The notes under the pieces were generated by a model. That model was not told the DNA's origin, made no database searches, and worked only from the letters and a program-made list of their open reading frames with translations. DNA of 64,000 nucleotides from Crocinitomicaceae bacterium (GTDB taxonomy: Bacteria; Bacteroidota; Bacteroidia; Flavobacteriales_G; Salibacteraceae), in assembly GCA_002713215.1 (NCBI GenBank), contig PAVO01000014.1:62001-126000 (forward strand), given 5' to 3'. Both the position numbers and the translations under genes were made by a program. Shown here one piece after another: positions 1 to 64,000 of the stretch (position 1 is the first letter of the stretch; the number at the start of each line of letters is the position of its first letter).

Positions 1-712
1 TGGTTAAGGGAAGGTCTTTAATCATGGGCTGATTTGGATCGAAATCCCTGGGGTGAAAATAGGTCATAACATACTTCGATTGCTTCATCATTTTTTTGAT
101 GGCCCAGTAGGGGAAGAGCCTAAAATATCCTCCACCTGAAAATATGATTTTGTTGCCAAGTACCTGAACCAGGTTAATTGGGAATTCTTTAATCTGCAGT
201 CCATTAAAATTGATCAACCCCGGTTCTGCTAATCCATATTGTTCAAATCCTCCATGGGCTCGTTTAGCAGGAAAAACACTGCAGTCAATTTCAATTCCTT
301 GATTAATGAGCTCCTCAAAAACCCATGTATTGTTGTTTGTCAATGAAAAACCAGGAGCTCGGTAAGTTTTAATTTTCTTTCCAATTATATCTTCCAAACT
401 CTTTATAGAGATTTCCAGATCGTTTCTAAATTCCTCTTTAGATTGGTTGTAAGCTAATTGATGCAGATCGGAGTGAGTGGCAATTTCATAGCCTTCAGAG
501 TCGATTTGTTTTAAGATATCTGGAAATTTTCGGGCAACCCAACCAAGGACAAAAAAAGTGGCCTTTTGATTTTCACGACTAAGAAGTCCCAGGATTCTAT
601 CCATATTGGACTCTATCCGATATTCATAAGTAGCCCATTCAGATTCCGTCTTGGTTGAATCATTATCAAGAATATGAAACCACTCTTCTATATCAAAGGT
701 CAGAATATTCAT
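1..712 (-). CDS. Polysaccharide deacetylase (NodB-like), 3' end outside the window
   Basis: The 237 visible residues form a NodB-type polysaccharide deacetylase, which removes N- or O-acyl groups from a surface or secreted glycan. The N-terminus has the TFDIEEW motif with the expected metal or catalytic Asp7. A second motif, ATHSDLH, supplies His80 and His84. YRAPGF at 117-122 is the third conserved motif, and a late His220 lies in YFHPRDFD. The FDIEEWFH opening resembles the deacetylases of exopolysaccharide clusters that carry a DUF3473 tail; that subgroup is from memory. There is no signal peptide, so it probably acts in the cytoplasm or at the inner membrane. The stop lies beyond base 1. 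Its ATG is 3 nt from the formyltransferase stop, so the two are co-transcribed. Confidence 0.85.
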
Positions 713-715
713 TAA

Positions 716-1480
716 TTAATAGAATCGTTTTCCCCCCTTTCTAAATTCAATAACATCAGCTCGGGTTGGAAAGCTATAATATGTTTTTAGTTCATTATTA
801 TTTTCAATGAGCTCAACATTATCGTTTTCAATTAAATCCACCGCCTTTGCTATAGATTCCATGCCAATTTTCTTTGTATGTACAATTAGCTGTTCCTGGG
901 TCATGTTTCCTATTTCTACTCTTTCCTGAACTACAATGGGCCCCGAATCAATTCCCTTATCAACGAAGAAGACTGAAACACCAGTTTCCTTTTCCCGGTG
1001 TTTTAGAACCCAAAACGTTGGCATCAAGCCTCTGTATTTCGGAAGTAGTGCAGTGTGTAAATTTAGGCATCCCTTTGGAGCCAGGTTAATTATGGGTTCC
1101 TTAAATATTTGATTTCCTAGTATGGAGATTAGAAGTTCAGGTTGATGGGCCTTTATTTTTTCGACTGATTCAGGAGAATTAATTGGTTGATCTAAGAGAA
1201 TGGCTGGAATTTGATGTTCTTTAAGTACACGGTGAACCTTTTTTTTCGGGTTTAACTTGCTGAGTACATATTTAATAGAGTAGTGTACAAAGAACCCAAT
1301 TCCAAAAACAAGGAGGGTTTGCTTGGCTTTATCTATAAAAGAGCTCTTTTTTCCAAACGGCGAAGCATCGGCAACCACACAACCAACAATTTTAGAATGC
1401 GCTGGGAGTGTTTTTATAAGGTATCTTAGGTTATTCGCAAGGTAGAAAGGCTCATCTTGTGTAATGATAACGATCTTCAT
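716..1480 (-). CDS. Formyltransferase-family protein (Fmt/GART-like)
   Basis: This 254-residue protein has the formyltransferase fold of methionyl-tRNA and GAR formyltransferases. The catalytic Asn-x-His is seen as N140 and H142 in the motif NLHTALLPKYRG, and the catalytic Asp is D178 in KGIDSGPIV. It lacks the C-terminal tRNA-binding domain of Fmt. Together with its place between a glycosyltransferase and a polysaccharide deacetylase, this suggests formylation of a sugar amine during surface glycan synthesis. The substrate is inferred from neighbours only. It starts at an ATG 2 nt downstream of the glycosyltransferase gene. Confidence 0.82.
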   Translation of the reverse strand: MKIVIITQDEPFYLANNLRYLIKTLPAHSKIVGCVVADASPFGKKSSFIDKAKQTLLVFGIGFFVHYSIKYVLSKLNPKKKVHRVLKEHQIPAILLDQPINSPESVEKIKAHQPELLISILGNQIFKEPIINLAPKGCLNLHTALLPKYRGLMPTFWVLKHREKETGVSVFFVDKGIDSGPIVVQERVEIGNMTQEQLIVHTKKIGMESIAKAVDLIENDNVELIENNNELKTYYSFPTRADVIEFRKGGKRFY

Positions 1481-1482
1481 TT

Positions 1483-2235
1483 CTAATTTCTTTTGAAAAG
1501 TTGAGCAAGCTTGCGCATGGGCTTTTGAATTGCAATCAAAGGAGAAATACTTAGGCCGTTAACCTTCCAACTCTTATAGACTTCATAGTTCGAAATGGCC
1601 ACATTTTTAAGTGATCCATTACTCAAACCGCCGGCCCTCATTTTGGCAATTACCATAGGCAGATAATGCGTTTTAGCTTCCTGCTTATATATAAATCGAA
1701 GCATTAACTCATAATCCGCAGCAATTTTAAAGTCACCTCTAAAGCCACCAAATTTGTTATATAAATCCTTTTTGATATAAGTTGAAAGATGGGGAGTCAT
1801 CCAGCCTTTTTTATAGCTGTTCCGGTTAAATTCACCTGATTTCCAGTATCTCACTACTTTAGAAGGGTTCTGTGGGTCCACATAAATTTTATCACCGTAT
1901 ACAACATCGGCATTTGTTGATTCGAATTTCTTTACTATTTCTTCAACGCAGTTATTGCTATTGATAACGTCGTCTGCATTAATAAAACCAATGATGTCTC
2001 CAGTTGCTATTTGAATACCTTTATTCATAGCATCGTAGAGTCCATTATCTTTTTCACTGATAAATGTGTCAATTTTATTAGCATACTTTTCTATTACTTC
2101 GACAGTACCATCATTGCTTTTCCCATCAACAATTATATATTCAATGTTTGAGTAAGACTGATTAAGAACCGATTCAATTGCTTCGGCAACCGTGGAAACA
2201 TTGTTCCATACAACCGTAATTATGGATACTTTCAA
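1483..2235 (-). CDS. Family 2 glycosyltransferase
   Basis: The 250 residues form a GT2 (GT-A fold) glycosyltransferase that moves a sugar from a nucleotide sugar onto a glycan acceptor at the cytoplasmic face. The N-terminal strand VSIITVVWNN, the nucleotide-binding VDGKSNDGT segment (36-44) and the DxD-like NADD at about 86-89 are all present. There is no membrane segment. The only in-frame initiation codon near the start of homology is TTG at 2235, 32 nt downstream of a TAATTTTG promoter box. It is the first gene of a tight minus-strand set with the formyltransferase and deacetylase. The sugar specificity cannot be read from the sequence. Confidence 0.85.
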   Translation of the reverse strand: MKVSIITVVWNNVSTVAEAIESVLNQSYSNIEYIIVDGKSNDGTVEVIEKYANKIDTFISEKDNGLYDAMNKGIQIATGDIIGFINADDVINSNNCVEEIVKKFESTNADVVYGDKIYVDPQNPSKVVRYWKSGEFNRNSYKKGWMTPHLSTYIKKDLYNKFGGFRGDFKIAADYELMLRFIYKQEAKTHYLPMVIAKMRAGGLSNGSLKNVAISNYEVYKSWKVNGLSISPLIAIQKPMRKLAQLFKRN

Positions 2236-2266
2236 TTTTTGTAATAGGCTTAAGTCAGAGGCACAG

Positions 2267-2274
2267 CAAAATTA
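2267..2274 (-). promoter_or_regulatory. Candidate -7 box for the polysaccharide operon
   Basis: The minus strand reads TAATTTTG, a perfect match to the Bacteroidota -7 consensus TAnnTTTG, 32 nt upstream of the TTG start of the glycosyltransferase gene. I see no convincing -33 TTG at the usual spacing, so this call rests on the -7 box and position. Confidence 0.4.
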
Positions 2275-2364
2275 AAGCACCGTACAACTAAAAGAGTATT
2301 CAGAAATTTTATTGACGAAATTGACTCTAACAAAGTCATGTTACCCCAAAGCTAAACCTTGATA

Positions 2365-3342
2365 CTAGAATTTTGCTCTAGATCTTCTTCGTTTAACTTT
2401 ACGACGGGCAAAGTGGTATTTTCTACGGTTGAATTTGGATCTTTTTCCTCTTATGGCATACTTATAACTTACGCCGGTCCACATATACCAGTCATTTCTC
2501 GAAGAATTTCCCCGTACACCGCCTTCATTTTCGTTTGATCCGTAACTATAATATCGCTCGGCATTTCCTATTGGCTGTCCATTCTTATCTGTTCCTCCAA
2601 CTACGTTGTATTCATAAGTCCCCTTTTGTTCTATACTCCTATCCTGTAAAGCTTTTGCGGTAGGGTTATCGTCAAATTTACTATGATGCAGATAGTTTGT
2701 ACTTACATCATCAACATAATCGGTAAACGTCATTCGGGCAGTTACATCCCAGCCAATGATGTGTTTTTTGTTGATTCTGAATTCAATTCCACCACCAAGT
2801 GGAATTGCCATTTGAAATTTACTGTAATTTACACCTTCCGTTTGTAAAGGTTGTAGCGCGTGCCATGTACCATTTAGCTGCGCCTTGGGGTTATTGTAAA
2901 AACCTCCAATACCTGCAAAGATGTAGGAAGTAAAACTCAATTTGTATCGATAAGTCCTACCAACATCGCGTAAGTGAATGAAATGATACTCCAATTGAGC
3001 TGCAAGTTCCATTATATCGTTCCTAAAGCTTAGGTTTCTTACATAATGGGTTGGGATTTGTGAAAGATTATCAGAACCCCTTAAACGAGCATAATTAAAT
3101 GATCCTTGTATGGCAAATGATGGTGAAATAAAATGTCTTCCGGTGAAACCAAAATTTAAGCCCACTTGAGAAAACTGAATTCCAAGAGGTCCCCATTGGG
3201 CTGTGTCGCTAGTACCACTTAAATCTCCGAAGTAAAAAGCTGCACCCAACCTAAATCCAAAGTCTGTATTGTATTGGGCATCAGATATTTTTGGGAATAC
3301 AATAAACCCTGATATTGCTATAGTTAGTAAAAAGCGTTTCAT
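2365..3342 (-). CDS. Outer-membrane beta-barrel protein (DUF6089-like)
   Basis: A 325-residue secreted protein. The chosen ATG at 3342 gives a clean signal peptide (MKRFLLTIAISG through ISDAQ). A longer reading from 3375 only adds residues lying over the promoter. The mature part alternates short amphipathic strands rich in Gly, Tyr and Phe, as in outer-membrane barrels, with motifs such as RLGAAFYFGDLSG near the N-terminus and GGGIEFRINKKH in the middle. I recall this pattern from DUF6089-type Bacteroidota proteins. The last 25 residues are strikingly basic (Arg/Lys rich). It stands alone between the glycan operon and the tandem secreted genes. A ligand or partner cannot be inferred. Confidence 0.7.
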   Translation of the reverse strand: MKRFLLTIAISGFIVFPKISDAQYNTDFGFRLGAAFYFGDLSGTSDTAQWGPLGIQFSQVGLNFGFTGRHFISPSFAIQGSFNYARLRGSDNLSQIPTHYVRNLSFRNDIMELAAQLEYHFIHLRDVGRTYRYKLSFTSYIFAGIGGFYNNPKAQLNGTWHALQPLQTEGVNYSKFQMAIPLGGGIEFRINKKHIIGWDVTARMTFTDYVDDVSTNYLHHSKFDDNPTAKALQDRSIEQKGTYEYNVVGGTDKNGQPIGNAERYYSYGSNENEGGVRGNSSRNDWYMWTGVSYKYAIRGKRSKFNRRKYHFARRKVKRRRSRAKF

Positions 3343-3363
3343 TACAGTTAGATGCATTATTGG

Positions 3364-3371
3364 CAAAAATA
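3364..3371 (-). promoter_or_regulatory. Candidate -7 box for the outer-membrane protein gene
   Basis: The minus strand reads TATTTTTG, matching TAnnTTTG, 21 nt upstream of the ATG at 3342. Its position supports the shorter start over the upstream Met at 3375. Confidence 0.4.
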
Positions 3372-3513
3372 ACAATAATTAAAAGAAATAACACATTACT
3401 TTCCATTCTTTCGGCCGTGAATCGAGAATACTAACTGCTAAACTGTGAAGACATTAATGTAAACCAAGCTAGTGGCTTAGCAATATTTAAATAAATTCGC
3501 ACTTATATATAGA

Positions 3514-5634
3514 ATGAAAGAATACATGTCAAAGCCGTTCATTTATTTCGTTATATGTATTTTATTGGGTACGGTTAGCACTTCTCATGCTCAGGTTGAT
3601 GCTCCTCAATTGCGCTGTATTGCTGTGGAAGACAATGGAGACATTACATTAACCTGGATTCCACCAGCCGATCCGTTGGGCCAATTTTTAAATTATTACA
3701 TATTTTCTTCGGTTAATGGAACTCCATTTGTTCAGTTTGGTAATGCAATTCCAAACCGTTTACAGAATACGGAGACTCTAATAGGAGTTGGGTTCCCCAA
3801 ACCAACATTGAAAAATTTTCGATACTACATTGTTACAGAATACAACGATGGCAGCACGAAATTATCTGTACCATCCGACACCCTAACGGCTATAGAACTT
3901 GACCTTACTGTTGCAGGGAACGTTTCCGGCACGCTCAATTGGAATTTAATGCGAACCAACCCATTGCCTACGTGGGAAAATAAGTACAATTTAAAAAGAA
4001 AGTTGGAAACTGTACCTCCGGCAGTTCCGCCAATAGCCTGGACCGATAAGTTTGCAACTCCTGACTATTCCACAATCACTTTTAAGGATGATGTAGCTCG
4101 ATGCTTAAGTGATATTTCATATCAGATTGAATTGGAGGATGCAAGCGGTTGCATATCGAGGTCAAATCTAGTTAAGGAAAGATTAGAGGATAATGTAGGT
4201 GCAGCTACAATGACTTATGATAGAATTTCAGTTGGCAATGGTCGCAATAACATGTATTGGTCTAAACATCCCGATGGTTCGGTTGTTAAGTACATTTTAA
4301 TTCACATTGACCCTTCCGGAATAGCCAAGCCAATTGATACGGTTTCTTCTACTACATTTTTTTGGTACGATCAGGGACACAGTGCGCAAAATCAAAGACA
4401 ATGTTACGTTATAGCTGCTCTTGATTCTTGCGGGAAATCAAATGGAGGGGGAGTAAAACATTGCACTATCTATTTAAACAGGACTTATGACCCATGTGCT
4501 GGTGAGGTTTATTTGTCCTGGACTCCTTATGAGGGATGGGCCGGTGTTGATAAATATAACATTTATATGGCACTTGATGGAGATACCAACTATACCAAAA
4601 TTGGCACTGTATCCGGCTCCGATACAAGTTATACGGTAAAAAATGTAAATGCTTTAAACACCTATGCATTTTATATTGAAGGAATTGATATAACAGGCAG
4701 GTTTACCAGCAACAGTAACGTGTTGGGTACAAAATTCGATATTCCGGATAGAACAAAGTTTTTACACATTAGGGGGGCTAGTGTTATTTCTGAGGAGGAA
4801 ATTGAATTAAGGATACTAATGGATCGAAAAGCACCCATTAAGCATGTTAATGTATACAGAGGAGTTAAGAGAGAAGGGCCTTTTAAGAAGGTGAGATCTG
4901 TTACTCCACCATTAAGTATACTGGATACTCTTTTTACCGTTCGGGATATTTCAGCAAGGCCAAACCAAATGAATTTTGTTTACTACGTTGAAGTAATAGA
5001 CACGTGTAACATGCCAGTGAAAGTGAGTAATAAGTTTAGGACTATATACTTATCTGGTAATTCCAATAAAGATCAAATGGAGAATAATCTAAAGTGGTCT
5101 GCTAATATTTATGTAGATTCTTCCGCTCAGGAACGGGATGTATATTCTCTCTATCGAGGAATAAACAATGATTATACCCCCGATCCAATTCGTACTTTGT
5201 GGTCAAATCAATTGGCTTATTTAGACAATATATCAAGCGAGATACATAGTGGTGATAAGTTCTGCTATCGATTAAAACTAACTCAGGCACCAAGTGATAC
5301 GTTTGAAATTGCTGATACCAGTGTATCCAATGAAATTTGTTTCAAAATGGAGCCGGATGTATTTATTCCCAATTCTTTTACACCAAATGAAGATGGAATA
5401 AATGAAGTTTGGAGGCCTAAAACCAGTTATATTATTCCTTTTAAAAATTACTCGCTGAAAGTATTTGATCGGTGGGGTAAATTGGCCTTCGAAACTACAA
5501 ATCCGCTGGAAGGCTGGAACGGACAGAGGAATGATGGTGAGGCACCGGTTGGAATTTACGTGTACCGTCTTGAAATTGTAACGGTATATGGAAGTACCAT
5601 TGAACATAGAGGCCGGTTCAACCTTGTAAGGTAA
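3514..5634 (+). CDS. Secreted fibronectin-type repeat protein with T9SS type B sorting domain (copy 1)
   Basis: The 706 residues start with a signal peptide ending near THAQ; a second Met at residue 5 is an equally good start. The body consists of several fibronectin type III-like domains, seen as repeats of LTWxP, YNIY, TxYxVK and YxFYxEG type strands. The last ~85 residues form a gliding-associated type B C-terminal domain (FIPNSFTPNEDGINEVW, VFDRWGKLAFE, GWNG, GIYVYRLE). In this family that domain directs export through the T9SS and attachment at the cell surface. The next gene is a tandem paralog. No catalytic motif is visible, so an adhesive or structural surface role is inferred. Confidence 0.82.
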   Translation: MKEYMSKPFIYFVICILLGTVSTSHAQVDAPQLRCIAVEDNGDITLTWIPPADPLGQFLNYYIFSSVNGTPFVQFGNAIPNRLQNTETLIGVGFPKPTLKNFRYYIVTEYNDGSTKLSVPSDTLTAIELDLTVAGNVSGTLNWNLMRTNPLPTWENKYNLKRKLETVPPAVPPIAWTDKFATPDYSTITFKDDVARCLSDISYQIELEDASGCISRSNLVKERLEDNVGAATMTYDRISVGNGRNNMYWSKHPDGSVVKYILIHIDPSGIAKPIDTVSSTTFFWYDQGHSAQNQRQCYVIAALDSCGKSNGGGVKHCTIYLNRTYDPCAGEVYLSWTPYEGWAGVDKYNIYMALDGDTNYTKIGTVSGSDTSYTVKNVNALNTYAFYIEGIDITGRFTSNSNVLGTKFDIPDRTKFLHIRGASVISEEEIELRILMDRKAPIKHVNVYRGVKREGPFKKVRSVTPPLSILDTLFTVRDISARPNQMNFVYYVEVIDTCNMPVKVSNKFRTIYLSGNSNKDQMENNLKWSANIYVDSSAQERDVYSLYRGINNDYTPDPIRTLWSNQLAYLDNISSEIHSGDKFCYRLKLTQAPSDTFEIADTSVSNEICFKMEPDVFIPNSFTPNEDGINEVWRPKTSYIIPFKNYSLKVFDRWGKLAFETTNPLEGWNGQRNDGEAPVGIYVYRLEIVTVYGSTIEHRGRFNLVR

Positions 5635-5722
5635 ATACAATATTAACCTCTCTTTGCGTTTGGTTTTCATTGATTGGATACCACATTGAAACAATGACCG
5701 ATTTTTAGAGTAAGTGTTTATT

Positions 5723-7849
5723 ATGCCAATGCAATTGTTTTCGCTTTTGTTGATTTTCGTTTTTGGCTTGTTCTCCGTGGCAAAGGCTCAGCTTGCTCCA
5801 CCTGAACTTAGGTGTGTGTCGGTAGAAGACAACGGAGATATTACGTTAACTTGGCTTCCGACTGCTGATCCTAAGGGTCAGTTTTTGAATTATTTTATCT
5901 ATACATCAGTTAATGGTTCAAACTTCACTCCTCCAACCAGTGGAAAGATAACCAATCGATTGCAGAACGTAAAAACCTTTGTTGGAATTAACTTTCCGGG
6001 TCCAACCCTTAAGAATTATAAGTTTTTCATAATTACCGAATATTTTGATGGTGGTATTAAAAATTCCATTCCATCAGATACGCTTACTGTCATTGAATTG
6101 GATTTATCTACGACGGGAATTTTTTCAGGAACTCTTAATTGGAATTTAATGCGAACCAATCCGTTACCCACGTGGGAGGGTAAGTATAACTTGAAGAGAA
6201 AGTTAGAAACTGTGCCTCCTGCGGCGCCTCCAATAGCATGGACTGATAAGTTTGCTACTCCAGATTATTCCACCATCACTTTTAAGGACAATATAGCCCG
6301 ATGTTTAAGTGATATTTCATATCAGATCGAATTGAAGGATGCAAGTGGTTGTATTTCGAAATCGAATGTAGCTAAAGCAAGATTAGAACAAAAAGTAGGG
6401 CCTGCGAAAATGACGTTTGACCAGGTTTCTGTGAATCGTTTTAATGGTTCCACTCAACTAAATTGGTGGGGACATCCCTCTAACCTGGTAACGTCTTACG
6501 GTATTTTTTATGTTGACCCATCGGGCATCAAAGTTCCAATTGACACTGTACCGGCTAGTCAGTTGGTTTATCATGATAGTGATCCCAATCATGATCCAAC
6601 CTTTTCCAGACAATGTTATATAGTTGTAGCTTTCGATTCTTGCGGAAAATCCCAGGGTGGAGGTCAAATGCATTGTACTCCTTATGTAGTTGATTCTGCT
6701 GATGACTGTGCCGGAGAAATATCGTTGTATTGGACCCCATATGTCGGGTGGGCCGAAGTCGAATCTTATGATATTTATATGAGAACGTCCGTTGATAGCA
6801 ATTACCGAAAAATAGGCTCAGCGCCAGGTCGTGATACCAGTTTCGTGGTTAAGAAACTGAATACCCAGATATTGTACACTTTTTACATTGAAGCAAGAGA
6901 TAAATCAGGTAGATTCTTTGGACGTTCCAACCTGAGAGGGGCATCTTTTGATCGAAAAGGTAAACCCAAATTCATAAAATTACGTTCGGCAAGCATAGTG
7001 TCTGATGAAGAGGTTGAGCTAAGAGTTTTATTGGACAGAAAAAAACCATTCAAACGTATTAATATGTACCGGGGGATTAATCAGGATGGCCCTTTCAAAA
7101 AGGTAGCCTCATTGCAACCTCCAACAAAAAATGCAAAAGACACTTTGTTTTCGCTTTTTGATAATAGCGCAAGGCCTTTTCAAATGGGTTACTATTATTA
7201 CCTTGAGGTAATCGATTTATGTGATAATGCGGTCAGAAGGAGCAATAATTTCAGGACCATATTTCTGTCCGGTGAATCAAATAGGTATAGCATGTCGAAT
7301 AGTTTAAATTGGCTAACTAATGTTTCGAGCGATTCTTCGGCAGCTGATAAAGATGTTTATTCGCTTTATAGAGGAATTAGCAAGAACTACAAAAGCGATC
7401 CCATTCGATCGTTGTGGTCCAATGAACCAAGTTATTTGGATGACATTTCTGGAGAAGTTCACAATGGAGATGAATTTTGTTATCGATTAAAATTAGTGCA
7501 GGCACCAAGTGATACCTTTGAAATTGCAGATACCTGTTTATCGAATGAGATTTGTTTTAAGATGGAACCGGATGTATTTATCCCCAACTCATTTACTCCA
7601 AACAGAGATGGAATAAATGAAGTATGGAGGCCAAAAACCAGTTACATAAATCCGTTTAGTAATTATTCGCTTAAGGTATTTGATCGATGGGGTAAACTGG
7701 CTTTCGAAACAATGAGCCCATTGGAAGGCTGGAATGGACAGAGAAATAATGGGGATGCTCCAACTGGAATTTACACTTATCATCTGGAAGTGGTAACGGT
7801 TTATGGGAGTATAATAGAGTACCGGGGGCTTTTTAACCTGGTACGATAA
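5723..7849 (+). CDS. Secreted fibronectin-type repeat protein with T9SS type B sorting domain (copy 2)
   Basis: A paralog of the preceding gene with the same order: signal peptide, fibronectin-type domains, type B sorting domain (PNSFTPNRDGINEVW, FDRWGKLAFE, GWNGQRNNGDAP). I prefer the ATG at 5723, which gives the signal peptide MPMQLFSLLLIF to AKAQ; a GTG nine bases upstream is also in frame. A block around residues 130-210 and the last ~140 residues match copy 1 almost exactly, while the middle is much more diverged. Codons in the conserved blocks differ at many third positions, so the copies are old. It probably shares copy 1's transcript and surface role. Confidence 0.82.
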   Translation: MPMQLFSLLLIFVFGLFSVAKAQLAPPELRCVSVEDNGDITLTWLPTADPKGQFLNYFIYTSVNGSNFTPPTSGKITNRLQNVKTFVGINFPGPTLKNYKFFIITEYFDGGIKNSIPSDTLTVIELDLSTTGIFSGTLNWNLMRTNPLPTWEGKYNLKRKLETVPPAAPPIAWTDKFATPDYSTITFKDNIARCLSDISYQIELKDASGCISKSNVAKARLEQKVGPAKMTFDQVSVNRFNGSTQLNWWGHPSNLVTSYGIFYVDPSGIKVPIDTVPASQLVYHDSDPNHDPTFSRQCYIVVAFDSCGKSQGGGQMHCTPYVVDSADDCAGEISLYWTPYVGWAEVESYDIYMRTSVDSNYRKIGSAPGRDTSFVVKKLNTQILYTFYIEARDKSGRFFGRSNLRGASFDRKGKPKFIKLRSASIVSDEEVELRVLLDRKKPFKRINMYRGINQDGPFKKVASLQPPTKNAKDTLFSLFDNSARPFQMGYYYYLEVIDLCDNAVRRSNNFRTIFLSGESNRYSMSNSLNWLTNVSSDSSAADKDVYSLYRGISKNYKSDPIRSLWSNEPSYLDDISGEVHNGDEFCYRLKLVQAPSDTFEIADTCLSNEICFKMEPDVFIPNSFTPNRDGINEVWRPKTSYINPFSNYSLKVFDRWGKLAFETMSPLEGWNGQRNNGDAPTGIYTYHLEVVTVYGSIIEYRGLFNLVR

Positions 7850-7946
7850 TTTACACCTCTTCTTGCTTTGATAGTACTTCATTTCGTTGTTAATTTATCA
7901 ACCGAACCTTAATGAACTTTAACAACCAAAACATCGCTGAAAGTCT

Positions 7947-7954
7947 TACTTTTG
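7947..7954 (+). promoter_or_regulatory. Candidate -7 box for the guaB-foldase operon
   Basis: TACTTTTG matches TAnnTTTG and lies 36 nt before the guaB ATG. The -33 region has only a weak TTTA match. It is the only such box I noticed ahead of the closely spaced genes from guaB to the MoxR ATPase. Confidence 0.45.
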
Positions 7955-7990
7955 GGCAATTTTTAAATTTCGAAAACAGCTGCAATTCGT

Positions 7991-9457
7991 ATGACGTCAG
8001 ACAAGATAATTGGTGAAGGATTAACCTATGATGATGTACTCCTGGTACCGTCATATTCCGAAATATTTCCACGCGATGTAAAAATCAACACGAAGTTTTC
8101 TCGTAACATAGATTTGAACATTCCAATTGTTTCTGCAGCTATGGATACCGTAACAGAATCTGCTTTGGCAATTGCTTTGGCACAGGAAGGTGGTATAGGA
8201 GTTTTACATAAAAATATTTCTATTGAAGGACAGGCCCTTGAAGTTCGGAAAGTAAAACGTTCTGAAAGTGGTATGATACTTGATCCTGTAACACTCAACG
8301 TAGGAGCAGTTGTAGGAGATGCTCTTGATTTAATGAAGGAGCACTCAATTGGGGGTATCCCGGTAGTTGCTGAAAATGGAAAATTAGCCGGAATTGTTAC
8401 CAATAGAGATTTACGATTTGAAAAGAATTTGTCGCGACCGGTTAAAGAGGTAATGACAAGTGAAAATGTAATTACCGCCGGGGCAGGTACTACCCTGGTT
8501 GAGGCAGAAGCCATTCTTCAGGAAAGAAAAATTGAAAAACTCCCAGTTGTCAATGATAACTACGAATTGGTTGGACTTATTACTTTCAAAGACATAATGA
8601 AGTTCAGAACCAAACCCAATGCCTGTAAAGATAAATTTGGAAGGTTACGGGTTGCTGCGGCAGTTGGAGTTACAGGTGATACATTTGATCGGGTATCAGC
8701 CCTTCGAGATGCTGGAGTTGACGCAATTGTGGTAGATACCGCTCACGGGCATTCCAAAGGAGTTATTGGTGTTTTTAAGGAGGTAAAAAATGCTTTTTCA
8801 GATATTGATGTAATTCTGGGAAATATTGCAACACCCGAAGCTGCTAAAATGTTGGTTGATGCTGGTGCAGATGCCATAAAAGTTGGAATTGGTCCGGGTT
8901 CAATTTGTACAACCCGTGTTATTGCAGGTGTTGGTGTTCCCCAGTTTTCAGCAGTTTTAAATGTCGCTGAAGCCATTAAAGGGAGTGGCGTTCCTATTAT
9001 AGGTGACGGTGGAATTCGATTTACCGGTGATATTGTAAAGGCACTAGCTGCCGGAGCAGACAGCATCATGGCAGGTTCATTGTTTGCCGGAGTTAAGGAG
9101 TCACCCGGAGAGACTATTATTTACGAAGGACGGAAATTTAAAACCTATCGTGGAATGGGTTCTCTTGAAGCCATGCAGAAAGGCTCCAAAGACCGATATT
9201 TCCAGGATGCCGAAGACGACATTAAGAAACTTGTTCCCGAGGGAATCTCAGGAAGAGTTCCGTACAAAGGAAGGTTAGAAGAAGTAATTTATCAGTTGGT
9301 TGGTGGCTTAAGAGCTGGAATGGGCTATTGTGGAGCCGCTACATTGGCCGATCTTGAAAAATCCAAATTTGTTAGAATCACATCAGCAGGTGTTTTTGAA
9401 AGCCATCCACACGATGTTGCAATTACGAGGGAAGCGCCTAACTATTCCAAAAAATAA
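7991..9457 (+). CDS. guaB: IMP dehydrogenase
   Basis: GuaB oxidises IMP to XMP with NAD+, the committed step of GMP synthesis in the cytoplasm. The 488-residue length is standard. The TIM barrel opens with LTYDDVLLVP. Two CBS domains (about 95-205) interrupt it, with GGIPVV and KLPVV cores. The catalytic loop GPGSICTTR places the nucleophilic Cys at 306, followed by the GDGG phosphate-binding motif and the YRGMGS flap. It is probably the first gene of an operon with three foldase genes. Pairing of guaB with periplasmic foldases has no obvious metabolic logic. Confidence 0.97.
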   Translation: MTSDKIIGEGLTYDDVLLVPSYSEIFPRDVKINTKFSRNIDLNIPIVSAAMDTVTESALAIALAQEGGIGVLHKNISIEGQALEVRKVKRSESGMILDPVTLNVGAVVGDALDLMKEHSIGGIPVVAENGKLAGIVTNRDLRFEKNLSRPVKEVMTSENVITAGAGTTLVEAEAILQERKIEKLPVVNDNYELVGLITFKDIMKFRTKPNACKDKFGRLRVAAAVGVTGDTFDRVSALRDAGVDAIVVDTAHGHSKGVIGVFKEVKNAFSDIDVILGNIATPEAAKMLVDAGADAIKVGIGPGSICTTRVIAGVGVPQFSAVLNVAEAIKGSGVPIIGDGGIRFTGDIVKALAAGADSIMAGSLFAGVKESPGETIIYEGRKFKTYRGMGSLEAMQKGSKDRYFQDAEDDIKKLVPEGISGRVPYKGRLEEVIYQLVGGLRAGMGYCGAATLADLEKSKFVRITSAGVFESHPHDVAITREAPNYSKK

Positions 9458-9476
9458 ACGATAAAACGATTAGACT

Positions 9477-11447
9477 ATGAAAAGAATGATGGGTGTATTG
9501 GTTTGCACCTTTATTGTGGGGCAACTTTTTTCGCAATCTGAAGTATTGCTTGATATTGCAGGAGACAAAATTACCCTTGGGGAATTTGACTTGGTTTATA
9601 ACAAAAACAATGCTTCCGCACAGGCTATAGATCCTAAAACCAAAGAAGAATACTTAGAGATGTATATCAACTTTAAGTTAAAAGTAAAGGAAGCAGAAGA
9701 TGCTGGAATGGACACAGCCGCAACTTTCGTTCGTGAATTAGAAGGGTATAGAGCACAACTTGCCGCTCCATACCTAACTGACCAAAACGTTACCGATGAG
9801 TTAATAAAGGAAGCGTATGAACGAATGAAGTATGATGTTAATGCCTATCATATTTTGATTAATGTAAGTACCAATGCCGCTCCCGAGGATACTTTTAAAT
9901 CCTGGTTGCAATGCCAGCAAATAAAAAGAGATTTAACCGATCCCGAAACTCAATTTGAGACTATGGCGAAGAAACACTCGACCGATCCTTCTGCCGCAAA
10001 GAACGGTGGTAATCTAGGATATTTTAATGTATTTCAAATGGTCTATCCTTTCGAATCAGCAGCCTACAACACTCCAGTTGGACAAATCTCCGATCCGGTA
10101 AGAACACGTTTTGGTTACCATCTGCTATGGGTAAAAGACAAGCGCCCTGCATACGGTGAAATACAGGTTGCTCACATTATGGTTAAGTTAGAAGAAGGAG
10201 AAAGCGAAGAGTCATTGATCAAGAAAAAGCAAAAAGCTGATGAGATATACAAAAAGGTTATGATCGGTGAGGATTTTGCTGAAATGGCTAAGCAGTATTC
10301 CGACGATAGAGGTTCGGCAGCAAAAGGGGGTGAATTACCTTGGTTTGGCACTGGTAGAATGGTGAAAGTGTTTGAAGATGCATCATTTGGACTTAAAAAT
10401 AATGGTGATGTGTCAGAACCTATTCGAACTCAATACGGTTGGCATATTATAAAAAGGCTCGATAAAAAGGGAACCCCGGCGTACGAGGATATAAAAGCAG
10501 ATCTAAAAATTAAGGTCACCCGGGATGGTAGAGGAGTTAAAAGTAAGAAGGCTTTTTACGATAGAGTGAAAGCAGATTATGCTTATAAGCCAAATTGGAA
10601 GGCAATCAATGAAGTAGCAACCTTAATTGATGATTCTTATACTTCCCATCATTGGAAAGCTGAAGAAAAATTAACTGCAAAACCAAAAGTGATTTGCACG
10701 CTAACGGATAAGAAATATATCAAGGAAAAGTTAACCATTGATCAAATGGAACTTGCCCGGGTAATTGAAGAGGATAAACGTTACCAGAGAAAACCCAAGG
10801 TAGATTCGACCGTTATTGTTAGCACATTGTTTAACGAGTTGGTAGACAAAAAGCTACTGGAATTCGAAAATGCACGTTTAGAAGCCAAGTACCCTAAGTT
10901 TAAAGCTTTAACCCAGGAATACCACGATGGAATTTTGCTTTTCGATCTAATGGATAAAAAGGTATGGACCAAAGCAGTAAAGGATTCGACAGGATTGTTG
11001 GAGTTTTATGAGAAAACCAAGGCAGATTACATGTGGCCTGAAAGAGCTGATGCTTACGTTTTTTCATGTGCAAGTAAATTATCGGCGCAGACGGCCAGAT
11101 CGATGCTTGAAAAGCAAATAGATACTGGGCTACACCTGGATACTATTAAAAATGCAGTTAATAAAGATTCTCAATTGGAATTAACCATTGTAGAAGGGCC
11201 TTTTGCTAAAGGAGAGAATTTCTATGCTGATAATCATGGATGGAAAGCGGGCTTAACCGGTTTTATTGAGGAAAATGGCCGATGGTTTTTTGTTTATACT
11301 AAGGAAGTCATGCCCCCGCAACCTAAGAAGTTGGAAGAGGCACGAGGATTGGTAATATCTGCCTATCAAGAGTACCTCGAAAAACAATGGATTGAGGAGC
11401 TTAGAGCAAAGTATCCGGTAACAATAAATGCGGAAGTGTTGCAGTAA
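9477..11447 (+). CDS. Peptidylprolyl isomerase with two parvulin domains (SurA/PpiD-like)
   Basis: The 656 residues begin with a signal peptide (through FSQ), so the protein is periplasmic. An N-terminal SurA-like helical part is followed by two rotamase (parvulin) domains at about 120-225 and 228-345. Each shows the family pattern AHI/YHI, then GGxLGYF or GGELPWF, then FGYH or YGWH near its end. A long C-terminal region (345-656) resembles a further foldase module but has no clear third rotamase core. It probably escorts unfolded outer-membrane or T9SS proteins. It starts 19 nt after guaB and is followed 6 nt later by the next foldase-like gene. Confidence 0.88.
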   Translation: MKRMMGVLVCTFIVGQLFSQSEVLLDIAGDKITLGEFDLVYNKNNASAQAIDPKTKEEYLEMYINFKLKVKEAEDAGMDTAATFVRELEGYRAQLAAPYLTDQNVTDELIKEAYERMKYDVNAYHILINVSTNAAPEDTFKSWLQCQQIKRDLTDPETQFETMAKKHSTDPSAAKNGGNLGYFNVFQMVYPFESAAYNTPVGQISDPVRTRFGYHLLWVKDKRPAYGEIQVAHIMVKLEEGESEESLIKKKQKADEIYKKVMIGEDFAEMAKQYSDDRGSAAKGGELPWFGTGRMVKVFEDASFGLKNNGDVSEPIRTQYGWHIIKRLDKKGTPAYEDIKADLKIKVTRDGRGVKSKKAFYDRVKADYAYKPNWKAINEVATLIDDSYTSHHWKAEEKLTAKPKVICTLTDKKYIKEKLTIDQMELARVIEEDKRYQRKPKVDSTVIVSTLFNELVDKKLLEFENARLEAKYPKFKALTQEYHDGILLFDLMDKKVWTKAVKDSTGLLEFYEKTKADYMWPERADAYVFSCASKLSAQTARSMLEKQIDTGLHLDTIKNAVNKDSQLELTIVEGPFAKGENFYADNHGWKAGLTGFIEENGRWFFVYTKEVMPPQPKKLEEARGLVISAYQEYLEKQWIEELRAKYPVTINAEVLQ

Positions 11448-11453
11448 TCTTGT

Positions 11454-12329
11454 ATGAGTTGTAAAGTAAAAGGTCCGATAATTAACGCCGTTATTCTTGT
11501 ATGGATGGCAATTGGTCTTTTCTCTTGCAATTGGTTTAAGACAGGTAATAGCAATGAAACGGGAGAACCAGTTATTCGGGTTTTCGATAAATACCTCTAT
11601 GATTCGGACTTGTCAGCAGTAATTCCTGAAGGAACTGATTCCATTGATAGCACCATATTGGTTAGTAATTATGTAAATACATGGATAGAAACTCAACTTA
11701 TGTTGCATAGAGCAGAGTTGAACCTTAATGAAGATCAAAAGAATTTTGATAAAAAGCTTTCTGATTACAAAAACAACCTTACCATATATACATATGAACA
11801 GGCATTAATACAGCAGAAATTGGATACTAACGTATCCAACATAGAAATACAAAAGTATTATACCGACAACTCGCAAAATTTTGAATTGAAAGATTACGTG
11901 GTTAAAGCCCGATGGTTGAAGGTCGCAAAAGAAGCTCCTAAACTGAAAAAGATTAGGAAAATTGTTACTTCACAGGAAGATGAGGATGTCAAGACTCTCG
12001 AAGATTATTGTTATCAGTTTGCATCCAGTTGTTTGTTGGAAGATACCTGGCTTTATCTGGATGAGTTTTACGAATCAATTCCTCTTAAAACCAACAACAT
12101 TGAGGGTTTTCTCAAAAACAACAAATCTTTTGAGGTAGAGAGTGAGCAGTTTATCTACCTGGTTTACATCAAAGATTATAAACTAAAGGAAGCGGTTTCT
12201 CCGTTGGAATTAGAAAAGGAAAAAATCAAGAGCATTATCCTGAATAAAAGAAAATTGCAATTGCTGAGTTCAATCAGAGAGGGGCTTTTGGAAGAAGGAA
12301 TTAGTAAAAACAACGTGCAATATTATTGA
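11454..12329 (+). CDS. Foldase-like lipoprotein lacking a recognisable rotamase domain
   Basis: The 291-residue protein has a lipoprotein signal with the lipobox around FSCN, so it is probably lipid-anchored in the envelope. The central part (about 45-130) is helical and resembles the N-terminal chaperone module of SurA (VNTWIETQLMLHRAEL, then a long helix). The expected parvulin signatures GELGY and FGYH are absent from the C-terminal half, which instead has a basic stretch around KARWLKVAKEAPKLKK. It lies between two true rotamase genes, 6 nt after one and 1 nt before the other, so it is probably a co-expressed chaperone partner without isomerase activity. That role is inferred. Confidence 0.7.
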   Translation: MSCKVKGPIINAVILVWMAIGLFSCNWFKTGNSNETGEPVIRVFDKYLYDSDLSAVIPEGTDSIDSTILVSNYVNTWIETQLMLHRAELNLNEDQKNFDKKLSDYKNNLTIYTYEQALIQQKLDTNVSNIEIQKYYTDNSQNFELKDYVVKARWLKVAKEAPKLKKIRKIVTSQEDEDVKTLEDYCYQFASSCLLEDTWLYLDEFYESIPLKTNNIEGFLKNNKSFEVESEQFIYLVYIKDYKLKEAVSPLELEKEKIKSIILNKRKLQLLSSIREGLLEEGISKNNVQYY

Positions 12330-12330
12330 C

Positions 12331-13713
12331 TTGAGGTATAACATAATAATATTAGGAATTCTGCTTCCATTGGCTGTTTTGGGACAACCCGAAAAGGATA
12401 AGCAAATTGATGGAGTTGTAGCTGTTATTGGACAATCTATGATTCTGCAAAGTGAAGTAGAAGAGCAATACCTGGAATATTTAACCAGTGGTAAGCCCGT
12501 AACCAGCAATACACGATGTGATGTGTTCGAGACCTTGCTTTTCAATAAGTTATTGCTTAGTCAGGCCGAAGAAGATTCTCTGTATCCGGGAGAGGCCCAA
12601 ATTGCCGATGAAATTGATCGAAGGCTACGGTACTTCATACAGCAATTCGGTAGTATAGAAAAGCTGGAAGAGTTTTACGAAAAGTCCATAGATGAAATAA
12701 AGATTGAATTTCACGATCCAATTGAAGAACAGCTCATGATTCAAAGCATGCAGCAGCAAATTTCAGGTGGAATAGAAGTGTCACCTGGTGAGATCAGGGA
12801 GTTTTTTAAAGAAATACCCAAGGATAGTTTGCCTGAAATTGGTGCCCAGTTCGAAATTGCTCAGATTGTCCGAAAACCTCCTGTTAATGAAGAAGAAAAA
12901 ATTAAGGTAAAAGCCAAGCTAGGAAGCATTCGTGACCGGATTGTAAATGGTGAGGATTTTGGAACGTTGGCTTATCTCTATTCCGAAGACCCAGGATCCG
13001 CAAGAGAAAACGGAGAACTTGGTTATATGGGTAGGGGCGAGTTGGTTCCCGAGTTTGCTGCGGTAGCCTTTTCGTTGGAGAAAGGAGAAGTTTCAGAAAT
13101 TGTAGAAACCGAATTTGGTTATCACATTATTCAATTGGTAAAAAGGCAAGGGCAACAGGTAAACGTAAGGCATATTCTAATGTCTCCAAAGGTTCAAACC
13201 AGTGACTTGTTATCTGCGAAAAGTTTTTTGGATACATTGATTCTTAATATCGATACTTATGATTCTCTAAGCTTTGAGAATGCTGCAATAATCTATAGCG
13301 AGGACAAAGAATCGAGAAATAACGGTGGATTAATGATAAATCCAATGACGGGATCTGCCAAATTTGAAATGGAACAAATTTCGCAAGTCGATCCATCGCT
13401 GTACCTGATTATGGACAAATTGGAAGTTGGAGAAATTTATGGCCCTGAAATATATCAGCAAAGAGATGGAAGCCGGGCTTATAGACTACTTAAGCTAGTA
13501 TCAGTTGTAGAGGCGCATACCGCAAACCTTAAACAAGATTATCAATTGGTTTCCAATATGACGCAAGGTAGAAAGCAAAGCGAAGTGGTTAATGACTGGA
13601 TTGAAGGAAAGGTAGGCAATTTTTATATTAAGGTAGACGAAAACTTTGGAACCTGTGAATTCAAATACAATTGGCTCCCAAAAGTTAAAGACATTCCAAA
13701 CGAAAAAAACTAA
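12331..13713 (+). CDS. SurA-like periplasmic foldase
   Basis: The 460-residue protein has a signal peptide (MRYNIIILGILLPLAVLGQ), an N-terminal SurA chaperone domain (VVAVIGQSMILQSEVEEQ) and a parvulin domain at about 170-275. That domain carries the signatures GELGYMGRGELVPEF and FGYHIIQLV. A second, weaker rotamase-like region begins at VRHILMSP. The initiation codon appears to be TTG, one base after the upstream TGA; no ATG or GTG precedes the signal peptide. SurA proteins help outer-membrane barrels cross the periplasm. It is followed 3 nt later by the MoxR gene. Confidence 0.88.
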   Translation: MRYNIIILGILLPLAVLGQPEKDKQIDGVVAVIGQSMILQSEVEEQYLEYLTSGKPVTSNTRCDVFETLLFNKLLLSQAEEDSLYPGEAQIADEIDRRLRYFIQQFGSIEKLEEFYEKSIDEIKIEFHDPIEEQLMIQSMQQQISGGIEVSPGEIREFFKEIPKDSLPEIGAQFEIAQIVRKPPVNEEEKIKVKAKLGSIRDRIVNGEDFGTLAYLYSEDPGSARENGELGYMGRGELVPEFAAVAFSLEKGEVSEIVETEFGYHIIQLVKRQGQQVNVRHILMSPKVQTSDLLSAKSFLDTLILNIDTYDSLSFENAAIIYSEDKESRNNGGLMINPMTGSAKFEMEQISQVDPSLYLIMDKLEVGEIYGPEIYQQRDGSRAYRLLKLVSVVEAHTANLKQDYQLVSNMTQGRKQSEVVNDWIEGKVGNFYIKVDENFGTCEFKYNWLPKVKDIPNEKN

Positions 13714-13716
13714 ACA

Positions 13717-14676
13717 ATGAGTACAAATTCAGATGTTCAATTGGTTGAACAATTTCAAAAACAATATCAAAACCTAAATAACGAAATTGGGAAGGTAATT
13801 GTAGGGCAACAGGATGTAATAAACCTGGTATTAATTTCTATATTTAGTAAAGGACACTGTTTGCTGGTTGGGGTTCCAGGGCTGGCAAAAACTCTTTTGG
13901 TAAGCACCATATCGGAAGCTTTAGGATTGGATTTTAATCGAATTCAGTTTACTCCTGACTTAATGCCTTCCGATATCCTGGGAGCAGAAATATTAAACGA
14001 AAACCGAAAATTTCAGTTCGTTAAAGGCCCCATATTTGCCAATATCATTTTGGCGGATGAAATAAATAGAACTCCACCAAAAACGCAGGCTGCCCTGTTG
14101 GAGGCCATGCAGGAAAAATCAGTGACTACCGCAGGGCACCATTACGACTTGAGTGAGCCATTCTTTGTTTTGGCTACACAGAATCCGATTGAACAGGAAG
14201 GCACTTACCCATTACCCGAAGCACAATTGGACCGTTTTATGTTTAACGTGTGGGTGGATTACCCAACATTTGAAGAAGAGTTAAATGTGGTAAGAAATAC
14301 AACTTCAGATTTGATTCAGCAAGTGGACAAGGTAATGTCTGCCGAAGAAATTATTTCCTACCAAAATTTGGTAAGGAAAGTTCCTGTAACCGATACGGTA
14401 ATGGAATATGCCGTAAAGCTAGTTGGTAGAACCAGAACAGGTAACAATGCTCCCGAAATCGTAAATAAATACTTGAGTTGGGGAGCGGGTCCAAGAGCTT
14501 CTCAGTACTTAGTTGTAGGAGCAAAATGTCATGCTTTGGTAAATGGTAAATTCTCTCCGGATATTGAAGATGTAAAAGCTATCGCTAAACCTATACTGCG
14601 CCACCGGATTGTTCGAAATTATAAAGCAGAGTCAGAAGGTTTTAGCGTAGACAAAATCATTGACGAACTTCTTTAG
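13717..14676 (+). CDS. MoxR-family AAA+ ATPase
   Basis: The 319-residue protein is a cytoplasmic MoxR ATPase, a chaperone-like AAA+ family. The Walker A motif is GVPGLAKT at about 54-61, Walker B is ILADEINR, sensor I lies in ATQNPIEQEGTYPLPEAQLDRF, and an arginine finger follows. MoxR proteins usually sit next to DUF58 and VWA partner genes, which are missing here. Instead it ends a foldase operon, which suggests a role in envelope protein maturation. It is followed by a 125-nt gap before the next gene. Confidence 0.92.
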   Translation: MSTNSDVQLVEQFQKQYQNLNNEIGKVIVGQQDVINLVLISIFSKGHCLLVGVPGLAKTLLVSTISEALGLDFNRIQFTPDLMPSDILGAEILNENRKFQFVKGPIFANIILADEINRTPPKTQAALLEAMQEKSVTTAGHHYDLSEPFFVLATQNPIEQEGTYPLPEAQLDRFMFNVWVDYPTFEEELNVVRNTTSDLIQQVDKVMSAEEIISYQNLVRKVPVTDTVMEYAVKLVGRTRTGNNAPEIVNKYLSWGAGPRASQYLVVGAKCHALVNGKFSPDIEDVKAIAKPILRHRIVRNYKAESEGFSVDKIIDELL

Positions 14677-14801
14677 CAAATTTCTCTTTCACTATTGATT
14701 GGGGATGACTCCAAAAACTTGAATACGGGTTGGAGATTCAAGGCACGAAATACTCTTTTTACGGAGCTTTTTTCAGAACAAAATCATCGTAATTTAGCAC
14801 C

Positions 14802-15488
14802 ATGAGTAAAAAAGTATTGGTCGTATTAAGTGGCTGTGGAGTATACGATGGTTCCGAAATTCATGAGTCAGTTTTAACATTATTGGCTTTAAATGATAAT
14901 GGAATTGAATATCAGTGTGCAGCCCCGAATTTGGAGCAACATCATGTAATAAATCACCTCAATGGTGAGGAAATGAGTGAGGCCAGGAACATATTGGTTG
15001 AATCAGCCCGAATTGCAAGAGGCGATATTCGTGAATTGGCAACCGTAGACGTTAACGAATATGCAGGTGTTGTTTTGCCTGGCGGATTTGGTGCTGCAAA
15101 AAATCTAACCAAATGGGCTTTTGAAGGACCCAATGGTGAAATTGACCTGTCGGTTAAAAAGGTTTTGGTTGAGGCACGAAAAGCCGATTTACCCATTGTT
15201 GCTTTTTGTATGAGTCCGGTTGTGTTGGCCAAGGCATTTGAGGGTGAAAGGGTAAACGCTGAACTCACGGTGGGAACTGACCAGGAACCGAGTCCATATG
15301 AAATCAATGCGATAAGTGAGGGAATGAACAGCATTGGTTCCGTTTCAAAAAAAGCAACGGTTCAGGAAATCATCATTGATACCGAAAATAAATTGATTAC
15401 ATCTCCCTGCTATATGATGGAAGCTAGCATCAGTCAAATAAATACAGGGATTAGAAAAGCCATTGAGGCATTTTCTTCTATGTTGTAG
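14802..15488 (+). CDS. elbB: ElbB-type glyoxalase of the DJ-1/PfpI superfamily
   Basis: The 228-residue protein matches ElbB in length and in its opening KKVLVVLSGCGVYDGSEIHE. The nucleophile-elbow region is AFCMSPVVLAKAF with a central Cys, and VVLPGGFGAAKNL is the family's glycine-rich loop. ElbB of E. coli is linked to isoprenoid synthesis and has weak glyoxalase activity; the physiological role is uncertain. A near-consensus -7 box (TAATTTAG) lies just upstream. The hydrolase gene follows after 12 nt, so the two are probably co-transcribed. Confidence 0.88.
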   Translation: MSKKVLVVLSGCGVYDGSEIHESVLTLLALNDNGIEYQCAAPNLEQHHVINHLNGEEMSEARNILVESARIARGDIRELATVDVNEYAGVVLPGGFGAAKNLTKWAFEGPNGEIDLSVKKVLVEARKADLPIVAFCMSPVVLAKAFEGERVNAELTVGTDQEPSPYEINAISEGMNSIGSVSKKATVQEIIIDTENKLITSPCYMMEASISQINTGIRKAIEAFSSML

Positions 15489-15500
15489 ACCATTCGTTAG

Positions 15501-16142
15501 ATGGAGAAACGATTTATTGAAGTTCCCCGAACGGGCCGTTACTACTTAATTGGAAATTTAACCCAACCTAAAAGTGTGTGGGTTTGCCTGCACGGTTATG
15601 GCCAGCAATCAAAATACTTTGCGCCAAAAGTCAAAGCGTTAGACAACGGAGAAAACCTGATTGTTGTAGCTGAAGCACTTAACCGTTTTTACTTGTCGGG
15701 TTACAATGGAAGAGTAGGGGCAACCTGGATGACAAGTGACGATAGAGAACTTGATATTTCGGATAATGATCGTTATTTGGAGCATTTGGTGTCAGGTGTT
15801 TATAAGGAGTTTAATTTGGGAGATATAAAGCTTAACCTCTTGGCATTTTCACAAGGTATTGCTACTGGTTGCCGATGGATTGCTCATAGTAAGCTCCAAT
15901 TTAATCAGGCAATATTATGGGCTGGATCTATTCCTCCGGATTTGGATTGGGAAAAGGAAACAGATAGATTTAACAGGATTAAAATTCAATACGTCTTCGG
16001 CGATCAGGATCAGTTTTTCGACAATGAAAAGATAGAATCGAACCGGCAACTTTTTGCTCTGGCCGGAATTGAACACCAATTGGTTACTTTTGAGGGGAAG
16101 CATGAAATTGATGATAACGTTCTAATGAACCTATTGCAATGA
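15501..16142 (+). CDS. Alpha/beta hydrolase (carboxylesterase/phospholipase-like)
   Basis: The 213-residue cytoplasmic protein has the alpha/beta-hydrolase layout. An oxyanion strand, VCLHGYGQ, lies near residue 30. The nucleophile elbow is AFSQG, a variant of GxSxG in which the first Gly is Ala. The catalytic Asp is probably in FGDQDQFFD and the His is in GKHEID near the C-terminus. This resembles the small phospholipase/carboxylesterase family. The substrate cannot be inferred. Its stop overlaps the next gene's ATG by 4 nt (ATGA), a sign of translational coupling with the transporter. Confidence 0.78.
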   Translation: MEKRFIEVPRTGRYYLIGNLTQPKSVWVCLHGYGQQSKYFAPKVKALDNGENLIVVAEALNRFYLSGYNGRVGATWMTSDDRELDISDNDRYLEHLVSGVYKEFNLGDIKLNLLAFSQGIATGCRWIAHSKLQFNQAILWAGSIPPDLDWEKETDRFNRIKIQYVFGDQDQFFDNEKIESNRQLFALAGIEHQLVTFEGKHEIDDNVLMNLLQ

Positions 16143-17245
16143 GAGACATTTCGAATACCTGGCGCTGGACCATTGCTGTTGCACTTTCCTTGCTGTTAAT
16201 TGGTTTTTTATGGTATTTGCGCAACATTGTAATTTATGTCCTAATTTCAGGAATTCTCTCCATTATTGCTGCTCCCGTAACCCGAAGGATAGAAAAATTT
16301 AAGATTGGCAAATTCCATATCCCGGAAGCGTTGGCGGCGTTTCTCGTGCTAATTTTGATATGGGCCGTATTTTTTGGGTTAATGAGTATTGTAATTCCCC
16401 TCGCCGCTTCCGAAATTAGAGTGCTAAGTTCAATTGATTATAACCAAATATGGCTTCAGTTTGAGGACACGCTTGCTACGTTTGATGTGTTTCTTAAAGA
16501 TTTCGGTGTATTTACCGGAGAAGAGTCCTCTAGCTCAAGCATGATAAAACAAAAGTTGCAGAGTATGTTCAGCATCTCTGACCTAACCGGGCTATTCACC
16601 ATTTTTTTTAATGGCTTGGGAAATTTTGGGGTTGCGTTTTTTTCCATTTCCTTTATAACCTACTTCTTCCTAAAAGAGAATACCTTGTTCAATCAGATAG
16701 TAATGGTTTTTGTTCCGAAAGCCATTGAAGAAAAGACTTCTCGTGTGTTTTCCGTATCAAAAAATCTATTGGCTCGCTATTTTATTGGCATAACTATTCA
16801 GGTCATCCTAATCAGTACCCTTATTACTTCCGGCTTGTTGATTTTGGGTGTAAAAAATGCCCTGATCATTGGAATCTTTGCTGGATTCATTAATCTAATT
16901 CCGTACATAGGCCCTTTTATTGGAGCAGCCGTAGGAATGCTGATTGCCCTTACTTCAGGATTGGAGTTTGGCTTTAGCATTGAATTAGTTCAATTGATGT
17001 TAAAAGTGTTGGCTGTGTTCCTAACTGTACAGCTGCTGGACAATATACTTTTTCAGCCTATTATTTTTTCAAGTAGTGTGAAGGCACATCCCCTTGAGAT
17101 TTTTCTGGTTATCTCAATTGGAGGATCGTTGGGAGGAATTCCATTTATGATATTGGCCATTCCCTGCTACACAGTCCTGAGAATTATTGCCAAGGAGTTT
17201 CTGTCTGAGTTTAAAGTGGTTCAGGACCTGACGAAACGAATCTAA
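16139..17245 (+). CDS. AI-2E family transporter (permease)
   Basis: A 368-residue polytopic membrane protein of the AI-2E exporter family (TqsA/PerM-like). Hydrophobic segments occur near 12-45, 65-95, 170-190, 210-235, 240-275, 285-310 and 320-350. The family motif NLIPYIGPFIG and the DN...QP motif (LLDNILFQPIIF) are both visible. The cytoplasmic or periplasmic loop at 95-165 is typical of the family. Members export small molecules, but the substrate here is unknown. It overlaps the hydrolase gene by 4 nt, which points to joint expression. Confidence 0.88.
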   Translation: MRDISNTWRWTIAVALSLLLIGFLWYLRNIVIYVLISGILSIIAAPVTRRIEKFKIGKFHIPEALAAFLVLILIWAVFFGLMSIVIPLAASEIRVLSSIDYNQIWLQFEDTLATFDVFLKDFGVFTGEESSSSSMIKQKLQSMFSISDLTGLFTIFFNGLGNFGVAFFSISFITYFFLKENTLFNQIVMVFVPKAIEEKTSRVFSVSKNLLARYFIGITIQVILISTLITSGLLILGVKNALIIGIFAGFINLIPYIGPFIGAAVGMLIALTSGLEFGFSIELVQLMLKVLAVFLTVQLLDNILFQPIIFSSSVKAHPLEIFLVISIGGSLGGIPFMILAIPCYTVLRIIAKEFLSEFKVVQDLTKRI

Positions 17246-17270
17246 AATTACCACCCTAAAATTGTAACAG

Positions 17271-17867
17271 ATGAAATTCAATTTGAGTGAAATTCAGGAG
17301 ATAATAGAAGAAAGGAGGACAATTAAGCCCGAACAATTTTCTGATCGAAAGGTTCATAAAGAAATCATTGAAAAAATGCTTAATGCAGCAAAGTGGGCAC
17401 CTACACATCGATTAACTCAGCCCTGGCGATTTACTGTGTTTACAAACGACGGGCTTCGCAAATTAGGAGAGTTACATGCTAATTTGTACAAAGAGTTGGC
17501 AGACGAAGATAGTTTCAGTGATAGAAAGTATCAAACCCTGTTGCACCGGCCACAGATGTCATCGGCATGTATAGCCATTGCATTAAAACGTGATGAGCAG
17601 GAACGTGTACCATTTAACGAGGAACTGGCTTCGGTTGCTATTGCCGTACAAAATATGAGTTTAGTGGCAACCGCTTATGGAATTGGGACTTACTGGGCAA
17701 CTGGTGGAAAAGTATATTCACCCGAGATGAAGGTAGCACTTGGTTATGACGAAAATGACAGTGTTTTAGGGCTGTTATACGTCGGTTACCCCGAAAGAGA
17801 ATGGCCTCGAAAAACCCCACGAAAACCAATTGAGTACTTTACCACCTGGGTAGATTCTGAAGACTAA
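17271..17867 (+). CDS. Nitroreductase-family flavoprotein
   Basis: The 198-residue protein has the FMN-dependent nitroreductase fold. It opens with the FMN-phosphate-binding Arg motif (EERRTIK), then NAAKWAPTHRLTQPWRF, and later the AVQNMSLVATAYGIGTYW helix, all standard for the family. The C-terminus ends with the GYPERE(W) motif that closes the active site. It would reduce nitroaromatic or quinone-like compounds with NAD(P)H; the true substrate is unknown. It lies 25 nt after the transporter gene and is convergent with the spondin-like gene, whose stop is only 12 nt away. Confidence 0.9.
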   Translation: MKFNLSEIQEIIEERRTIKPEQFSDRKVHKEIIEKMLNAAKWAPTHRLTQPWRFTVFTNDGLRKLGELHANLYKELADEDSFSDRKYQTLLHRPQMSSACIAIALKRDEQERVPFNEELASVAIAVQNMSLVATAYGIGTYWATGGKVYSPEMKVALGYDENDSVLGLLYVGYPEREWPRKTPRKPIEYFTTWVDSED

Positions 17868-17879
17868 TCCATTGGAATA

Positions 17880-18551
17880 CTACCTTCTTAAGGTAAATCG
17901 GATGGTTGCCAGAGCTGGGCGTACCTCAGTTCCATTGCCGAGTGGTGAGTCTGTAATTACTGAAATTGGCCCGGCTGGATCAGTGGGCTTATTTTCAGAT
18001 TTAAAATCAGTACCACTATCCGTACCTGCATCAAAGCTTTCCATGCTTATGATAGTGTCTGTGATGTACTCACCGTTTCGGATTAAAGAGATATTCTGTA
18101 CACCTATATACCAATCAGGTGAAGGAGCGACCATGCTTACAATACTCACCAGTCCATGATTTCCGGTTACCCTCAAACTAGCTACCCCGCCACCCGTTCC
18201 TGAAGAAATTCCGGTACCATTTACTCGCGAACTTACGTTCCCACTTGAAATCATATTGTCGATCTCAGCATCCAGCTCTGTCGTTTTTCCGGTTTCCGCC
18301 ATGTTTTTAATTCCGGTGGACGCATTGGTTCCTATGGTAAACAAGGCGGCTTTGTCGTTGTGCGTCATTCCAACAATGGGGCTAAAATGTGCATTGTCCG
18401 GATAGTTAACCGGATGACTTGCTGCAGCCCACATTCCTTGTACAACGATGTCATAAACCGCTGAATCTTTTGGTACCTCTACCTCTTCCTTCTTACAGGA
18501 AAAAAAGGTAAACCCAAGAATGAGTAGGTACATAAACTTATTGTTCTTCAT
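17880..18551 (-). CDS. Spondin N-domain lipoprotein
   Basis: The 223-residue protein has a lipoprotein signal (FTFFSCKKEE, Cys near residue 19). It then carries one spondin_N domain covering nearly the whole mature length. Family landmarks are HPVNYPDNAHFSPIVGMTH, the NHGLVSIVSMVAPSPDWYIGV core, which corresponds to the SPDWFVG signature, and a late FDAGTDSG segment. In animals spondin_N domains occur in extracellular adhesion proteins. In Bacteroidota they are found on surface lipoproteins of unknown ligand. The start overlaps the CPBP protease gene by 14 nt, so translation is probably coupled. Confidence 0.85.
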   Translation of the reverse strand: MKNNKFMYLLILGFTFFSCKKEEVEVPKDSAVYDIVVQGMWAAASHPVNYPDNAHFSPIVGMTHNDKAALFTIGTNASTGIKNMAETGKTTELDAEIDNMISSGNVSSRVNGTGISSGTGGGVASLRVTGNHGLVSIVSMVAPSPDWYIGVQNISLIRNGEYITDTIISMESFDAGTDSGTDFKSENKPTDPAGPISVITDSPLGNGTEVRPALATIRFTLRR

Positions 18552-19110
18552 AGTTTTCAGAAATCTCTTTTTTCGATAGCCTCCAAAGTAATATTACATC
18601 AAAAATAAAATGAGCAATAGCAGGTGGAATTATTTTGTATTCATCGTAAAGGTAGCCAAATGCCGCTATTATACCAATCATAATAAATCCGTAGATAAAG
18701 ATTCTCCAATCCTTTGGTGATAAATATCCATGAATGGCAACGAATACAATTGCTGTGATCCAAATGCCAAAGTAGTGCTGCATGCATGCCCGGAAAAGGA
18801 TTTCCTCACCAAATCCTGCACAGAAGCTAAGAATTACAATTTCCATTCGGTTTAAGTTCAATCCCTGAATAAGGTCAATATACTTTTTTGAACTTGGCCT
18901 GATTAATTTGGATTCAATTAGGTATAAGGCGATATATGCAGAAATGAACCCAGTAGCTACACCGAAAAAAAGCTGAAGGTAAACCGGTGTATGCAGATCT
19001 ATAATTTCAATCGGTAAGACATCAGAAACCCAATTGAGAGTGAAAAGCCCCATTGCTCCAAACCCAAACAGGGTTATAAAAGCCAGAATATAAATGTGTT
19101 TTTTTGCCAC
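18538..19110 (-). CDS. CPBP-family intramembrane metalloprotease
   Basis: A 190-residue membrane protein with about five or six hydrophobic helices. All three CPBP (Abi/Rce1) motifs are present: EExxxR as GEEILFR, then a helix ending FVAIH, then HxxxD as HFIFD near the C-terminus. These would hold the catalytic glutamates and metal-binding residues in the membrane. Substrates of bacterial members are mostly unknown. It begins with GTG overlapping the upstream TAG by one base, and its end overlaps the spondin gene, so three genes form a coupled unit. Confidence 0.88.
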   Translation of the reverse strand: MAKKHIYILAFITLFGFGAMGLFTLNWVSDVLPIEIIDLHTPVYLQLFFGVATGFISAYIALYLIESKLIRPSSKKYIDLIQGLNLNRMEIVILSFCAGFGEEILFRACMQHYFGIWITAIVFVAIHGYLSPKDWRIFIYGFIMIGIIAAFGYLYDEYKIIPPAIAHFIFDVILLWRLSKKEISENYEEQ

Positions 19111-19673
19111 TATTCTTCCAGTCTGCTCTTGGCTGGAAGAGGTCGGCCTTCACATACGGCTTTTAGGTTTTTAAGCCCTACTTCAAAGTTTTTGGTAAAT
19201 ACACTTTTTAAAATAATGGTGGTTGGTTTCAATAAAAAAGGATATTCGGTACCTACAAGTATCCAGCTTACCCTGGTTCTGCCACCATTGGATTCAACGA
19301 GAAATTCTGATTTGTTGACTTTCTGAAAATTATCCTTTTCATAGGTTATGTCCATTTGAACCGATTGGTTTTGAGTATAACCGGTTACCTCAATTTTTCC
19401 GCCTTTATCTTCAGGTCCATTCCAAGAAATGAATGACCCTCCAATTTCATCTTTCTGTTCAATTTTGTGTTCAGCTTTTTTAATCTGTCTAAACCAGGGA
19501 TGCCACTGTGGCCATTCATCAACGCGGCTAAGTTTCGGAAAAACCTCATTTATTGGTTTATTAATAATTTCAGTTTGAGAAATAATAACCTGTGAAGGAG
19601 TGAAAGTGCAAAGCGTTAGGTAGGCAATAATTGTAGTGACAACTGCGATTAATATATACTTTAGAATTTCCAC
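19110..19673 (-). CDS. SRPBCC-family protein (polyketide cyclase/lipid-binding-like)
   Basis: The protein has one N-terminal hydrophobic helix and then an SRPBCC (START-like) domain. The signature SQTEIINKPINEVFPKLS and WPQWHPW are typical of polyketide_cyc2 members, followed by ISWNGPEDKGG and the TRVSWILVG strand. The pocket would bind a hydrophobic ligand; which one is unknown. The frame is open to a TTG at 19688, but that codon lies inside a strong -7 box, so translation more likely starts at GTG 19673 or TTG 19676. It is the first gene of the coupled SRPBCC-CPBP-spondin set. Confidence 0.8.
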   Translation of the reverse strand: MEILKYILIAVVTTIIAYLTLCTFTPSQVIISQTEIINKPINEVFPKLSRVDEWPQWHPWFRQIKKAEHKIEQKDEIGGSFISWNGPEDKGGKIEVTGYTQNQSVQMDITYEKDNFQKVNKSEFLVESNGGRTRVSWILVGTEYPFLLKPTTIILKSVFTKNFEVGLKNLKAVCEGRPLPAKSRLEE

Positions 19674-19685
19674 CAATTTTTGATG

Positions 19686-19713
19686 CAAAGGTACTCAAGC
19701 GGTGGAATCGCAA
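19686..19713 (-). promoter_or_regulatory. Promoter (-33 TTG, N17, -7 TACCTTTG) of the SRPBCC-CPBP-spondin operon
   Basis: On the minus strand, TTG at 19711-19713 is followed by 17 nt and then TACCTTTG at 19686-19693, a close match to the Bacteroidota promoter. The predicted transcription start, near 19680, leaves almost no leader before the GTG or TTG start of the SRPBCC gene. Confidence 0.5.
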
Positions 19714-19804
19714 TTGGCTTTTCAGTTTGAATTTTTTGGTCAGGCCAATTGGATGAATTTCTGTTACTGTAAAGTGTAATTATTATATTAGTGCCCTATA
19801 AATC

Positions 19805-20923
19805 ATGCAAAATCGCATTTATTTTCTTTTGACAATTGTTATGGGCTTAGCTTGTATAAGCTTTATAGTGCCTAGTGAAAAAGGAGAAAGTGATAAGAAA
19901 TCGAAACCAGTTAAAAAAGCAGTGGTCCTATATGGTGAGAAAACCCTGTTTGACACTTTTGAGAATTTATCAGATGAGAAAATTCAGGAATACTATGATT
20001 CATTGTCCAAGAAACCTGATGTTTCCGTTAAAGTTTTAGGCCAGATTAGAACCTTTCTTTCGGTAAAAACCATGACCAAAATGGAATTGGCATTTTTTAT
20101 GGATTCCTTATTTGAGGCAGGAGACGAAAACTATGCCTTGATTAACCAAATTAACCTGTTCTTAAACAGTCATGATTTTAACACGCCAAGTGAATTCGCT
20201 TACACCAAAAAGTCTATGGATTATCCGGCTGACAATTTTTATGGCACTTGGGATATTTCCAAGCCACACCCGTATCCCACTAGTTTATGGAAGAACGATT
20301 CTAATACAAGGCTACTGTTATCAAGTAAAAAATTAGGGGAGTATCATTCGCCAACCAAAAAAATTGTGATAACTAGTCGATACGGTCACCGATGGAATCG
20401 CTCGCATAGAGGAATTGATTTGGACCTACAGGTTTGGGATCCGGTTCATGCTGCTTTTAAAGGTAAGGTTAGGTATGTTGGTTTCTTTGGTGGTTATGGA
20501 AGGGTAGTGGTCGTTCGTCATTACAACGGTTTGGAAACATTATACGCCCATCTTCATCGCTATAAAGTAAAAGTTGGTGATGAGGTTGAACCTGGTGATG
20601 TAGTTGGTCTGGGTGGTAGTTCCGGTCAGTCAACAGGAAGCCATTTACATTTCGAATGCCGATTTAAAGGGGTAGCATTTGATCCGGCACAAATCATAGA
20701 TTTCAGGGAGGAAAAACTAATTCATAAGCAGGTGACCATTCAAAAGACCAAATGGGGTTATGCCGCCATACCTGACGGGGTGGAATATTATACGGTACAA
20801 AAGGGTGATTACTTATATGGAATCGCTGAAAAATATGGTACTACCTGTCGAAAGCTTTGCGAAGTAAACCACATCAGCCGAAACTCCACACTGCAAGTTG
20901 GGCAAAAGCTGCGAATTCTATAA
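19805..20923 (+). CDS. M23 metallopeptidase with C-terminal LysM domain
   Basis: The 372-residue protein has an N-terminal hydrophobic signal (through about residue 23), a linker, an M23 peptidase domain and a C-terminal LysM. The metal and catalytic motifs are GHRWNRSHRGIDLDL (HxxxD), YAHLH and GSHLHFE (HxH), as in LytM/lysostaphin-like peptidoglycan endopeptidases. LysM spans about 325-372 (YYTVQKGDYLYGIAEKYG) and would hold the enzyme on peptidoglycan. All active residues appear present, so it may cleave cross-links or act as an amidase activator in cell division. The gene is preceded by a divergent promoter region. Confidence 0.92.
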   Translation: MQNRIYFLLTIVMGLACISFIVPSEKGESDKKSKPVKKAVVLYGEKTLFDTFENLSDEKIQEYYDSLSKKPDVSVKVLGQIRTFLSVKTMTKMELAFFMDSLFEAGDENYALINQINLFLNSHDFNTPSEFAYTKKSMDYPADNFYGTWDISKPHPYPTSLWKNDSNTRLLLSSKKLGEYHSPTKKIVITSRYGHRWNRSHRGIDLDLQVWDPVHAAFKGKVRYVGFFGGYGRVVVVRHYNGLETLYAHLHRYKVKVGDEVEPGDVVGLGGSSGQSTGSHLHFECRFKGVAFDPAQIIDFREEKLIHKQVTIQKTKWGYAAIPDGVEYYTVQKGDYLYGIAEKYGTTCRKLCEVNHISRNSTLQVGQKLRIL

Positions 20924-20934
20924 TCAAAGCACAG

Positions 20935-20942
20935 TATCTTTG
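20935..20942 (+). promoter_or_regulatory. Candidate -7 box for the small membrane protein gene
   Basis: TATCTTTG matches TAnnTTTG, 24 nt before the ATG at 20967. A clear -33 TTG is not visible. Confidence 0.38.
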
Positions 20943-20966
20943 CCTTTAGTTGCTTAGCTGGTTTTA

Positions 20967-21308
20967 ATGGAAGAACTATTTGATTTTACAAATTATCGGG
21001 AACATCCTACGCAAAAGAGTTATCAGGTTTTCCATTTTTCAAGGGCCGACCAGGCCGGTTTTTTCGAAAACTTGTTGATTGAGCATAAAATAGAATACGA
21101 AAGGTATGATGATTCCAAGGACAAAGGAATGGTCTACTATTTTGCAATCAAAAAGATCAATTTCAAAGAGGTAGAACCTCTGAATAATATGACTATTGGC
21201 CAATACCGTAGTAAGTTTATTCCAAACGCTGCTTTAAGGTGGGTGATTATTGCCTTTGGAACAATTGCCTTAACTTTTGCGTTGATAGGTTACATTAAGA
21301 GCCGTTAA
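20967..21308 (+). CDS. Small protein with soluble N-domain and C-terminal membrane helix
   Basis: I do not recognise this 113-residue protein with certainty. The first ~80 residues form a compact alpha/beta domain with the order strand (SYQVFHFS), helix (QAGFFENLLIEH), strand (IEYERYDD), strand (YYFAIKKI), as in DUF2007-type putative signal-transducing proteins. Residues 91-110 form one membrane helix followed by KSR. The soluble domain would therefore face the cytoplasm. It is monocistronic, with its own -7 box and a 112-nt gap before the protease gene. Confidence 0.62.
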   Translation: MEELFDFTNYREHPTQKSYQVFHFSRADQAGFFENLLIEHKIEYERYDDSKDKGMVYYFAIKKINFKEVEPLNNMTIGQYRSKFIPNAALRWVIIAFGTIALTFALIGYIKSR

Positions 21309-21386
21309 ATAGTTGGTTGAAATAGAAACGAACCGGTGGAGTTGTAAAGCCTAAATTTGTTTTTGTCGGTATTCTATTTCAGTTTA

Positions 21387-21415
21387 TTGCAATGCTAAGG
21401 TATAGAGTAACTTTG
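21387..21415 (+). promoter_or_regulatory. Promoter (TTG, N18, TAACTTTG) of the subtilase gene, probably leaderless
   Basis: TTG at 21387-21389 and TAACTTTG at 21408-21415 are separated by 18 nt and match both promoter elements. The last base of the -7 box is only 5 nt from the ATG at 21421, so the transcript should start at or next to the initiation codon. Confidence 0.55.
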
Positions 21416-21420
21416 TAGTA

Positions 21421-23055
21421 ATGAGGAGATTTTTTGCAACCATATTTAGTTTGGGAGTTGTCCTGTTTTCTTTTGCACAAGAAACACACATTCCGGGTCA
21501 GGTTATTGCCAAAATTGAAGATGGCAAAATTGATCAGTTTGTTACACAAGTAAATACCAGTTTTCCAAACTTATCGGTGTCGTTTGTGGAAACAATTTCG
21601 ACCAGTACAGATTTGTACCTTTTCAGTTATGATCAGTCCAATATAATCCATAGAGAGGATGAAGTTTTGCAGATTTTTAGTGAATTTCCATCTTGTCGTT
21701 ATGCTCAATGGAATCATAATAATATGGAGTCAAGGTCTAATAAGCCAAACGACCCTTCCTATGAGGTTCAATGGAACTTAAAGGACATCGATGCAGAAAG
21801 TGCCTGGTCTATAACTACTGGTGGAATGACCAAGGATTCTCAAAGAATTGTGGTCGCTGTAATTGATAAATCATTTCAAATTAATCATGGTGATCTAAAG
21901 GACTTATACTGGAAGAATAAGCACGAGATACCCAATAACCAAATAGATGATGATCAAAATGGTTTTGTAGATGATTACGATGGATGGAATTTTTATGATG
22001 ATACCAACCACATTTATCCAAGGCAGGGAAATCATGGTACAATGGTTACCGGAATGGTTGGTGCCAGTACCAACAATCTTATAGACATTGCCAGTGTGAA
22101 TTGGGATGTGGAAATAATGCCCATTTTAGGGTCTTCAACGAGCGAGGCGTTTGTCCTGAAGTCGTACGATTATGTGCTGGAAATGAGGAAGAGGTATAAC
22201 CGTACCAATGGTGATTCAGGTGCTTATGTGGTTGCTACCAATTCTTCCTTTGGTGTCAATAATGGCAAGCCTCAAAACTTTCCAGCCTGGTGCGACATGT
22301 TCGATACCATGGGAAAAGAGGGGATCATCAATGTAGGAGCTGGCCCCAATTCATCTATAGACATTGATGTTAAAGGTGATATTCCATGTACTTGTCCAAG
22401 TGATTATTTGATTGGGGTGACCCGAACTGATAGAGCCGAAAAATTGAATGGAGGTGGCTATGGAAAGATAAATATGGATCTTGGTGCGCCAGGTGTCGAT
22501 GTTATTTCTACTAACTCGGTCAACTCCGTTCAAATTGGCACTGGAACTTCTTTTGCAGCCCCAATGGTGAGTGGTGCTGTGGCATTGATGTACTCGGTGG
22601 TACCAAAAGACACTTTATCGAAGTATAAGAATTCGCCCGACAAGTTGGCCTTATTGGTCAGGGAATTGTTGCTTACGAAGGGAACCAAAGAAGTACCTAC
22701 ACTTGTTAATAAGAGTACCACTGGTGGTATTTTAAATTTATATCGTTCGGTGTTGGCAGCTATGGATAGCACCGATATCAATATTGGAGTTGTTCCCGTG
22801 GAAAATTCAGATTACCGGTTAAAGGTATTTCCTAATCCGGCCGAGCAACAGTTGTTCATTGAAATAGATGAGTATGATGGATTAACGTGGGACATGGAGA
22901 TTATCTCCTTGAATGGAACCATTGTTCGATTTCAACATAACTTATTGGTGGATAAACAAAAAGTTGATATTCAGGATTTGCAAGATGGAATATATATGCT
23001 TAAGTTGAATCTGGGAGGAAGCATGGTTGTAACAACAAGAATTGTCAAAATATGA
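21421..23055 (+). CDS. Secreted subtilisin-family (S8) serine protease with T9SS type A sorting domain
   Basis: The 544-residue protein has a signal peptide (through FAQ), a propeptide region, an S8 catalytic domain and a type A T9SS tail. The triad is Asp149 (VVAVIDKSF), His205 (GNHGTMVTG) and Ser377 (GTSFAAPMVSGA). The Asp motif reads IDKS rather than the usual IDTG. The last ~75 residues (KVFPNPAEQQ, NGTIVR, LQDGIYMLKL, RIVKI) are the sorting signal, so the enzyme should be exported and fixed on, or released from, the cell surface. Its stop overlaps the di-heme peroxidase ATG by 4 nt. Confidence 0.93.
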   Translation: MRRFFATIFSLGVVLFSFAQETHIPGQVIAKIEDGKIDQFVTQVNTSFPNLSVSFVETISTSTDLYLFSYDQSNIIHREDEVLQIFSEFPSCRYAQWNHNNMESRSNKPNDPSYEVQWNLKDIDAESAWSITTGGMTKDSQRIVVAVIDKSFQINHGDLKDLYWKNKHEIPNNQIDDDQNGFVDDYDGWNFYDDTNHIYPRQGNHGTMVTGMVGASTNNLIDIASVNWDVEIMPILGSSTSEAFVLKSYDYVLEMRKRYNRTNGDSGAYVVATNSSFGVNNGKPQNFPAWCDMFDTMGKEGIINVGAGPNSSIDIDVKGDIPCTCPSDYLIGVTRTDRAEKLNGGGYGKINMDLGAPGVDVISTNSVNSVQIGTGTSFAAPMVSGAVALMYSVVPKDTLSKYKNSPDKLALLVRELLLTKGTKEVPTLVNKSTTGGILNLYRSVLAAMDSTDINIGVVPVENSDYRLKVFPNPAEQQLFIEIDEYDGLTWDMEIISLNGTIVRFQHNLLVDKQKVDIQDLQDGIYMLKLNLGGSMVVTTRIVKI

Positions 23056-24188
23056 AATCCGTAAAAAGCACTATATCCATTCTCCTGTTTATACTGGTTT
23101 TTATTGCTTGTAAAAAGGATCCGGACCCGGAACCAACTGTATGTGACAACGGAAAGCCGGAACATAAACGGACAGAATTTATTTTAACCGCACCAAAATA
23201 CTTTCCACCGTTTCCTGAAAATACGGTACTCACTAAAGAGATAGTCAACTTAGGGCGCCACTTATTCTATGAAAAAAGGCTCTCGGGAGATGGAACTCAA
23301 TCTTGCGCAAGCTGCCATAATCAGGAATTTGCGTTTAGTGATAATGAGAGACAATTTTCTGAAGGTATTGATGGTATTTTAGGAGATGTTAATGCAATGA
23401 ACACATTTAACCTGAACTGGGGAAATGGATTTTTCTGGGACGGTAGATCTCCAACCATGGAAGCGCAAGCGATTGAGCCTGTTATTAATCCGATTGAGAT
23501 GCACAATACCTGGAAAAATGCGATCAATACTTTAAAAGGAGATCCTTTCTATATCAATCGGTTTTACGAGGCTTTTGGAATTGATGATTGGGATTCTACT
23601 CACGCGGCGATTGCTATAGCACAATTTGAAAAAACACTTATAAGTTCTGAAAGTGAGTTTGATGTAGCAGTAGCACTTGTTAATAATAAGATTCCGCCAA
23701 ACTTGGGCCCATCAGCAAGTCGTGGATATAAGATATTTAATACGGAACCGAGAAGAATTTCAGGTGCTGCACCCGGAGGAGATTGTTTTCATTGTCACTC
23801 GGCAGATAATATGCTGTTTACCGATAATAACTTTCAAAACAATGGATTGGATTTGGTTCCCGATGCCGGACTTTCCAAAGTTACCGGAAAATCTACAGAT
23901 ATTGGAAAATTTAAGACCCCTACACTGCGAAATATTGAAAAAACGGGCCCCTATATGCACGATGGTCGATTTAAGACACTGGAAGAGGTAGTAGAATTTT
24001 ATAATAGTGGTGTGGTATCTAATTCACCAAATTTAGCTCCAATAATGAGTGATGGCGGAACTGGTTCGGGAATTGCCCAGGGATTGAATTTGACAAAAAG
24101 TGAAAAGGAAGATTTAATCGCCTTTTTAAAGACCTTAACGGATAATGAGTTCTTGACCAATCCTGAATTTTCAGATCCAAATAAATAA
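23052..24188 (+). CDS. Di-heme cytochrome c peroxidase (MauG/CcpA family) lipoprotein
   Basis: The 378-residue protein is a bacterial di-heme peroxidase. The signal has a lipobox ending FIACKK (Cys20), so it is probably lipid-anchored in the periplasm. Two c-type heme sites, CASCH (85-89) and CFHCH (245-249), are present, with FWDGRSPTMEAQA and GPYMHDGRFKTLEEVVEFYN as family landmarks. It would reduce hydrogen peroxide, or oxidise another substrate as MauG relatives do. It overlaps the S8 protease gene by 4 nt, so both are translated together, which is an unexpected pairing. Confidence 0.92.
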   Translation: MKSVKSTISILLFILVFIACKKDPDPEPTVCDNGKPEHKRTEFILTAPKYFPPFPENTVLTKEIVNLGRHLFYEKRLSGDGTQSCASCHNQEFAFSDNERQFSEGIDGILGDVNAMNTFNLNWGNGFFWDGRSPTMEAQAIEPVINPIEMHNTWKNAINTLKGDPFYINRFYEAFGIDDWDSTHAAIAIAQFEKTLISSESEFDVAVALVNNKIPPNLGPSASRGYKIFNTEPRRISGAAPGGDCFHCHSADNMLFTDNNFQNNGLDLVPDAGLSKVTGKSTDIGKFKTPTLRNIEKTGPYMHDGRFKTLEEVVEFYNSGVVSNSPNLAPIMSDGGTGSGIAQGLNLTKSEKEDLIAFLKTLTDNEFLTNPEFSDPNK

Positions 24189-24246
24189 AAATAAAGCCTT
24201 CTTTATTTAGTAAATGGAAAATACTGAAAGTCTTATTTTCAGTATT
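24189..24246 (+). terminator. Two adjacent inverted repeats after the peroxidase gene (possible weak terminator)
   Basis: AAATAAAG and CTTTATTT (8-bp arms, 4-nt loop, 24189-24208) directly follow the stop. AATACTGAAA and TTTCAGTATT (10-bp arms, 7-nt loop) lie at 24220-24246. Neither is followed by a T run, so termination is uncertain. The rest of the 241-nt gap up to the PKD gene shows no gene. Confidence 0.35.
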
Positions 24247-24429
24247 CTAACCCAGACTATTGGGATTGTATATGGAGTAATATTGTTGAAATATTTTTAA
24301 CCAAATCCTAACCCTTTCGCTAACTTTACCGTTTATTTTAACAGAGATGTTTTGTTTTTATTTGGTTTCAACCCCAATCTTTCTTGAACGTCTCAAGCAC
24401 TTAATCCTGTAATTGGTGTAGTATAAACT

Positions 24430-27400
24430 ATGGTGAACTCATTTCGGTGGTTTTTATTTAGTTTTCTATTGCTGGCTACCGCGTTGGGCTATGCTCAATG
24501 TCCTATGCTAATCGATGGAAATGGAGTTGCTAGTGCTAATCCGGTATGGAAGCAATGCAACGGAGCCGGTTATACTTTGTTCATTCAGACCAATCAGAAT
24601 ACGGGAGCCTATACCATTAATTGGGGAGATGGGAATACATCTTCTGGGGCCAGTTTAAATCCACCAGCTACGCTTTCGCATGCCTACCCTGCAACCTTAA
24701 GAAATTATACAATAACATTTACCGAAACGGGAACGGGTTGTGTTATTACTGGTTTACTTGTATTGGAACGACCAGTAAATGCATCGATAACTCGTCCATT
24801 GGGTTCCGGTGGAGCAACGACCATCTGTGCACCTGGTGACCTTGGTTTTATTAATTCAAGTACCGATGTTTCCATAAATACCACCTTTCGCTGGAACTTT
24901 GGAGATGGTAGCCCAATCGTTACTAAAAACTGGACAGATTCTGGGAAAACAAATACACATACTTACCAAAGAAATACAGTAAACTGCAACACTACGGTGC
25001 GATTGGAGGCTGAAAACTACTGTACCGTAACACCGTCATTTGCTACCGTTGGACCCATAAATATATACGATCTGGACGATGCTGCAATTACGCCTTCAGC
25101 TGCGTTCTTATGTTACCCGGATACTCAGGTAACTGTTATAAATTCTTCGAATTTAAATTGCCGTCCTCAAGGAAACACATTCCAGCGTCAGGAGTACTGG
25201 AATTTTGGAAATTATTGGGGAAAAGGACAAGATTCTCTAAAAGGGTGGTTGCCCTTTGCAAATCCACCTTCTTTAGCTCAACCTTTGGCCTTGCCAGGTA
25301 AAGGTACCTATACAATTACGCTTTACGATAGCAACATGTGTGGAATCGACACGACTACACAAACCATTGTTGTGGGTGACCCTCCCGTGGCAAATTTCAC
25401 ACCCGATAAGGATACCATTTGCGCGGGAAACCGAATTCGATTTTTTAATAATTCAACAGGAGGGGCTAACCAGAGTAGATGGAACTTTGGTGATGGTACA
25501 TGGCGTACCAGGGGAATGGGTACACAATCCAGAACTTTTGGGACACCTGGGTTATATACTATCTATTTGGCTGTATTTAATACAGGTGGTACTGGTTCAT
25601 GTACCGATACCATTAGCAAGGATATATATGTTTTACCAGGTCCTACCGCTGATTTTTCAATAGCACCAGCCAGTGGTTGTGATTCTATTGATGTAGTAAT
25701 CACCGAAAATTCGGGCAACGCTGCCAAATGGAGTTGGGACTTTGGAGATGGAAGTACGGATACTGTGGCAACACCTCCTGTACATAAGTACGACAGCATT
25801 AGGAATTATACCATCTCGCTAATAGTTACTCATTCAAACGGATGTACCGATAATACGAGTAGAAATGTAAATGTTTATGGATCTCCGGTAGTAGATTTTA
25901 TCCCCAAAAATGTTTGTGAGGATGTATTGGCTAGTTTTACCGATAATTCTACTTCTCCTGGCGGTAATCCAATCAACTCTTGGTTTTGGGAATTTGGTGA
26001 CGGTACTACAAGCACCACACAAAACCCAACTCATAAGTATGACTCTTCAAGGACTTACAAATTGAAACTTACCGTCGCTACGGCATTTTGTACCAGCGTA
26101 GACAGTTTCGATTTGGTTGTAGAGCCTAAACCTACCGCCAGGTTCTCAATGAACGATTCAATTGGCTGCTCTCCGCTAATCACCACTTTTACAAACAACT
26201 CATTGGTTTCAACTAAATATTATTGGGATTTTGGTGATGGTGATACTTCTACTCTAACAGCTCCGGTCCACAGTTTTAGAAATAGTACAGGAGCTACCGT
26301 AGGATATAAAATCACCATGATTGCTAGTACGGCTTTTGGATGTAGCGACACTATTTCTGATTCGGCGCATGTATATCATGTTCCTAACAGTTCTTTTACT
26401 TCTAATGCCCTCCCAAAATGTGGTCCTTTTGATGTAACTTTTACAAATACCAGCACGGGTGGGACCAGCCGCCTTTGGATTTTTGGGGATGGTGATACCA
26501 GTATACTGACCAATCCAACCCATACTTACCAAAACAAGACTCTATTTATTGAAAACTACAAAGCGCAATTGGTTGTTACTTCTGCCAATGGATGTACGGA
26601 TACAAGTCAGCAGATTATTGTGGTGTATCCGGAGCCAATTTTCACCTTCCAAACGCTTCCTGACTCGGGTTGTAGTCCTTTGCAGGTTACTTTTCCGGCG
26701 GTAACCGGGGCGGTAGCTTACAAGTGGTACTTTGGAGATGGAGATTCGGCAACAGGGCCTACACCAAAGCATGTTTATAGGAATACGACTACTAACAACG
26801 TCTTCTTCACACCTAGACTTATAGCCACAAGTTCTTTTGGATGTAGCGATACCAATACGGGGCGGGTACTTGTGTTTCCAAGTCCGCTTTCCTCGTTTTC
26901 GGTTTCTGACAGCGTTGCCTGCCAACCACACAATATGAGTATAACAAATAGTTCCACAGGTGCCGTTAAGTTTCATTGGGATTTTGGCAATGGAGACACC
27001 AGCGACACCTCGGCATCAGTGTTTCCCTATACATATACCCATTCTAATTCTACAACAACCAATTTCAGACTTCAGCTAATTGTAGAGACCCAGGAAGGTT
27101 GTTTTGATACCTCATTCAAAACCATTTCGACTTATCCACAAATACATGCCCAGTTTTCAATGAATGATACCAACGGATGTACGCCATTTGGTTTGAATTT
27201 CACAAATTCTTCAACCGGAATGCAGTTTAATGCATGGGATTTTGGAGATGGATCCACGAGCACCAATACTTCACCGTCCCATACCTATTCAAATTCCAGG
27301 TTAATTGATACCTTATACTTCCCTAAACTGGTAGTTACAAGTCAATTTGGTTGTAGGGATAGTATTTCAGACACAGTAATTGTTCATCCATTACCCATTG

Positions 27401-29466
27401 CCAATTTCACGAAGAATAAAACCAATGGTTGTCACCCGCTTCCGGTGAGTTTTACCAATACATCGAGTATTGCGGATACCAACTTTTGGTATTTTGGTGA
27501 TGGTAATTCTTTATTTACGAATAATTCAAACGTGAATCACGTTTATCAGAATACAGGAACGACATCAGTATTGAATACGGTAAAGCTTATTGTAGAAACC
27601 AAACATGGTTGTAAGGATACTACTACGCAAACCGTGGATGTATATCCTCAGATCATTTCAAAATTTGCAATGAGCGATTCAGCCGGATGTACCGATCTGA
27701 ATGTAAACTTCACCAATCAGTCTACCGGTGCTCAGTTTTTTTCATGGTACTTTGGCGATGGTAACACCAGCAGCAACACAAATTCATCGCACACCTATTC
27801 AAACACACTATTAAAAGACACCACTTTCAAAGTGGATTTTATTGTTCGCTCAACCTACGGTTGTGCAGACACAGTTTCTGATACAGTATTGGTTCATCCA
27901 AGGCCCATAAGCAGTTTTATTACTTCAACCATTCGGGGTTGCCAGCCTTTAGCAGTTACCTTCACTAATAACTCGGTCTTAAATTCGAAAAGTTTTTGGG
28001 ATTTTGGCAACGGAGACACGTCTCATAGCAATGGAAACTCGGTTTATTCGTATACCCACAATGTTAATATTCCAGTGGAATATACCGTGAAGTTGTTGGT
28101 TGAAACGCAAAATGGATGCCAGGATAGTTCTACTAAAAAGATAGAGGTATTTCCAAAGATTTTAGCTGACTTTGTTCGGGCCGATACAGCGGGTTGTTCT
28201 GATTTCACCCTTCAGTTTACAAATACCAGTACAGGCGAAAATCAGTACAATTGGGACTTCGGAGACGGAAATACGGATAGAATTAGTGACCCTGTCAATA
28301 CCTTCTCCAATCCGGATACGGTCGACAAAGTATTTGATGTAAAACTGCTGGTTAGTTCAGTATATGGATGTTCCGACAGTATTACTAAATCCATAACGGT
28401 TTACCCACAACCCATTGCTGCATTTGTTCCTACACCTTTTGTTCAGAAATTTCCTAACTCTACTGTTAGCTTTGCTAATACTGGCAATAGGGGTCCCTGG
28501 GGTTATTTGTGGGAGTTTGGAGATACCAGCACTTCTAATGTTCGTGATCCTGGTTCGCATAAGTATTCCACCTGGGGTGAGTTTGATGTAATCCTTCAAG
28601 CATTTACTGCTAAGTGTCGCGATACCGCAATTCAAAAAATAACCATAGAACCTCCAACTGCTGTTGTAAGTTATAATGCTAGTGGTGCTGGTTGTAGACC
28701 ACTAACGGTAGATATTAAGAATAATACGATTTACGGAAAAGACTTTCTCTGGAATTTTGGCGATGGTGGAACCAGCAAGTTACAAGACCCTCCTCCATAT
28801 ACCTATTATAACCCGGGAACTTATACCATAAGTTTAACGGTGGTTGGATACGATAATGGAATTGTCAATGAGTTTAAAGTTGATAGTGTGGTTGTTCATG
28901 AGAATGCAATTGCCCTTTTCGATTATAGACCTAAAAAGGTATCTGTTCCAAGACAGTCAACGTTGTTTTATAATCTGAGTCAGTCATCGGAGTCCTGGAT
29001 ATGGGATTTTGGAGATGGGGGCACTTCCACCGAAGAGAATCCAGAGTATTATTACCAGGCTGCCGGAACATATACCGTAAGGCTTGTTGCCGATAATCAA
29101 TATGGTTGTTCCGACACACATCAAATTGAAAATGCAGTTGAAGCTATAAGTTCCGGGTCCATTAAGTATCCTACAGCCTTTACACCAAATCAAGGCGGAC
29201 CAACAGGAGGTTTTTACGATCCCAATTCAATAGATAATGATATTTTCTTCCCCATATCAGAGGGGGTTGTGGACTATGAGCTCCTTGTATTTAATCGATG
29301 GGGAGAAATGGTATTTACAACCAAGGATATCAGCCAGGGTTGGGATGGTTACTATCGTAATTCTTCTAACATGTGTCCCCAGGATGTATATGTATGGAAA
29401 GCAACCGGTAAGTATGTAAACGGGCAACGATTTGAAGAAGCCGGAGAAATTACGTTGCTGAAATGA
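24430..29466 (+). CDS. Giant PKD-repeat surface protein with T9SS type B sorting domain
   Basis: The 1678-residue protein has a signal peptide (through YAQ), then about 18 PKD-type immunoglobulin-like domains. Each is marked by W-x-FGDG or FGNG and a later H-x-Y strand; a few near 230-300 and 1330-1370 are degenerate. Most domains carry a GC...D pair of cysteines. From about residue 815 to 1330 the domains alternate in two subtypes, giving a two-domain super-repeat. The last ~85 residues are a type B sorting domain (YPTAFTPNQGG, VFNRWGEMVF, GWDGYY, GEITLLK). It should be exported by the T9SS and displayed as a long adhesin-like fibre. The downstream PorP/SprF gene overlaps by 4 nt. Confidence 0.92.
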   Translation: MVNSFRWFLFSFLLLATALGYAQCPMLIDGNGVASANPVWKQCNGAGYTLFIQTNQNTGAYTINWGDGNTSSGASLNPPATLSHAYPATLRNYTITFTETGTGCVITGLLVLERPVNASITRPLGSGGATTICAPGDLGFINSSTDVSINTTFRWNFGDGSPIVTKNWTDSGKTNTHTYQRNTVNCNTTVRLEAENYCTVTPSFATVGPINIYDLDDAAITPSAAFLCYPDTQVTVINSSNLNCRPQGNTFQRQEYWNFGNYWGKGQDSLKGWLPFANPPSLAQPLALPGKGTYTITLYDSNMCGIDTTTQTIVVGDPPVANFTPDKDTICAGNRIRFFNNSTGGANQSRWNFGDGTWRTRGMGTQSRTFGTPGLYTIYLAVFNTGGTGSCTDTISKDIYVLPGPTADFSIAPASGCDSIDVVITENSGNAAKWSWDFGDGSTDTVATPPVHKYDSIRNYTISLIVTHSNGCTDNTSRNVNVYGSPVVDFIPKNVCEDVLASFTDNSTSPGGNPINSWFWEFGDGTTSTTQNPTHKYDSSRTYKLKLTVATAFCTSVDSFDLVVEPKPTARFSMNDSIGCSPLITTFTNNSLVSTKYYWDFGDGDTSTLTAPVHSFRNSTGATVGYKITMIASTAFGCSDTISDSAHVYHVPNSSFTSNALPKCGPFDVTFTNTSTGGTSRLWIFGDGDTSILTNPTHTYQNKTLFIENYKAQLVVTSANGCTDTSQQIIVVYPEPIFTFQTLPDSGCSPLQVTFPAVTGAVAYKWYFGDGDSATGPTPKHVYRNTTTNNVFFTPRLIATSSFGCSDTNTGRVLVFPSPLSSFSVSDSVACQPHNMSITNSSTGAVKFHWDFGNGDTSDTSASVFPYTYTHSNSTTTNFRLQLIVETQEGCFDTSFKTISTYPQIHAQFSMNDTNGCTPFGLNFTNSSTGMQFNAWDFGDGSTSTNTSPSHTYSNSRLIDTLYFPKLVVTSQFGCRDSISDTVIVHPLPIANFTKNKTNGCHPLPVSFTNTSSIADTNFWYFGDGNSLFTNNSNVNHVYQNTGTTSVLNTVKLIVETKHGCKDTTTQTVDVYPQIISKFAMSDSAGCTDLNVNFTNQSTGAQFFSWYFGDGNTSSNTNSSHTYSNTLLKDTTFKVDFIVRSTYGCADTVSDTVLVHPRPISSFITSTIRGCQPLAVTFTNNSVLNSKSFWDFGNGDTSHSNGNSVYSYTHNVNIPVEYTVKLLVETQNGCQDSSTKKIEVFPKILADFVRADTAGCSDFTLQFTNTSTGENQYNWDFGDGNTDRISDPVNTFSNPDTVDKVFDVKLLVSSVYGCSDSITKSITVYPQPIAAFVPTPFVQKFPNSTVSFANTGNRGPWGYLWEFGDTSTSNVRDPGSHKYSTWGEFDVILQAFTAKCRDTAIQKITIEPPTAVVSYNASGAGCRPLTVDIKNNTIYGKDFLWNFGDGGTSKLQDPPPYTYYNPGTYTISLTVVGYDNGIVNEFKVDSVVVHENAIALFDYRPKKVSVPRQSTLFYNLSQSSESWIWDFGDGGTSTEENPEYYYQAAGTYTVRLVADNQYGCSDTHQIENAVEAISSGSIKYPTAFTPNQGGPTGGFYDPNSIDNDIFFPISEGVVDYELLVFNRWGEMVFTTKDISQGWDGYYRNSSNMCPQDVYVWKATGKYVNGQRFEEAGEITLLK
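26880..28425 (+). repeat. Two-domain PKD super-repeat, period about 170 codons
   Basis: Within the PKD protein the motif YPQI or FPKI recurs at codons beginning 27133, 27643 and 28150, so the spacing is 510 and 507 nt. Subtype A has FxMxDxxGC and SHTYSN followed by VHPxP. Subtype B has GCxPLxVxFTN, VETxxGC and then V(Y/F)P(Q/K)I. The order is B-A-B-A-B-A, so the array grew by duplication of pairs. Confidence 0.7.
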
Positions 29467-30482
29467 GTTTGAAAAGAGTCATATTGCTGGTTTACGTGCA
29501 GGTCATGGTCTTAACGATGTATTCGCAGGACTTTCAGTTTTCGCAGTTCTACGCTACTCCAATGCTGATGAATCCGGCTTTTACCGGAAACACTGTTCAA
29601 AGTAGAATAACGGGTAACTACAGGAATCAGTGGTCGGCCGTTCCGAATTCCATAGGATTCAATACCTATGCTTTTGGTTATGAACACAATTTTGAAAACT
29701 TCAATTCTGGTATTGGTTTGCAATTTATCCACGATCGGGCTGGACAAGGAGCTCTAAGAACAACAGCTGTATTGTTGAGTTATGCTTATCGTATCAGAAT
29801 GACTCGTAAGTTCAGTATTAAACCAGGATTACAATTTGGTTTGGGAAATAGAAGCATAGACTTTAATGAACTGGTATTTAACGACCAATTGCAAACCGGG
29901 GCTACAACTTCAGCTGCACAGCAAGACTTTAACGACAAATCGAGGTATTACCTGGACCTTAATGCCGGAGCCATTGGCTATGGAAAATATTACTGGGTTG
30001 GTTTTTCCATTCACCACCTGAATAAACCCGACATAGCTTTAATGGGCAATGGAATAAAACTCGATATGAAATACTCCGTACATGGAGGATACAAGTTTCC
30101 CATCAAAAAGGATATCAAAAAACGTTTGGTTAGTGCATTTACACTAACGGCCAACTACAAACACCAGGGGAAAAGAGATCAACTCGATTTTGGGGGATAT
30201 TTTAGTTATTCACCCATCTTGTTTGGACTTTGGTATAGGGGCTTACCCGTTAAGAATATAGAAGCCAACTTGCCGAATAACGATGCGATTATTGTTTTAG
30301 TTGGCTACAGTAAGAATGGTTTTACATTAGGCTATTCCTATGACCTGACTGTTTCAAAGCTAACTGCAGCAACCTCCGGGGGGGCACATGAAATTTCCGT
30401 ATCGCTGGAAATGGCTTCAAGAAAAAGCCAGAGACAGCGCAGGAGACGAAGCAGGTTGATGATTCCCTGCCCGAAGTTTTAG
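29463..30482 (+). CDS. PorP/SprF-family outer-membrane protein
   Basis: The 339-residue protein belongs to the PorP/SprF family of Bacteroidota outer-membrane barrels, which work with the T9SS. Signs are the signal peptide, the opening QDFQFSQFYATPMLMNPAFTG, NYRNQW soon after, and the ending RSRLMIPCPKF, close to the CPxF ending typical of the family. In Flavobacterium johnsoniae, SprF is needed for secretion or surface anchoring of the adhesin SprB, whose gene lies just upstream. The same arrangement holds here, with the ATG inside the PKD protein's last codons (ATGA). It is therefore probably the dedicated partner of that protein. Confidence 0.93.
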   Translation: MSLKRVILLVYVQVMVLTMYSQDFQFSQFYATPMLMNPAFTGNTVQSRITGNYRNQWSAVPNSIGFNTYAFGYEHNFENFNSGIGLQFIHDRAGQGALRTTAVLLSYAYRIRMTRKFSIKPGLQFGLGNRSIDFNELVFNDQLQTGATTSAAQQDFNDKSRYYLDLNAGAIGYGKYYWVGFSIHHLNKPDIALMGNGIKLDMKYSVHGGYKFPIKKDIKKRLVSAFTLTANYKHQGKRDQLDFGGYFSYSPILFGLWYRGLPVKNIEANLPNNDAIIVLVGYSKNGFTLGYSYDLTVSKLTAATSGGAHEISVSLEMASRKSQRQRRRRSRLMIPCPKF

Positions 30483-30488
30483 AACTCC

Positions 30489-31565
30489 TTAAACTACGTC
30501 GTAATCAACAACGCACTTCTCACTGGTAGGGTGTGCCTGGCAAGTTAGTATGTAGCCTTCTTCAACTTCGTCATCACCCAGGGCGTAATTCATTTCCATT
30601 CGGGCAGATCCTTCTGTCACTTTTGCCTTACAGGTACAACATACAGCACCTTTGCACGAAAAAGGTACGTCCGCTCCGGCATCCATAGCTGCATCAAGAA
30701 TGGTATCGCCCTTGCTTGAAAGGTTAATTTCAAATTCCTCATCATCCATAATCACGGTGAGGCTGGAAGTAATCTCCTGATTTGGATCTTCTGTTTTAAC
30801 ACTTGGTGCTACCGGAGCAATAAATAATTCAAAATGAATGTTTGATTTATCAATACCTTTGGATTTAAGTAACTCAGAAACTTCGTTAATCATTCCTTCC
30901 GGTCCACATAAGAAATACTCGTTACCATCAAAGATTGAGGTGTTGCCGTTAATAGCTTCACACTTGTTGTTGTCTACTCGGCCGCTCAGCATGGGGTTCC
31001 TTCCATCAACCCGACTTAATACATCGAATCTGGTAAATCGATCACCATATTGATCTTCAAGTACCTTTAGTTCATCATTAAAAATGATTGAACTCTCATC
31101 CTTATTTCCGTACACCAACACAACTTCAGACTCTTTTTCGACAGCCAGAGCCGTTTTGATGATTGACATTAAAGGAGTAATACCACTTCCGGCTCCAAAA
31201 AGAACATATTTTTTCTTTTGCCCTTCTTCTATTTCAGTATAAAAATTGCCTGCCGGGGCAAGTGTTTCCAGTACATCTCCAACTTTCAATTCATTATTGG
31301 CCCAGGTTGAAAACAAACCTCCTTCCACAACTTTAATCGCAACCTGAAGTTCATTATCCACAACAGGGCTGCTGCATAGGGAGTAAGATCGTCGAACTTC
31401 TCCACCATCAAAGGCCTTTCTAAACGCCAGGTATTGCCCTTGTTTGTATTTAAAAATTTCTTTCAAGTTTTCGGGTATGCTAAACGATACAGCGATAGAG
31501 TCCTTGGTTGTTCTTTGAATTTTGCTTATTGTTAAGTTGTAGAACATAGTGCTATTTTGAACCAT
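30489..31565 (-). CDS. paaE: Phenylacetyl-CoA epoxidase reductase subunit
   Basis: The protein is an NAD(P)H reductase that passes electrons through FAD and a 2Fe-2S centre to the di-iron subunit PaaA. In order it has an FAD domain with RRSYSLCS, an NAD domain with GAGSGITPLMS, and a C-terminal plant-type ferredoxin domain with CKGAVCCTC and a last Cys in TCQAHP. A Met at 31580 lies within the -7 box, so translation starts at 31565 or, equally plausibly, at 31547 (MFYNLTISK). It is transcribed away from paaABCD rather than following them. Confidence 0.9.
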   Translation of the reverse strand: MVQNSTMFYNLTISKIQRTTKDSIAVSFSIPENLKEIFKYKQGQYLAFRKAFDGGEVRRSYSLCSSPVVDNELQVAIKVVEGGLFSTWANNELKVGDVLETLAPAGNFYTEIEEGQKKKYVLFGAGSGITPLMSIIKTALAVEKESEVVLVYGNKDESSIIFNDELKVLEDQYGDRFTRFDVLSRVDGRNPMLSGRVDNNKCEAINGNTSIFDGNEYFLCGPEGMINEVSELLKSKGIDKSNIHFELFIAPVAPSVKTEDPNQEITSSLTVIMDDEEFEINLSSKGDTILDAAMDAGADVPFSCKGAVCCTCKAKVTEGSARMEMNYALGDDEVEEGYILTCQAHPTSEKCVVDYDVV

Positions 31566-31577
31566 TTTTTGAGGCTG

Positions 31578-31585
31578 CAAAGATA
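31578..31585 (-). promoter_or_regulatory. Candidate -7 box for paaE
   Basis: The minus strand reads TATCTTTG, matching TAnnTTTG, 12 nt before the ATG at 31565. It overlaps the upstream Met codon at 31580, so that codon cannot be in the transcript's coding part. Confidence 0.45.
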
Positions 31586-31626
31586 GTCTTTGTCTTCTAC
31601 TGGAATATCTAATTTAGGACTTAACA

Positions 31627-31663
31627 TTCTAATTTAAAATGGAATTGACTAATATCATTAGAA
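31627..31663. promoter_or_regulatory. Inverted-repeat pair between paaE and paaA (possible regulator site)
   Basis: CTAAT-ATC-ATTAG at 31649-31661 is a perfect 5-bp palindrome. TTCTAAT at 31627-31633 also mirrors ATTAGAA at 31657-31663. The position between divergent paa promoters suits an operator, but AT-rich DNA yields such repeats by chance. Confidence 0.22.
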
Positions 31664-31735
31664 AAGCCTATTTAGAACATAAAAATCAGCGGATAAAATG
31701 GTTAAAATTGTAATCCTTAAAAATATTGGGATCTT

Positions 31736-32677
31736 ATGGATGATGACAAAAGATTAGAGGCATTTCAGGCTAAAATTGATCGAGAAGAAAAAATTGAGCC
31801 AAGGGATTGGATGCCGGAAGATTATCGCAAGCATTTAATTAGACAAATTTCTCAGCATGCGCATTCGGAAGTTGTTGGGATGCAACCGGAAGGAAATTAC
31901 ATAACCCGCGCTCCGAGTTTGAGGGCCAAGGTGGTTTTACTTGCTAAAATTCAAGATGAAGCAGGACATGGACTTTATCTTTATTCAGCAGCGGAAACGT
32001 TGGGAATAACAAGGGACGAACTGTTAGAGCAGTTGCACGGTGGCAAAGCCAAGTATTCGTCGATATTTAATTACCCTACACTAAATTGGGCTGATATAGG
32101 TGCTGTTGGCTGGTTGGTTGATGGTGCAGCAATTGTTAATCAGGTTTCGCTTCAAAGAACCTCTTACGGGCCATATAGTCGCGGAATGGTTCGAATTTGT
32201 AAAGAAGAAAGCTTCCATCAACGTCAGGGCTACGAAATTATGGCGGATATGGCTAAGGGAACTCCCGAACAAAAAGCAATGGCGCAAGATGCACTAAATC
32301 GACTTTGGTGGCCATCACTTATGATGTTTGGACCACACGATGCGGATTCACCTCGAAGTGGAAACGCCCTTAAATGGAAGATTAAGCGTGAGACCAATGA
32401 CGAGTTGCGTCAAAAGTTTATTGATAAAACAGTTCAGCAGGCAGAGGTAATTGGCCTCACCATTCCCGATCCGGATTTGAAATGGAACGAGGAAACAGGA
32501 CACTACGATTCAGGTGAAATAAACTGGGAAGAGTTTTATAATGTGGTTAAGGGCAACGGACCTTGCAACAATCAAAGGCTAACTCACCACAAAAGGGCTC
32601 ACGATGAAGGTGCCTGGGTGAGAGAGGCGGCAAATGCCTATGCCAAAAAACAATTAGAAAAAAGTAAAGTAGCATAA
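31736..32677 (+). CDS. paaA: 1,2-phenylacetyl-CoA epoxidase, catalytic subunit
   Basis: PaaA is the di-iron oxygenase subunit that epoxidises the aromatic ring of phenylacetyl-CoA, the first ring-attacking step of the aerobic hybrid pathway. The 313-residue length fits. Two ExxH iron motifs are visible, [11 protein letters not shown] and [12 protein letters not shown], in the four-helix ferritin-like core. Near the C-terminus are [11 protein letters not shown] and GPCNNQRL, both recalled as typical. It leads the cluster paaABCD. No promoter box stood out in the 170-nt divergent gap. Confidence 0.96.
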
Positions 32678-32688
32678 ACGATAATATT

Positions 32689-32979
32689 ATGAGTTCAGAT
32701 AATCAGTTTCCCCAATGGGAAGTTTTCATTCAAAGTAAAACAGGCTTGCCTTTTAAACATGCCGGTAGTGTTCATGCTGCTGACTCCGAAATGGCCCTTC
32801 AAAATGCTCGTGATTTGTATACCCGAAGAATGGAGGGTACATCGTTATGGGTAGTTCCAACGGATTCTATTGTAGCTTCAAACCCTGATGATTCAGGTTC
32901 GTTTTTCGATCCGTCGAATGATAAGATCTACAGACAACCTACGCATTATGTAATGCCCGAGGGAGCTAAAAATATTTAA
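32689..32979 (+). CDS. paaB: 1,2-phenylacetyl-CoA epoxidase subunit B
   Basis: The 96-residue protein is the small PaaB subunit of the epoxidase complex. It has WEVFIQSKTGLPFKHAGSVHA at the start, NARDLYTRR in the middle and SLWVVPTDSI, all standard. PaaB is thought to aid assembly or contact with the reductase, and has no active site of its own. The gene lies 11 nt after paaA and 5 nt before paaC, in the same operon. Confidence 0.95.
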   Translation: MSSDNQFPQWEVFIQSKTGLPFKHAGSVHAADSEMALQNARDLYTRRMEGTSLWVVPTDSIVASNPDDSGSFFDPSNDKIYRQPTHYVMPEGAKNI

Positions 32980-32984
32980 GAACT

Positions 32985-33743
32985 ATGGAAGTTAAAGATG
33001 CATTAATTCAATATTGTTTGCGTTTGGGCGATGATGCTATGATTATGGGGCATCGCTTGAGTGAGTTGTGTTCAAATGGGCCTATTTTGGAGGAGGATAT
33101 TGCTATGACCAATATTTCTTTGGATTTATTCGGCCAAACAAGAATCATTTATACATACGCAGCGGAATTGGAAGGAAAGGGAAGAAGTGAGGATGATTTA
33201 GCTTATCTGCGTCCCGAACACGAATTTCAATGTGCGTTGTTAACCGAACAGCCCAATGGTCATTTTGGTAACACTATGGCTCGGCAAATGATATTTTCGG
33301 TTTTTTATTATCACCTATTTAAGGAGTTAAGTAAAAGTCCTGACGAGAGTTTAGCTGCCTTTGCGGCAAAATCGTTGAAGGAAACAACCTATCATATGCG
33401 GCATGCGTGCGAATGGGTGGTTCGTTTAGGAGACGGAACAGAAGAGTCCAAATGGAAGATTCAGGATGCTTTAAACGATATCTGGAGCTATCATCACGAG
33501 CTTTTTGAAAAGGATGAAGTCGACGAAAAGTTAATAGACATGGGAATTATTACCGATACCGCAACTATTGCTGACGACTTTTATGCTTCTGTCAATGAAG
33601 TAATTGAAAGAGCCACCTTAGGCACTCCGGCAGGGGGGTGGAAAGCAACCGGTGGAAGATCAGGAAGGCATAGTGAATACCTGGGACATATTTTGTCGGT
33701 ATTTCAATCCTTACCAAGGGCTTACCCCGATGCAAAATGGTAA
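32985..33743 (+). CDS. paaC: 1,2-phenylacetyl-CoA epoxidase, structural subunit
   Basis: The 252-residue protein is PaaC, a ferritin-like partner of PaaA without a catalytic iron centre. Landmarks are YCLRLGDDAMIMGHRLSE at the start, LALFGQ-like SLDLFGQTR, the KETTYHMRHACEWVVRLGDGTEES helix and GGRSGRHSEYLGHIL at the C-terminus. It forms the stable A-C heterodimer that binds phenylacetyl-CoA. It is followed by paaD after 23 nt. Confidence 0.95.
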   Translation: MEVKDALIQYCLRLGDDAMIMGHRLSELCSNGPILEEDIAMTNISLDLFGQTRIIYTYAAELEGKGRSEDDLAYLRPEHEFQCALLTEQPNGHFGNTMARQMIFSVFYYHLFKELSKSPDESLAAFAAKSLKETTYHMRHACEWVVRLGDGTEESKWKIQDALNDIWSYHHELFEKDEVDEKLIDMGIITDTATIADDFYASVNEVIERATLGTPAGGWKATGGRSGRHSEYLGHILSVFQSLPRAYPDAKW

Positions 33744-33766
33744 TGCTGATTTAAGCTTGTAATTGT

Positions 33767-34282
33767 ATGGAAGCAGCCCAGGTACCGGTTATTCGAGAAA
33801 ATACAGAAGCCATCTGGGAAGTATTGGAGACCATTCCTGATCCCGAAATACCTGTTATTTCGGTAGTAGAATTGGGAGTCGTTAGAGACGTATTGCTTGA
33901 AGAAAACAAAACTCAGGTAATAATAACCCCCACCTATTCAGGTTGTCCTGCCATGAAGCAATTCGAAGATGATATTGTTTCTACACTCGAAAGTAAAGGG
34001 TTCCCTACTGTTGAAGTCAAGATGGTTTTTTCCCCCGCCTGGACTACCGATTGGATGACCAATGTTGCCAGGGAGAAACTTCGTAGGTATGGAATTGCAC
34101 CTCCGCAAAAAGGGTCTCAGGACAAAGGAGTATTATTTGATTCCGGACCAAAAGCGGTTAACTGCCCCCAATGCAATTCCAGTGCAACAGAATTGTTGAG
34201 CCAGTTTGGGTCTACCGCTTGTAAGGCAGTTTATAAATGCAAGGATTGTCAGGAAACCTTCGACTACTTTAAATGCATTTAA
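33767..34282 (+). CDS. paaD: Phenylacetate pathway iron-sulfur assembly-type subunit
   Basis: The 171-residue PaaD has an N-terminal MIP18/DUF59 domain (LETIPDPEIPVISVVELGVVRDV, then TPTYSGCPAM) and a C-terminal cysteine-rich part with CPQC, a single Cys and CKDC, suited to bind zinc or iron. PaaD is required for epoxidase activity and is thought to mature the iron-sulfur cluster of PaaE. The cluster ends here. Downstream genes of the pathway (paaG, paaZ, paaH, paaJ) are not in this window. It is convergent with the EF-hand gene 37 nt away. Confidence 0.94.
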   Translation: MEAAQVPVIRENTEAIWEVLETIPDPEIPVISVVELGVVRDVLLEENKTQVIITPTYSGCPAMKQFEDDIVSTLESKGFPTVEVKMVFSPAWTTDWMTNVAREKLRRYGIAPPQKGSQDKGVLFDSGPKAVNCPQCNSSATELLSQFGSTACKAVYKCKDCQETFDYFKCI

Positions 34283-34319
34283 ACCAACTGGAGGAGAAAT
34301 TCTTCAGCGTTAGTTGAGG

Positions 34320-34871
34320 CTAAGCACACTTTCCAAAAAAATTTCGGCTTGGGTGCCTTGGGTTATCACTCATGTGAAATTGGTAGAACATGGAATAAAA
34401 TTCCAAATGCGATACAACACCATCCTTATTAGTGTCTATGGTATCAAAGGCCTTTTGGGCTTCATCGTCTGAATTGTTGCAGGCCCGGTAAAAAGCACAA
34501 TACGATTCCTTGCTTAGCAAACCATCGTTGTTCTGATCAATTGCTGGAAAAAGATCATCAAGAAATGGTTTGAGATAAGCGTAAAATTGTCGGTCACTTG
34601 AGGTTACTTTTTCGTAATAATTCAGGAACTCTTCTTTACTCACTTTATGATCGTTGTTTACATCCGCTTCGCGAAACATTTTGGTCCAAATCTTTAAAAA
34701 TGCTCCTCTGAATTGTGTATCCGAACTGCCACCTCTTACCCAGTTAAATTCTCTATTAAAGCGATCCATTAATATAACTACGTCGGTCATATCTAAATAA
34801 CCATTGTTATCCGCATCAAAAACTTTAAATAGATGATTAAACTTCTTCTGTCTAATACCTTCCATAACCAT
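34320..34871 (-). CDS. Four-EF-hand calcium-binding protein
   Basis: The 183-residue protein has four EF-hand loops at 19-30, 70-81, 112-123 and 146-157. All start with Asp and have acidic or Asn residues at the calcium-ligand positions. The bidentate twelfth residue is D, E, S and E, so loop 3 ends in Ser and may bind weakly. Loop 2 has His in place of the usual Gly at position 6. There is no signal peptide or membrane segment, so it is cytosolic. The layout resembles eukaryotic sarcoplasmic calcium-binding proteins and calmodulin-like sensors. The function in a bacterium is unknown. Transfer from a eukaryote or convergent growth are both possible. Confidence 0.85.
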   Translation of the reverse strand: MVMEGIRQKKFNHLFKVFDADNNGYLDMTDVVILMDRFNREFNWVRGGSSDTQFRGAFLKIWTKMFREADVNNDHKVSKEEFLNYYEKVTSSDRQFYAYLKPFLDDLFPAIDQNNDGLLSKESYCAFYRACNNSDDEAQKAFDTIDTNKDGVVSHLEFYSMFYQFHMSDNPRHPSRNFFGKCA

Positions 34872-35042
34872 TAAGTTAATGAGTTGAGTTTGCTTCTACG
34901 AAAGAAAGAGCAGAATGTTAGGTCTTAAATTATTCAGATAATTTGTCTTACATGGTGCAATTTTGGCAATTTCATAAATTACTGTTTTAAATGTTGAAAG
35001 CTTGTTATACATTCGTTAACTAAATACATAAAAATTATAGAG

Positions 35043-35690
35043 ATGAAAAGGGTATCAATTTTAGCTACAGCAATGGTCACAGGAATGTTTTTAGCATCCT
35101 GTGGAGGAGGAGAAGCTCCAAAAACAGTAGAACCTGAGGCAGAAATGTCTGCCGAAGATTTGTTGGATGAAGGTACGTCGGCACCTGCAGAAGCAGCGGT
35201 TGATGCAGCAAATAGTTCCGTCGAATGGAATGGCACCATGGTGGGAATGTATACACATACAGGAACGGTAAATATTTCTGAGGGTGTTGTATCCATGGAG
35301 AATGATGTTCTATCAGGTGGATCGTTTACAGTGGATTTGAGTACGATTGCACCCACAGACGATAATTTTTCGGAGGATGGAACCAAGGAAAAATTAGTAG
35401 GCCATTTATCATCTCCCGATTTCTTCGATATAGCAACTTATCCTACAGCACAGTTTGTTATTACAAATGTTGACATTGAAGGGGCTACCATAACCGGGGA
35501 TTTAACAATTAAAGGGGTTACTAATTCCGAAACTCTTACTGATGTGGTATTGAGTAAAGAAACAGCAACTGCAACTGGTAAATTGGTTTTCAATCGCCAG
35601 ACCTATGGACTTTCATACCAAATGACCATGAAGGACATGGTTATAGGTGATGATGTTGAATTGAATGTAACGATTAAGCTTGCTATGTAA
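35043..35690 (+). CDS. YceI-family lipoprotein
   Basis: The 215-residue protein has a lipoprotein signal (MFLASCGGG, Cys near residue 20), a short acidic and Ala-rich linker, and a YceI domain. Landmarks are VEWNGTMVGMYTHTG, TVDLSTI, LVGHLSSPDFFDIATYPTAQF and GDLTIKGVT. YceI lipocalin-like barrels bind isoprenoid or fatty-acid-like chains in the envelope. The lipid anchor is common in Bacteroidota. The gene is monocistronic and ends at a strong hairpin shared with the convergent protease gene. Confidence 0.9.
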   Translation: MKRVSILATAMVTGMFLASCGGGEAPKTVEPEAEMSAEDLLDEGTSAPAEAAVDAANSSVEWNGTMVGMYTHTGTVNISEGVVSMENDVLSGGSFTVDLSTIAPTDDNFSEDGTKEKLVGHLSSPDFFDIATYPTAQFVITNVDIEGATITGDLTIKGVTNSETLTDVVLSKETATATGKLVFNRQTYGLSYQMTMKDMVIGDDVELNVTIKLAM

Positions 35691-35712
35691 GCTTCTAAAA
35701 ATAGTTGAGTAA

Positions 35713-35747
35713 AATCCAATTCCGTTCTACGGAATTGGATTTTTTTT
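35713..35747. terminator. Bidirectional rho-independent terminator
   Basis: AATCCAATTCCG (35713-35724) and CGGAATTGGATT (35730-35741) form a perfect 12-bp stem with a 5-nt loop. A T run to 35747 follows on the plus strand, and on the minus strand the stem is followed by TTTT. It serves the YceI gene and the convergent metalloprotease gene. Confidence 0.85.
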
Positions 35748-35749
35748 GC

Positions 35750-36997
35750 CTAGTTTATTACAGATTCTATTTTTCCGCCATTTTCGATCAGAACCTTTCC
35801 ACCTTTAGTTCTCTTATACTTTGGTTTCCAGAAATGCCATGCGTTTCCTTTGGACAATGTTACTCCTTCAGGCTCACGAGTAACAAGGGTTCCACCATCA
35901 ATGATCAGTGTAGCGCCTTTCTTTACGTGGATTTTTGCTCCTGGAGGTAGTTGAAGTTCTGATCTTAGAATAAACGTACTATGAGCATTAATTTTAATGT
36001 TCCCAAATGCCTTAAAGTCGTAATCCAGAATTACGCTATCTGAAATAATGGCGTTGTAATTTTTATCAACTGGATAGGTTAACATACTTACGTCTTTTTT
36101 TGTTCCCAATATTCTTGGGTATAAGCCCCAGCCGTAATAAAGAATTCGTTGCAACTGGCAATTGGTAACAGAATGTCCACCTGGTTTTGCATTTTGACCT
36201 TTAGACATGTAGTTGTTGGCTGCGTATGGTTTCTGGGCCATATCAAAACAATGGTTAGCAATTTCAGCGTCACATCCCGAACATTCTGTACCCTCAGAGC
36301 TATTCTTAAAGTTGTGTCGTAGACCAAAGCAATGCAATAATTCATGGATATAATTGTAATCGCTCCGATAATGTTCCATTGGAGACCAGTTGGTCCAAAT
36401 GCTGAACTCTTTGTACCTCCCTTTAAATCGCATGCCCACCCGACTGGGAATTCCACTTGACATACCTCCCCAAATATCATCACCGTAATAAAAACTGTGC
36501 AATACGCTGTCTTTTTCAAAAGTGGAAAAATTGGGATTTTCAATAACAAAACGATTGTAAAACTGATGGATGCCTGCTCCTTCCCAATAGTTTGAGTCAA
36601 CGTGATGATATACTCCTACGTTTTCAATTCGAAACTTTATATCGTTTGCAAAAGATTTGTGATGGGGATAGTTAGGTGTAACGGGATGTGCCAGGTAATA
36701 ATTGATTGAATCAACCCTCTTATTCCACCAGGTTTTCCCTAAACGGTTGTCAGGAATATTTGTTGAGTCGGTGGTGGAGTACTTGTGAATAAAATGAAAA
36801 GCAACGCGAACAACCTTGTTTGGGTAAAGTTCAGGTACTACCTGGTAAGGTGATTTAATGGGTTGAGCAACCGAATTAGTCAGGAGTATTGTAAGAAAAA
36901 GACAAACAGCAGGTACAACTTTAATTGCTAACGAAGTTGCTAATTTGGGGTGCCCTCCCTTTTTAATTGGAGCTAATTTGTTCAATAAATTCTTCAT
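35750..36997 (-). CDS. Secreted metzincin-like zinc metalloprotease
   Basis: The 415-residue protein starts at an ATG at 36997 and has a long basic N-region followed by a signal helix (VVPAVCLFLTILLTNSVAQ). The zinc motif is HELLHCFGLRH, which fits HExxHxxGxxH, with ligands near His218, His222 and His228 and the general base Glu219. A Met-turn follows in NNYMSKG. These are hallmarks of metzincins, probably an M43-like protease. The C-terminal third has short beta strands and looks like a small adhesive or parallel-beta domain. I see no T9SS sorting motif. Substrates are unknown. Confidence 0.8.
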   Translation of the reverse strand: MKNLLNKLAPIKKGGHPKLATSLAIKVVPAVCLFLTILLTNSVAQPIKSPYQVVPELYPNKVVRVAFHFIHKYSTTDSTNIPDNRLGKTWWNKRVDSINYYLAHPVTPNYPHHKSFANDIKFRIENVGVYHHVDSNYWEGAGIHQFYNRFVIENPNFSTFEKDSVLHSFYYGDDIWGGMSSGIPSRVGMRFKGRYKEFSIWTNWSPMEHYRSDYNYIHELLHCFGLRHNFKNSSEGTECSGCDAEIANHCFDMAQKPYAANNYMSKGQNAKPGGHSVTNCQLQRILYYGWGLYPRILGTKKDVSMLTYPVDKNYNAIISDSVILDYDFKAFGNIKINAHSTFILRSELQLPPGAKIHVKKGATLIIDGGTLVTREPEGVTLSKGNAWHFWKPKYKRTKGGKVLIENGGKIESVIN

Positions 36998-37006
36998 CAA
37001 ATCGAG

Positions 37007-37014
37007 TACTTTTG
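37007..37014 (+). promoter_or_regulatory. Candidate -7 box for the aminotransferase gene
   Basis: TACTTTTG matches TAnnTTTG, 23 nt before the ATG at 37038. It supports the shorter start; a longer in-frame reading from 36945 would pass through the promoter. Confidence 0.4.
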
Positions 37015-37037
37015 CAAACCTTATTAAAATAAAACTC

Positions 37038-38264
37038 ATGCCAAAAATTTCGAGTAAAGGAAAAAACATGCCAGCTTCTCCAATCAGGAAGTTAGTTCCT
37101 TTTGCAGAAGCAGCAGTAAAGAAAGGAAAAAAGGTTTATTACCTGAACATTGGTCAGCCAGATATTAAAACTCCGGACAACGTAATGGAGAAAATGCGAA
37201 ATATCGACCTTAAGGTAGTGGAATATTCACATTCCGCTGGATTTGAAACATACCGAAAAGGACTTGCAGAATATTACCGTGGTGTGGATATCAATATTGA
37301 CCATACCCATGTTGTAGTTACCACAGGAGGCTCAGAAGCTTTGTTGTTTGGGTTTATGAGTTGTTTTGACGAAGGAGATGAAGTAATAATTCCGGAACCG
37401 TTTTATGCCAATTACAACGGGTTTTCGGTTGGAGCCGGAGTTAAAGTTGTCCCTGTTCAATCAAAAATTGAAGACGGTTTTGCACTGCCTCCAATGGAGG
37501 AATTCGAAAAACTAATTACACCAAAAACCAGGGGGATTTTAATCTGTAACCCAGGCAATCCTTCAGGATATCTTTATTCAAAAGAAGAATTGCAGAAATT
37601 GCGTGATATTGTTCTAAAGCATGATTTGTACCTGTTTGCGGATGAGGTATACCGTGAATTTTGCTACGATCAGGCAGAGCATTTTTCGGTCATGAACTTA
37701 AAAGGGTTGGAACAAAATGCAATAATGATAGACTCTGTTTCCAAACGGTACAGCATGTGCGGTGCGCGTATAGGAGCCTTGGTTACTAAGAATACCGAAG
37801 TGTTAGATACCGTATTGAAGTTTGCACAGGCCAGGTTGAGTCCTCCCACTTTTGGACAAATTGCCTCTGAAGAAGCACTTAATACGCCGCAATCTTATTT
37901 TGACGAGGTGATTGAGGAATATGTTGAACGAAGGGACCTAATGATTGAAGGGCTTAATGCCATAGAAGGAGTAATTTGCCCCAAACCAAAAGGGGCTTTT
38001 TACGCAATTGCCCAACTTCCTGTTGATGATGCTGACGCTTTTTGTCAGTGGATACTGGAAGACTTTGATTATGAAGGGCAAACGGTAATGATGGCACCTG
38101 CTTCCGGGTTCTATTCGAACGGTGAGCAAGGTAGAAATCAGGTTCGCTTGGCTTATGTATTAAATAAGGATGATTTGGTTAAAGCAATTGAAGTGTTAAC
38201 CGCAGCTTTAAATGTTTATCCGGGTAGAGTAGCAGTTTCAAATCAGGAAGAATCATTTGCGTAA
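37038..38264 (+). CDS. PLP-dependent class I/II aminotransferase
   Basis: The 408-residue cytoplasmic enzyme is a fold-type I aminotransferase. The AspAT-like landmarks are YYLNIGQPDIKTP near the start, ICNPGNPSGYLYSKEEL, LFADEVYREF with the PLP Asp and Tyr, and the Schiff-base Lys in SVSKRYSMCGARIG. The conserved substrate Arg is near the C-terminus in GRNQVRLAY. The exact amino donor cannot be set from sequence; aspartate or a branched or aromatic amino acid is likely. I chose the ATG at 37038, since homology starts there. It is followed at 4 nt by a small secreted protein gene. Confidence 0.9.
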   Translation: MPKISSKGKNMPASPIRKLVPFAEAAVKKGKKVYYLNIGQPDIKTPDNVMEKMRNIDLKVVEYSHSAGFETYRKGLAEYYRGVDINIDHTHVVVTTGGSEALLFGFMSCFDEGDEVIIPEPFYANYNGFSVGAGVKVVPVQSKIEDGFALPPMEEFEKLITPKTRGILICNPGNPSGYLYSKEELQKLRDIVLKHDLYLFADEVYREFCYDQAEHFSVMNLKGLEQNAIMIDSVSKRYSMCGARIGALVTKNTEVLDTVLKFAQARLSPPTFGQIASEEALNTPQSYFDEVIEEYVERRDLMIEGLNAIEGVICPKPKGAFYAIAQLPVDDADAFCQWILEDFDYEGQTVMMAPASGFYSNGEQGRNQVRLAYVLNKDDLVKAIEVLTAALNVYPGRVAVSNQEESFA

Positions 38265-38268
38265 CACC

Positions 38269-38805
38269 ATGATTAAACTCGTTTGTACTTCGCTCTTATT
38301 ATTACTTACCTTATTCTCAACTGCTCAGGTTGGTGATAAATTTCCCATGTTAATTGGTCAATTGGTTAATGGAAAAGCAGTTGATCTGCCCGAATCAACC
38401 GAAGGTAAATACACCTTAATTGGAATGTCCTGGAGCAAGAAGGCCCAAGAAAGCTTCGAATCCTGGGTAAACCCAGCCTGGAGTAAGTTCGTTGCGAAGA
38501 CCGGCATGATGGACGAATTGTATGATATTAATCTATACTTCGTCCCCATGTTTGTAGGAACAAAAAAATCGGCTATGGACAACGTGATGAAGAGGATGAA
38601 GGCTAAGAGTGACCCTGATTTTTTTCCATACGTTCTGTTTTACAAAGGAGATTTAAAGCTTTATGAAGAAAAACTAAAACTTAAGGACCCAGCTAAAACC
38701 TATCTTTTTCTACTGGATGCGACTGGGAAGATTGTTCATACAACCTCTGGCAGATACACTGAAAACAAGATGTTGGAGATAGAAAAAATCATTTTAGAGA
38801 ATTAG
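38269..38805 (+). CDS. Secreted thioredoxin-fold-like protein without CxxC
   Basis: A 178-residue protein starting with ATG at 38269 and a signal peptide (MIKLVCTSLLLLL to TAQ). An in-frame TTG 12 nt earlier overlaps the preceding stop region and is less likely. The mature part (LPESTEGKYTLIGMSWSKKAQESFESWVNP, DINLYFVPMF, FFPYVLFYKGD, TYLFLLDATGKIVHTTSGRYT) follows a thioredoxin-like order, but the redox CxxC is absent. It would therefore bind rather than reduce a partner. I recall a weak likeness to ATP10-type proteins. Its role is unknown. It may share a transcript with the aminotransferase. Confidence 0.6.
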   Translation: MIKLVCTSLLLLLTLFSTAQVGDKFPMLIGQLVNGKAVDLPESTEGKYTLIGMSWSKKAQESFESWVNPAWSKFVAKTGMMDELYDINLYFVPMFVGTKKSAMDNVMKRMKAKSDPDFFPYVLFYKGDLKLYEEKLKLKDPAKTYLFLLDATGKIVHTTSGRYTENKMLEIEKIILEN

Positions 38806-38827
38806 CCAATTCATTGGAATATTTTTC

Positions 38828-38835
38828 TAATTTTG
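38828..38835 (+). promoter_or_regulatory. Candidate -7 box for rpmG-DUF4295
   Basis: TAATTTTG matches TAnnTTTG, 36 nt before the rpmG ATG, which allows a short leader. No -33 TTG at standard spacing was seen. Confidence 0.4.
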
Positions 38836-38871
38836 CAGACCGTTTTTAGAGGGATAATAATAAGCTGAGAG

Positions 38872-39054
38872 ATGGCAAAGAAAGGAAATAGAGTACAGGT
38901 AATTTTAGAATGTACTGAACATAAAACCAGTGGTGTAGCGGGAACGTCAAGATACATTACTACTAAGAACAGAAAGAATACTCCAGACCGAATTGAATTG
39001 AAAAAATATAATCCGGTTTTGAAGAAGTATACCGTTCATAAAGAAATCAAGTAA
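38872..39054 (+). CDS. rpmG: 50S ribosomal protein L33
   Basis: The 60-residue protein reads as L33, a small basic protein of the large subunit near the E site. It shows [18 protein letters not shown], then [12 protein letters not shown] and [16 protein letters not shown]. It has only one Cys, so it is the zinc-free form. In many Bacteroidota rpmG follows rpmB (L28), but rpmB is missing just upstream here. A DUF4295 gene follows 23 nt later, as expected. Confidence 0.96.
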
Positions 39055-39077
39055 GAATACTATAAAAGCATTTTAAG

Positions 39078-39230
39078 ATGGCTAAGAAGGTAGTTGCAGG
39101 ATTGCAGAAAAAAGGAGCTAAGGACTTTACAAAGGCAGTGAAAATGATAAAATCTGAAAAAACAGGTTCTTATTATTTCAAAGAAGAAATTATGCCTAAA
39201 GACAAGGTAAAAGAATTCTTTGCCAAGTAA
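39078..39230 (+). CDS. DUF4295-family small basic protein
   Basis: A 50-residue basic protein starting MAKKVVAGLQKKGAKDF and ending KEFFAK. It matches the small DUF4295 family that follows rpmG in Bacteroidota. Length and composition resemble a ribosome-associated protein, but no function is established that I know of. It lies between rpmG and the terminator before ftsY, so its expression follows L33. Confidence 0.9.
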   Translation: MAKKVVAGLQKKGAKDFTKAVKMIKSEKTGSYYFKEEIMPKDKVKEFFAK

Positions 39231-39252
39231 TTTAAAATAGATTAACTGTAAA

Positions 39253-39286
39253 AAGCTTCTTTCTAACAGAGAGGAGCTTTTTTTTT
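39253..39286 (+). terminator. Rho-independent terminator after the DUF4295 gene
   Basis: AAGCTTCTTTC (39253-39263) and GAGAGGAGCTT (39269-39279) pair over 11 bp with two G-U wobbles and a 5-nt loop. A run of nine T follows (39278-39286). ftsY begins 24 nt further on, so it needs its own promoter or read-through. Confidence 0.8.
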
Positions 39287-39310
39287 GCATTACAGTTTTA
39301 AGTTAACACC

Positions 39311-40267
39311 ATGGCACTTTTCGGACTATTCAATAAAAAGAAAAAGGAAGATTTAAACAAAGGATTGGAAAAAACCAAAGAAGGGATTTTTTCAAAACTT
39401 TCGCGTGCCGTTGCAGGTAAATCCAAGGTCGATGACGTTGTATTGGACGACCTTGAAGAAATTCTGGTTACCTCTGACGTTGGAGTAGATACCACCCTTA
39501 AGATTATTGATCGAATCGAAGAAAGGGTTTCTCAGGATAAGTACTTAGGCACCTCAGAACTGAATAAGATTCTGCGGGAAGAAATTGTTGCTTTATTAGA
39601 AGAAAGTGAGAATAAAGTCAGTACCGAATTTACCTTGCCCGAAGACAAGAGACCCTATGTAATTATGGTTGTTGGGGTTAATGGAGTAGGTAAAACTACT
39701 ACCATTGGAAAACTTGCCTACCAGTTTAAACAGGCTGGTAAACAGGTTGTGCTTGGTGCAAGTGATACTTTTAGGGCAGCTGCAGTTGATCAGATAAAAA
39801 TCTGGGGAGAAAGAGTAGGGGTGCCAGTTGTAAGCCAGGGTATGGGTACAGATCCCGCATCGGTAGCTTACGATGCCTTGGAAAGTGCTAAGGCAAAAAA
39901 TGCAGATGTGGTAATTGTTGATACTGCTGGTAGGTTACACAACAAGGTAAACTTGATGAATGAACTATCCAAGATTAGGAATGTCATGGATAAGGTAGTT
40001 CCTGGAGCACCTCATGAAATCCTATTGGTTTTGGATGCTTCAACTGGCCAGAATGCAATTGAACAGGCCAAGCAATTTACCAAGGCAACTAAGGTGAACG
40101 CGTTGGCGCTTACCAAACTAGACGGAACCGCAAAAGGTGGTGTTGTAATCGGTATTTCAGATCAATTTAAAATTCCGGTAAAGTATATTGGAATAGGTGA
40201 GGGAATTAATGATCTTCAGGTGTTTAATAGAACTGAATTTGTTGATTCGCTTTTTGGGAAAGGCTAA
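39311..40267 (+). CDS. ftsY: Signal recognition particle receptor FtsY
   Basis: FtsY is the SRP-docking GTPase at the inner membrane. The 318 residues contain a short N-terminal region, the helical N domain and the NG GTPase domain. GTPase motifs are GVNGVGKTTT (G1), DTFRAAAVDQ, VDTAGRLHNK (G3) and LTKLDGTAKGG (G4), with the C-terminal GIGEGINDL closing loop. The acidic A domain of the E. coli protein is lacking, as usual in short FtsY. Its place next to rpmG and DUF4295 is common in the group. Confidence 0.96.
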   Translation: MALFGLFNKKKKEDLNKGLEKTKEGIFSKLSRAVAGKSKVDDVVLDDLEEILVTSDVGVDTTLKIIDRIEERVSQDKYLGTSELNKILREEIVALLEESENKVSTEFTLPEDKRPYVIMVVGVNGVGKTTTIGKLAYQFKQAGKQVVLGASDTFRAAAVDQIKIWGERVGVPVVSQGMGTDPASVAYDALESAKAKNADVVIVDTAGRLHNKVNLMNELSKIRNVMDKVVPGAPHEILLVLDASTGQNAIEQAKQFTKATKVNALALTKLDGTAKGGVVIGISDQFKIPVKYIGIGEGINDLQVFNRTEFVDSLFGKG

Positions 40268-40313
40268 ATTATCGTAACCATCTCTATTAAATCTAAAATG
40301 TTTGAATGTTATT

Positions 40314-41084
40314 TCAGAAGCCAGTTGTGATCAGTTGGCGAGCGCCTTTTATTCCACATTTCTGATATTTATGGTAAGCTTGTGCGGCTCGTTCTTCTAT
40401 CTGTAAATTGGTTTCGTTGTTTAACCAACCGTCAATGGCCGCTTTAAGGGTGTAGGTTTCAGGTGCCATTAAATGAGTTGTCCAAACGAGTGGTTCTGAT
40501 TGGTTGGCCTTCAGTTCTTTCTGAAAATACTCTTTACTATAGCAAGCCAATATAATTACTTCTTTTTTCGATTTGGGTTGCACATACTTCAGATCGACAC
40601 TGAATTCCATTAAACCATTGTGTCCGCAATAGGCAATTAAATTCGAATTTCCTCCAAACTTCAACAGGGTCTTGCCATGAAGTGCCGTTTCGGGGTTTTG
40701 CCCGTTAGAGGCCAAAAGAAAATCTTCAATGCAATTTTTGATATTCGCACCGTCATACGCATCAGCCAACAGATAAACATTTTTGGTGGCATGTTTAAAG
40801 AGGATACGCTCCAGAATCATGGGTTTAGGACTAGGCAATTGCTTTTGATAAACCCAGTCAGTAGCTTTGTACTTTAAAAAAGATTTTACCCCATAAGCAG
40901 CTCCTCAGTATAAATTCGATTTTGGGTCCTGGCCGTTGCCTAAAGATGCAGGTACGGGTACAATTCCCTGGTTTTGGTTATCGCATAAAGCCACAAATAC
41001 GTGTATGGTTTCGGTATTACTATGGGCAAATACCTGAGACGCAATTAAGCAATAAGTAAGTAATGAAAGAACTTTTACACGCAT
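40314..41084 (-). pseudogene. Secreted protein of unknown function, interrupted by an in-frame TGA
   Basis: The frame begins with a signal peptide at ATG 41084 (MRVKVLSLLTYC to VFA). It runs to a TGA at 40905-40907 and stays open in the same frame to 40314. Across the stop it reads NLY-stop-GAAYGVKSFLKYKATDW; from memory, related proteins have W at this place, so TGG became TGA. The second part has LADAYDGANIKNCIEDFL and CGHNGLMEF, an alpha/beta fold I do not recognise. The 22 codons after the stop look normal. A truncated 59-residue secreted peptide, read-through or a sequence error are all possible. It follows the SIMPL gene by 27 nt. Confidence 0.7.
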
Positions 41085-41111
41085 TTTCAGCTTAATCCGA
41101 AACACGTTATT

Positions 41112-41837
41112 TTATTGTTCAATTTCGAAAATTACGTACATAGAAGATCGCAGGGTGATTTTCTTAAAACCGATTTCTTTGGTTTTGTCTTTTCGCTCGA
41201 TCGAATAGGTACTTTGCGCGACTCCGGCAACTCTGCTGTATATTCCATTTGTATTTTCCATATAATCAGAGTATTTGTGTTCCTTAACCAATATAGCCTT
41301 TCCTGGTTTTTGTCCAATTGCTTCTAGTAGGTAATTGGCTTTGTCTTTCGCAGCTTTTATCGCAAGAATACGCGCTTGTTTTTGTAGTTCTACTTTTTCG
41401 GAGTGATCTACCTTTAGAATACGTGCATTTTGCAGATCGAGTTTATCCAATAACATAAATACCTTACCTGTTTCTTCAGCGGTTTTAAGCTTCACTACAA
41501 ATTCAGAACGGTTCAACACATCCTTTTTACCCCATTTTATTTTAATGTAGTTCGATTGGGAATTGGAAAGGTTCAGGTTTTTTAAATCGATGCCAAGCTC
41601 TGAAATTCCTTTTTTGAGTTCTTCGAGTTGCTCTTCAATGGTAATTTTTGTTTTTCCTTCCACTCGCTCCTGAATGGTTATTTCAACGTAGATTTCATCG
41701 GGTACGATTTGCATCTCATGTGTACCGGTAACTTCTATGTATGGTTTAGACAAAAGTTCGGAATTGGTCTGGGCATTTCCTTCAACAAGTATGAAGGTTG
41801 AGCAAAAAATAGTAAGGATTACAATGAGTTTTTTCAT
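41112..41837 (-). CDS. SIMPL (DUF541) domain periplasmic protein
   Basis: The 241-residue protein has a signal peptide (through NAQ) and one SIMPL/DUF541 domain. It shows PYIEVTGTHEMQIVPDEIYVEITIQE, repeated SEFVVKLKTAEETGKV and the C-terminal AKDKANYLLEAIGQKPGKAILV. DUF541 proteins form oligomeric rings in the periplasm and are linked to oxidative or metal stress, with no proven enzyme function. It sits 12 nt from the cmk gene in a minus-strand set with porQ and the interrupted gene. Confidence 0.88.
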   Translation of the reverse strand: MKKLIVILTIFCSTFILVEGNAQTNSELLSKPYIEVTGTHEMQIVPDEIYVEITIQERVEGKTKITIEEQLEELKKGISELGIDLKNLNLSNSQSNYIKIKWGKKDVLNRSEFVVKLKTAEETGKVFMLLDKLDLQNARILKVDHSEKVELQKQARILAIKAAKDKANYLLEAIGQKPGKAILVKEHKYSDYMENTNGIYSRVAGVAQSTYSIERKDKTKEIGFKKITLRSSMYVIFEIEQ

Positions 41838-41849
41838 AATCGATAGTTT

Positions 41850-42530
41850 TTACATGCGTTCATTCGCCCAGCGCAGTGCCAACTCAAATTGTTGTTCCTG
41901 GTTCAAATTAGAATTGTCTAATACTATCGCATCTTCTGCTTGTCGCAGTGGGTCTTCTTTTCGATGCGTATCTATATGATCTCTTTTTTTAAGGTTTTCT
42001 CTCACCTCGGCCAGAGAGATTGAATCTCCCTCTTGCCGAAGTTCATCGAATCTCCTCATTGCCCGAACCTCGTCGTCTGCTGTCATAAATATTTTCAGTT
42101 CAGCTTTTGGAAAAACCACTGTACCAATGTCCCTGCCATCCATAACAACACCTTTTTGTCTTCCCATTTCCTGCTGTAAGGCTACCAGTTTTTTGCGGAC
42201 TTCTTTAACCTCAGCAATTTCACTTACATGATTGGAGACTTCCATCGTTCGGATTTCGTTTTCCACGTTTACCCCGTTTAAAATAACGTCAGAAGCTTGT
42301 CTTTCAGCGTTGTATTGAAAGGAAATATTGACCTTGTTTAAATCAAAGATCAAGGAATCAACACTTAACTTGTTATTGAAATATCCATTTTGAAGAGCAA
42401 ATAAGGTTACCGCTCTGTACATGGCACCAGTGTCTATAAATACATAAGAAAGGGATTGAGCAAGTCGTTTTGCAAGGGTACTTTTGCCGCAGGAAGAATA
42501 TCCATCAATGGCAATATTTATTTTACTCAT
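41850..42530 (-). CDS. cmk: Cytidylate kinase
   Basis: Cmk phosphorylates CMP and dCMP to the diphosphates with ATP in the cytoplasm. The 226-residue length is standard. The P-loop is GYSSCGKST, followed by DTGAMYRAVT in the NMP-binding region. MDGRDIGTVVFP and the RMRRFDEL-like RAMRRFDELRQEG region are present, as is the RxxxDxxR-type region KKRDHIDTHRKEDPL. It starts 7 nt after porQ and is probably co-transcribed. Confidence 0.96.
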   Translation of the reverse strand: MSKINIAIDGYSSCGKSTLAKRLAQSLSYVFIDTGAMYRAVTLFALQNGYFNNKLSVDSLIFDLNKVNISFQYNAERQASDVILNGVNVENEIRTMEVSNHVSEIAEVKEVRKKLVALQQEMGRQKGVVMDGRDIGTVVFPKAELKIFMTADDEVRAMRRFDELRQEGDSISLAEVRENLKKRDHIDTHRKEDPLRQAEDAIVLDNSNLNQEQQFELALRWANERM

Positions 42531-42537
42531 GGATTAC

Positions 42538-43575
42538 TTACTTCTTAGTAAAATATTCACTCAAATTCGTAGAAATGCCAATGTGACTGGAACCACCACT
42601 AAGCGTATATTGAGCATAGGAATAATTGAAGCGAAGGCGTTTTATTTTAATTCCTGCTCCTAACGAAAAACCAGATAAACCTTTACGCTGGCTAAAGGCT
42701 AATTCCGTTCTCCTCCTAAAGTTGTAGGCTACAGTGAGGAAGAAATTTTCACCGAAAACTAAGTCAGTACCCAATATAAAATGCCTCATGAAGTTGTCAA
42801 CCGTAAACTTCTTCCTTGATGTTTCGCCTGTTTTTACATTGGTTTTAACTCCTCCTTGATAGTTCGGATCATCTGAGCCCAAATCCCATTTTTGTAGATG
42901 ATGGTATTGCAAATGGAACCGAAAGGGTGAATTAGGGACTCGTTGAGATATTCCCATATTAATTTCAAATGGTAGTGATTCCAGTTCTCCAGCTTGATTC
43001 TTCCTTAAGCTTGTACCCAGGTTTTTAAGCACGATTCCTGCCGTGAATAGCCCCTTTTTTCCTTTGTATCCACCACCTAAATCCAGGGCCACAGCCGATG
43101 AAAAGTACTCATAGTAATTGGAATAAATCAGTTTGATATTGGCACCGGCGGACCAAACGGATTTAAATGATCGCCCATATCCTATATTTAGGGCATAATC
43201 TCCTGCTTTGAACTCACCAGTCTTATCTCCGTTAGCTTCTCGTTTTTCAAAATTGCCATAGCCCAAAAATTGAATTCCTACTCCCAACGCACCCTTTTTT
43301 ATTCTATGGGCATAATAAAAAGTTCCGGCATTAATGTCGGAGACATAATTGATATAATTAATAGACAAATTATTATGAAGTGTAGTGTCTAAATTGGAAG
43401 GATTGTCCTGAACCAGGTTAATGTCATTGTCTTTGAACCCTATTGATGAACCGCCAAGGGATGAGCTTCTAGCAGAGATAGGAATGTTTAGAAACGAATA
43501 GGCAGAATTGCCACCTATTTGACTAAGTCCGCTGAAGGCGGAAACCAATAAAATAACGATGAAGTGAACTCTCAA
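42538..43575 (-). CDS. porQ: Type IX secretion system protein PorQ
   Basis: PorQ is an outer-membrane beta-barrel that in Porphyromonas gingivalis works with PorU, PorV and PorZ to attach or process T9SS cargo. The 345-residue protein has a signal peptide (through GLSQ), the opening AYSFLNIPISARSSSLGG, NPSNLD, INYINYVSDINAGTFYYAH and a barrel with many Gly/Tyr strands. The only near initiation codon is TTG. It is about 50 nt from the next gene upstream, and 7 nt before cmk, a neighbour I recall in related genomes. Confidence 0.9.
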   Translation of the reverse strand: MRVHFIVILLVSAFSGLSQIGGNSAYSFLNIPISARSSSLGGSSIGFKDNDINLVQDNPSNLDTTLHNNLSINYINYVSDINAGTFYYAHRIKKGALGVGIQFLGYGNFEKREANGDKTGEFKAGDYALNIGYGRSFKSVWSAGANIKLIYSNYYEYFSSAVALDLGGGYKGKKGLFTAGIVLKNLGTSLRKNQAGELESLPFEINMGISQRVPNSPFRFHLQYHHLQKWDLGSDDPNYQGGVKTNVKTGETSRKKFTVDNFMRHFILGTDLVFGENFFLTVAYNFRRRTELAFSQRKGLSGFSLGAGIKIKRLRFNYSYAQYTLSGGSSHIGISTNLSEYFTKK

Positions 43576-43608
43576 ATTGTCAATAAAAAGGTAAATACGT
43601 TACGGATT

Positions 43609-43616
43609 CAAAATTA
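43609..43616 (-). promoter_or_regulatory. Candidate -7 box for the porQ-cmk operon
   Basis: The minus strand reads TAATTTTG, matching TAnnTTTG, 33 nt upstream of the porQ TTG start. A clear -33 element is not visible. Confidence 0.35.
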
Positions 43617-43656
43617 TTGTTTTGAAAGAAAGAAAGTGAATGAATTATTTAGTGAA

Positions 43657-44469
43657 CTAAACGATTCTGTTTCGCTTAATTTGATGCCTGATTCTTGGCA
43701 TTATCCATTGGCTCGCGTACAACAGTCGATTGGCGTATTCTCTTTCGAATTCCGTCTTTGAATTTAAGTGCCTGAAATAAGAAGATATATTGAAGACCCC
43801 TACATTCTTGAATGCACTTACCCGGCTTTGATTTTTTCCCGAATCACTTCTTACCCGAGAATTGGTAATTAGTACATCATAGTCCATAGAACTATTATTA
43901 CAATAATCAAAAATCCAGGAATTTCTATTCCAAAATGTTTCCAGTGCAGTACCGTTGATTACAGGCTTAAGCCTAATCAACAAGCTTGCTGCCAATGCAT
44001 TTCTGTCTGATTTAGGTATAATGCCGGCGTGAAAAACCCTAATATTCAAGAGGTTTGAAACCCAGGTACATATTTTTTCCTTTTTGCTTCGGTGAATTTC
44101 CTTATAAAACTTGAATATTACGAGTGGTGTTGCTCCAGGTCTTTCAAGTGCAAAAACCCCTTCAACCCAACCGCTAAGTTCCAGCGATTTAAAAATAAAA
44201 CGTTGTAATGGGTTAAATTTCAGCTTTTTATACCGGGACATTGTTTCGTCCTGCTTGCTATACAACATGTAGAGGTCATCTACCTTTATCAGAATCTTAT
44301 GTACACATAAGAAATCAAGTACCTCCAGAACCTCTACCTCGTTTGCTTTGGCTTCAATAAGATGCTTTTCAATGTCCTTTAAGCTTAGTCCTGCCTCAAG
44401 GATATCGAACGCAAGGATGGTCTTGAGTACCCCTTCCAATAATTCGCTATTCATCAATTTATCTGCCAT
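43657..44469 (-). CDS. Unrecognised protein with degenerate nucleotidyltransferase-like layout
   Basis: I do not recognise this 270-residue protein. The ATG at 44469 is chosen over a GTG two codons upstream. Residues 5-70 form a winged-helix-like region (LKTILAFDILEAGLSLKDIEKHL). The rest has an order reminiscent of a nucleotidyltransferase family I recall: a short strand-rich block (GVFALERPGATPLVIFKF), then LIRLKPVINGTALETFWNRNSWIFDY. The GSxAxG...DxD active-site motif is absent, so the fold would be inactive. The C-terminus is basic (RIRHQIKRNRIV). It stands alone, with no tight neighbour. Confidence 0.5.
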   Translation of the reverse strand: MADKLMNSELLEGVLKTILAFDILEAGLSLKDIEKHLIEAKANEVEVLEVLDFLCVHKILIKVDDLYMLYSKQDETMSRYKKLKFNPLQRFIFKSLELSGWVEGVFALERPGATPLVIFKFYKEIHRSKKEKICTWVSNLLNIRVFHAGIIPKSDRNALAASLLIRLKPVINGTALETFWNRNSWIFDYCNNSSMDYDVLITNSRVRSDSGKNQSRVSAFKNVGVFNISSYFRHLNSKTEFEREYANRLLYASQWIMPRIRHQIKRNRIV

Positions 44470-44612
44470 GTTCACTGTTTTAGACGGCTTACAATGCTCA
44501 ATCGTTGGGTGTATTTAACGAGTTAGACAATTTTAACTTTAGCGGGCATTCTTTCAAATAACTGGAATGGGCCTGAATTTATTCCTCAATCCATAAATGT
44601 CACAGATAAATC

Positions 44613-44620
44613 TACATTTG
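44613..44620 (+). promoter_or_regulatory. Candidate -7 box for aroC, leaving almost no leader
   Basis: TACATTTG matches TAnnTTTG and ends 5 nt before the aroC ATG, the same spacing as at the subtilase gene. If used, the transcript would begin at the start codon. No clear -33 element was found. Confidence 0.35.
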
Positions 44621-44625
44621 CGGTA

Positions 44626-45702
44626 ATGTCTGGAAATTCTATTGGTAAGCTTTTTCGTCTCACCACTTTTGGAGAGTCTCATGGCAAAGTCATTGGTGGA
44701 ATAATTGACGGCTGTCCGGCGGGATTAAATATTGATCTGGATAAGATTCAATACCAGTTGGATAGAAGAAAACCGGGCCAATCAGACCTTGCAAGCCCAC
44801 GCAAAGAATCGGACAATGTAGAATTCCTATCCGGAATTTTTGAGGGAGTTACCTTGGGATCTCCAATAGGATTTCTTATTAAAAATAAGGATACCAAACC
44901 GAAGGATTATTCGCAGATAAAAGATGTCTATCGCCCCAGCCATGCCGATTATACCTGGCAGGCAAAATACGGCATTCGGGATTATAGGGGTGGAGGTCGA
45001 TCTTCTGCCCGGGAAACTGCATGCAGGGTTGTGGCAGGAGCAATTGCTCAGCAAATATTAGACACCCTGGAAATACGGGTTAGTTCTTATGTTTCTTCGG
45101 TTGGGAATATCGCAATTCCAAACGATAGTAGCGTAGACCTAAACCTGATTGATAAAAGTCCGGTTAGATGTCCGGATAAAAATGTATCAGACGAGATGGT
45201 TATGGCCATAGAGTCTGTGAAGCAAGAAGGGGATTCTCTGGGTGGAGTAATTTCCGGAGTGGTTAAAAATGTACCCGCCGGATGGGGTGAACCTGTTTTT
45301 GACAAGCTTCATGCGGATTTAGGAAAGGCACTTTTTTCTATTAATGCGGTTAAAGGTGTCTCCTTTGGTGATGGTTTTTCTTCTTCCCGAAAGAAAGGGA
45401 GTGAGATGAATGACCTCTTTATAAAGGGGAGTGAGGCCGTTGCAACCAAAACCAACCATTCAGGTGGAATTCAGGGTGGAATTAGCAACGGGTCCGACAT
45501 CTTCTTTCAAGTTGTGTTTAAGCCGGTAGCTTCCATTTTTAAAGATCAAAAGACAATTGACCAAAACGGCGATTCCGTTATTCTTAAAGGGAAAGGTAGG
45601 CATGATCCATGTGTTGTTCCACGTGCTGTGCCAATAGTTGATGCAATGACATCACTGATTCTGGTTGATCATTATTTACTTTCAAGGTCCAATAAAATTT
45701 AA
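44626..45702 (+). CDS. aroC: Chorismate synthase
   Basis: AroC converts 5-enolpyruvylshikimate-3-phosphate to chorismate with reduced FMN, the last shikimate step. The 358-residue protein has the family opening [20 protein letters not shown], the RRKPGQ region, [33 protein letters not shown] and later [15 protein letters not shown] and [13 protein letters not shown]. All landmark segments are intact. It starts at the ATG giving this classic N-terminus. The symporter gene follows after 2 nt, so both may share a transcript. Confidence 0.97.
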
Positions 45703-45704
45703 CA

Positions 45705-47126
45705 ATGAGCAAAACAAAACTCCCACTGTACGTACGAATCATAATTGGTTTATTTCTTGGAATTCTATGGTCTTTTGCAAGTAGCGCACTGGGTTTTAAT
45801 GAGTTTACAATTAACTGGATTGATCCTTTCGGGCAAATTTTTATACGCATGCTCAAGTTCATTGCTGTACCCTTGGTGTTGTTCTCCATTATTAGTGGAA
45901 TATCAGGTCTCAACGACATTTCTCGTCTGGGAAAAATGGGTGCTAAGACCCTGTCGATTTATTTAGTTACCACTGTTGCGGCCGTTACCTTAGGATTGCT
46001 CATGGGTAATTTTATACAACCTGGTCAATTCATAGAGGATCACCAAAGGGTTAAGAATAGAATCAGTTACGAAATATGGGCCACAGAGAGTAATATAGAA
46101 ATATTGGACGGTAAAAATTTCCTTAATGATCCTCAATATGCTGCTGAAACCGAAGAATATAGAAAAGGTGGAGGTCATCAAGTGAGTGAGAAACATCTGA
46201 GTACAGTGAAAAAGAAAATGAGCATTGTGGAGGATAAAAGAAAGGCTGGACCATTGAAGTTTTTGGTGGACATGGTTCCCGAAAACATCGTCATTTCGAT
46301 ATCCAACAACAAGTTAATGCTGCAGGTAATCTTCTTTGCCATATTCTTTGGAATAACCCTGGTATTAGTTCCCAGTGAAAAAGCAAAACCAGTTATTATC
46401 TTCTTTAATGGGATGAATGATGTCTTTCTAAAAATGGTTGATCTGGTTATGCAGGCTGCCCCATTTTTTGTGTTCGCATTAATGGCCGGTGTAATTGCTA
46501 AAATGGCCGATACGCCACATGAAGTATTGGAGATATTCAAAAGTTTAGGTAGTTATTCATTGACAGTATTACTGGGACTAGCCTTTATGATTTTCGTTTT
46601 CTACCCCTTGGTTATGAAGTTATTTGTGAAAATTGGATATGGAGAATTTTTTAGAAAAATAAGTCCCGCTCAATTTTTAGCATTTTCTACCAGCAGTAGT
46701 GCTGCGACACTACCGGTAACCATGGAATGTGTTGAGGAAAACTTAGGAGTAAACAAAAACGTATCGAGTTTTGTGTTACCCATTGGTGCTACGGTTAATA
46801 TGGATGGTACCAGTCTGTACCAGACAATAGCCGTACTTTATTTGGCTCAACTACATATGGTCGATCTTACTCTTGCCCAACAGATGACTATAGTGCTTAC
46901 GGCAACACTAGCCTCTATTGGGTCAGCAGCAGTTCCCAGCGCAGGATTGGTTATGCTTATGATTGTTTTGATATCCGTTGGCCTTAACCCAGCCTGGATT
47001 GCGATTATTTTTCCCGTGGACCGGATCTTAGATATGTGCCGTACTGTCGTTAACGTAACCGGAGATGCAACTGTTTCTACGATTGTGGCTAAATCTGAAG
47101 GTGAGTATCATCCTAAAAAGGATTAG
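45705..47126 (+). CDS. Dicarboxylate/amino acid:cation symporter (DAACS, SLC1-like)
   Basis: A 473-residue membrane transporter that takes up acidic amino acids or C4-dicarboxylates with Na+ or H+. The SLC1 hallmarks are FSTSSSAATLPVTMECV (hairpin 1), the NMDGTSLYQ signature in TM7, and GSAAVPSAGLVMLMIVL (hairpin 2). A soluble insertion of about 80 residues, rich in charged residues, lies near 105-185 between early helices and may be periplasmic. The substrate cannot be fixed from sequence. It starts 2 nt after aroC. Confidence 0.93.
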   Translation: MSKTKLPLYVRIIIGLFLGILWSFASSALGFNEFTINWIDPFGQIFIRMLKFIAVPLVLFSIISGISGLNDISRLGKMGAKTLSIYLVTTVAAVTLGLLMGNFIQPGQFIEDHQRVKNRISYEIWATESNIEILDGKNFLNDPQYAAETEEYRKGGGHQVSEKHLSTVKKKMSIVEDKRKAGPLKFLVDMVPENIVISISNNKLMLQVIFFAIFFGITLVLVPSEKAKPVIIFFNGMNDVFLKMVDLVMQAAPFFVFALMAGVIAKMADTPHEVLEIFKSLGSYSLTVLLGLAFMIFVFYPLVMKLFVKIGYGEFFRKISPAQFLAFSTSSSAATLPVTMECVEENLGVNKNVSSFVLPIGATVNMDGTSLYQTIAVLYLAQLHMVDLTLAQQMTIVLTATLASIGSAAVPSAGLVMLMIVLISVGLNPAWIAIIFPVDRILDMCRTVVNVTGDATVSTIVAKSEGEYHPKKD

Positions 47127-47132
47127 ATTGGA

Positions 47133-48767
47133 TTAAACGCTTTCTTGCGTCACGTACTTCACCAACAACTCATCAATCATTGATTTTGTAATTGGTTTTT
47201 CCAGGTAGCCATCAATTCCGGCTTCAAAAGCTTTTTTCTTGTCCTCCGCTCCTACATATGCTGTTTGTGCAATTATAGGAATCGATTTGAGGCTTTTCCT
47301 TATTTCAATTGTGGCTTCAACCCCGTCCATTTCGGGCATTCTGGTATCCATTAAAACCAAATCAATGGAATCGTTGTTTTTGACCAACTCTACCGCTTCT
47401 TTTCCATTTTTGGCATGAATGATACGGTATCCGTATTCTCTTAGGAGTGCTTCCAGGTATATAAAATTCAATTTTTCGTCTTCTGCAATAAGCACTGTAA
47501 ATCCATTGTTTTTGGCTTGTCCGAATACATCCTTTTTAACCCCATTCTTGCTTTTTGTAGCTGGTTTGAATGGAATGGTAAAATAAAAAGTGGCACCCTT
47601 TCCAAGGTCTGACTCCACCCAAATGTTACCATTCATTAGTACCGTCAATTCGCTTGCAATCGATAATCCCAAACCGGTACCTGAATTGGATCCATTAACC
47701 TGACTAAATCGGTTGAAGATCTTCTTTTGGTCTTTTTTACTTATCCCTATTCCGGTATCCGACACATGGAATTTGATCATGTTTTTCTCTACACGATAAC
47801 CAAATTCAATCTTCCCTTGATTGGTATACTTTCCTGCATTTTCAATTAGGTTCGACAGAATTTGAGCCAATCTGATTGGGTCAAGTACAACCGTACTGTT
47901 TTCATTACTGAGTCCCTTAGTAGTAGCTAACTCCACCTCATTATTATTCAATTGAATGGATAATTGATTTTTTAAGCTGTCTATGAGTTCATTGAGGTCG
48001 CATTCTTCTTTCAATATAGAAAGTTGTTTAGCGTTCAGTTTTGAAATATCTACTATATCGGAAATGATCCGTAAAAGACGATTTCCACCTGATTCTATGT
48101 AGCTGAAAAACTGTTCTTTTTCCTCTTCAGCCAATGTCTTATTAATTTTAAGAAGGTTAGTAAATCCTAAAATAGAATTTAGGGGTGTACGAATTTCATG
48201 AGACATATTCGCCAAAAAAGCAGATTTAAGTTTCTCCGATTCTTCCGCTTTAATTTTAGCCTTACGTAGCTGTTCATTGGATCGCTTGAGTTCCTCATTT
48301 AATACTTCATACCGTTTGTTCTGAGCCTTAATTTCATCGTTTTTTATTTTAATCTTCTTTTCAATGTTTATTCGTTTGGTTATGTCTGTAGAGACTACCA
48401 TTATGTAGTCCAATTCACCATTTTCAGAAAAAACCGGGGTTAATGTAGCATGGAACCAAAGTTCATTTTCTTCTAAATCCAGGGCCGACATTTCAATGGT
48501 TATTACTTTACCTTCCTTTTTTACCTTTTCCAGGTTTTCGATCATTGAACTTTTAGACCATTCAGGAAAAAAGTGGAAAGGGTAGGGTTTGCCATAATAA
48601 GCTTCAACATCTTCAATTTTTAGTCCCGAAATTCCGGCATGGCTCATGTACTGCAAATTGAAATCCTTGTCAATTATTTTGGTACAGACCGGAGAATTCT
48701 CTAGCCAGGCTAAGCTGGTTTTTTCTGATTTTGTTATTATGTCCTCTACAGATTTACGTTTACTCAT
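47133..48767 (-). CDS. Hybrid histidine kinase (PAS-HisKA-HATPase-receiver)
   Basis: The 544-residue soluble sensor kinase has a PAS domain (about 15-135), a coiled-coil linker, a HisKA domain with phospho-His190 (ANMSHEIRTPLNS), and an HATPase with NLIENAGKY, DTGIGI and GTGLGLS. A receiver domain follows from about 424, with the acidic pair Glu429 and Asp430, phospho-acceptor Asp474 and Lys524. There is no membrane segment, so it senses an internal signal. There is no output domain, so phosphate should pass to a separate phosphotransfer protein, not seen nearby. It converges on the symporter with 6 nt between stops. Confidence 0.93.
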   Translation of the reverse strand: MSKRKSVEDIITKSEKTSLAWLENSPVCTKIIDKDFNLQYMSHAGISGLKIEDVEAYYGKPYPFHFFPEWSKSSMIENLEKVKKEGKVITIEMSALDLEENELWFHATLTPVFSENGELDYIMVVSTDITKRINIEKKIKIKNDEIKAQNKRYEVLNEELKRSNEQLRKAKIKAEESEKLKSAFLANMSHEIRTPLNSILGFTNLLKINKTLAEEEKEQFFSYIESGGNRLLRIISDIVDISKLNAKQLSILKEECDLNELIDSLKNQLSIQLNNNEVELATTKGLSNENSTVVLDPIRLAQILSNLIENAGKYTNQGKIEFGYRVEKNMIKFHVSDTGIGISKKDQKKIFNRFSQVNGSNSGTGLGLSIASELTVLMNGNIWVESDLGKGATFYFTIPFKPATKSKNGVKKDVFGQAKNNGFTVLIAEDEKLNFIYLEALLREYGYRIIHAKNGKEAVELVKNNDSIDLVLMDTRMPEMDGVEATIEIRKSLKSIPIIAQTAYVGAEDKKKAFEAGIDGYLEKPITKSMIDELLVKYVTQESV

Positions 48768-49001
48768 ATGCTAAATACTTTATATAGAGATAAATCCATG
48801 CTCAAATTTACCAAAAATGAATTCTATTCATGGCACCTGGATTTGGGATTCGCCCGTATTATCGTTGATCAACCAACTTATACCAGAAATAAGTGTTAGC
48901 TCCGTTCTAATAATAATTATTTAACTAAAATTCTTTCTTTTTTTTAGCGTTGTAACGCATTATTTAGAAATTTGTGTAAACACTAAAATTGGCCTAAAAC
49001 T

Positions 49002-51770
49002 ATGAAGGTTATAAAAATTATTGGAGGCATACTCCTTGTCATTATTCTGCTGCTTGTTTTACTTCCTATCGTTTTCAAAGGAAAAATTGCCGAAGAAATT
49101 CAAAACGCAATGGACGATAACCTCAATGCCTCGGTTGCGATTGGAGATATTGACCTTTCCCTAATTAGTACGTTTCCGGATTTTGGACTTGAAATAAATG
49201 ACATTGAAGTTGTAGGAAAGGGTGTGTATGATGGTGTTCAATTGGCAAAAATAGGAACCATTGAAACCAAGCTTGATGTTATGAGCGTAATATCAGGTGA
49301 CCAAATGAAAATTAAGAGGTTGGGTATTGCCGATGCATATTTTATTGTTAAGGTTAACAAGGATACACTGGCTAATTATGATATTGTAAAAGCCAGTGGT
49401 GAAGAGGAACCAGAAGAGCTTGAAGAAATTGAAGAGCCGGAGGAAGGTGATGGGGCTTTTTCGATGGCAATTGATGAGTATTATTTAAAGAATATCAATA
49501 TTGAGTACACCGATTTGCCTGGAGATATGTATGCCAAGGTGGTTAACCTGACTCATACCGGAAGCGGTGATATGACTGCTGATGTTTTTAATTTCTTAAC
49601 CCAGACCAATATTGATGAACTGACCGTTAAGATGGGAGCGATTAAGTACCTGAAAAAAGCCAGACTGGATGTCAAACTGGATATTGGAGTGGATATGCCT
49701 AACTCTAAATACACCTTTATTGAGAATCACTTTGGAATAAATGATTTGATGCTTCATTTCGATGGTTATGTAGCGTTGCCAGATGAGGAAACCACGGAAT
49801 TGGATTTAACTTTTGGTACCGAAAAAAGCACTTTTAAAAGTATTCTTTCGTTGGTTCCTGCAGTATACATGAAAGATTTTGAATCTGTAAAAACCAGCGG
49901 CAATCTGGCCTTATCGGGTATGGCAAAGGGACAACTTAAGGGTGATGATTTACCGGCCTTCAATTTGGATTTAAAAGTGGATAACGGTCGTTTTCAATAT
50001 CCAGACCTACCCAAGGCGGGAGAGAATATTAATATCGACCTAAATGTGAAAAATCCCGGTGGTTCCGATGACAATACAATTGTTGATTTACGCAACTTTC
50101 ATATTGAGTTGGCCGGCAATCCCATTGATTTAAAAGCCAAAGTAACTACACCCGTTAGCGATGCCAATATTGCTGCACAATTATTGGCCGATATTGATTT
50201 ATCAACTTTAAAGGATGTAATGCCTAGTGAGGCGGGAGAGGAATATGAGGGTAAAATCAATGCTGACATAACTATGAAGGGTAAAGTTTCAACTCTGGAG
50301 GCCGAAGACTATGAAAACTTTGATGCAAAGGGATCCATGATTATGGAAGGCATCACTTACCAGGATTCTTCATTGACCTATCCGGTTAAAGTGAATAAAA
50401 TTGATTTTCAGTTTACTCCAAAGTCGATTGAAATGGCTGAACTGAATTGTCAGTTGGGTAAGACTGATATATCGGGCAATGGTATCGTTTCCAACTTCTT
50501 GCCTTACTATTTTAATGAATCATTGCTGTCGGGAAGTTTGACTTTGAATTCCAATTTTATGGATTTAGATGAATTAGCTGGGGGTGAAGAAACAGAAGAG
50601 GTTGAAGCAGTAGAATCGGAAGATGAAAGTTCAACTACGGATACTTCAGGTAGTTCTTCAGGTGTTGAAGAAATACCCGGTAACATAGACTTTGAAATGA
50701 ACACAAATTTCAAGAAATTGCTCTATGATGGTATGGAAATTACCGACATGATTGGCAAAATCACCATCAGGAACGAGAAATTAAGCATGGATAACCTGGC
50801 CATGAAAATGCTTGATGGTTCTCTAACCATGAGCGGATATTATGAAACCACCAATCCGACTAATCCGACGGTTGATTTTAACTTGGATATGATCGATTTT
50901 AATATCCCTAAAACTTATGCAACGTTTAATACCGTTGAAAAAATGGCTCCTGTAGGTGAGAATGCCTTAGGTCGTTTTTCTACCGATATGAAATTTGTTT
51001 GCACCCTTGATGGTAAAATGGAACCTATAATGGAAACCATTACGGGTGGAGGACATTTCAAAACGAATGAAGTTCAGATCAAGGAGTCAAATGCTTTGAA
51101 TCAATTGGCTGATGTATTAAAGAATGACAAGCTTAAAGATCCCAAATTTGAGGACATTAATATTACCTATGAATTTAGAGATGGGCGGGTATATGTGCAA
51201 CCCTTCGATATTAAGTTGGGTGATTACAAGGCTACTGTGGAAGGGTCAAATGGATTTGATTTAACCCTGGATTATTTGGTAAAAACTAAAATTCCAATGG
51301 ATGCACTTGGTGATGCCAATAAGCTAGCTAAAGGTTTATTGGGGCAAATTAACAGTGCTACTGGTGCAAACATGAGCATGGGTGAGTCCATTGAAGTAAG
51401 TGTTAAAATTGGTGGCACCTCGGATAATCCTAAACTGAAGCCCTCTTTTGGAGATTTAGGCGGAGGTGGTGGTGATGGTAAGCTAACCAAAGAAAAAGCA
51501 AAAGAAGAACTTAATAAGCTAAAAGAAGATGCAGAAAAGGCTGCAAGAGAAGAAGCAGCAAAACTGAAAAAGCAGGCTGAGGATTCCATAAGGAATGAAG
51601 CAGCAAGGCTGCAGAAACAAGCTGAGGATTCCATAAGAAAGGAAGCTGCAAGATTGCAGAAAGAAGCAGAAGAAGCCGCAAGAAAGGAAGCCGAAAAAGC
51701 GGCACAGAAAGCTGCAAAAGAAGCGGAAAAAGAGGCTAAAAAAGCATTGAACAATCTGTTTAAGAAGTAG
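49002..51770 (+). CDS. AsmA-family protein with C-terminal Ala-Glu-Lys coiled coil
   Basis: The 922-residue protein has one N-terminal membrane helix (IIGGILLVIILLLVLLPIVF) followed by a long AsmA-like periplasmic region. It shows IGDIDLSLISTFPDFGLEINDIEV and many beta repeats, as in proteins that bridge inner and outer membranes and move phospholipids. Two acidic low-complexity linkers occur, near 125-150 and 525-560. The last ~85 residues are a charged Ala-rich coiled coil with a 15-residue period, ending ALNNLFKK. AsmA-like proteins normally lack such a tail. A 233-nt gap precedes the gene. Confidence 0.85.
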   Translation: MKVIKIIGGILLVIILLLVLLPIVFKGKIAEEIQNAMDDNLNASVAIGDIDLSLISTFPDFGLEINDIEVVGKGVYDGVQLAKIGTIETKLDVMSVISGDQMKIKRLGIADAYFIVKVNKDTLANYDIVKASGEEEPEELEEIEEPEEGDGAFSMAIDEYYLKNINIEYTDLPGDMYAKVVNLTHTGSGDMTADVFNFLTQTNIDELTVKMGAIKYLKKARLDVKLDIGVDMPNSKYTFIENHFGINDLMLHFDGYVALPDEETTELDLTFGTEKSTFKSILSLVPAVYMKDFESVKTSGNLALSGMAKGQLKGDDLPAFNLDLKVDNGRFQYPDLPKAGENINIDLNVKNPGGSDDNTIVDLRNFHIELAGNPIDLKAKVTTPVSDANIAAQLLADIDLSTLKDVMPSEAGEEYEGKINADITMKGKVSTLEAEDYENFDAKGSMIMEGITYQDSSLTYPVKVNKIDFQFTPKSIEMAELNCQLGKTDISGNGIVSNFLPYYFNESLLSGSLTLNSNFMDLDELAGGEETEEVEAVESEDESSTTDTSGSSSGVEEIPGNIDFEMNTNFKKLLYDGMEITDMIGKITIRNEKLSMDNLAMKMLDGSLTMSGYYETTNPTNPTVDFNLDMIDFNIPKTYATFNTVEKMAPVGENALGRFSTDMKFVCTLDGKMEPIMETITGGGHFKTNEVQIKESNALNQLADVLKNDKLKDPKFEDINITYEFRDGRVYVQPFDIKLGDYKATVEGSNGFDLTLDYLVKTKIPMDALGDANKLAKGLLGQINSATGANMSMGESIEVSVKIGGTSDNPKLKPSFGDLGGGGGDGKLTKEKAKEELNKLKEDAEKAAREEAAKLKKQAEDSIRNEAARLQKQAEDSIRKEAARLQKEAEEAARKEAEKAAQKAAKEAEKEAKKALNNLFKK
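51573..51705 (+). repeat. 45-bp tandem repeats coding for a coiled coil
   Basis: The units starting at 51573, 51618 and 51663 code for QAEDSIRNEAARLQK, QAEDSIRKEAARLQK and a diverged EAEEAARKEAEKAAQ. The first two are near-identical at the DNA level, so this is an array with recent duplication inside the AsmA-like gene. Confidence 0.8.
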
Positions 51771-51813
51771 TTCTATTATTGAGTAGCTAGATTGAGTTTG
51801 TAGGGTTGATTTT

Positions 51814-53883
51814 ATGAAGAGAAGAATTCATTCTTTACTTGTATTGGTATTGAGTATTTGGTGTTTCGCGTCTTATTCGCAGGAAGAATGTGATGAAGAC
51901 GTAAGCCAAAAAGCTGTAAACCTTTGTACAAAAGGAAAGGACAAAAAAAAATATTCCAAGGAGAAGCGGATGGCTTACCTCCGGGATGCTTTGGAAGAAG
52001 AAGAGGACTTCGCGGAAGCCAATTTCTTATTGGGAATTGAAACCATAAAAACCGCCATGTATAAGGGGACAGGGCATGGAGCAGCTATTAAATACTTTGA
52101 AAAAACAGCAACCCTTTGCCCGGAATTTCATTCCGACATGTATTATTATTTGGGAGCTATTTATTATGGTCGAAATGACTATGAAAATGCCGTGAAGTAC
52201 CAGGAAAAATTCCTCGACTTTCAGTCCGATGATGGTTCTAAATTTTCCAAGAAGTATGAAACCTACCTGGTACAAACCGAAGAAGATTATAAAACAGCCA
52301 AGTTTTTTGCTGATGGTTATGCTCATCCAGTGCCGTTTGACCCGCAGGTAATTAGAGATGTTTCTACAAATGAGGCAGAGGAATATTTGCCGCTGTTATC
52401 GCCAGACAACGAATTGTTACTTTTTACAAGAAAATGGGAAGCGCCGGCCAAAAAAGGGTCGTATATCAGTTCGGATCAGCCAACCTATATCGAAAAGTTT
52501 TCTATAGCTCGTTTGCTTGATGGGAAATTTGAGAAAGGAGAGCCTATGCCAGAACCATTTAACATCGATGATAAGATTAATTATGGAGGGGTCACGCTCT
52601 CACTCAACAACCGACACATGTATCTTACTATTTGTACTCCCTATAATGATAAGGGCACTATTCGAAAGAATTGCGATATTTATCGATCCAATTACATTCA
52701 TGGCCTGAATAAAGCAACCAATAGGGAAGAAATGCATTGGACCGAGCCGGAAAACCTGGGGCCAAATATTAATACTCCCAGAGGTTGGGAATCTCAGCCT
52801 TCATTAAGTTCAGATGGTAAGCATCTCTATTTTGCATCGTACCGGGAGGGAAGTGAGAAGATTGATATTTATATGTCAGAAATGAATGCCGATGGTGAAT
52901 GGGGCATGGCAAAAAGCCTTGGCCCGCCAATAAATACTCCCGAAAATGATAAGGCTCCTTTTATTCACACGGACTCAAAATCGCTCTATTTTGCATCCAG
53001 GGGCCATCAAACCTTTGGTGCATACGATGTCTTTTTTTCAAGGCAAAAGGACGATGGCACCTGGTCTGAGCCCAAGAATGTAGGATACCCGATAAATACA
53101 GACGAAGATGAACATGGGTTTATGGTAAGCGCTGACGGCAAGAAGGCATACTATGCTTCCAACCATTTCAAAAACAAACGGACCGTTCTCAATATTTTAA
53201 GTTTCGATTTGTACAAAGAAGTACGACCCGATCAGGTGGTAATGGTTAAAGGGAATGTAAAGCAAGAAAATGTTTCGGTCGAAAACAAAAAGGTGTCACT
53301 TAAGAATATGAGTACCAAAAAAGTATCGGAATTTGAAATTGAAAGTGATGGAACGTTCGCCGCAGCCATGGTGGTAAAGCCAGGAGATAAAGTGATTATG
53401 AAAGTGGAAGGAGACGATGTTGCGTACAACGCCAGGGTTGTAAATGTTCCGGAAGAAGAAGCAGAAGAGGTTTCCACGGAAGCCATTGCCAAACCAATTG
53501 CTCAACAACTTGATGTAGTCATTGAAGAAGAAGAGGTAGGGGGCAATTACAAGCTGGAAGATATCCATTATGAAACAAATTCAGCGGAGATTTCTGATCG
53601 TTCCCAGGTAATTCTTGACGATTTTGCAGAATATCTAATTAAGAACTCCAGCATTAAAGTGGCTATTCATGGGCATACCGATAACGTTGGTTCGAGTTCT
53701 GATAATTTGGCATTATCTACTGATCGTGCTTTCTCAATTAAAACCTATTTACAAAACAAAGGTGTTGCTTCGCAACGACTTACCTTTAAGGGGTTTGGAG
53801 ATGAAAAGCCAATAGCCGATAATAGTTCTGAGTCAGGGAGGAGCCTTAACCGAAGAACCGAATTCATGATTTTAAGTAAATAA
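51814..53883 (+). CDS. PorE-like OmpA protein (TPR, beta-propeller, regulatory-like and OmpA domains)
   Basis: The 689-residue protein has a signal peptide (through YSQ), TPR-like helices (about 45-150) and a PD40-type propeller (LLSPDNELLLFTRKW, SLSSDGKHLYFAS, VSADGKKAYYAS). A carboxypeptidase regulatory-like barrel follows (about 470-540), then an OmpA peptidoglycan-binding domain (IHYETNSAEIS, IHGHTDNVGS, GDEKPIADN, NRRTEF). This is the domain order of PorE, which anchors the T9SS of Porphyromonas gingivalis to peptidoglycan. PorE is a lipoprotein, while no lipobox Cys is seen here. The likely role is to link an envelope complex to the cell wall. It lies 43 nt after the AsmA-like gene. Confidence 0.88.
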   Translation: MKRRIHSLLVLVLSIWCFASYSQEECDEDVSQKAVNLCTKGKDKKKYSKEKRMAYLRDALEEEEDFAEANFLLGIETIKTAMYKGTGHGAAIKYFEKTATLCPEFHSDMYYYLGAIYYGRNDYENAVKYQEKFLDFQSDDGSKFSKKYETYLVQTEEDYKTAKFFADGYAHPVPFDPQVIRDVSTNEAEEYLPLLSPDNELLLFTRKWEAPAKKGSYISSDQPTYIEKFSIARLLDGKFEKGEPMPEPFNIDDKINYGGVTLSLNNRHMYLTICTPYNDKGTIRKNCDIYRSNYIHGLNKATNREEMHWTEPENLGPNINTPRGWESQPSLSSDGKHLYFASYREGSEKIDIYMSEMNADGEWGMAKSLGPPINTPENDKAPFIHTDSKSLYFASRGHQTFGAYDVFFSRQKDDGTWSEPKNVGYPINTDEDEHGFMVSADGKKAYYASNHFKNKRTVLNILSFDLYKEVRPDQVVMVKGNVKQENVSVENKKVSLKNMSTKKVSEFEIESDGTFAAAMVVKPGDKVIMKVEGDDVAYNARVVNVPEEEAEEVSTEAIAKPIAQQLDVVIEEEEVGGNYKLEDIHYETNSAEISDRSQVILDDFAEYLIKNSSIKVAIHGHTDNVGSSSDNLALSTDRAFSIKTYLQNKGVASQRLTFKGFGDEKPIADNSSESGRSLNRRTEFMILSK

Positions 53884-53907
53884 TCACCCTATTGTTCATT
53901 TAAAAGA

Positions 53908-53915
53908 TAATTTTG
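53908..53915 (+). promoter_or_regulatory. Candidate -7 box for the DUF4920 gene
   Basis: TAATTTTG matches TAnnTTTG, 20 nt before the ATG at 53936. No -33 TTG at standard spacing was seen. Confidence 0.4.
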
Positions 53916-53935
53916 CACCCTAATTTTTTAAAGAC

Positions 53936-54547
53936 ATGAAATATTTATTGATTCCATTTATCGTTTTTAGTTTGATTTTCGCCTCCTGTGGTTCCGAATC
54001 GAATACCGAACCAGTTGCAGCAACCGAAGTTGAGCAGGCATCAGAAAATACTGAAACGGAGGAGTCCCGAGAATCAGGAATTGTTAGCCCAAGTATGTTT
54101 GGTGCTGAAATTACAGTGGAAGAAGTCACTTCGAAAGACGAGTTTTTTGAGCAATTAAAAACAACCGATACGTTGAGAGACATTGTAATCAGTGGAAAAA
54201 TTGCTTCAGTTTGTCAGAAAAAAGGTTGCTGGATGAAGGTGGATCTTGGAGATGAAAGCCTGGTTTTTGTTAAGTTTTTAGATTATGAATTCTTTATGCC
54301 TAAGGATTCGGATGGATCACTTGCTATTATGCAAGGAAATGCATATGCTGAAACGGTTTCTATTGAAGAGCGCAAGCATTATGCTGAAGATGCCGGCAAG
54401 TCTGAAGAAGAAATAGCTGCGATTACAGAGCCAAAAACTACTTATTCCTTTATGGCAAGCGGAGTAATTCTTAAGGATTACGTAAGAAAGGAACGGACTA
54501 CTCCAAGCGAAGAAGAGTCAACAGAAGAGGCTGATACTGAAGGATAA
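53936..54547 (+). CDS. DUF4920-domain lipoprotein
   Basis: The 203-residue protein has a lipoprotein signal (LIFASCGS, Cys near residue 18), an acidic linker and a DUF4920 domain. The domain has the IVISGKIASVCQKKGCWM motif with two Cys, VKFLDYEFFMPKD and GNAYAETVSIEERKHYAEDAG. The Cys pair may bind a metal or redox cofactor, but no function is known to me. The acidic C-terminal tail is disordered-looking. It ends at a strong terminator. Confidence 0.82.
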   Translation: MKYLLIPFIVFSLIFASCGSESNTEPVAATEVEQASENTETEESRESGIVSPSMFGAEITVEEVTSKDEFFEQLKTTDTLRDIVISGKIASVCQKKGCWMKVDLGDESLVFVKFLDYEFFMPKDSDGSLAIMQGNAYAETVSIEERKHYAEDAGKSEEEIAAITEPKTTYSFMASGVILKDYVRKERTTPSEEESTEEADTEG

Positions 54548-54571
54548 TTTAATTGAAAATATAAGAAAGGG

Positions 54572-54598
54572 AAGGCTTCTCAATTGAGGGGCCTTTTT
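54572..54598 (+). terminator. Rho-independent terminator after the DUF4920 gene
   Basis: AAGGCTTCTC (54572-54581) and GAGGGGCCTT (54586-54595) form a 10-bp stem with two G-U pairs and the loop AATT, followed by five T. The transketolase gene on the other strand ends 5 nt further. Confidence 0.8.
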
Positions 54599-54602
54599 GT
54601 TT

Positions 54603-55558
54603 CTATTTCTTTCTTTTTAATACGCGATCTACTGCGCCAACAATGTCTTTTGAGCCACAACCATATTTATCCAGTAATTCGTCCGGTTTTCCGCTTTGTC
54701 CAAATTGATCATTTACCCCAACAAACTCCTGAGGTACCGGGTTTTTTCGGGCCAATACTCCGGCGACTGACTCACCCAAACCTCCAAAAACTTGGTGCTC
54801 TTCAGCTGTAACTACACATCCCGTTTTAGCAATAGATTCCAGGATCGCATCTTCATCAATTGGTTTGATGGTATGTATGTTTATGATTTCTGCGCTTATT
54901 CCTTTCTTTTCGAGTTCCTCACCGGCTTCAATCGCTTTCCAGACCAAATGTCCGGTCGCAACAATGGTTACATCCGTTCCGGGGTTGATCATTACTGCCT
55001 TCCCAATTTCAAATTCTTGATCTTCAGGCGTGAAGTTTGCCACTTTAGGCCTTCCAAACCTAAGGTAGACTGGCCCTTTATGTTTGGCAATTGCTAGCGT
55101 TGCAGCCTTGGTTTGGTTGAAGTCGCAAGGGTTAATAACTACCATGCCTGGAAGCATCTTCATCATACCAATATCTTCCAGAATTTGGTGGGTAGCCCCG
55201 TCTTCTCCTAGCGTTAGTCCGGCATGAGAAGCACAAATTTTTACGTTTTTTCCTGAATAGGCAATACTTTGTCGTATTTGATCGTACACCCTGCCTGTAG
55301 AGAAATTTGCAAAGGTTCCCGTAAACGGAATCTTGTCTCCAATGGTTAGCCCGGCTGCAAACCCCATCATGTTTGCTTCTGAAATTCCCATTTGAAAAAA
55401 ACGGTCGGGATACTTGTCTGCAAAGTCATTCATTTTAAGCGATCCGGTCAAATCAGCACAAAGTGCTACCACATTTTCATTTTTTCTCCAAGTTCTGAAA
55501 GTCCTTTTCCAAATCCTGAACGGGTGTCTTTATTTCCAGTATTTTCGAATTTTGTCAT
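54603..55558 (-). CDS. Transketolase C-terminal subunit with an apparent one-base frameshift
   Basis: This subunit carries the pyrimidine-binding and C-terminal domains of a split transketolase, which moves two-carbon units between sugar phosphates. Conserved parts are [52 protein letters not shown] and [12 protein letters not shown]. The natural start is the ATG at 55558 ([20 protein letters not shown]), but that frame hits TAG at 55466-55468. One extra A in the A6 run (plus-strand T run 55480-55485) would join both parts with normal homology. Read alone, the main frame starts at a GTG at 55472. A sequencing slip, true mutation or programmed shift are possible. The VWA gene ends 3 nt upstream. 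Confidence 0.8.
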
Positions 55559-55561
55559 CGC

Positions 55562-56932
55562 TTATAAATTTAAAGAAGCAGAACTTCCTTCAATAATTTC
55601 AATCTCTTTTTCAATGGTAAACATGGAACTCTTGGCTCCTTTGGGGCGGTACAATACAATGTATTTACCCGGAAGCATATAGTAGCTTTCACGGCTTAAA
55701 TTCACATTAAGGCGAACTACTAATTCCAATTTTCCGTTTTTTCGCTGGTAGATTTCGCCCATTCCCTTCTGGCCCTTATTAACGGTTAAAAGCCCTGGCG
55801 TGGGGATGTTTACCGTGGTTGTATGGCTTTGACTTACAGCAATATCATTAATTCGTAGTCTGGGGTGAGTCAAAACTTCAAGGTCGTAGAATCCGGTGAC
55901 ATATTTCACGGTACTTTTTAATGCCTGGACGTTAATGGTTTCAAAGCTTCCGTGTTTTCTTACTAAGGTCAAAATCTCTTCCCTGGAATTAAATCGCGGC
56001 GACTTCAAATAAATAAAGCCTTGCGGAGCGTCAACGGAAAGAATATTGTGTTTTCCGGGAATCATTACTAAACTATCTTTCCTTACCGGTGGTATGGTAT
56101 GGGCTACCAAATCGTAGGTAAATGAAGCCTCCAGGTCAAGAGTGTCGGGATTTCCATAAGCATTCATGGTATGAACAAAGCTGAAAATTTCCCGCTTGCT
56201 ACTGTGATCATATAGTGTAACTCCAACATTGGTTTCCGAGGGATTTTTGCCAGCATCTACCAAATTAACCTGGGCCGTTGTTTTGTTAAGCGCTTGAGAG
56301 ATTACAATTCCCAGCACATTCTTAAATGTAGCTTCATTGTTTACATTATAGAACGTACCCAGGCATTCGAATGACTTCCTAAAATTCATGTCCAAGCCGA
56401 TACCAATAACGAAGGGCTTAAGAATAATTCCCTTGCGTTGTAATTTCATGGAGATCGTACAGGGGTCTCCACCACATTCTTCAACACCGTCAGTGATTAG
56501 AATTATAATATTCCTACAGGTTGAGCAAGGAGTAAAATCACCAGATGCTTTTTCCAGGGTCATAGCAATTGGCGTAGTACCCATTGGAGTAATTTCACCA
56601 AGTTTTGTCTTTACTTTTTCATGATTGTTATATGCGAATGGCACCTCAAGTTTGGTATCGTTGCAATCCTGCCCATGGCGATAGTTCTTTTGGTGACCAT
56701 ATACTCGAAGAGCAATTTGCAGGTTTTCGACGCTTTTAAGGCTATCAACAGTCTGGGTAAGTAGTTTCTTCGCAATCTGGTGTTTTCTGCCGTTATTCCA
56801 GCTTCCATTCATTGAATTAGAAGCATCATAAATAAAAAGAATTCGGGTTGTAAAGTCAGCGTTTCCCTGCGCAAAGGTGCTTGCAAAGAAGCTGTTTAGC
56901 AAAAAGAGAACTACGAGAATTTGTCTTAGCAT
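55562..56932 (-). CDS. Secreted von Willebrand factor A-domain protein
   Basis: The 456-residue protein has a signal peptide (through TFAQ) and a VWA domain (about 29-210). The metal-dependent adhesion site has DASNSM (DxSxS), Thr in PMGTTP and Asp in ITDGVEECGGDPC. After it, four or five small beta-rich modules (about 220-440) follow, with no known signature. Cysteines within the VWA part suggest an oxidising compartment. VWA proteins bind protein partners through a divalent metal. It lies 16 nt after the transketolase N-terminal gene and 3 nt before the C-terminal gene, so it is in the same transcript, an odd place for a secreted protein. Confidence 0.87.
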   Translation of the reverse strand: MLRQILVVLFLLNSFFASTFAQGNADFTTRILFIYDASNSMNGSWNNGRKHQIAKKLLTQTVDSLKSVENLQIALRVYGHQKNYRHGQDCNDTKLEVPFAYNNHEKVKTKLGEITPMGTTPIAMTLEKASGDFTPCSTCRNIIILITDGVEECGGDPCTISMKLQRKGIILKPFVIGIGLDMNFRKSFECLGTFYNVNNEATFKNVLGIVISQALNKTTAQVNLVDAGKNPSETNVGVTLYDHSSKREIFSFVHTMNAYGNPDTLDLEASFTYDLVAHTIPPVRKDSLVMIPGKHNILSVDAPQGFIYLKSPRFNSREEILTLVRKHGSFETINVQALKSTVKYVTGFYDLEVLTHPRLRINDIAVSQSHTTTVNIPTPGLLTVNKGQKGMGEIYQRKNGKLELVVRLNVNLSRESYYMLPGKYIVLYRPKGAKSSMFTIEKEIEIIEGSSASLNL

Positions 56933-56948
56933 TAACTACAATTGAATA

Positions 56949-57794
56949 CTAGTAATCGCCTAGAGTTTCTTCAAGCTGTTCCAATGCCTGTGCCAACTGT
57001 TCATCATTGGGCGCAACCCCGTGCCATTTGTGGGTTCCCATCATAAAGTCTACACCGTTGCCCATTTCTGTTTTCATGATAATTATAACCGGTTTTTCTT
57101 TACCGCAAAGCGCCTTTGCCAGTTTTAAATTGCTCAGCACATTGGTCATATCATTTCCTTCCATTTCAAGTACCTGCCATCCAAAGGCTTCCCATTTGGC
57201 TTTCAGGTCACCGAGGCCCATTACGTCATCAACGTCACCATCAATTTGTCGCCTGTTATAATCGACAACGCCAATAATGTTATCTACTTTTTTAGCAGCA
57301 CCATATATTGCGGCCTCCCATACCTGGCCTTCTTGTAACTCACCATCACCCATAAGTACGTATACCAGGTTTGGATCGTTGTTCAGTTTTTTCGTTGAAG
57401 CAGCACCCAGGGCAGCAGATAATCCCTGACCTAAACTACCTGAAGCGATTCTTACGCCAGGTAAACCTTCGTGAGTAGTTGGGTGGCCCTGAAGTCGTGT
57501 ATCCAGTTTTCTAAACGTAGCTAATTCCTTTACCGGGAAATACCCGTTTCGGGCAAGAACCGAATACCATACAGGACTTATATGTCCATTGGATAAAAAG
57601 AAAAGATCCTGTCCAACGCCATTCATGTCCCAATTTTCAGGGCTGTGGTTTAGAATTTCTCCATACAACGCAACCAGAAAATCCGTACAGCCTAAAGAAC
57701 CTCCCGGGTGTCCAGAACTAACGGCATGCACCATTCTTACAATATCTCTTCGGGTTTGGCTTGCTAGTCTTTCTAAGTGCTGTATATCTGCCAT
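56949..57794 (-). CDS. Transketolase N-terminal subunit
   Basis: The 281-residue protein is the thiamine diphosphate-binding half of a split transketolase. The ThDP motif starts GDGELQEGQVWEAA and ends with VVDYNRRQIDG. SSGHPGGSLGCTDFLVALY and GSLGQGLSAALGAA are other landmarks. It works with the C-terminal subunit, whose gene follows after the VWA gene instead of directly. Together they serve the non-oxidative pentose phosphate pathway. A terminator of the upstream gene lies about 80 nt before its start. Confidence 0.94.
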   Translation of the reverse strand: MADIQHLERLASQTRRDIVRMVHAVSSGHPGGSLGCTDFLVALYGEILNHSPENWDMNGVGQDLFFLSNGHISPVWYSVLARNGYFPVKELATFRKLDTRLQGHPTTHEGLPGVRIASGSLGQGLSAALGAASTKKLNNDPNLVYVLMGDGELQEGQVWEAAIYGAAKKVDNIIGVVDYNRRQIDGDVDDVMGLGDLKAKWEAFGWQVLEMEGNDMTNVLSNLKLAKALCGKEKPVIIIMKTEMGNGVDFMMGTHKWHGVAPNDEQLAQALEQLEETLGDY

Positions 57795-57872
57795 GAATAA
57801 GCTGTGTTTTTTGCGAAATTAAGATATCTGCAGAGCCCGTTGTTCCAGTGTTGAAAACTGCTGATAAGTATA

Positions 57873-57899
57873 CAAAAAAAGAGGGCGAAGCCTCTTTTG
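57873..57899 (-). terminator. Terminator between the decayed gene and transketolase
   Basis: On the minus strand AAAAGAGG and CCTCTTTT form an 8-bp stem with a 6-nt loop followed by a T run (plus-strand A run 57874-57880). It lies 9 nt past the final stop of the decayed gene. Confidence 0.7.
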
Positions 57900-57907
57900 T
57901 ACTTAAG

Positions 57908-59581
57908 TTATTTAGCAATACAGCGTCCCAATTTAATAGTCTTCTTTTTTTGGCCAAGAATAATGAAGCCCGGATCATCATCTAATGGTACACATCTTCT
58001 AACCTGAGTGAAAGTGGCCTCTTCTTTAACATTGTATTAATATTTTCTGCTCAAGTTACCTTCGTTATCAATTCTTGCTAAACAGGTAACAGCATTGTCA
58101 CCACCTTTCTTTGATTTTACGATTTTTTTTGGGTTATATTCAGTATGATTTTTCAAATGATCGTTATACAATATATAGATATTACCATCCTTCGTAGTGT
58201 AATTATAAGAACTAAATGGACTAGCGTTATTAATGGCCTCTTGATCCAAATGCAAAGTGTTAATACCATTATACCCACCCCATGGATTACTAAACGCACT
58301 TCCTAACCTATTAAACATTGCTTCAAATCCATAAGGACTTGAACTAGTAGATGTATAGTTATATTTAGGAACCCGCGAAATCCACAATACATTACCTTCA
58401 AAGTCTAATTTTATAACCATCACATCCATAAAATTATAGTGATATGTTGTATTAGAAGATCCGGAGGCGGAGTAGGAGCTTAACACAGTTATATGGAATT
58501 GTTCACTCACTATAAAAATAGCCTCATCATTAACCTCTATGTTTCGGATATCATAATTTCTAAACTCAACCTCTTTGCCTGTTTCTTCCTTCTTATTAGC
58601 TCGTTTTTCGCTTTTTTCTGAACTGAATCGAGTTATCTCATCTACGGTAAATTCGTAATGCTTTATATCCATTAATCCTTGAACTTCAATATCTTCCCTT
58701 ACCATGAAAATTCCATTTGCAGCATTTTCAGATTTTGTGCTATAAAAACCTGCTAAAATGAGTCCATTATCAGGTGCAAATGTCAATTGAATATCAGAAG
58801 TATGATACCCGCCTAATTCTAATTGATAACGGGTTACTTCTCCATTACGCAGGACGGCAGCAGTATAAAAAACATTAGGCTTTCCTTTCTCACGATCTTC
58901 ACTATCTTTTACCCTTCTTGCAACAATAGCAGCATCACCATTTGCATTGAATTTGAAGTCCATGGTATTCAGCGCCTCATTATTTTCAAGTTCGATTTGG
59001 TCTGTGTAGACTTCGTTTAATTCTGTGTCCAATATTTTTAGTTCATACCAAAATTTGGTTAAATCAGTAGTGCCATTATTATGCCCCACATAGAGCCTAG
59101 AGTAATCCGGTGAAACTTCTATGTCTTCTGTTTCCTTATTAGCGCTTCTTAGAAAATTCATCTTTGTTATTAATTTGGGATCTCCTTCCTTAGACAAAGA
59201 TTCTGGATCAATAGCTTGAACATAGTAGTAGAATTTTTCTTCGTTTTCTTCTTTTATTTTAGATAGGACAAATATTTTATCACCTAATCTAAAAATCCTT
59301 TCATAATAAAATCTCCCTTTTTTAGCCTTATGCTCAATTTAAACAGTACTTCTTGAAGCTTCATTCAGTTTTATATCTGTTTTAAGCAAGTTTACTTCAA
59401 CGCCATCCTTCCACAGATGAACCAAGGATCCGTTTCCAAAATCATAAGTATTTATAAATTTTCCTTTGGGGACTTTTATAAACCCTCCCCATTCTACCAC
59501 CGCTAGATTGTTATTGGATTGGCTAATTGAAGTTAAGTTAATTCCCAATGCGATAAGAATCAATGTAATGGACTTTTTTAT
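57908..59581 (-). pseudogene. Decayed paralog of the secreted protein at 59642-61204 (start lost, two in-frame TAA)
   Basis: The whole stretch aligns in one frame with the intact neighbour, from a signal peptide-like start (KKSITLILIALG) to LGQKKKTIKLGRC near the end. Three substitutions break it. The expected ATG reads ATA at 59579-59581. TAA at 59339-59341 replaces a Lys codon, and TAA at 58037-58039 replaces a Leu codon (intact copy: GYLYNV). There is no frameshift. The longest remaining open stretch, 58037-59197, has 386 codons. The unchanged frame suggests recent loss. Read-through or use of an internal start cannot be excluded. Confidence 0.8.
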
Positions 59582-59641
59582 ACGATGCCAATTTAATGGT
59601 GAATATGCAAGTAATAAAAAAGGTATTTGTCTATATGGAGC

Positions 59642-61204
59642 TTATTCTTCTTTAGTTGTTACACGTGCCAGCTTAAATTTCTTCTTTTTCTGAGCAATAA
59701 TCATAAATCCTGTATCTTCATCCAAGGCAGCACTTTGTTTCACCTTTGTAAATAAAGCTTCTTCAGCAACATTATAAAGGTAACCTCGCTTCATGTTTCC
59801 TTCATTATCAATTTGAGCTAAACAAGTAACTGACTTTTTACCACCCCATGGGGTTTTAAGAATTCTGCGTGGGTTATATTCTATGTGATTTCCAATATGA
59901 TCATTGTATAATAGATAAACACTATTTGAATTGTAGTCATAGTTAAAGGAACTATAGCGTCCACCATCATTTTTGGAATAGTTGTACTTGGGAACCCGTG
60001 CCATCCATTCCACCTCTCCTTCAGTAGTAAATTTAAGGGCCATTACATCCATATAGTAATAGTGGAACGTAGTTGTTACCATTCCATTTGAAGAACGGTT
60101 AACCTCAACACGCATCCAATATTGTTCAGCTAAAAGGAATACCCCATTATCGGTTTCAAACAAATCATGAATGGTATAGTCGTTTAATTCAATTTCACGT
60201 CCTTTATCCTCTTTCTTTTTGGCCTTTTTTTCCTGTCTTTCAGATGCAAATTTCATGATTTCTTCGACGGTAAACTCTTTGTACATGGTTTCTCCCAATT
60301 CATCTCCACTTATATCTTCTCGAATGAAGAAAACCCCATTAACACGATTTGCAGCATTTGGGCTGTAGTATCCTGATATAATCAAGTCCCCATTTTTACC
60401 GAACGTAATTCCCGCGCCTGAAATAAAATTACTACCCAAGTCCACCTTATACCTTTGGACTTCTCCGTTTCTCATAACTGCCGCAGTATAATAATAGTTA
60501 GGTTTATCCTTTTCACGATCTTTCTTTTCAATCACTCTTTTTGCCAGAACTGCTACATCTCCATTTTTCCAAAAATCAATATAGGCCGTATTTAGGGCTT
60601 CGTCGTTTTCTATTTCAATCTTGTCAGCATAGATGGATTCAAGTTCAGCATCGAAAATTTCCAATTCGTACCAGAATTTTTTTAGATCTCGTGTTCCATT
60701 ATTGTGTCCAAAGTACATTTTGGAATAATCAGGAGAAACAACAAAATCTTCTATTTCTTTAAAAGAACTTCTTAAAAAGGTCATTTCACCAACCTGGACC
60801 GGTTCTCCTACAATTTCTAATGAATTGGGATCTATGGTTTGAACGTAATAGTAAAACTTCTCTTCCTTTTTTACTTTAATTTTACTCATTAGGCAAAGTT
60901 TATCCCCAAGCCTGAAGATACTTTCAAAGTAATATTTTCCTTTTCTGGCGGCATGTTCAATTTTAAGTTCCCTTTGCTTTATTAAATTCATGTTTCCAGT
61001 AGTACTAATGATATGAAGTTCAACTCCATCTCTCCATACATTCAAATACAAGTCATCGGTGAATCGTTGAGTTCCCCAAAAAATGCCAGGAGCTACTTTC
61101 ATTTCAGTACCCCATTGGATTTCAGCCCAGTCCAACTCTGATTGTTGAGCAAATAAATTAGTAGATAGAATTATTGTAATGATTGCAATAAGAATTTTGT
61201 TCAT
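59642..61204 (-). CDS. Secreted protein of unknown function (intact paralog)
   Basis: The 520-residue protein has a signal peptide (MNKILIAIITIIL to FAQQ). The mature part is made of repeated beta strands such as LYLNVWRDGVELHII, FYYYVQTIDPNSLE, SPDYSKMYFGHNNG and NYYYTAAVMRNGEV, which looks like a beta-propeller. There is a charged spacer near 330-345 (RQEKKAKKKEDKG). I do not recognise a family or an enzyme motif, and I see no T9SS tail. A decayed copy lies directly downstream. It probably acts in the periplasm or outside the cell. Confidence 0.75.
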   Translation of the reverse strand: MNKILIAIITIILSTNLFAQQSELDWAEIQWGTEMKVAPGIFWGTQRFTDDLYLNVWRDGVELHIISTTGNMNLIKQRELKIEHAARKGKYYFESIFRLGDKLCLMSKIKVKKEEKFYYYVQTIDPNSLEIVGEPVQVGEMTFLRSSFKEIEDFVVSPDYSKMYFGHNNGTRDLKKFWYELEIFDAELESIYADKIEIENDEALNTAYIDFWKNGDVAVLAKRVIEKKDREKDKPNYYYTAAVMRNGEVQRYKVDLGSNFISGAGITFGKNGDLIISGYYSPNAANRVNGVFFIREDISGDELGETMYKEFTVEEIMKFASERQEKKAKKKEDKGREIELNDYTIHDLFETDNGVFLLAEQYWMRVEVNRSSNGMVTTTFHYYYMDVMALKFTTEGEVEWMARVPKYNYSKNDGGRYSSFNYDYNSNSVYLLYNDHIGNHIEYNPRRILKTPWGGKKSVTCLAQIDNEGNMKRGYLYNVAEEALFTKVKQSAALDEDTGFMIIAQKKKKFKLARVTTKEE

Positions 61205-61368
61205 CAGAATTGTTTTTTATAAGCTTAATTATTTTGTGGTGACCAATGTATCAAAAAATAGCTTCACTTAGCTCTACTATTAGCCATATTTATTATAAAG
61301 GGTTTGACCTCAGAAGCACTAACCTTTTAAATAATGAATTAGTAGCAGTTTAAATACCAAGATACAGC

Positions 61369-61376
61369 TACTTTTG
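61369..61376 (+). promoter_or_regulatory. Candidate -7 box for ychF
   Basis: TACTTTTG matches TAnnTTTG, 24 nt before the ATG at 61401. A longer in-frame reading from 61374 would begin inside it, so 61401 is the better start. Confidence 0.45.
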
Positions 61377-61400
61377 CCCACTTATCTAAAATCCCAGAAA

Positions 61401-62498
61401 ATGGCTTTGAAGTGTGGTATCGTTGGACTTCCAAATGTAGGAAAATCAACTCTTTTTAATTGTTTAAGTAGCGCTAAAGCACAATCGGCTAACTTTCCAT
61501 TTTGTACCATTGAACCTAACGTTGGTGTCATCACGGTTCCGGACAATCGGTTAACTGCACTTTCAGAGCATGTCAATCCCGAAAAAATTGTTCCTACAAC
61601 CGTTGAAATAGTAGACATTGCCGGATTGGTAAAGGGTGCGAGTAAGGGAGAAGGGCTTGGAAATCAATTTTTGGGAAACATTAGAGAGTGTGATGCCATC
61701 ATTCATGTGTTACGGTGTTTTGAGGATGGTAACATTGTACATGTTGATGGGTCGGTTGACCCGGCAAGGGATAAAGATGTAATTGACACTGAACTACAAC
61801 TAAAAGACCTTGAAACGGTTGAGAAGAACCTAGAAAAGGCCAAGAAAATGGCGCGCACCGGTGATAAAATGTTCAAAAAATCGGTTGAAGTATTAGAAAT
61901 GTATCAGTCTCACCTTGAACAAGGTAAGTCAGCCCGTTCATTGGAACTTGATGATAAGGCGAAGGAGTTGGTAAGTGATATGATGCTACTGACTAATAAA
62001 CCGGTTCTATATGTGTGTAATGTCGATGAAGCTTCTGCGGTTTCGGGTAATGCTTTTACGCAAAAAGTCGAAGAACTGGTAGCTGACGAAAAATGTGAGG
62101 TTATTTACCTCTGTGCCTCAATAGAGTCTGATATTTCAGAGTTTGATACTTATGAGGAAAAACAAATGTTTTTGGAAGAAATGGGATTGTCAGAACCCGG
62201 TGTTAATACACTTATAGCAAGCGCTTATAAACTCCTGCAATTGGAAACCTATTTTACGGCAGGGGTAAAAGAAGTTAGGGCCTGGACAATCCATAAAGGG
62301 ATGACTGCTCCTAAAGCCGCAGGAGTAATTCATACTGATTTTGAAAAAGGATTTATACGCGCCGAAGTCATTAAGTATGACGATTTTGTTCAACTGGGTT
62401 CTGAAAGCGCCTGCCGCGACGCAGGGAAACTTCATGTTGAAGGAAAGGAATACATTGTTGAAGATGGTGATATCATGCATTTTAGATTCAACGTATAG
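61401..62498 (+). CDS. ychF: Ribosome-binding ATPase YchF (OLA1 family)
   Basis: YchF is an Obg-related P-loop protein that prefers ATP and binds ribosomes; in E. coli it affects the oxidative stress response. The 365-residue length is standard. It has the P-loop GLPNVGKST, switch regions NFPFCTIEPNVGVI and DIAGLVKGASKGEGLGNQF, a coiled-coil insertion with many Lys (about 120-200) and the C-terminal TGS domain (RAWTIHKGMTAPKAAGVIH, GDIMHFRFNV). Start chosen at the ATG giving MALKCGIVG. It stands alone with its own promoter box. Confidence 0.97.
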   Translation: MALKCGIVGLPNVGKSTLFNCLSSAKAQSANFPFCTIEPNVGVITVPDNRLTALSEHVNPEKIVPTTVEIVDIAGLVKGASKGEGLGNQFLGNIRECDAIIHVLRCFEDGNIVHVDGSVDPARDKDVIDTELQLKDLETVEKNLEKAKKMARTGDKMFKKSVEVLEMYQSHLEQGKSARSLELDDKAKELVSDMMLLTNKPVLYVCNVDEASAVSGNAFTQKVEELVADEKCEVIYLCASIESDISEFDTYEEKQMFLEEMGLSEPGVNTLIASAYKLLQLETYFTAGVKEVRAWTIHKGMTAPKAAGVIHTDFEKGFIRAEVIKYDDFVQLGSESACRDAGKLHVEGKEYIVEDGDIMHFRFNV

Positions 62499-62680
62499 AA
62501 TTGGTTTTGATGTTGATCTAAAACGACAAGCTTAACCAAAGGTTCGACAAAAAACAGAATCATTTTTTGGTTAAAAACCTTGTTGAAAACCGAACTCGAA
62601 AACCGAGGACCAACCTAGCCTTTCGTATAAATTTATAGGCTCATAAGTATTTTTATTAATCACAACTTTTTGCACGTTAT

Positions 62681-64000
62681 ATGGCGGAAGAAGTAACCTA
62701 TAATGAGTCGAATATTCGTTCCCTCGATTGGAAGGAACACATCCGTATGCGCCCCGGAATGTACATTGGGAAAACGGGTGATGGTTCGGCTGCTGATGAT
62801 GGTATTTATATCCTGGTAAAAGAGGTTATCGACAACTGTATCGATGAATTTGTAATGGGGAACGGAAAGAATGTTGACGTTTCCATTAAGGATGGTAAAG
62901 TAAAGGTTAGGGATTATGGACGAGGAATTCCCCTGGGAAAGGTTATTGACTGTGTTTCCAAAATAAACACAGGTGGCAAATACGATTCAAAAGCATTTAA
63001 AAAATCCGTCGGACTAAACGGAGTGGGAACTAAGGCGGTAAATGCTTTATCTGATCACTTTACTGTGGAGAGTATACGAGAAGGAAAGCTTAAGAAGGCA
63101 GTTTTTGAGCATGGAGAATTAATTGATGACGCACCCATTGAATCATCTTCCATTCGGCATGGAACGCGAATTTCTTTTATACCGGATAATACCATTTTCA
63201 AGAACTTTAAATTCAGAGGCGAATACGTAAAAAACATGCTGTTGAACTATGCATACCTCAATCGGGGGTTAAAAATGCATTTCAATGGTGAAGAGTTTTA
63301 TTCCGAAAATGGGTTGCTTGATTTATTGAAAGATAAACTTACCGCAGAACCCTTGTATCCAATTGTTCATTTGGTTGGTGAAGATATTGAAGTGGCTATA
63401 ACACATACGGCTAGTTATGGAGAGGAACTCTATTCATTTGTAAACGGACAATACACTACCCAGGGAGGTACACATCAAGGTGCCTTTCGTGAAGCCTATG
63501 TAAAGGTAGTTCGCGAATTTTTTGGAAAGAGCTACGAAGCGGTAGATGTACGTTCGGGTTTGGTTGCAGCCATTAGTGTGAAAGTAATTGAACCCGTTTT
63601 CGAATCTCAAACCAAGACCAAACTGGGAAGCAACGAGGTGGAGCCAGGAGGGCAATCTATGCGTGCTTTTGTTGGAGATTTTTTAGCCAGGGAACTGGAT
63701 AATTTTCTACACAAGCACCCGGAAGTGGTTGAACCGATCCAAAAGAAAATTCAGCAGAGCGAAAGGGAACGAAAAGACATGGCCGGTATTCGAAAACTGG
63801 CCAAAAAGAGAGCGAAAGAGGTTTCACTACACAACAAGAAATTGCGCGATTGCAAAGTTCATTTGAACGATTCCAGAGACAATGAACGAAAAATTGAAAC
63901 GACCATTTTTATAACCGAGGGAGATTCAGCAAGTGGATCCATTACAAAAGCCAGGGATGTACAAACTCAGGCCGTTTTCAGTTTAAAAGGAAAACCCTTG
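62681..64000 (+). CDS. parE: DNA topoisomerase IV subunit B, 3' end outside the window
   Basis: The 440 visible codons are the ATPase subunit of a type IIA topoisomerase that unlinks daughter chromosomes. The GHKL ATPase motifs are [20 protein letters not shown] and [14 protein letters not shown]. The transducer part has the QTKTKLGS loop with the catalytic Lys, and the TOPRIM part begins with TEGDSASGS. The opening [12 protein letters not shown] fits Bacteroidota ParE rather than GyrB; I infer ParE from the short N-terminus and this motif. The partner gene is expected downstream, outside the window. A 182-nt gap with AT-rich repeats precedes it. Confidence 0.88.

Follow-up and report, generated by a model that had tools for sequence, protein, structure and literature searches.

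A probable, fairly recent gene death in an old tandem pair between a transketolase/vWA cluster and ychF

A reading frame that lacks a start codon and is interrupted by two in-frame stops beside an intact paralog raises the questions of whether the gene is dead, whether any part of it is still under selection, and how the age of its death compares with that of the duplication. We examined such a pair in a 64-kb stretch of contig PAVO01000014.1 from a Crocinitomicaceae bacterium (assembly GCA_002713215.1), which is referred to here as the window and is numbered from its first letter. The decayed frame was designated copy B and its neighbor copy A. We put the probability at roughly 0.83 that B is an ordinary gene that was inactivated fairly recently and belongs to an old tandem pair occupying a variable site. 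The two copies and the lesions in B are located as follows.

57908..59581, minus strand: copy B, decayed reading frame of 558 codons including the terminal TAA, recognized by homology to A and a profile match
59579..59581, minus strand: ATA at the start-codon position of B (codon 1), read from the sequence
59339..59341, minus strand: in-frame TAA at B codon 81, read from the sequence
58037..58039, minus strand: in-frame TAA at B codon 515, read from the sequence
59642..61204, minus strand: copy A, intact paralog of 520 amino acids with an N-terminal hydrophobic helix, from the open reading frame and a predicted structure

The sequence-only reading had described ATA in place of ATG and TAA codons at a lysine and a leucine position beside an intact paralog, and each of these observations held. 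The ATA occupies minus-strand positions 59581-59579, the two stops are codons 81 and 515 of B, and A is undisrupted. The start column holds methionine, and the codon 515 column leucine, in at least 80% of the 37 other homologs; the residue at the latter is also leucine in A and in genome G009, and at codon 81 A has lysine, G009 glutamate, and G008 serine. The ATA is preceded, as far as the nearest upstream in-frame stop, by no ATG, GTG, or TTG in the same frame. The full product of B is thus blocked by the ATA start and by both TAA codons, even though the reading frame continues without a frameshift over its whole extent and is homologous to A over its full length (48.5% amino acid identity over 515 aligned residues). 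A family profile matched B along its length with both TAA codons inside the match (E = 3.5e-244), which places these stops within a real gene homolog. Recoding of TAA is an unlikely explanation; TAA serves as the ordinary stop and terminates both copies.

Relatives of A and B were found in 13 of 35 genomes of the taxonomic family, and a profile search of a class sample gave matches at E <= 1e-15 in 134 of 395 genomes. By profile search and alignment, A and B are members of this exported class family of about 520 to 550 amino acids, for which there is no Pfam or NCBIfam model. The relatives compared come from other genera and from the bacterium's own genome, which is the only representative of its genus in the comparison and contains further, more distant family members, none with stops inside. 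Orthologs sharing the same separate frames, the finding that the sequence-only reading had set against itself, were looked for and are absent: among the matches listed from the family and class genomes, none of them from B's genus, internal stops occur only in B. An anciently split gene was rejected, since none of the homologs listed is split by stops. Orthologs of B were also sought in two scans of genome contigs, one of them negative and the other yielding a distant MAG locus at 26% identity, and in one scan of viral contigs, which gave nothing. Tandem pairs of this family are also present in G003 and G004. Another pair of similar genes in tandem, both intact, occurs in the window at 3514-7849 (706 and 711 amino acids).

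Copy A matched no entry in Pfam, NCBIfam, or the PDB sequences. Its structure model (mean pLDDT, 86.6; pTM, 0.86) consists almost entirely of beta structure apart from a hydrophobic helix at the N terminus, and a fold search with the model returned various types of beta-propeller protein, mostly at TM-scores below 0.5. The model therefore points, tentatively, to an exported, all-beta, propeller-like family.

The main rival to the death of B is that the lesions are sequence errors or reflect a mixed-strain consensus, in which case B would be intact in some or all cells. The genome is a draft of 56 contigs with an estimated contamination of 4.39%, and B has no sign of long relaxed constraint, both of which favor this explanation. 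However, it is improbable that errors would produce three independent base differences in one gene, each affecting a start or a stop, and B lacks a frameshift, the usual mark of sequencing error. Furthermore, a scan of the 64 kb for same-frame neighbors revealed no further long gene interrupted by a stop, with thresholds that miss short end pieces and hence left B itself unflagged. General decay or error across the window was rejected, the other same-frame neighbors that were flagged being separate genes. Errors in the reads or a mixture of strains at these three positions are accordingly considered unlikely.

If B is a dead gene, the age of the pair and the age of the death can be considered separately. 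The sequence-only reading had B aligning with A without any indel, which is wrong. The absence of a frameshift is the correct description, because B carries an in-frame insertion as well as smaller in-frame changes.

58232..58348, minus strand: 39-codon in-frame insertion of B relative to A (B codons 412-450), in a variable loop, from the alignment

The homolog in G008 is also longer in this loop. The other length changes are two single-codon differences and a C terminus that is two codons shorter in B, so that every length change is a multiple of three. At shared degenerate amino acid positions A and B use the same codon in 107 of 243 cases, which is not above the 115.6 expected under independence, indicating that synonymous sites are saturated. 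Nucleotide identity is 57.4%, compared with 57.3% in a codon-resampled null, and the longest exact tract is 12 nucleotides, compared with a null median of 15. Saturation, together with identity and tract length at the null level, indicates that the duplication is old and that recent gene conversion is not visible. On this sequence comparison, A and B are an ancient tandem paralog pair. The suggestion that B serves as a source for gene conversion with its neighbor found no support: synonymous codons are independent, and the high-identity tracts common to A and B that were sought as the sign of a conversion donor did not appear.

The substitution record of B indicates that its death is younger than the pair. 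Changes specific to A and to B numbered 49 and 46 with G009 as the outgroup, 47 and 35 with G008, 46 and 50 with G038, and 41 and 46 with G027, and the bootstrap interval of the difference in distance included zero with all four outgroups tried. Tree branch lengths were 0.45 for A and 0.51 for B. Differences between the copies by codon position (0.37/0.29/0.63) keep the asymmetry. Of the 44 columns conserved in at least 70% of the 37 other homologs, 32 are retained by A and 28 by B; two of B's losses are its start position and codon 515. The relative-rate test thus detected no faster evolution of B than of A, as expected if the death is recent, and the lack of acceleration implies that B was under constraint for most of its history. 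About 4 to 5% of the possible substitutions in B create a stop. Two nonsense changes therefore correspond to about 39 to 55 substitutions, or 0.023 to 0.033 neutral substitutions per site since death. These data fit a gene that was constrained for a long time and has evolved neutrally for a short time. The earlier description of B as a young pseudogene is correct for its death but not for the duplication, which is old.

The constraint over most of B's history could also be expected if B were still made in full, through translation that starts at ATA and reads through both TAA codons, or were kept as a conversion store for A. ATA is a rare start codon listed in table 11, which counts in favor of full-length synthesis. 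Yet TAA is the ordinary stop here, two readthroughs would be required, and the conversion tracts that a store for A would call for are absent, so that either arrangement is highly improbable.

It is also conceivable that selection acts on the interval between the stops as a truncated gene.

58040..59338, minus strand: open stretch of 433 codons between the two stops of B, from the open reading frame listing

This stretch is open for 433 codons from stop to stop, with gene-like codon usage (0.151 per codon; A, 0.168). The 386-codon frame at 58037-59197, on which the sequence-only reading had proposed selection, begins at a TTG (59197) chosen mechanically by the program that lists reading frames. 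An open frame is expected anyway after so short a time. A selected middle with free ends would give faster ends in B, and the ends are not faster: relative to G009, changes specific to B and to A numbered 4 and 10 outside the stops and 39 and 36 between them, a comparison whose power is low because the death is young. The proposal of selection on this stretch is thus unsupported. According to the structure model, the 386-amino-acid frame is missing the hydrophobic helix at the N terminus and the initial predicted strands, and the class profile search yielded no homolog bounded in this way. It is very unlikely that a truncated gene is being selected here. More generally, it is hard to credit that B is expressed under selection, whether in full at a low level through ATA and readthrough or in truncated form, and B should be annotated as a pseudogene rather than as a 386-amino-acid gene.

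The recent inactivation of B is easier to understand from its site, in which the order of genes is TK-C, a vWA protein, TK-N, B, and A, all on the minus strand, followed by YchF on the plus strand.

54603..57794, minus strand: TK-C, vWA protein, and TK-N genes, the flank downstream of B and a syntenic marker, from open reading frames and site alignment
61401..62498, plus strand: YchF GTPase gene, the upstream flank and other site marker, from open reading frames and site alignment
57877..57898, minus strand: terminator-like hairpin after B (z -3.1)

In four genomes of a related genus (g14), YchF adjoins TK-N at a distance of 127 to 244 bp and the site is empty of family members. G008 has one intact family member between YchF and TK-N, on the opposite strand, and the site is without one in G027, G001, G003, and G005. 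In G009, YchF is absent from the 10 kb examined and the closest family member is elsewhere. From these alignments, family members appear to be variable cargo at the YchF/TK-N site, which makes the loss of one copy unsurprising. The vWA-domain gene lies between the two halves of a split transketolase, and TK-C, vWA, and TK-N occur together in 12 of 14 other aligned sites. No terminator-like hairpin was reported for the 60 bp that separate A from B, which suggests that B may be cotranscribed with A. The hairpin behind the dead B is still well formed.

These results are consistent with the following history. A and B would be old tandem paralogs of an uncharacterized exported, all-beta, probably propeller-like family, located at a variable position that is flanked by the transketolase/vWA cluster and ychF. 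B would have been maintained through most of its history; loss of the start codon and two nonsense mutations would have followed, in an order that we infer, while A stayed intact. The frame of B would have been kept because there was too little time for a frameshift, with no need for a selected remnant. B presumably yields no useful product, and its loss may have been tolerated because A suffices or because the function is dispensable. A saturated old pair in which one copy was recently silenced lets the age of the duplication be cleanly distinguished from that of the gene death; apart from this, the finding is a routine matter of annotation. The widespread family of about 520 to 550 amino acids without a Pfam model is a more useful lead than the death of B.

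Inactivation of B by substitutions only is mildly surprising. The chance of three substitution lesions without a frameshift is 0.03 to 0.05 if indels amount to 10% of substitutions and 0.10 to 0.16 if they amount to 5%. Because the case was chosen for its odd look, this pattern argues only weakly for selection on the frame. In mutation accumulation by Teredinibacter turnerae, indels made up 106 of 885 mutations (PMC5833318), and the mutations forming pseudogenes in Salmonella Paratyphi A were nonsense changes in 6 of 22 cases and indels in 16 of 22 (PMC2658671). B differs from the Salmonella set, in which indels are the commoner lesion, because it was disabled by a start change and two TAA codons. 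It resembles those pseudogenes in being a homologous frame disabled by stops, restricted to a lineage, and recent.
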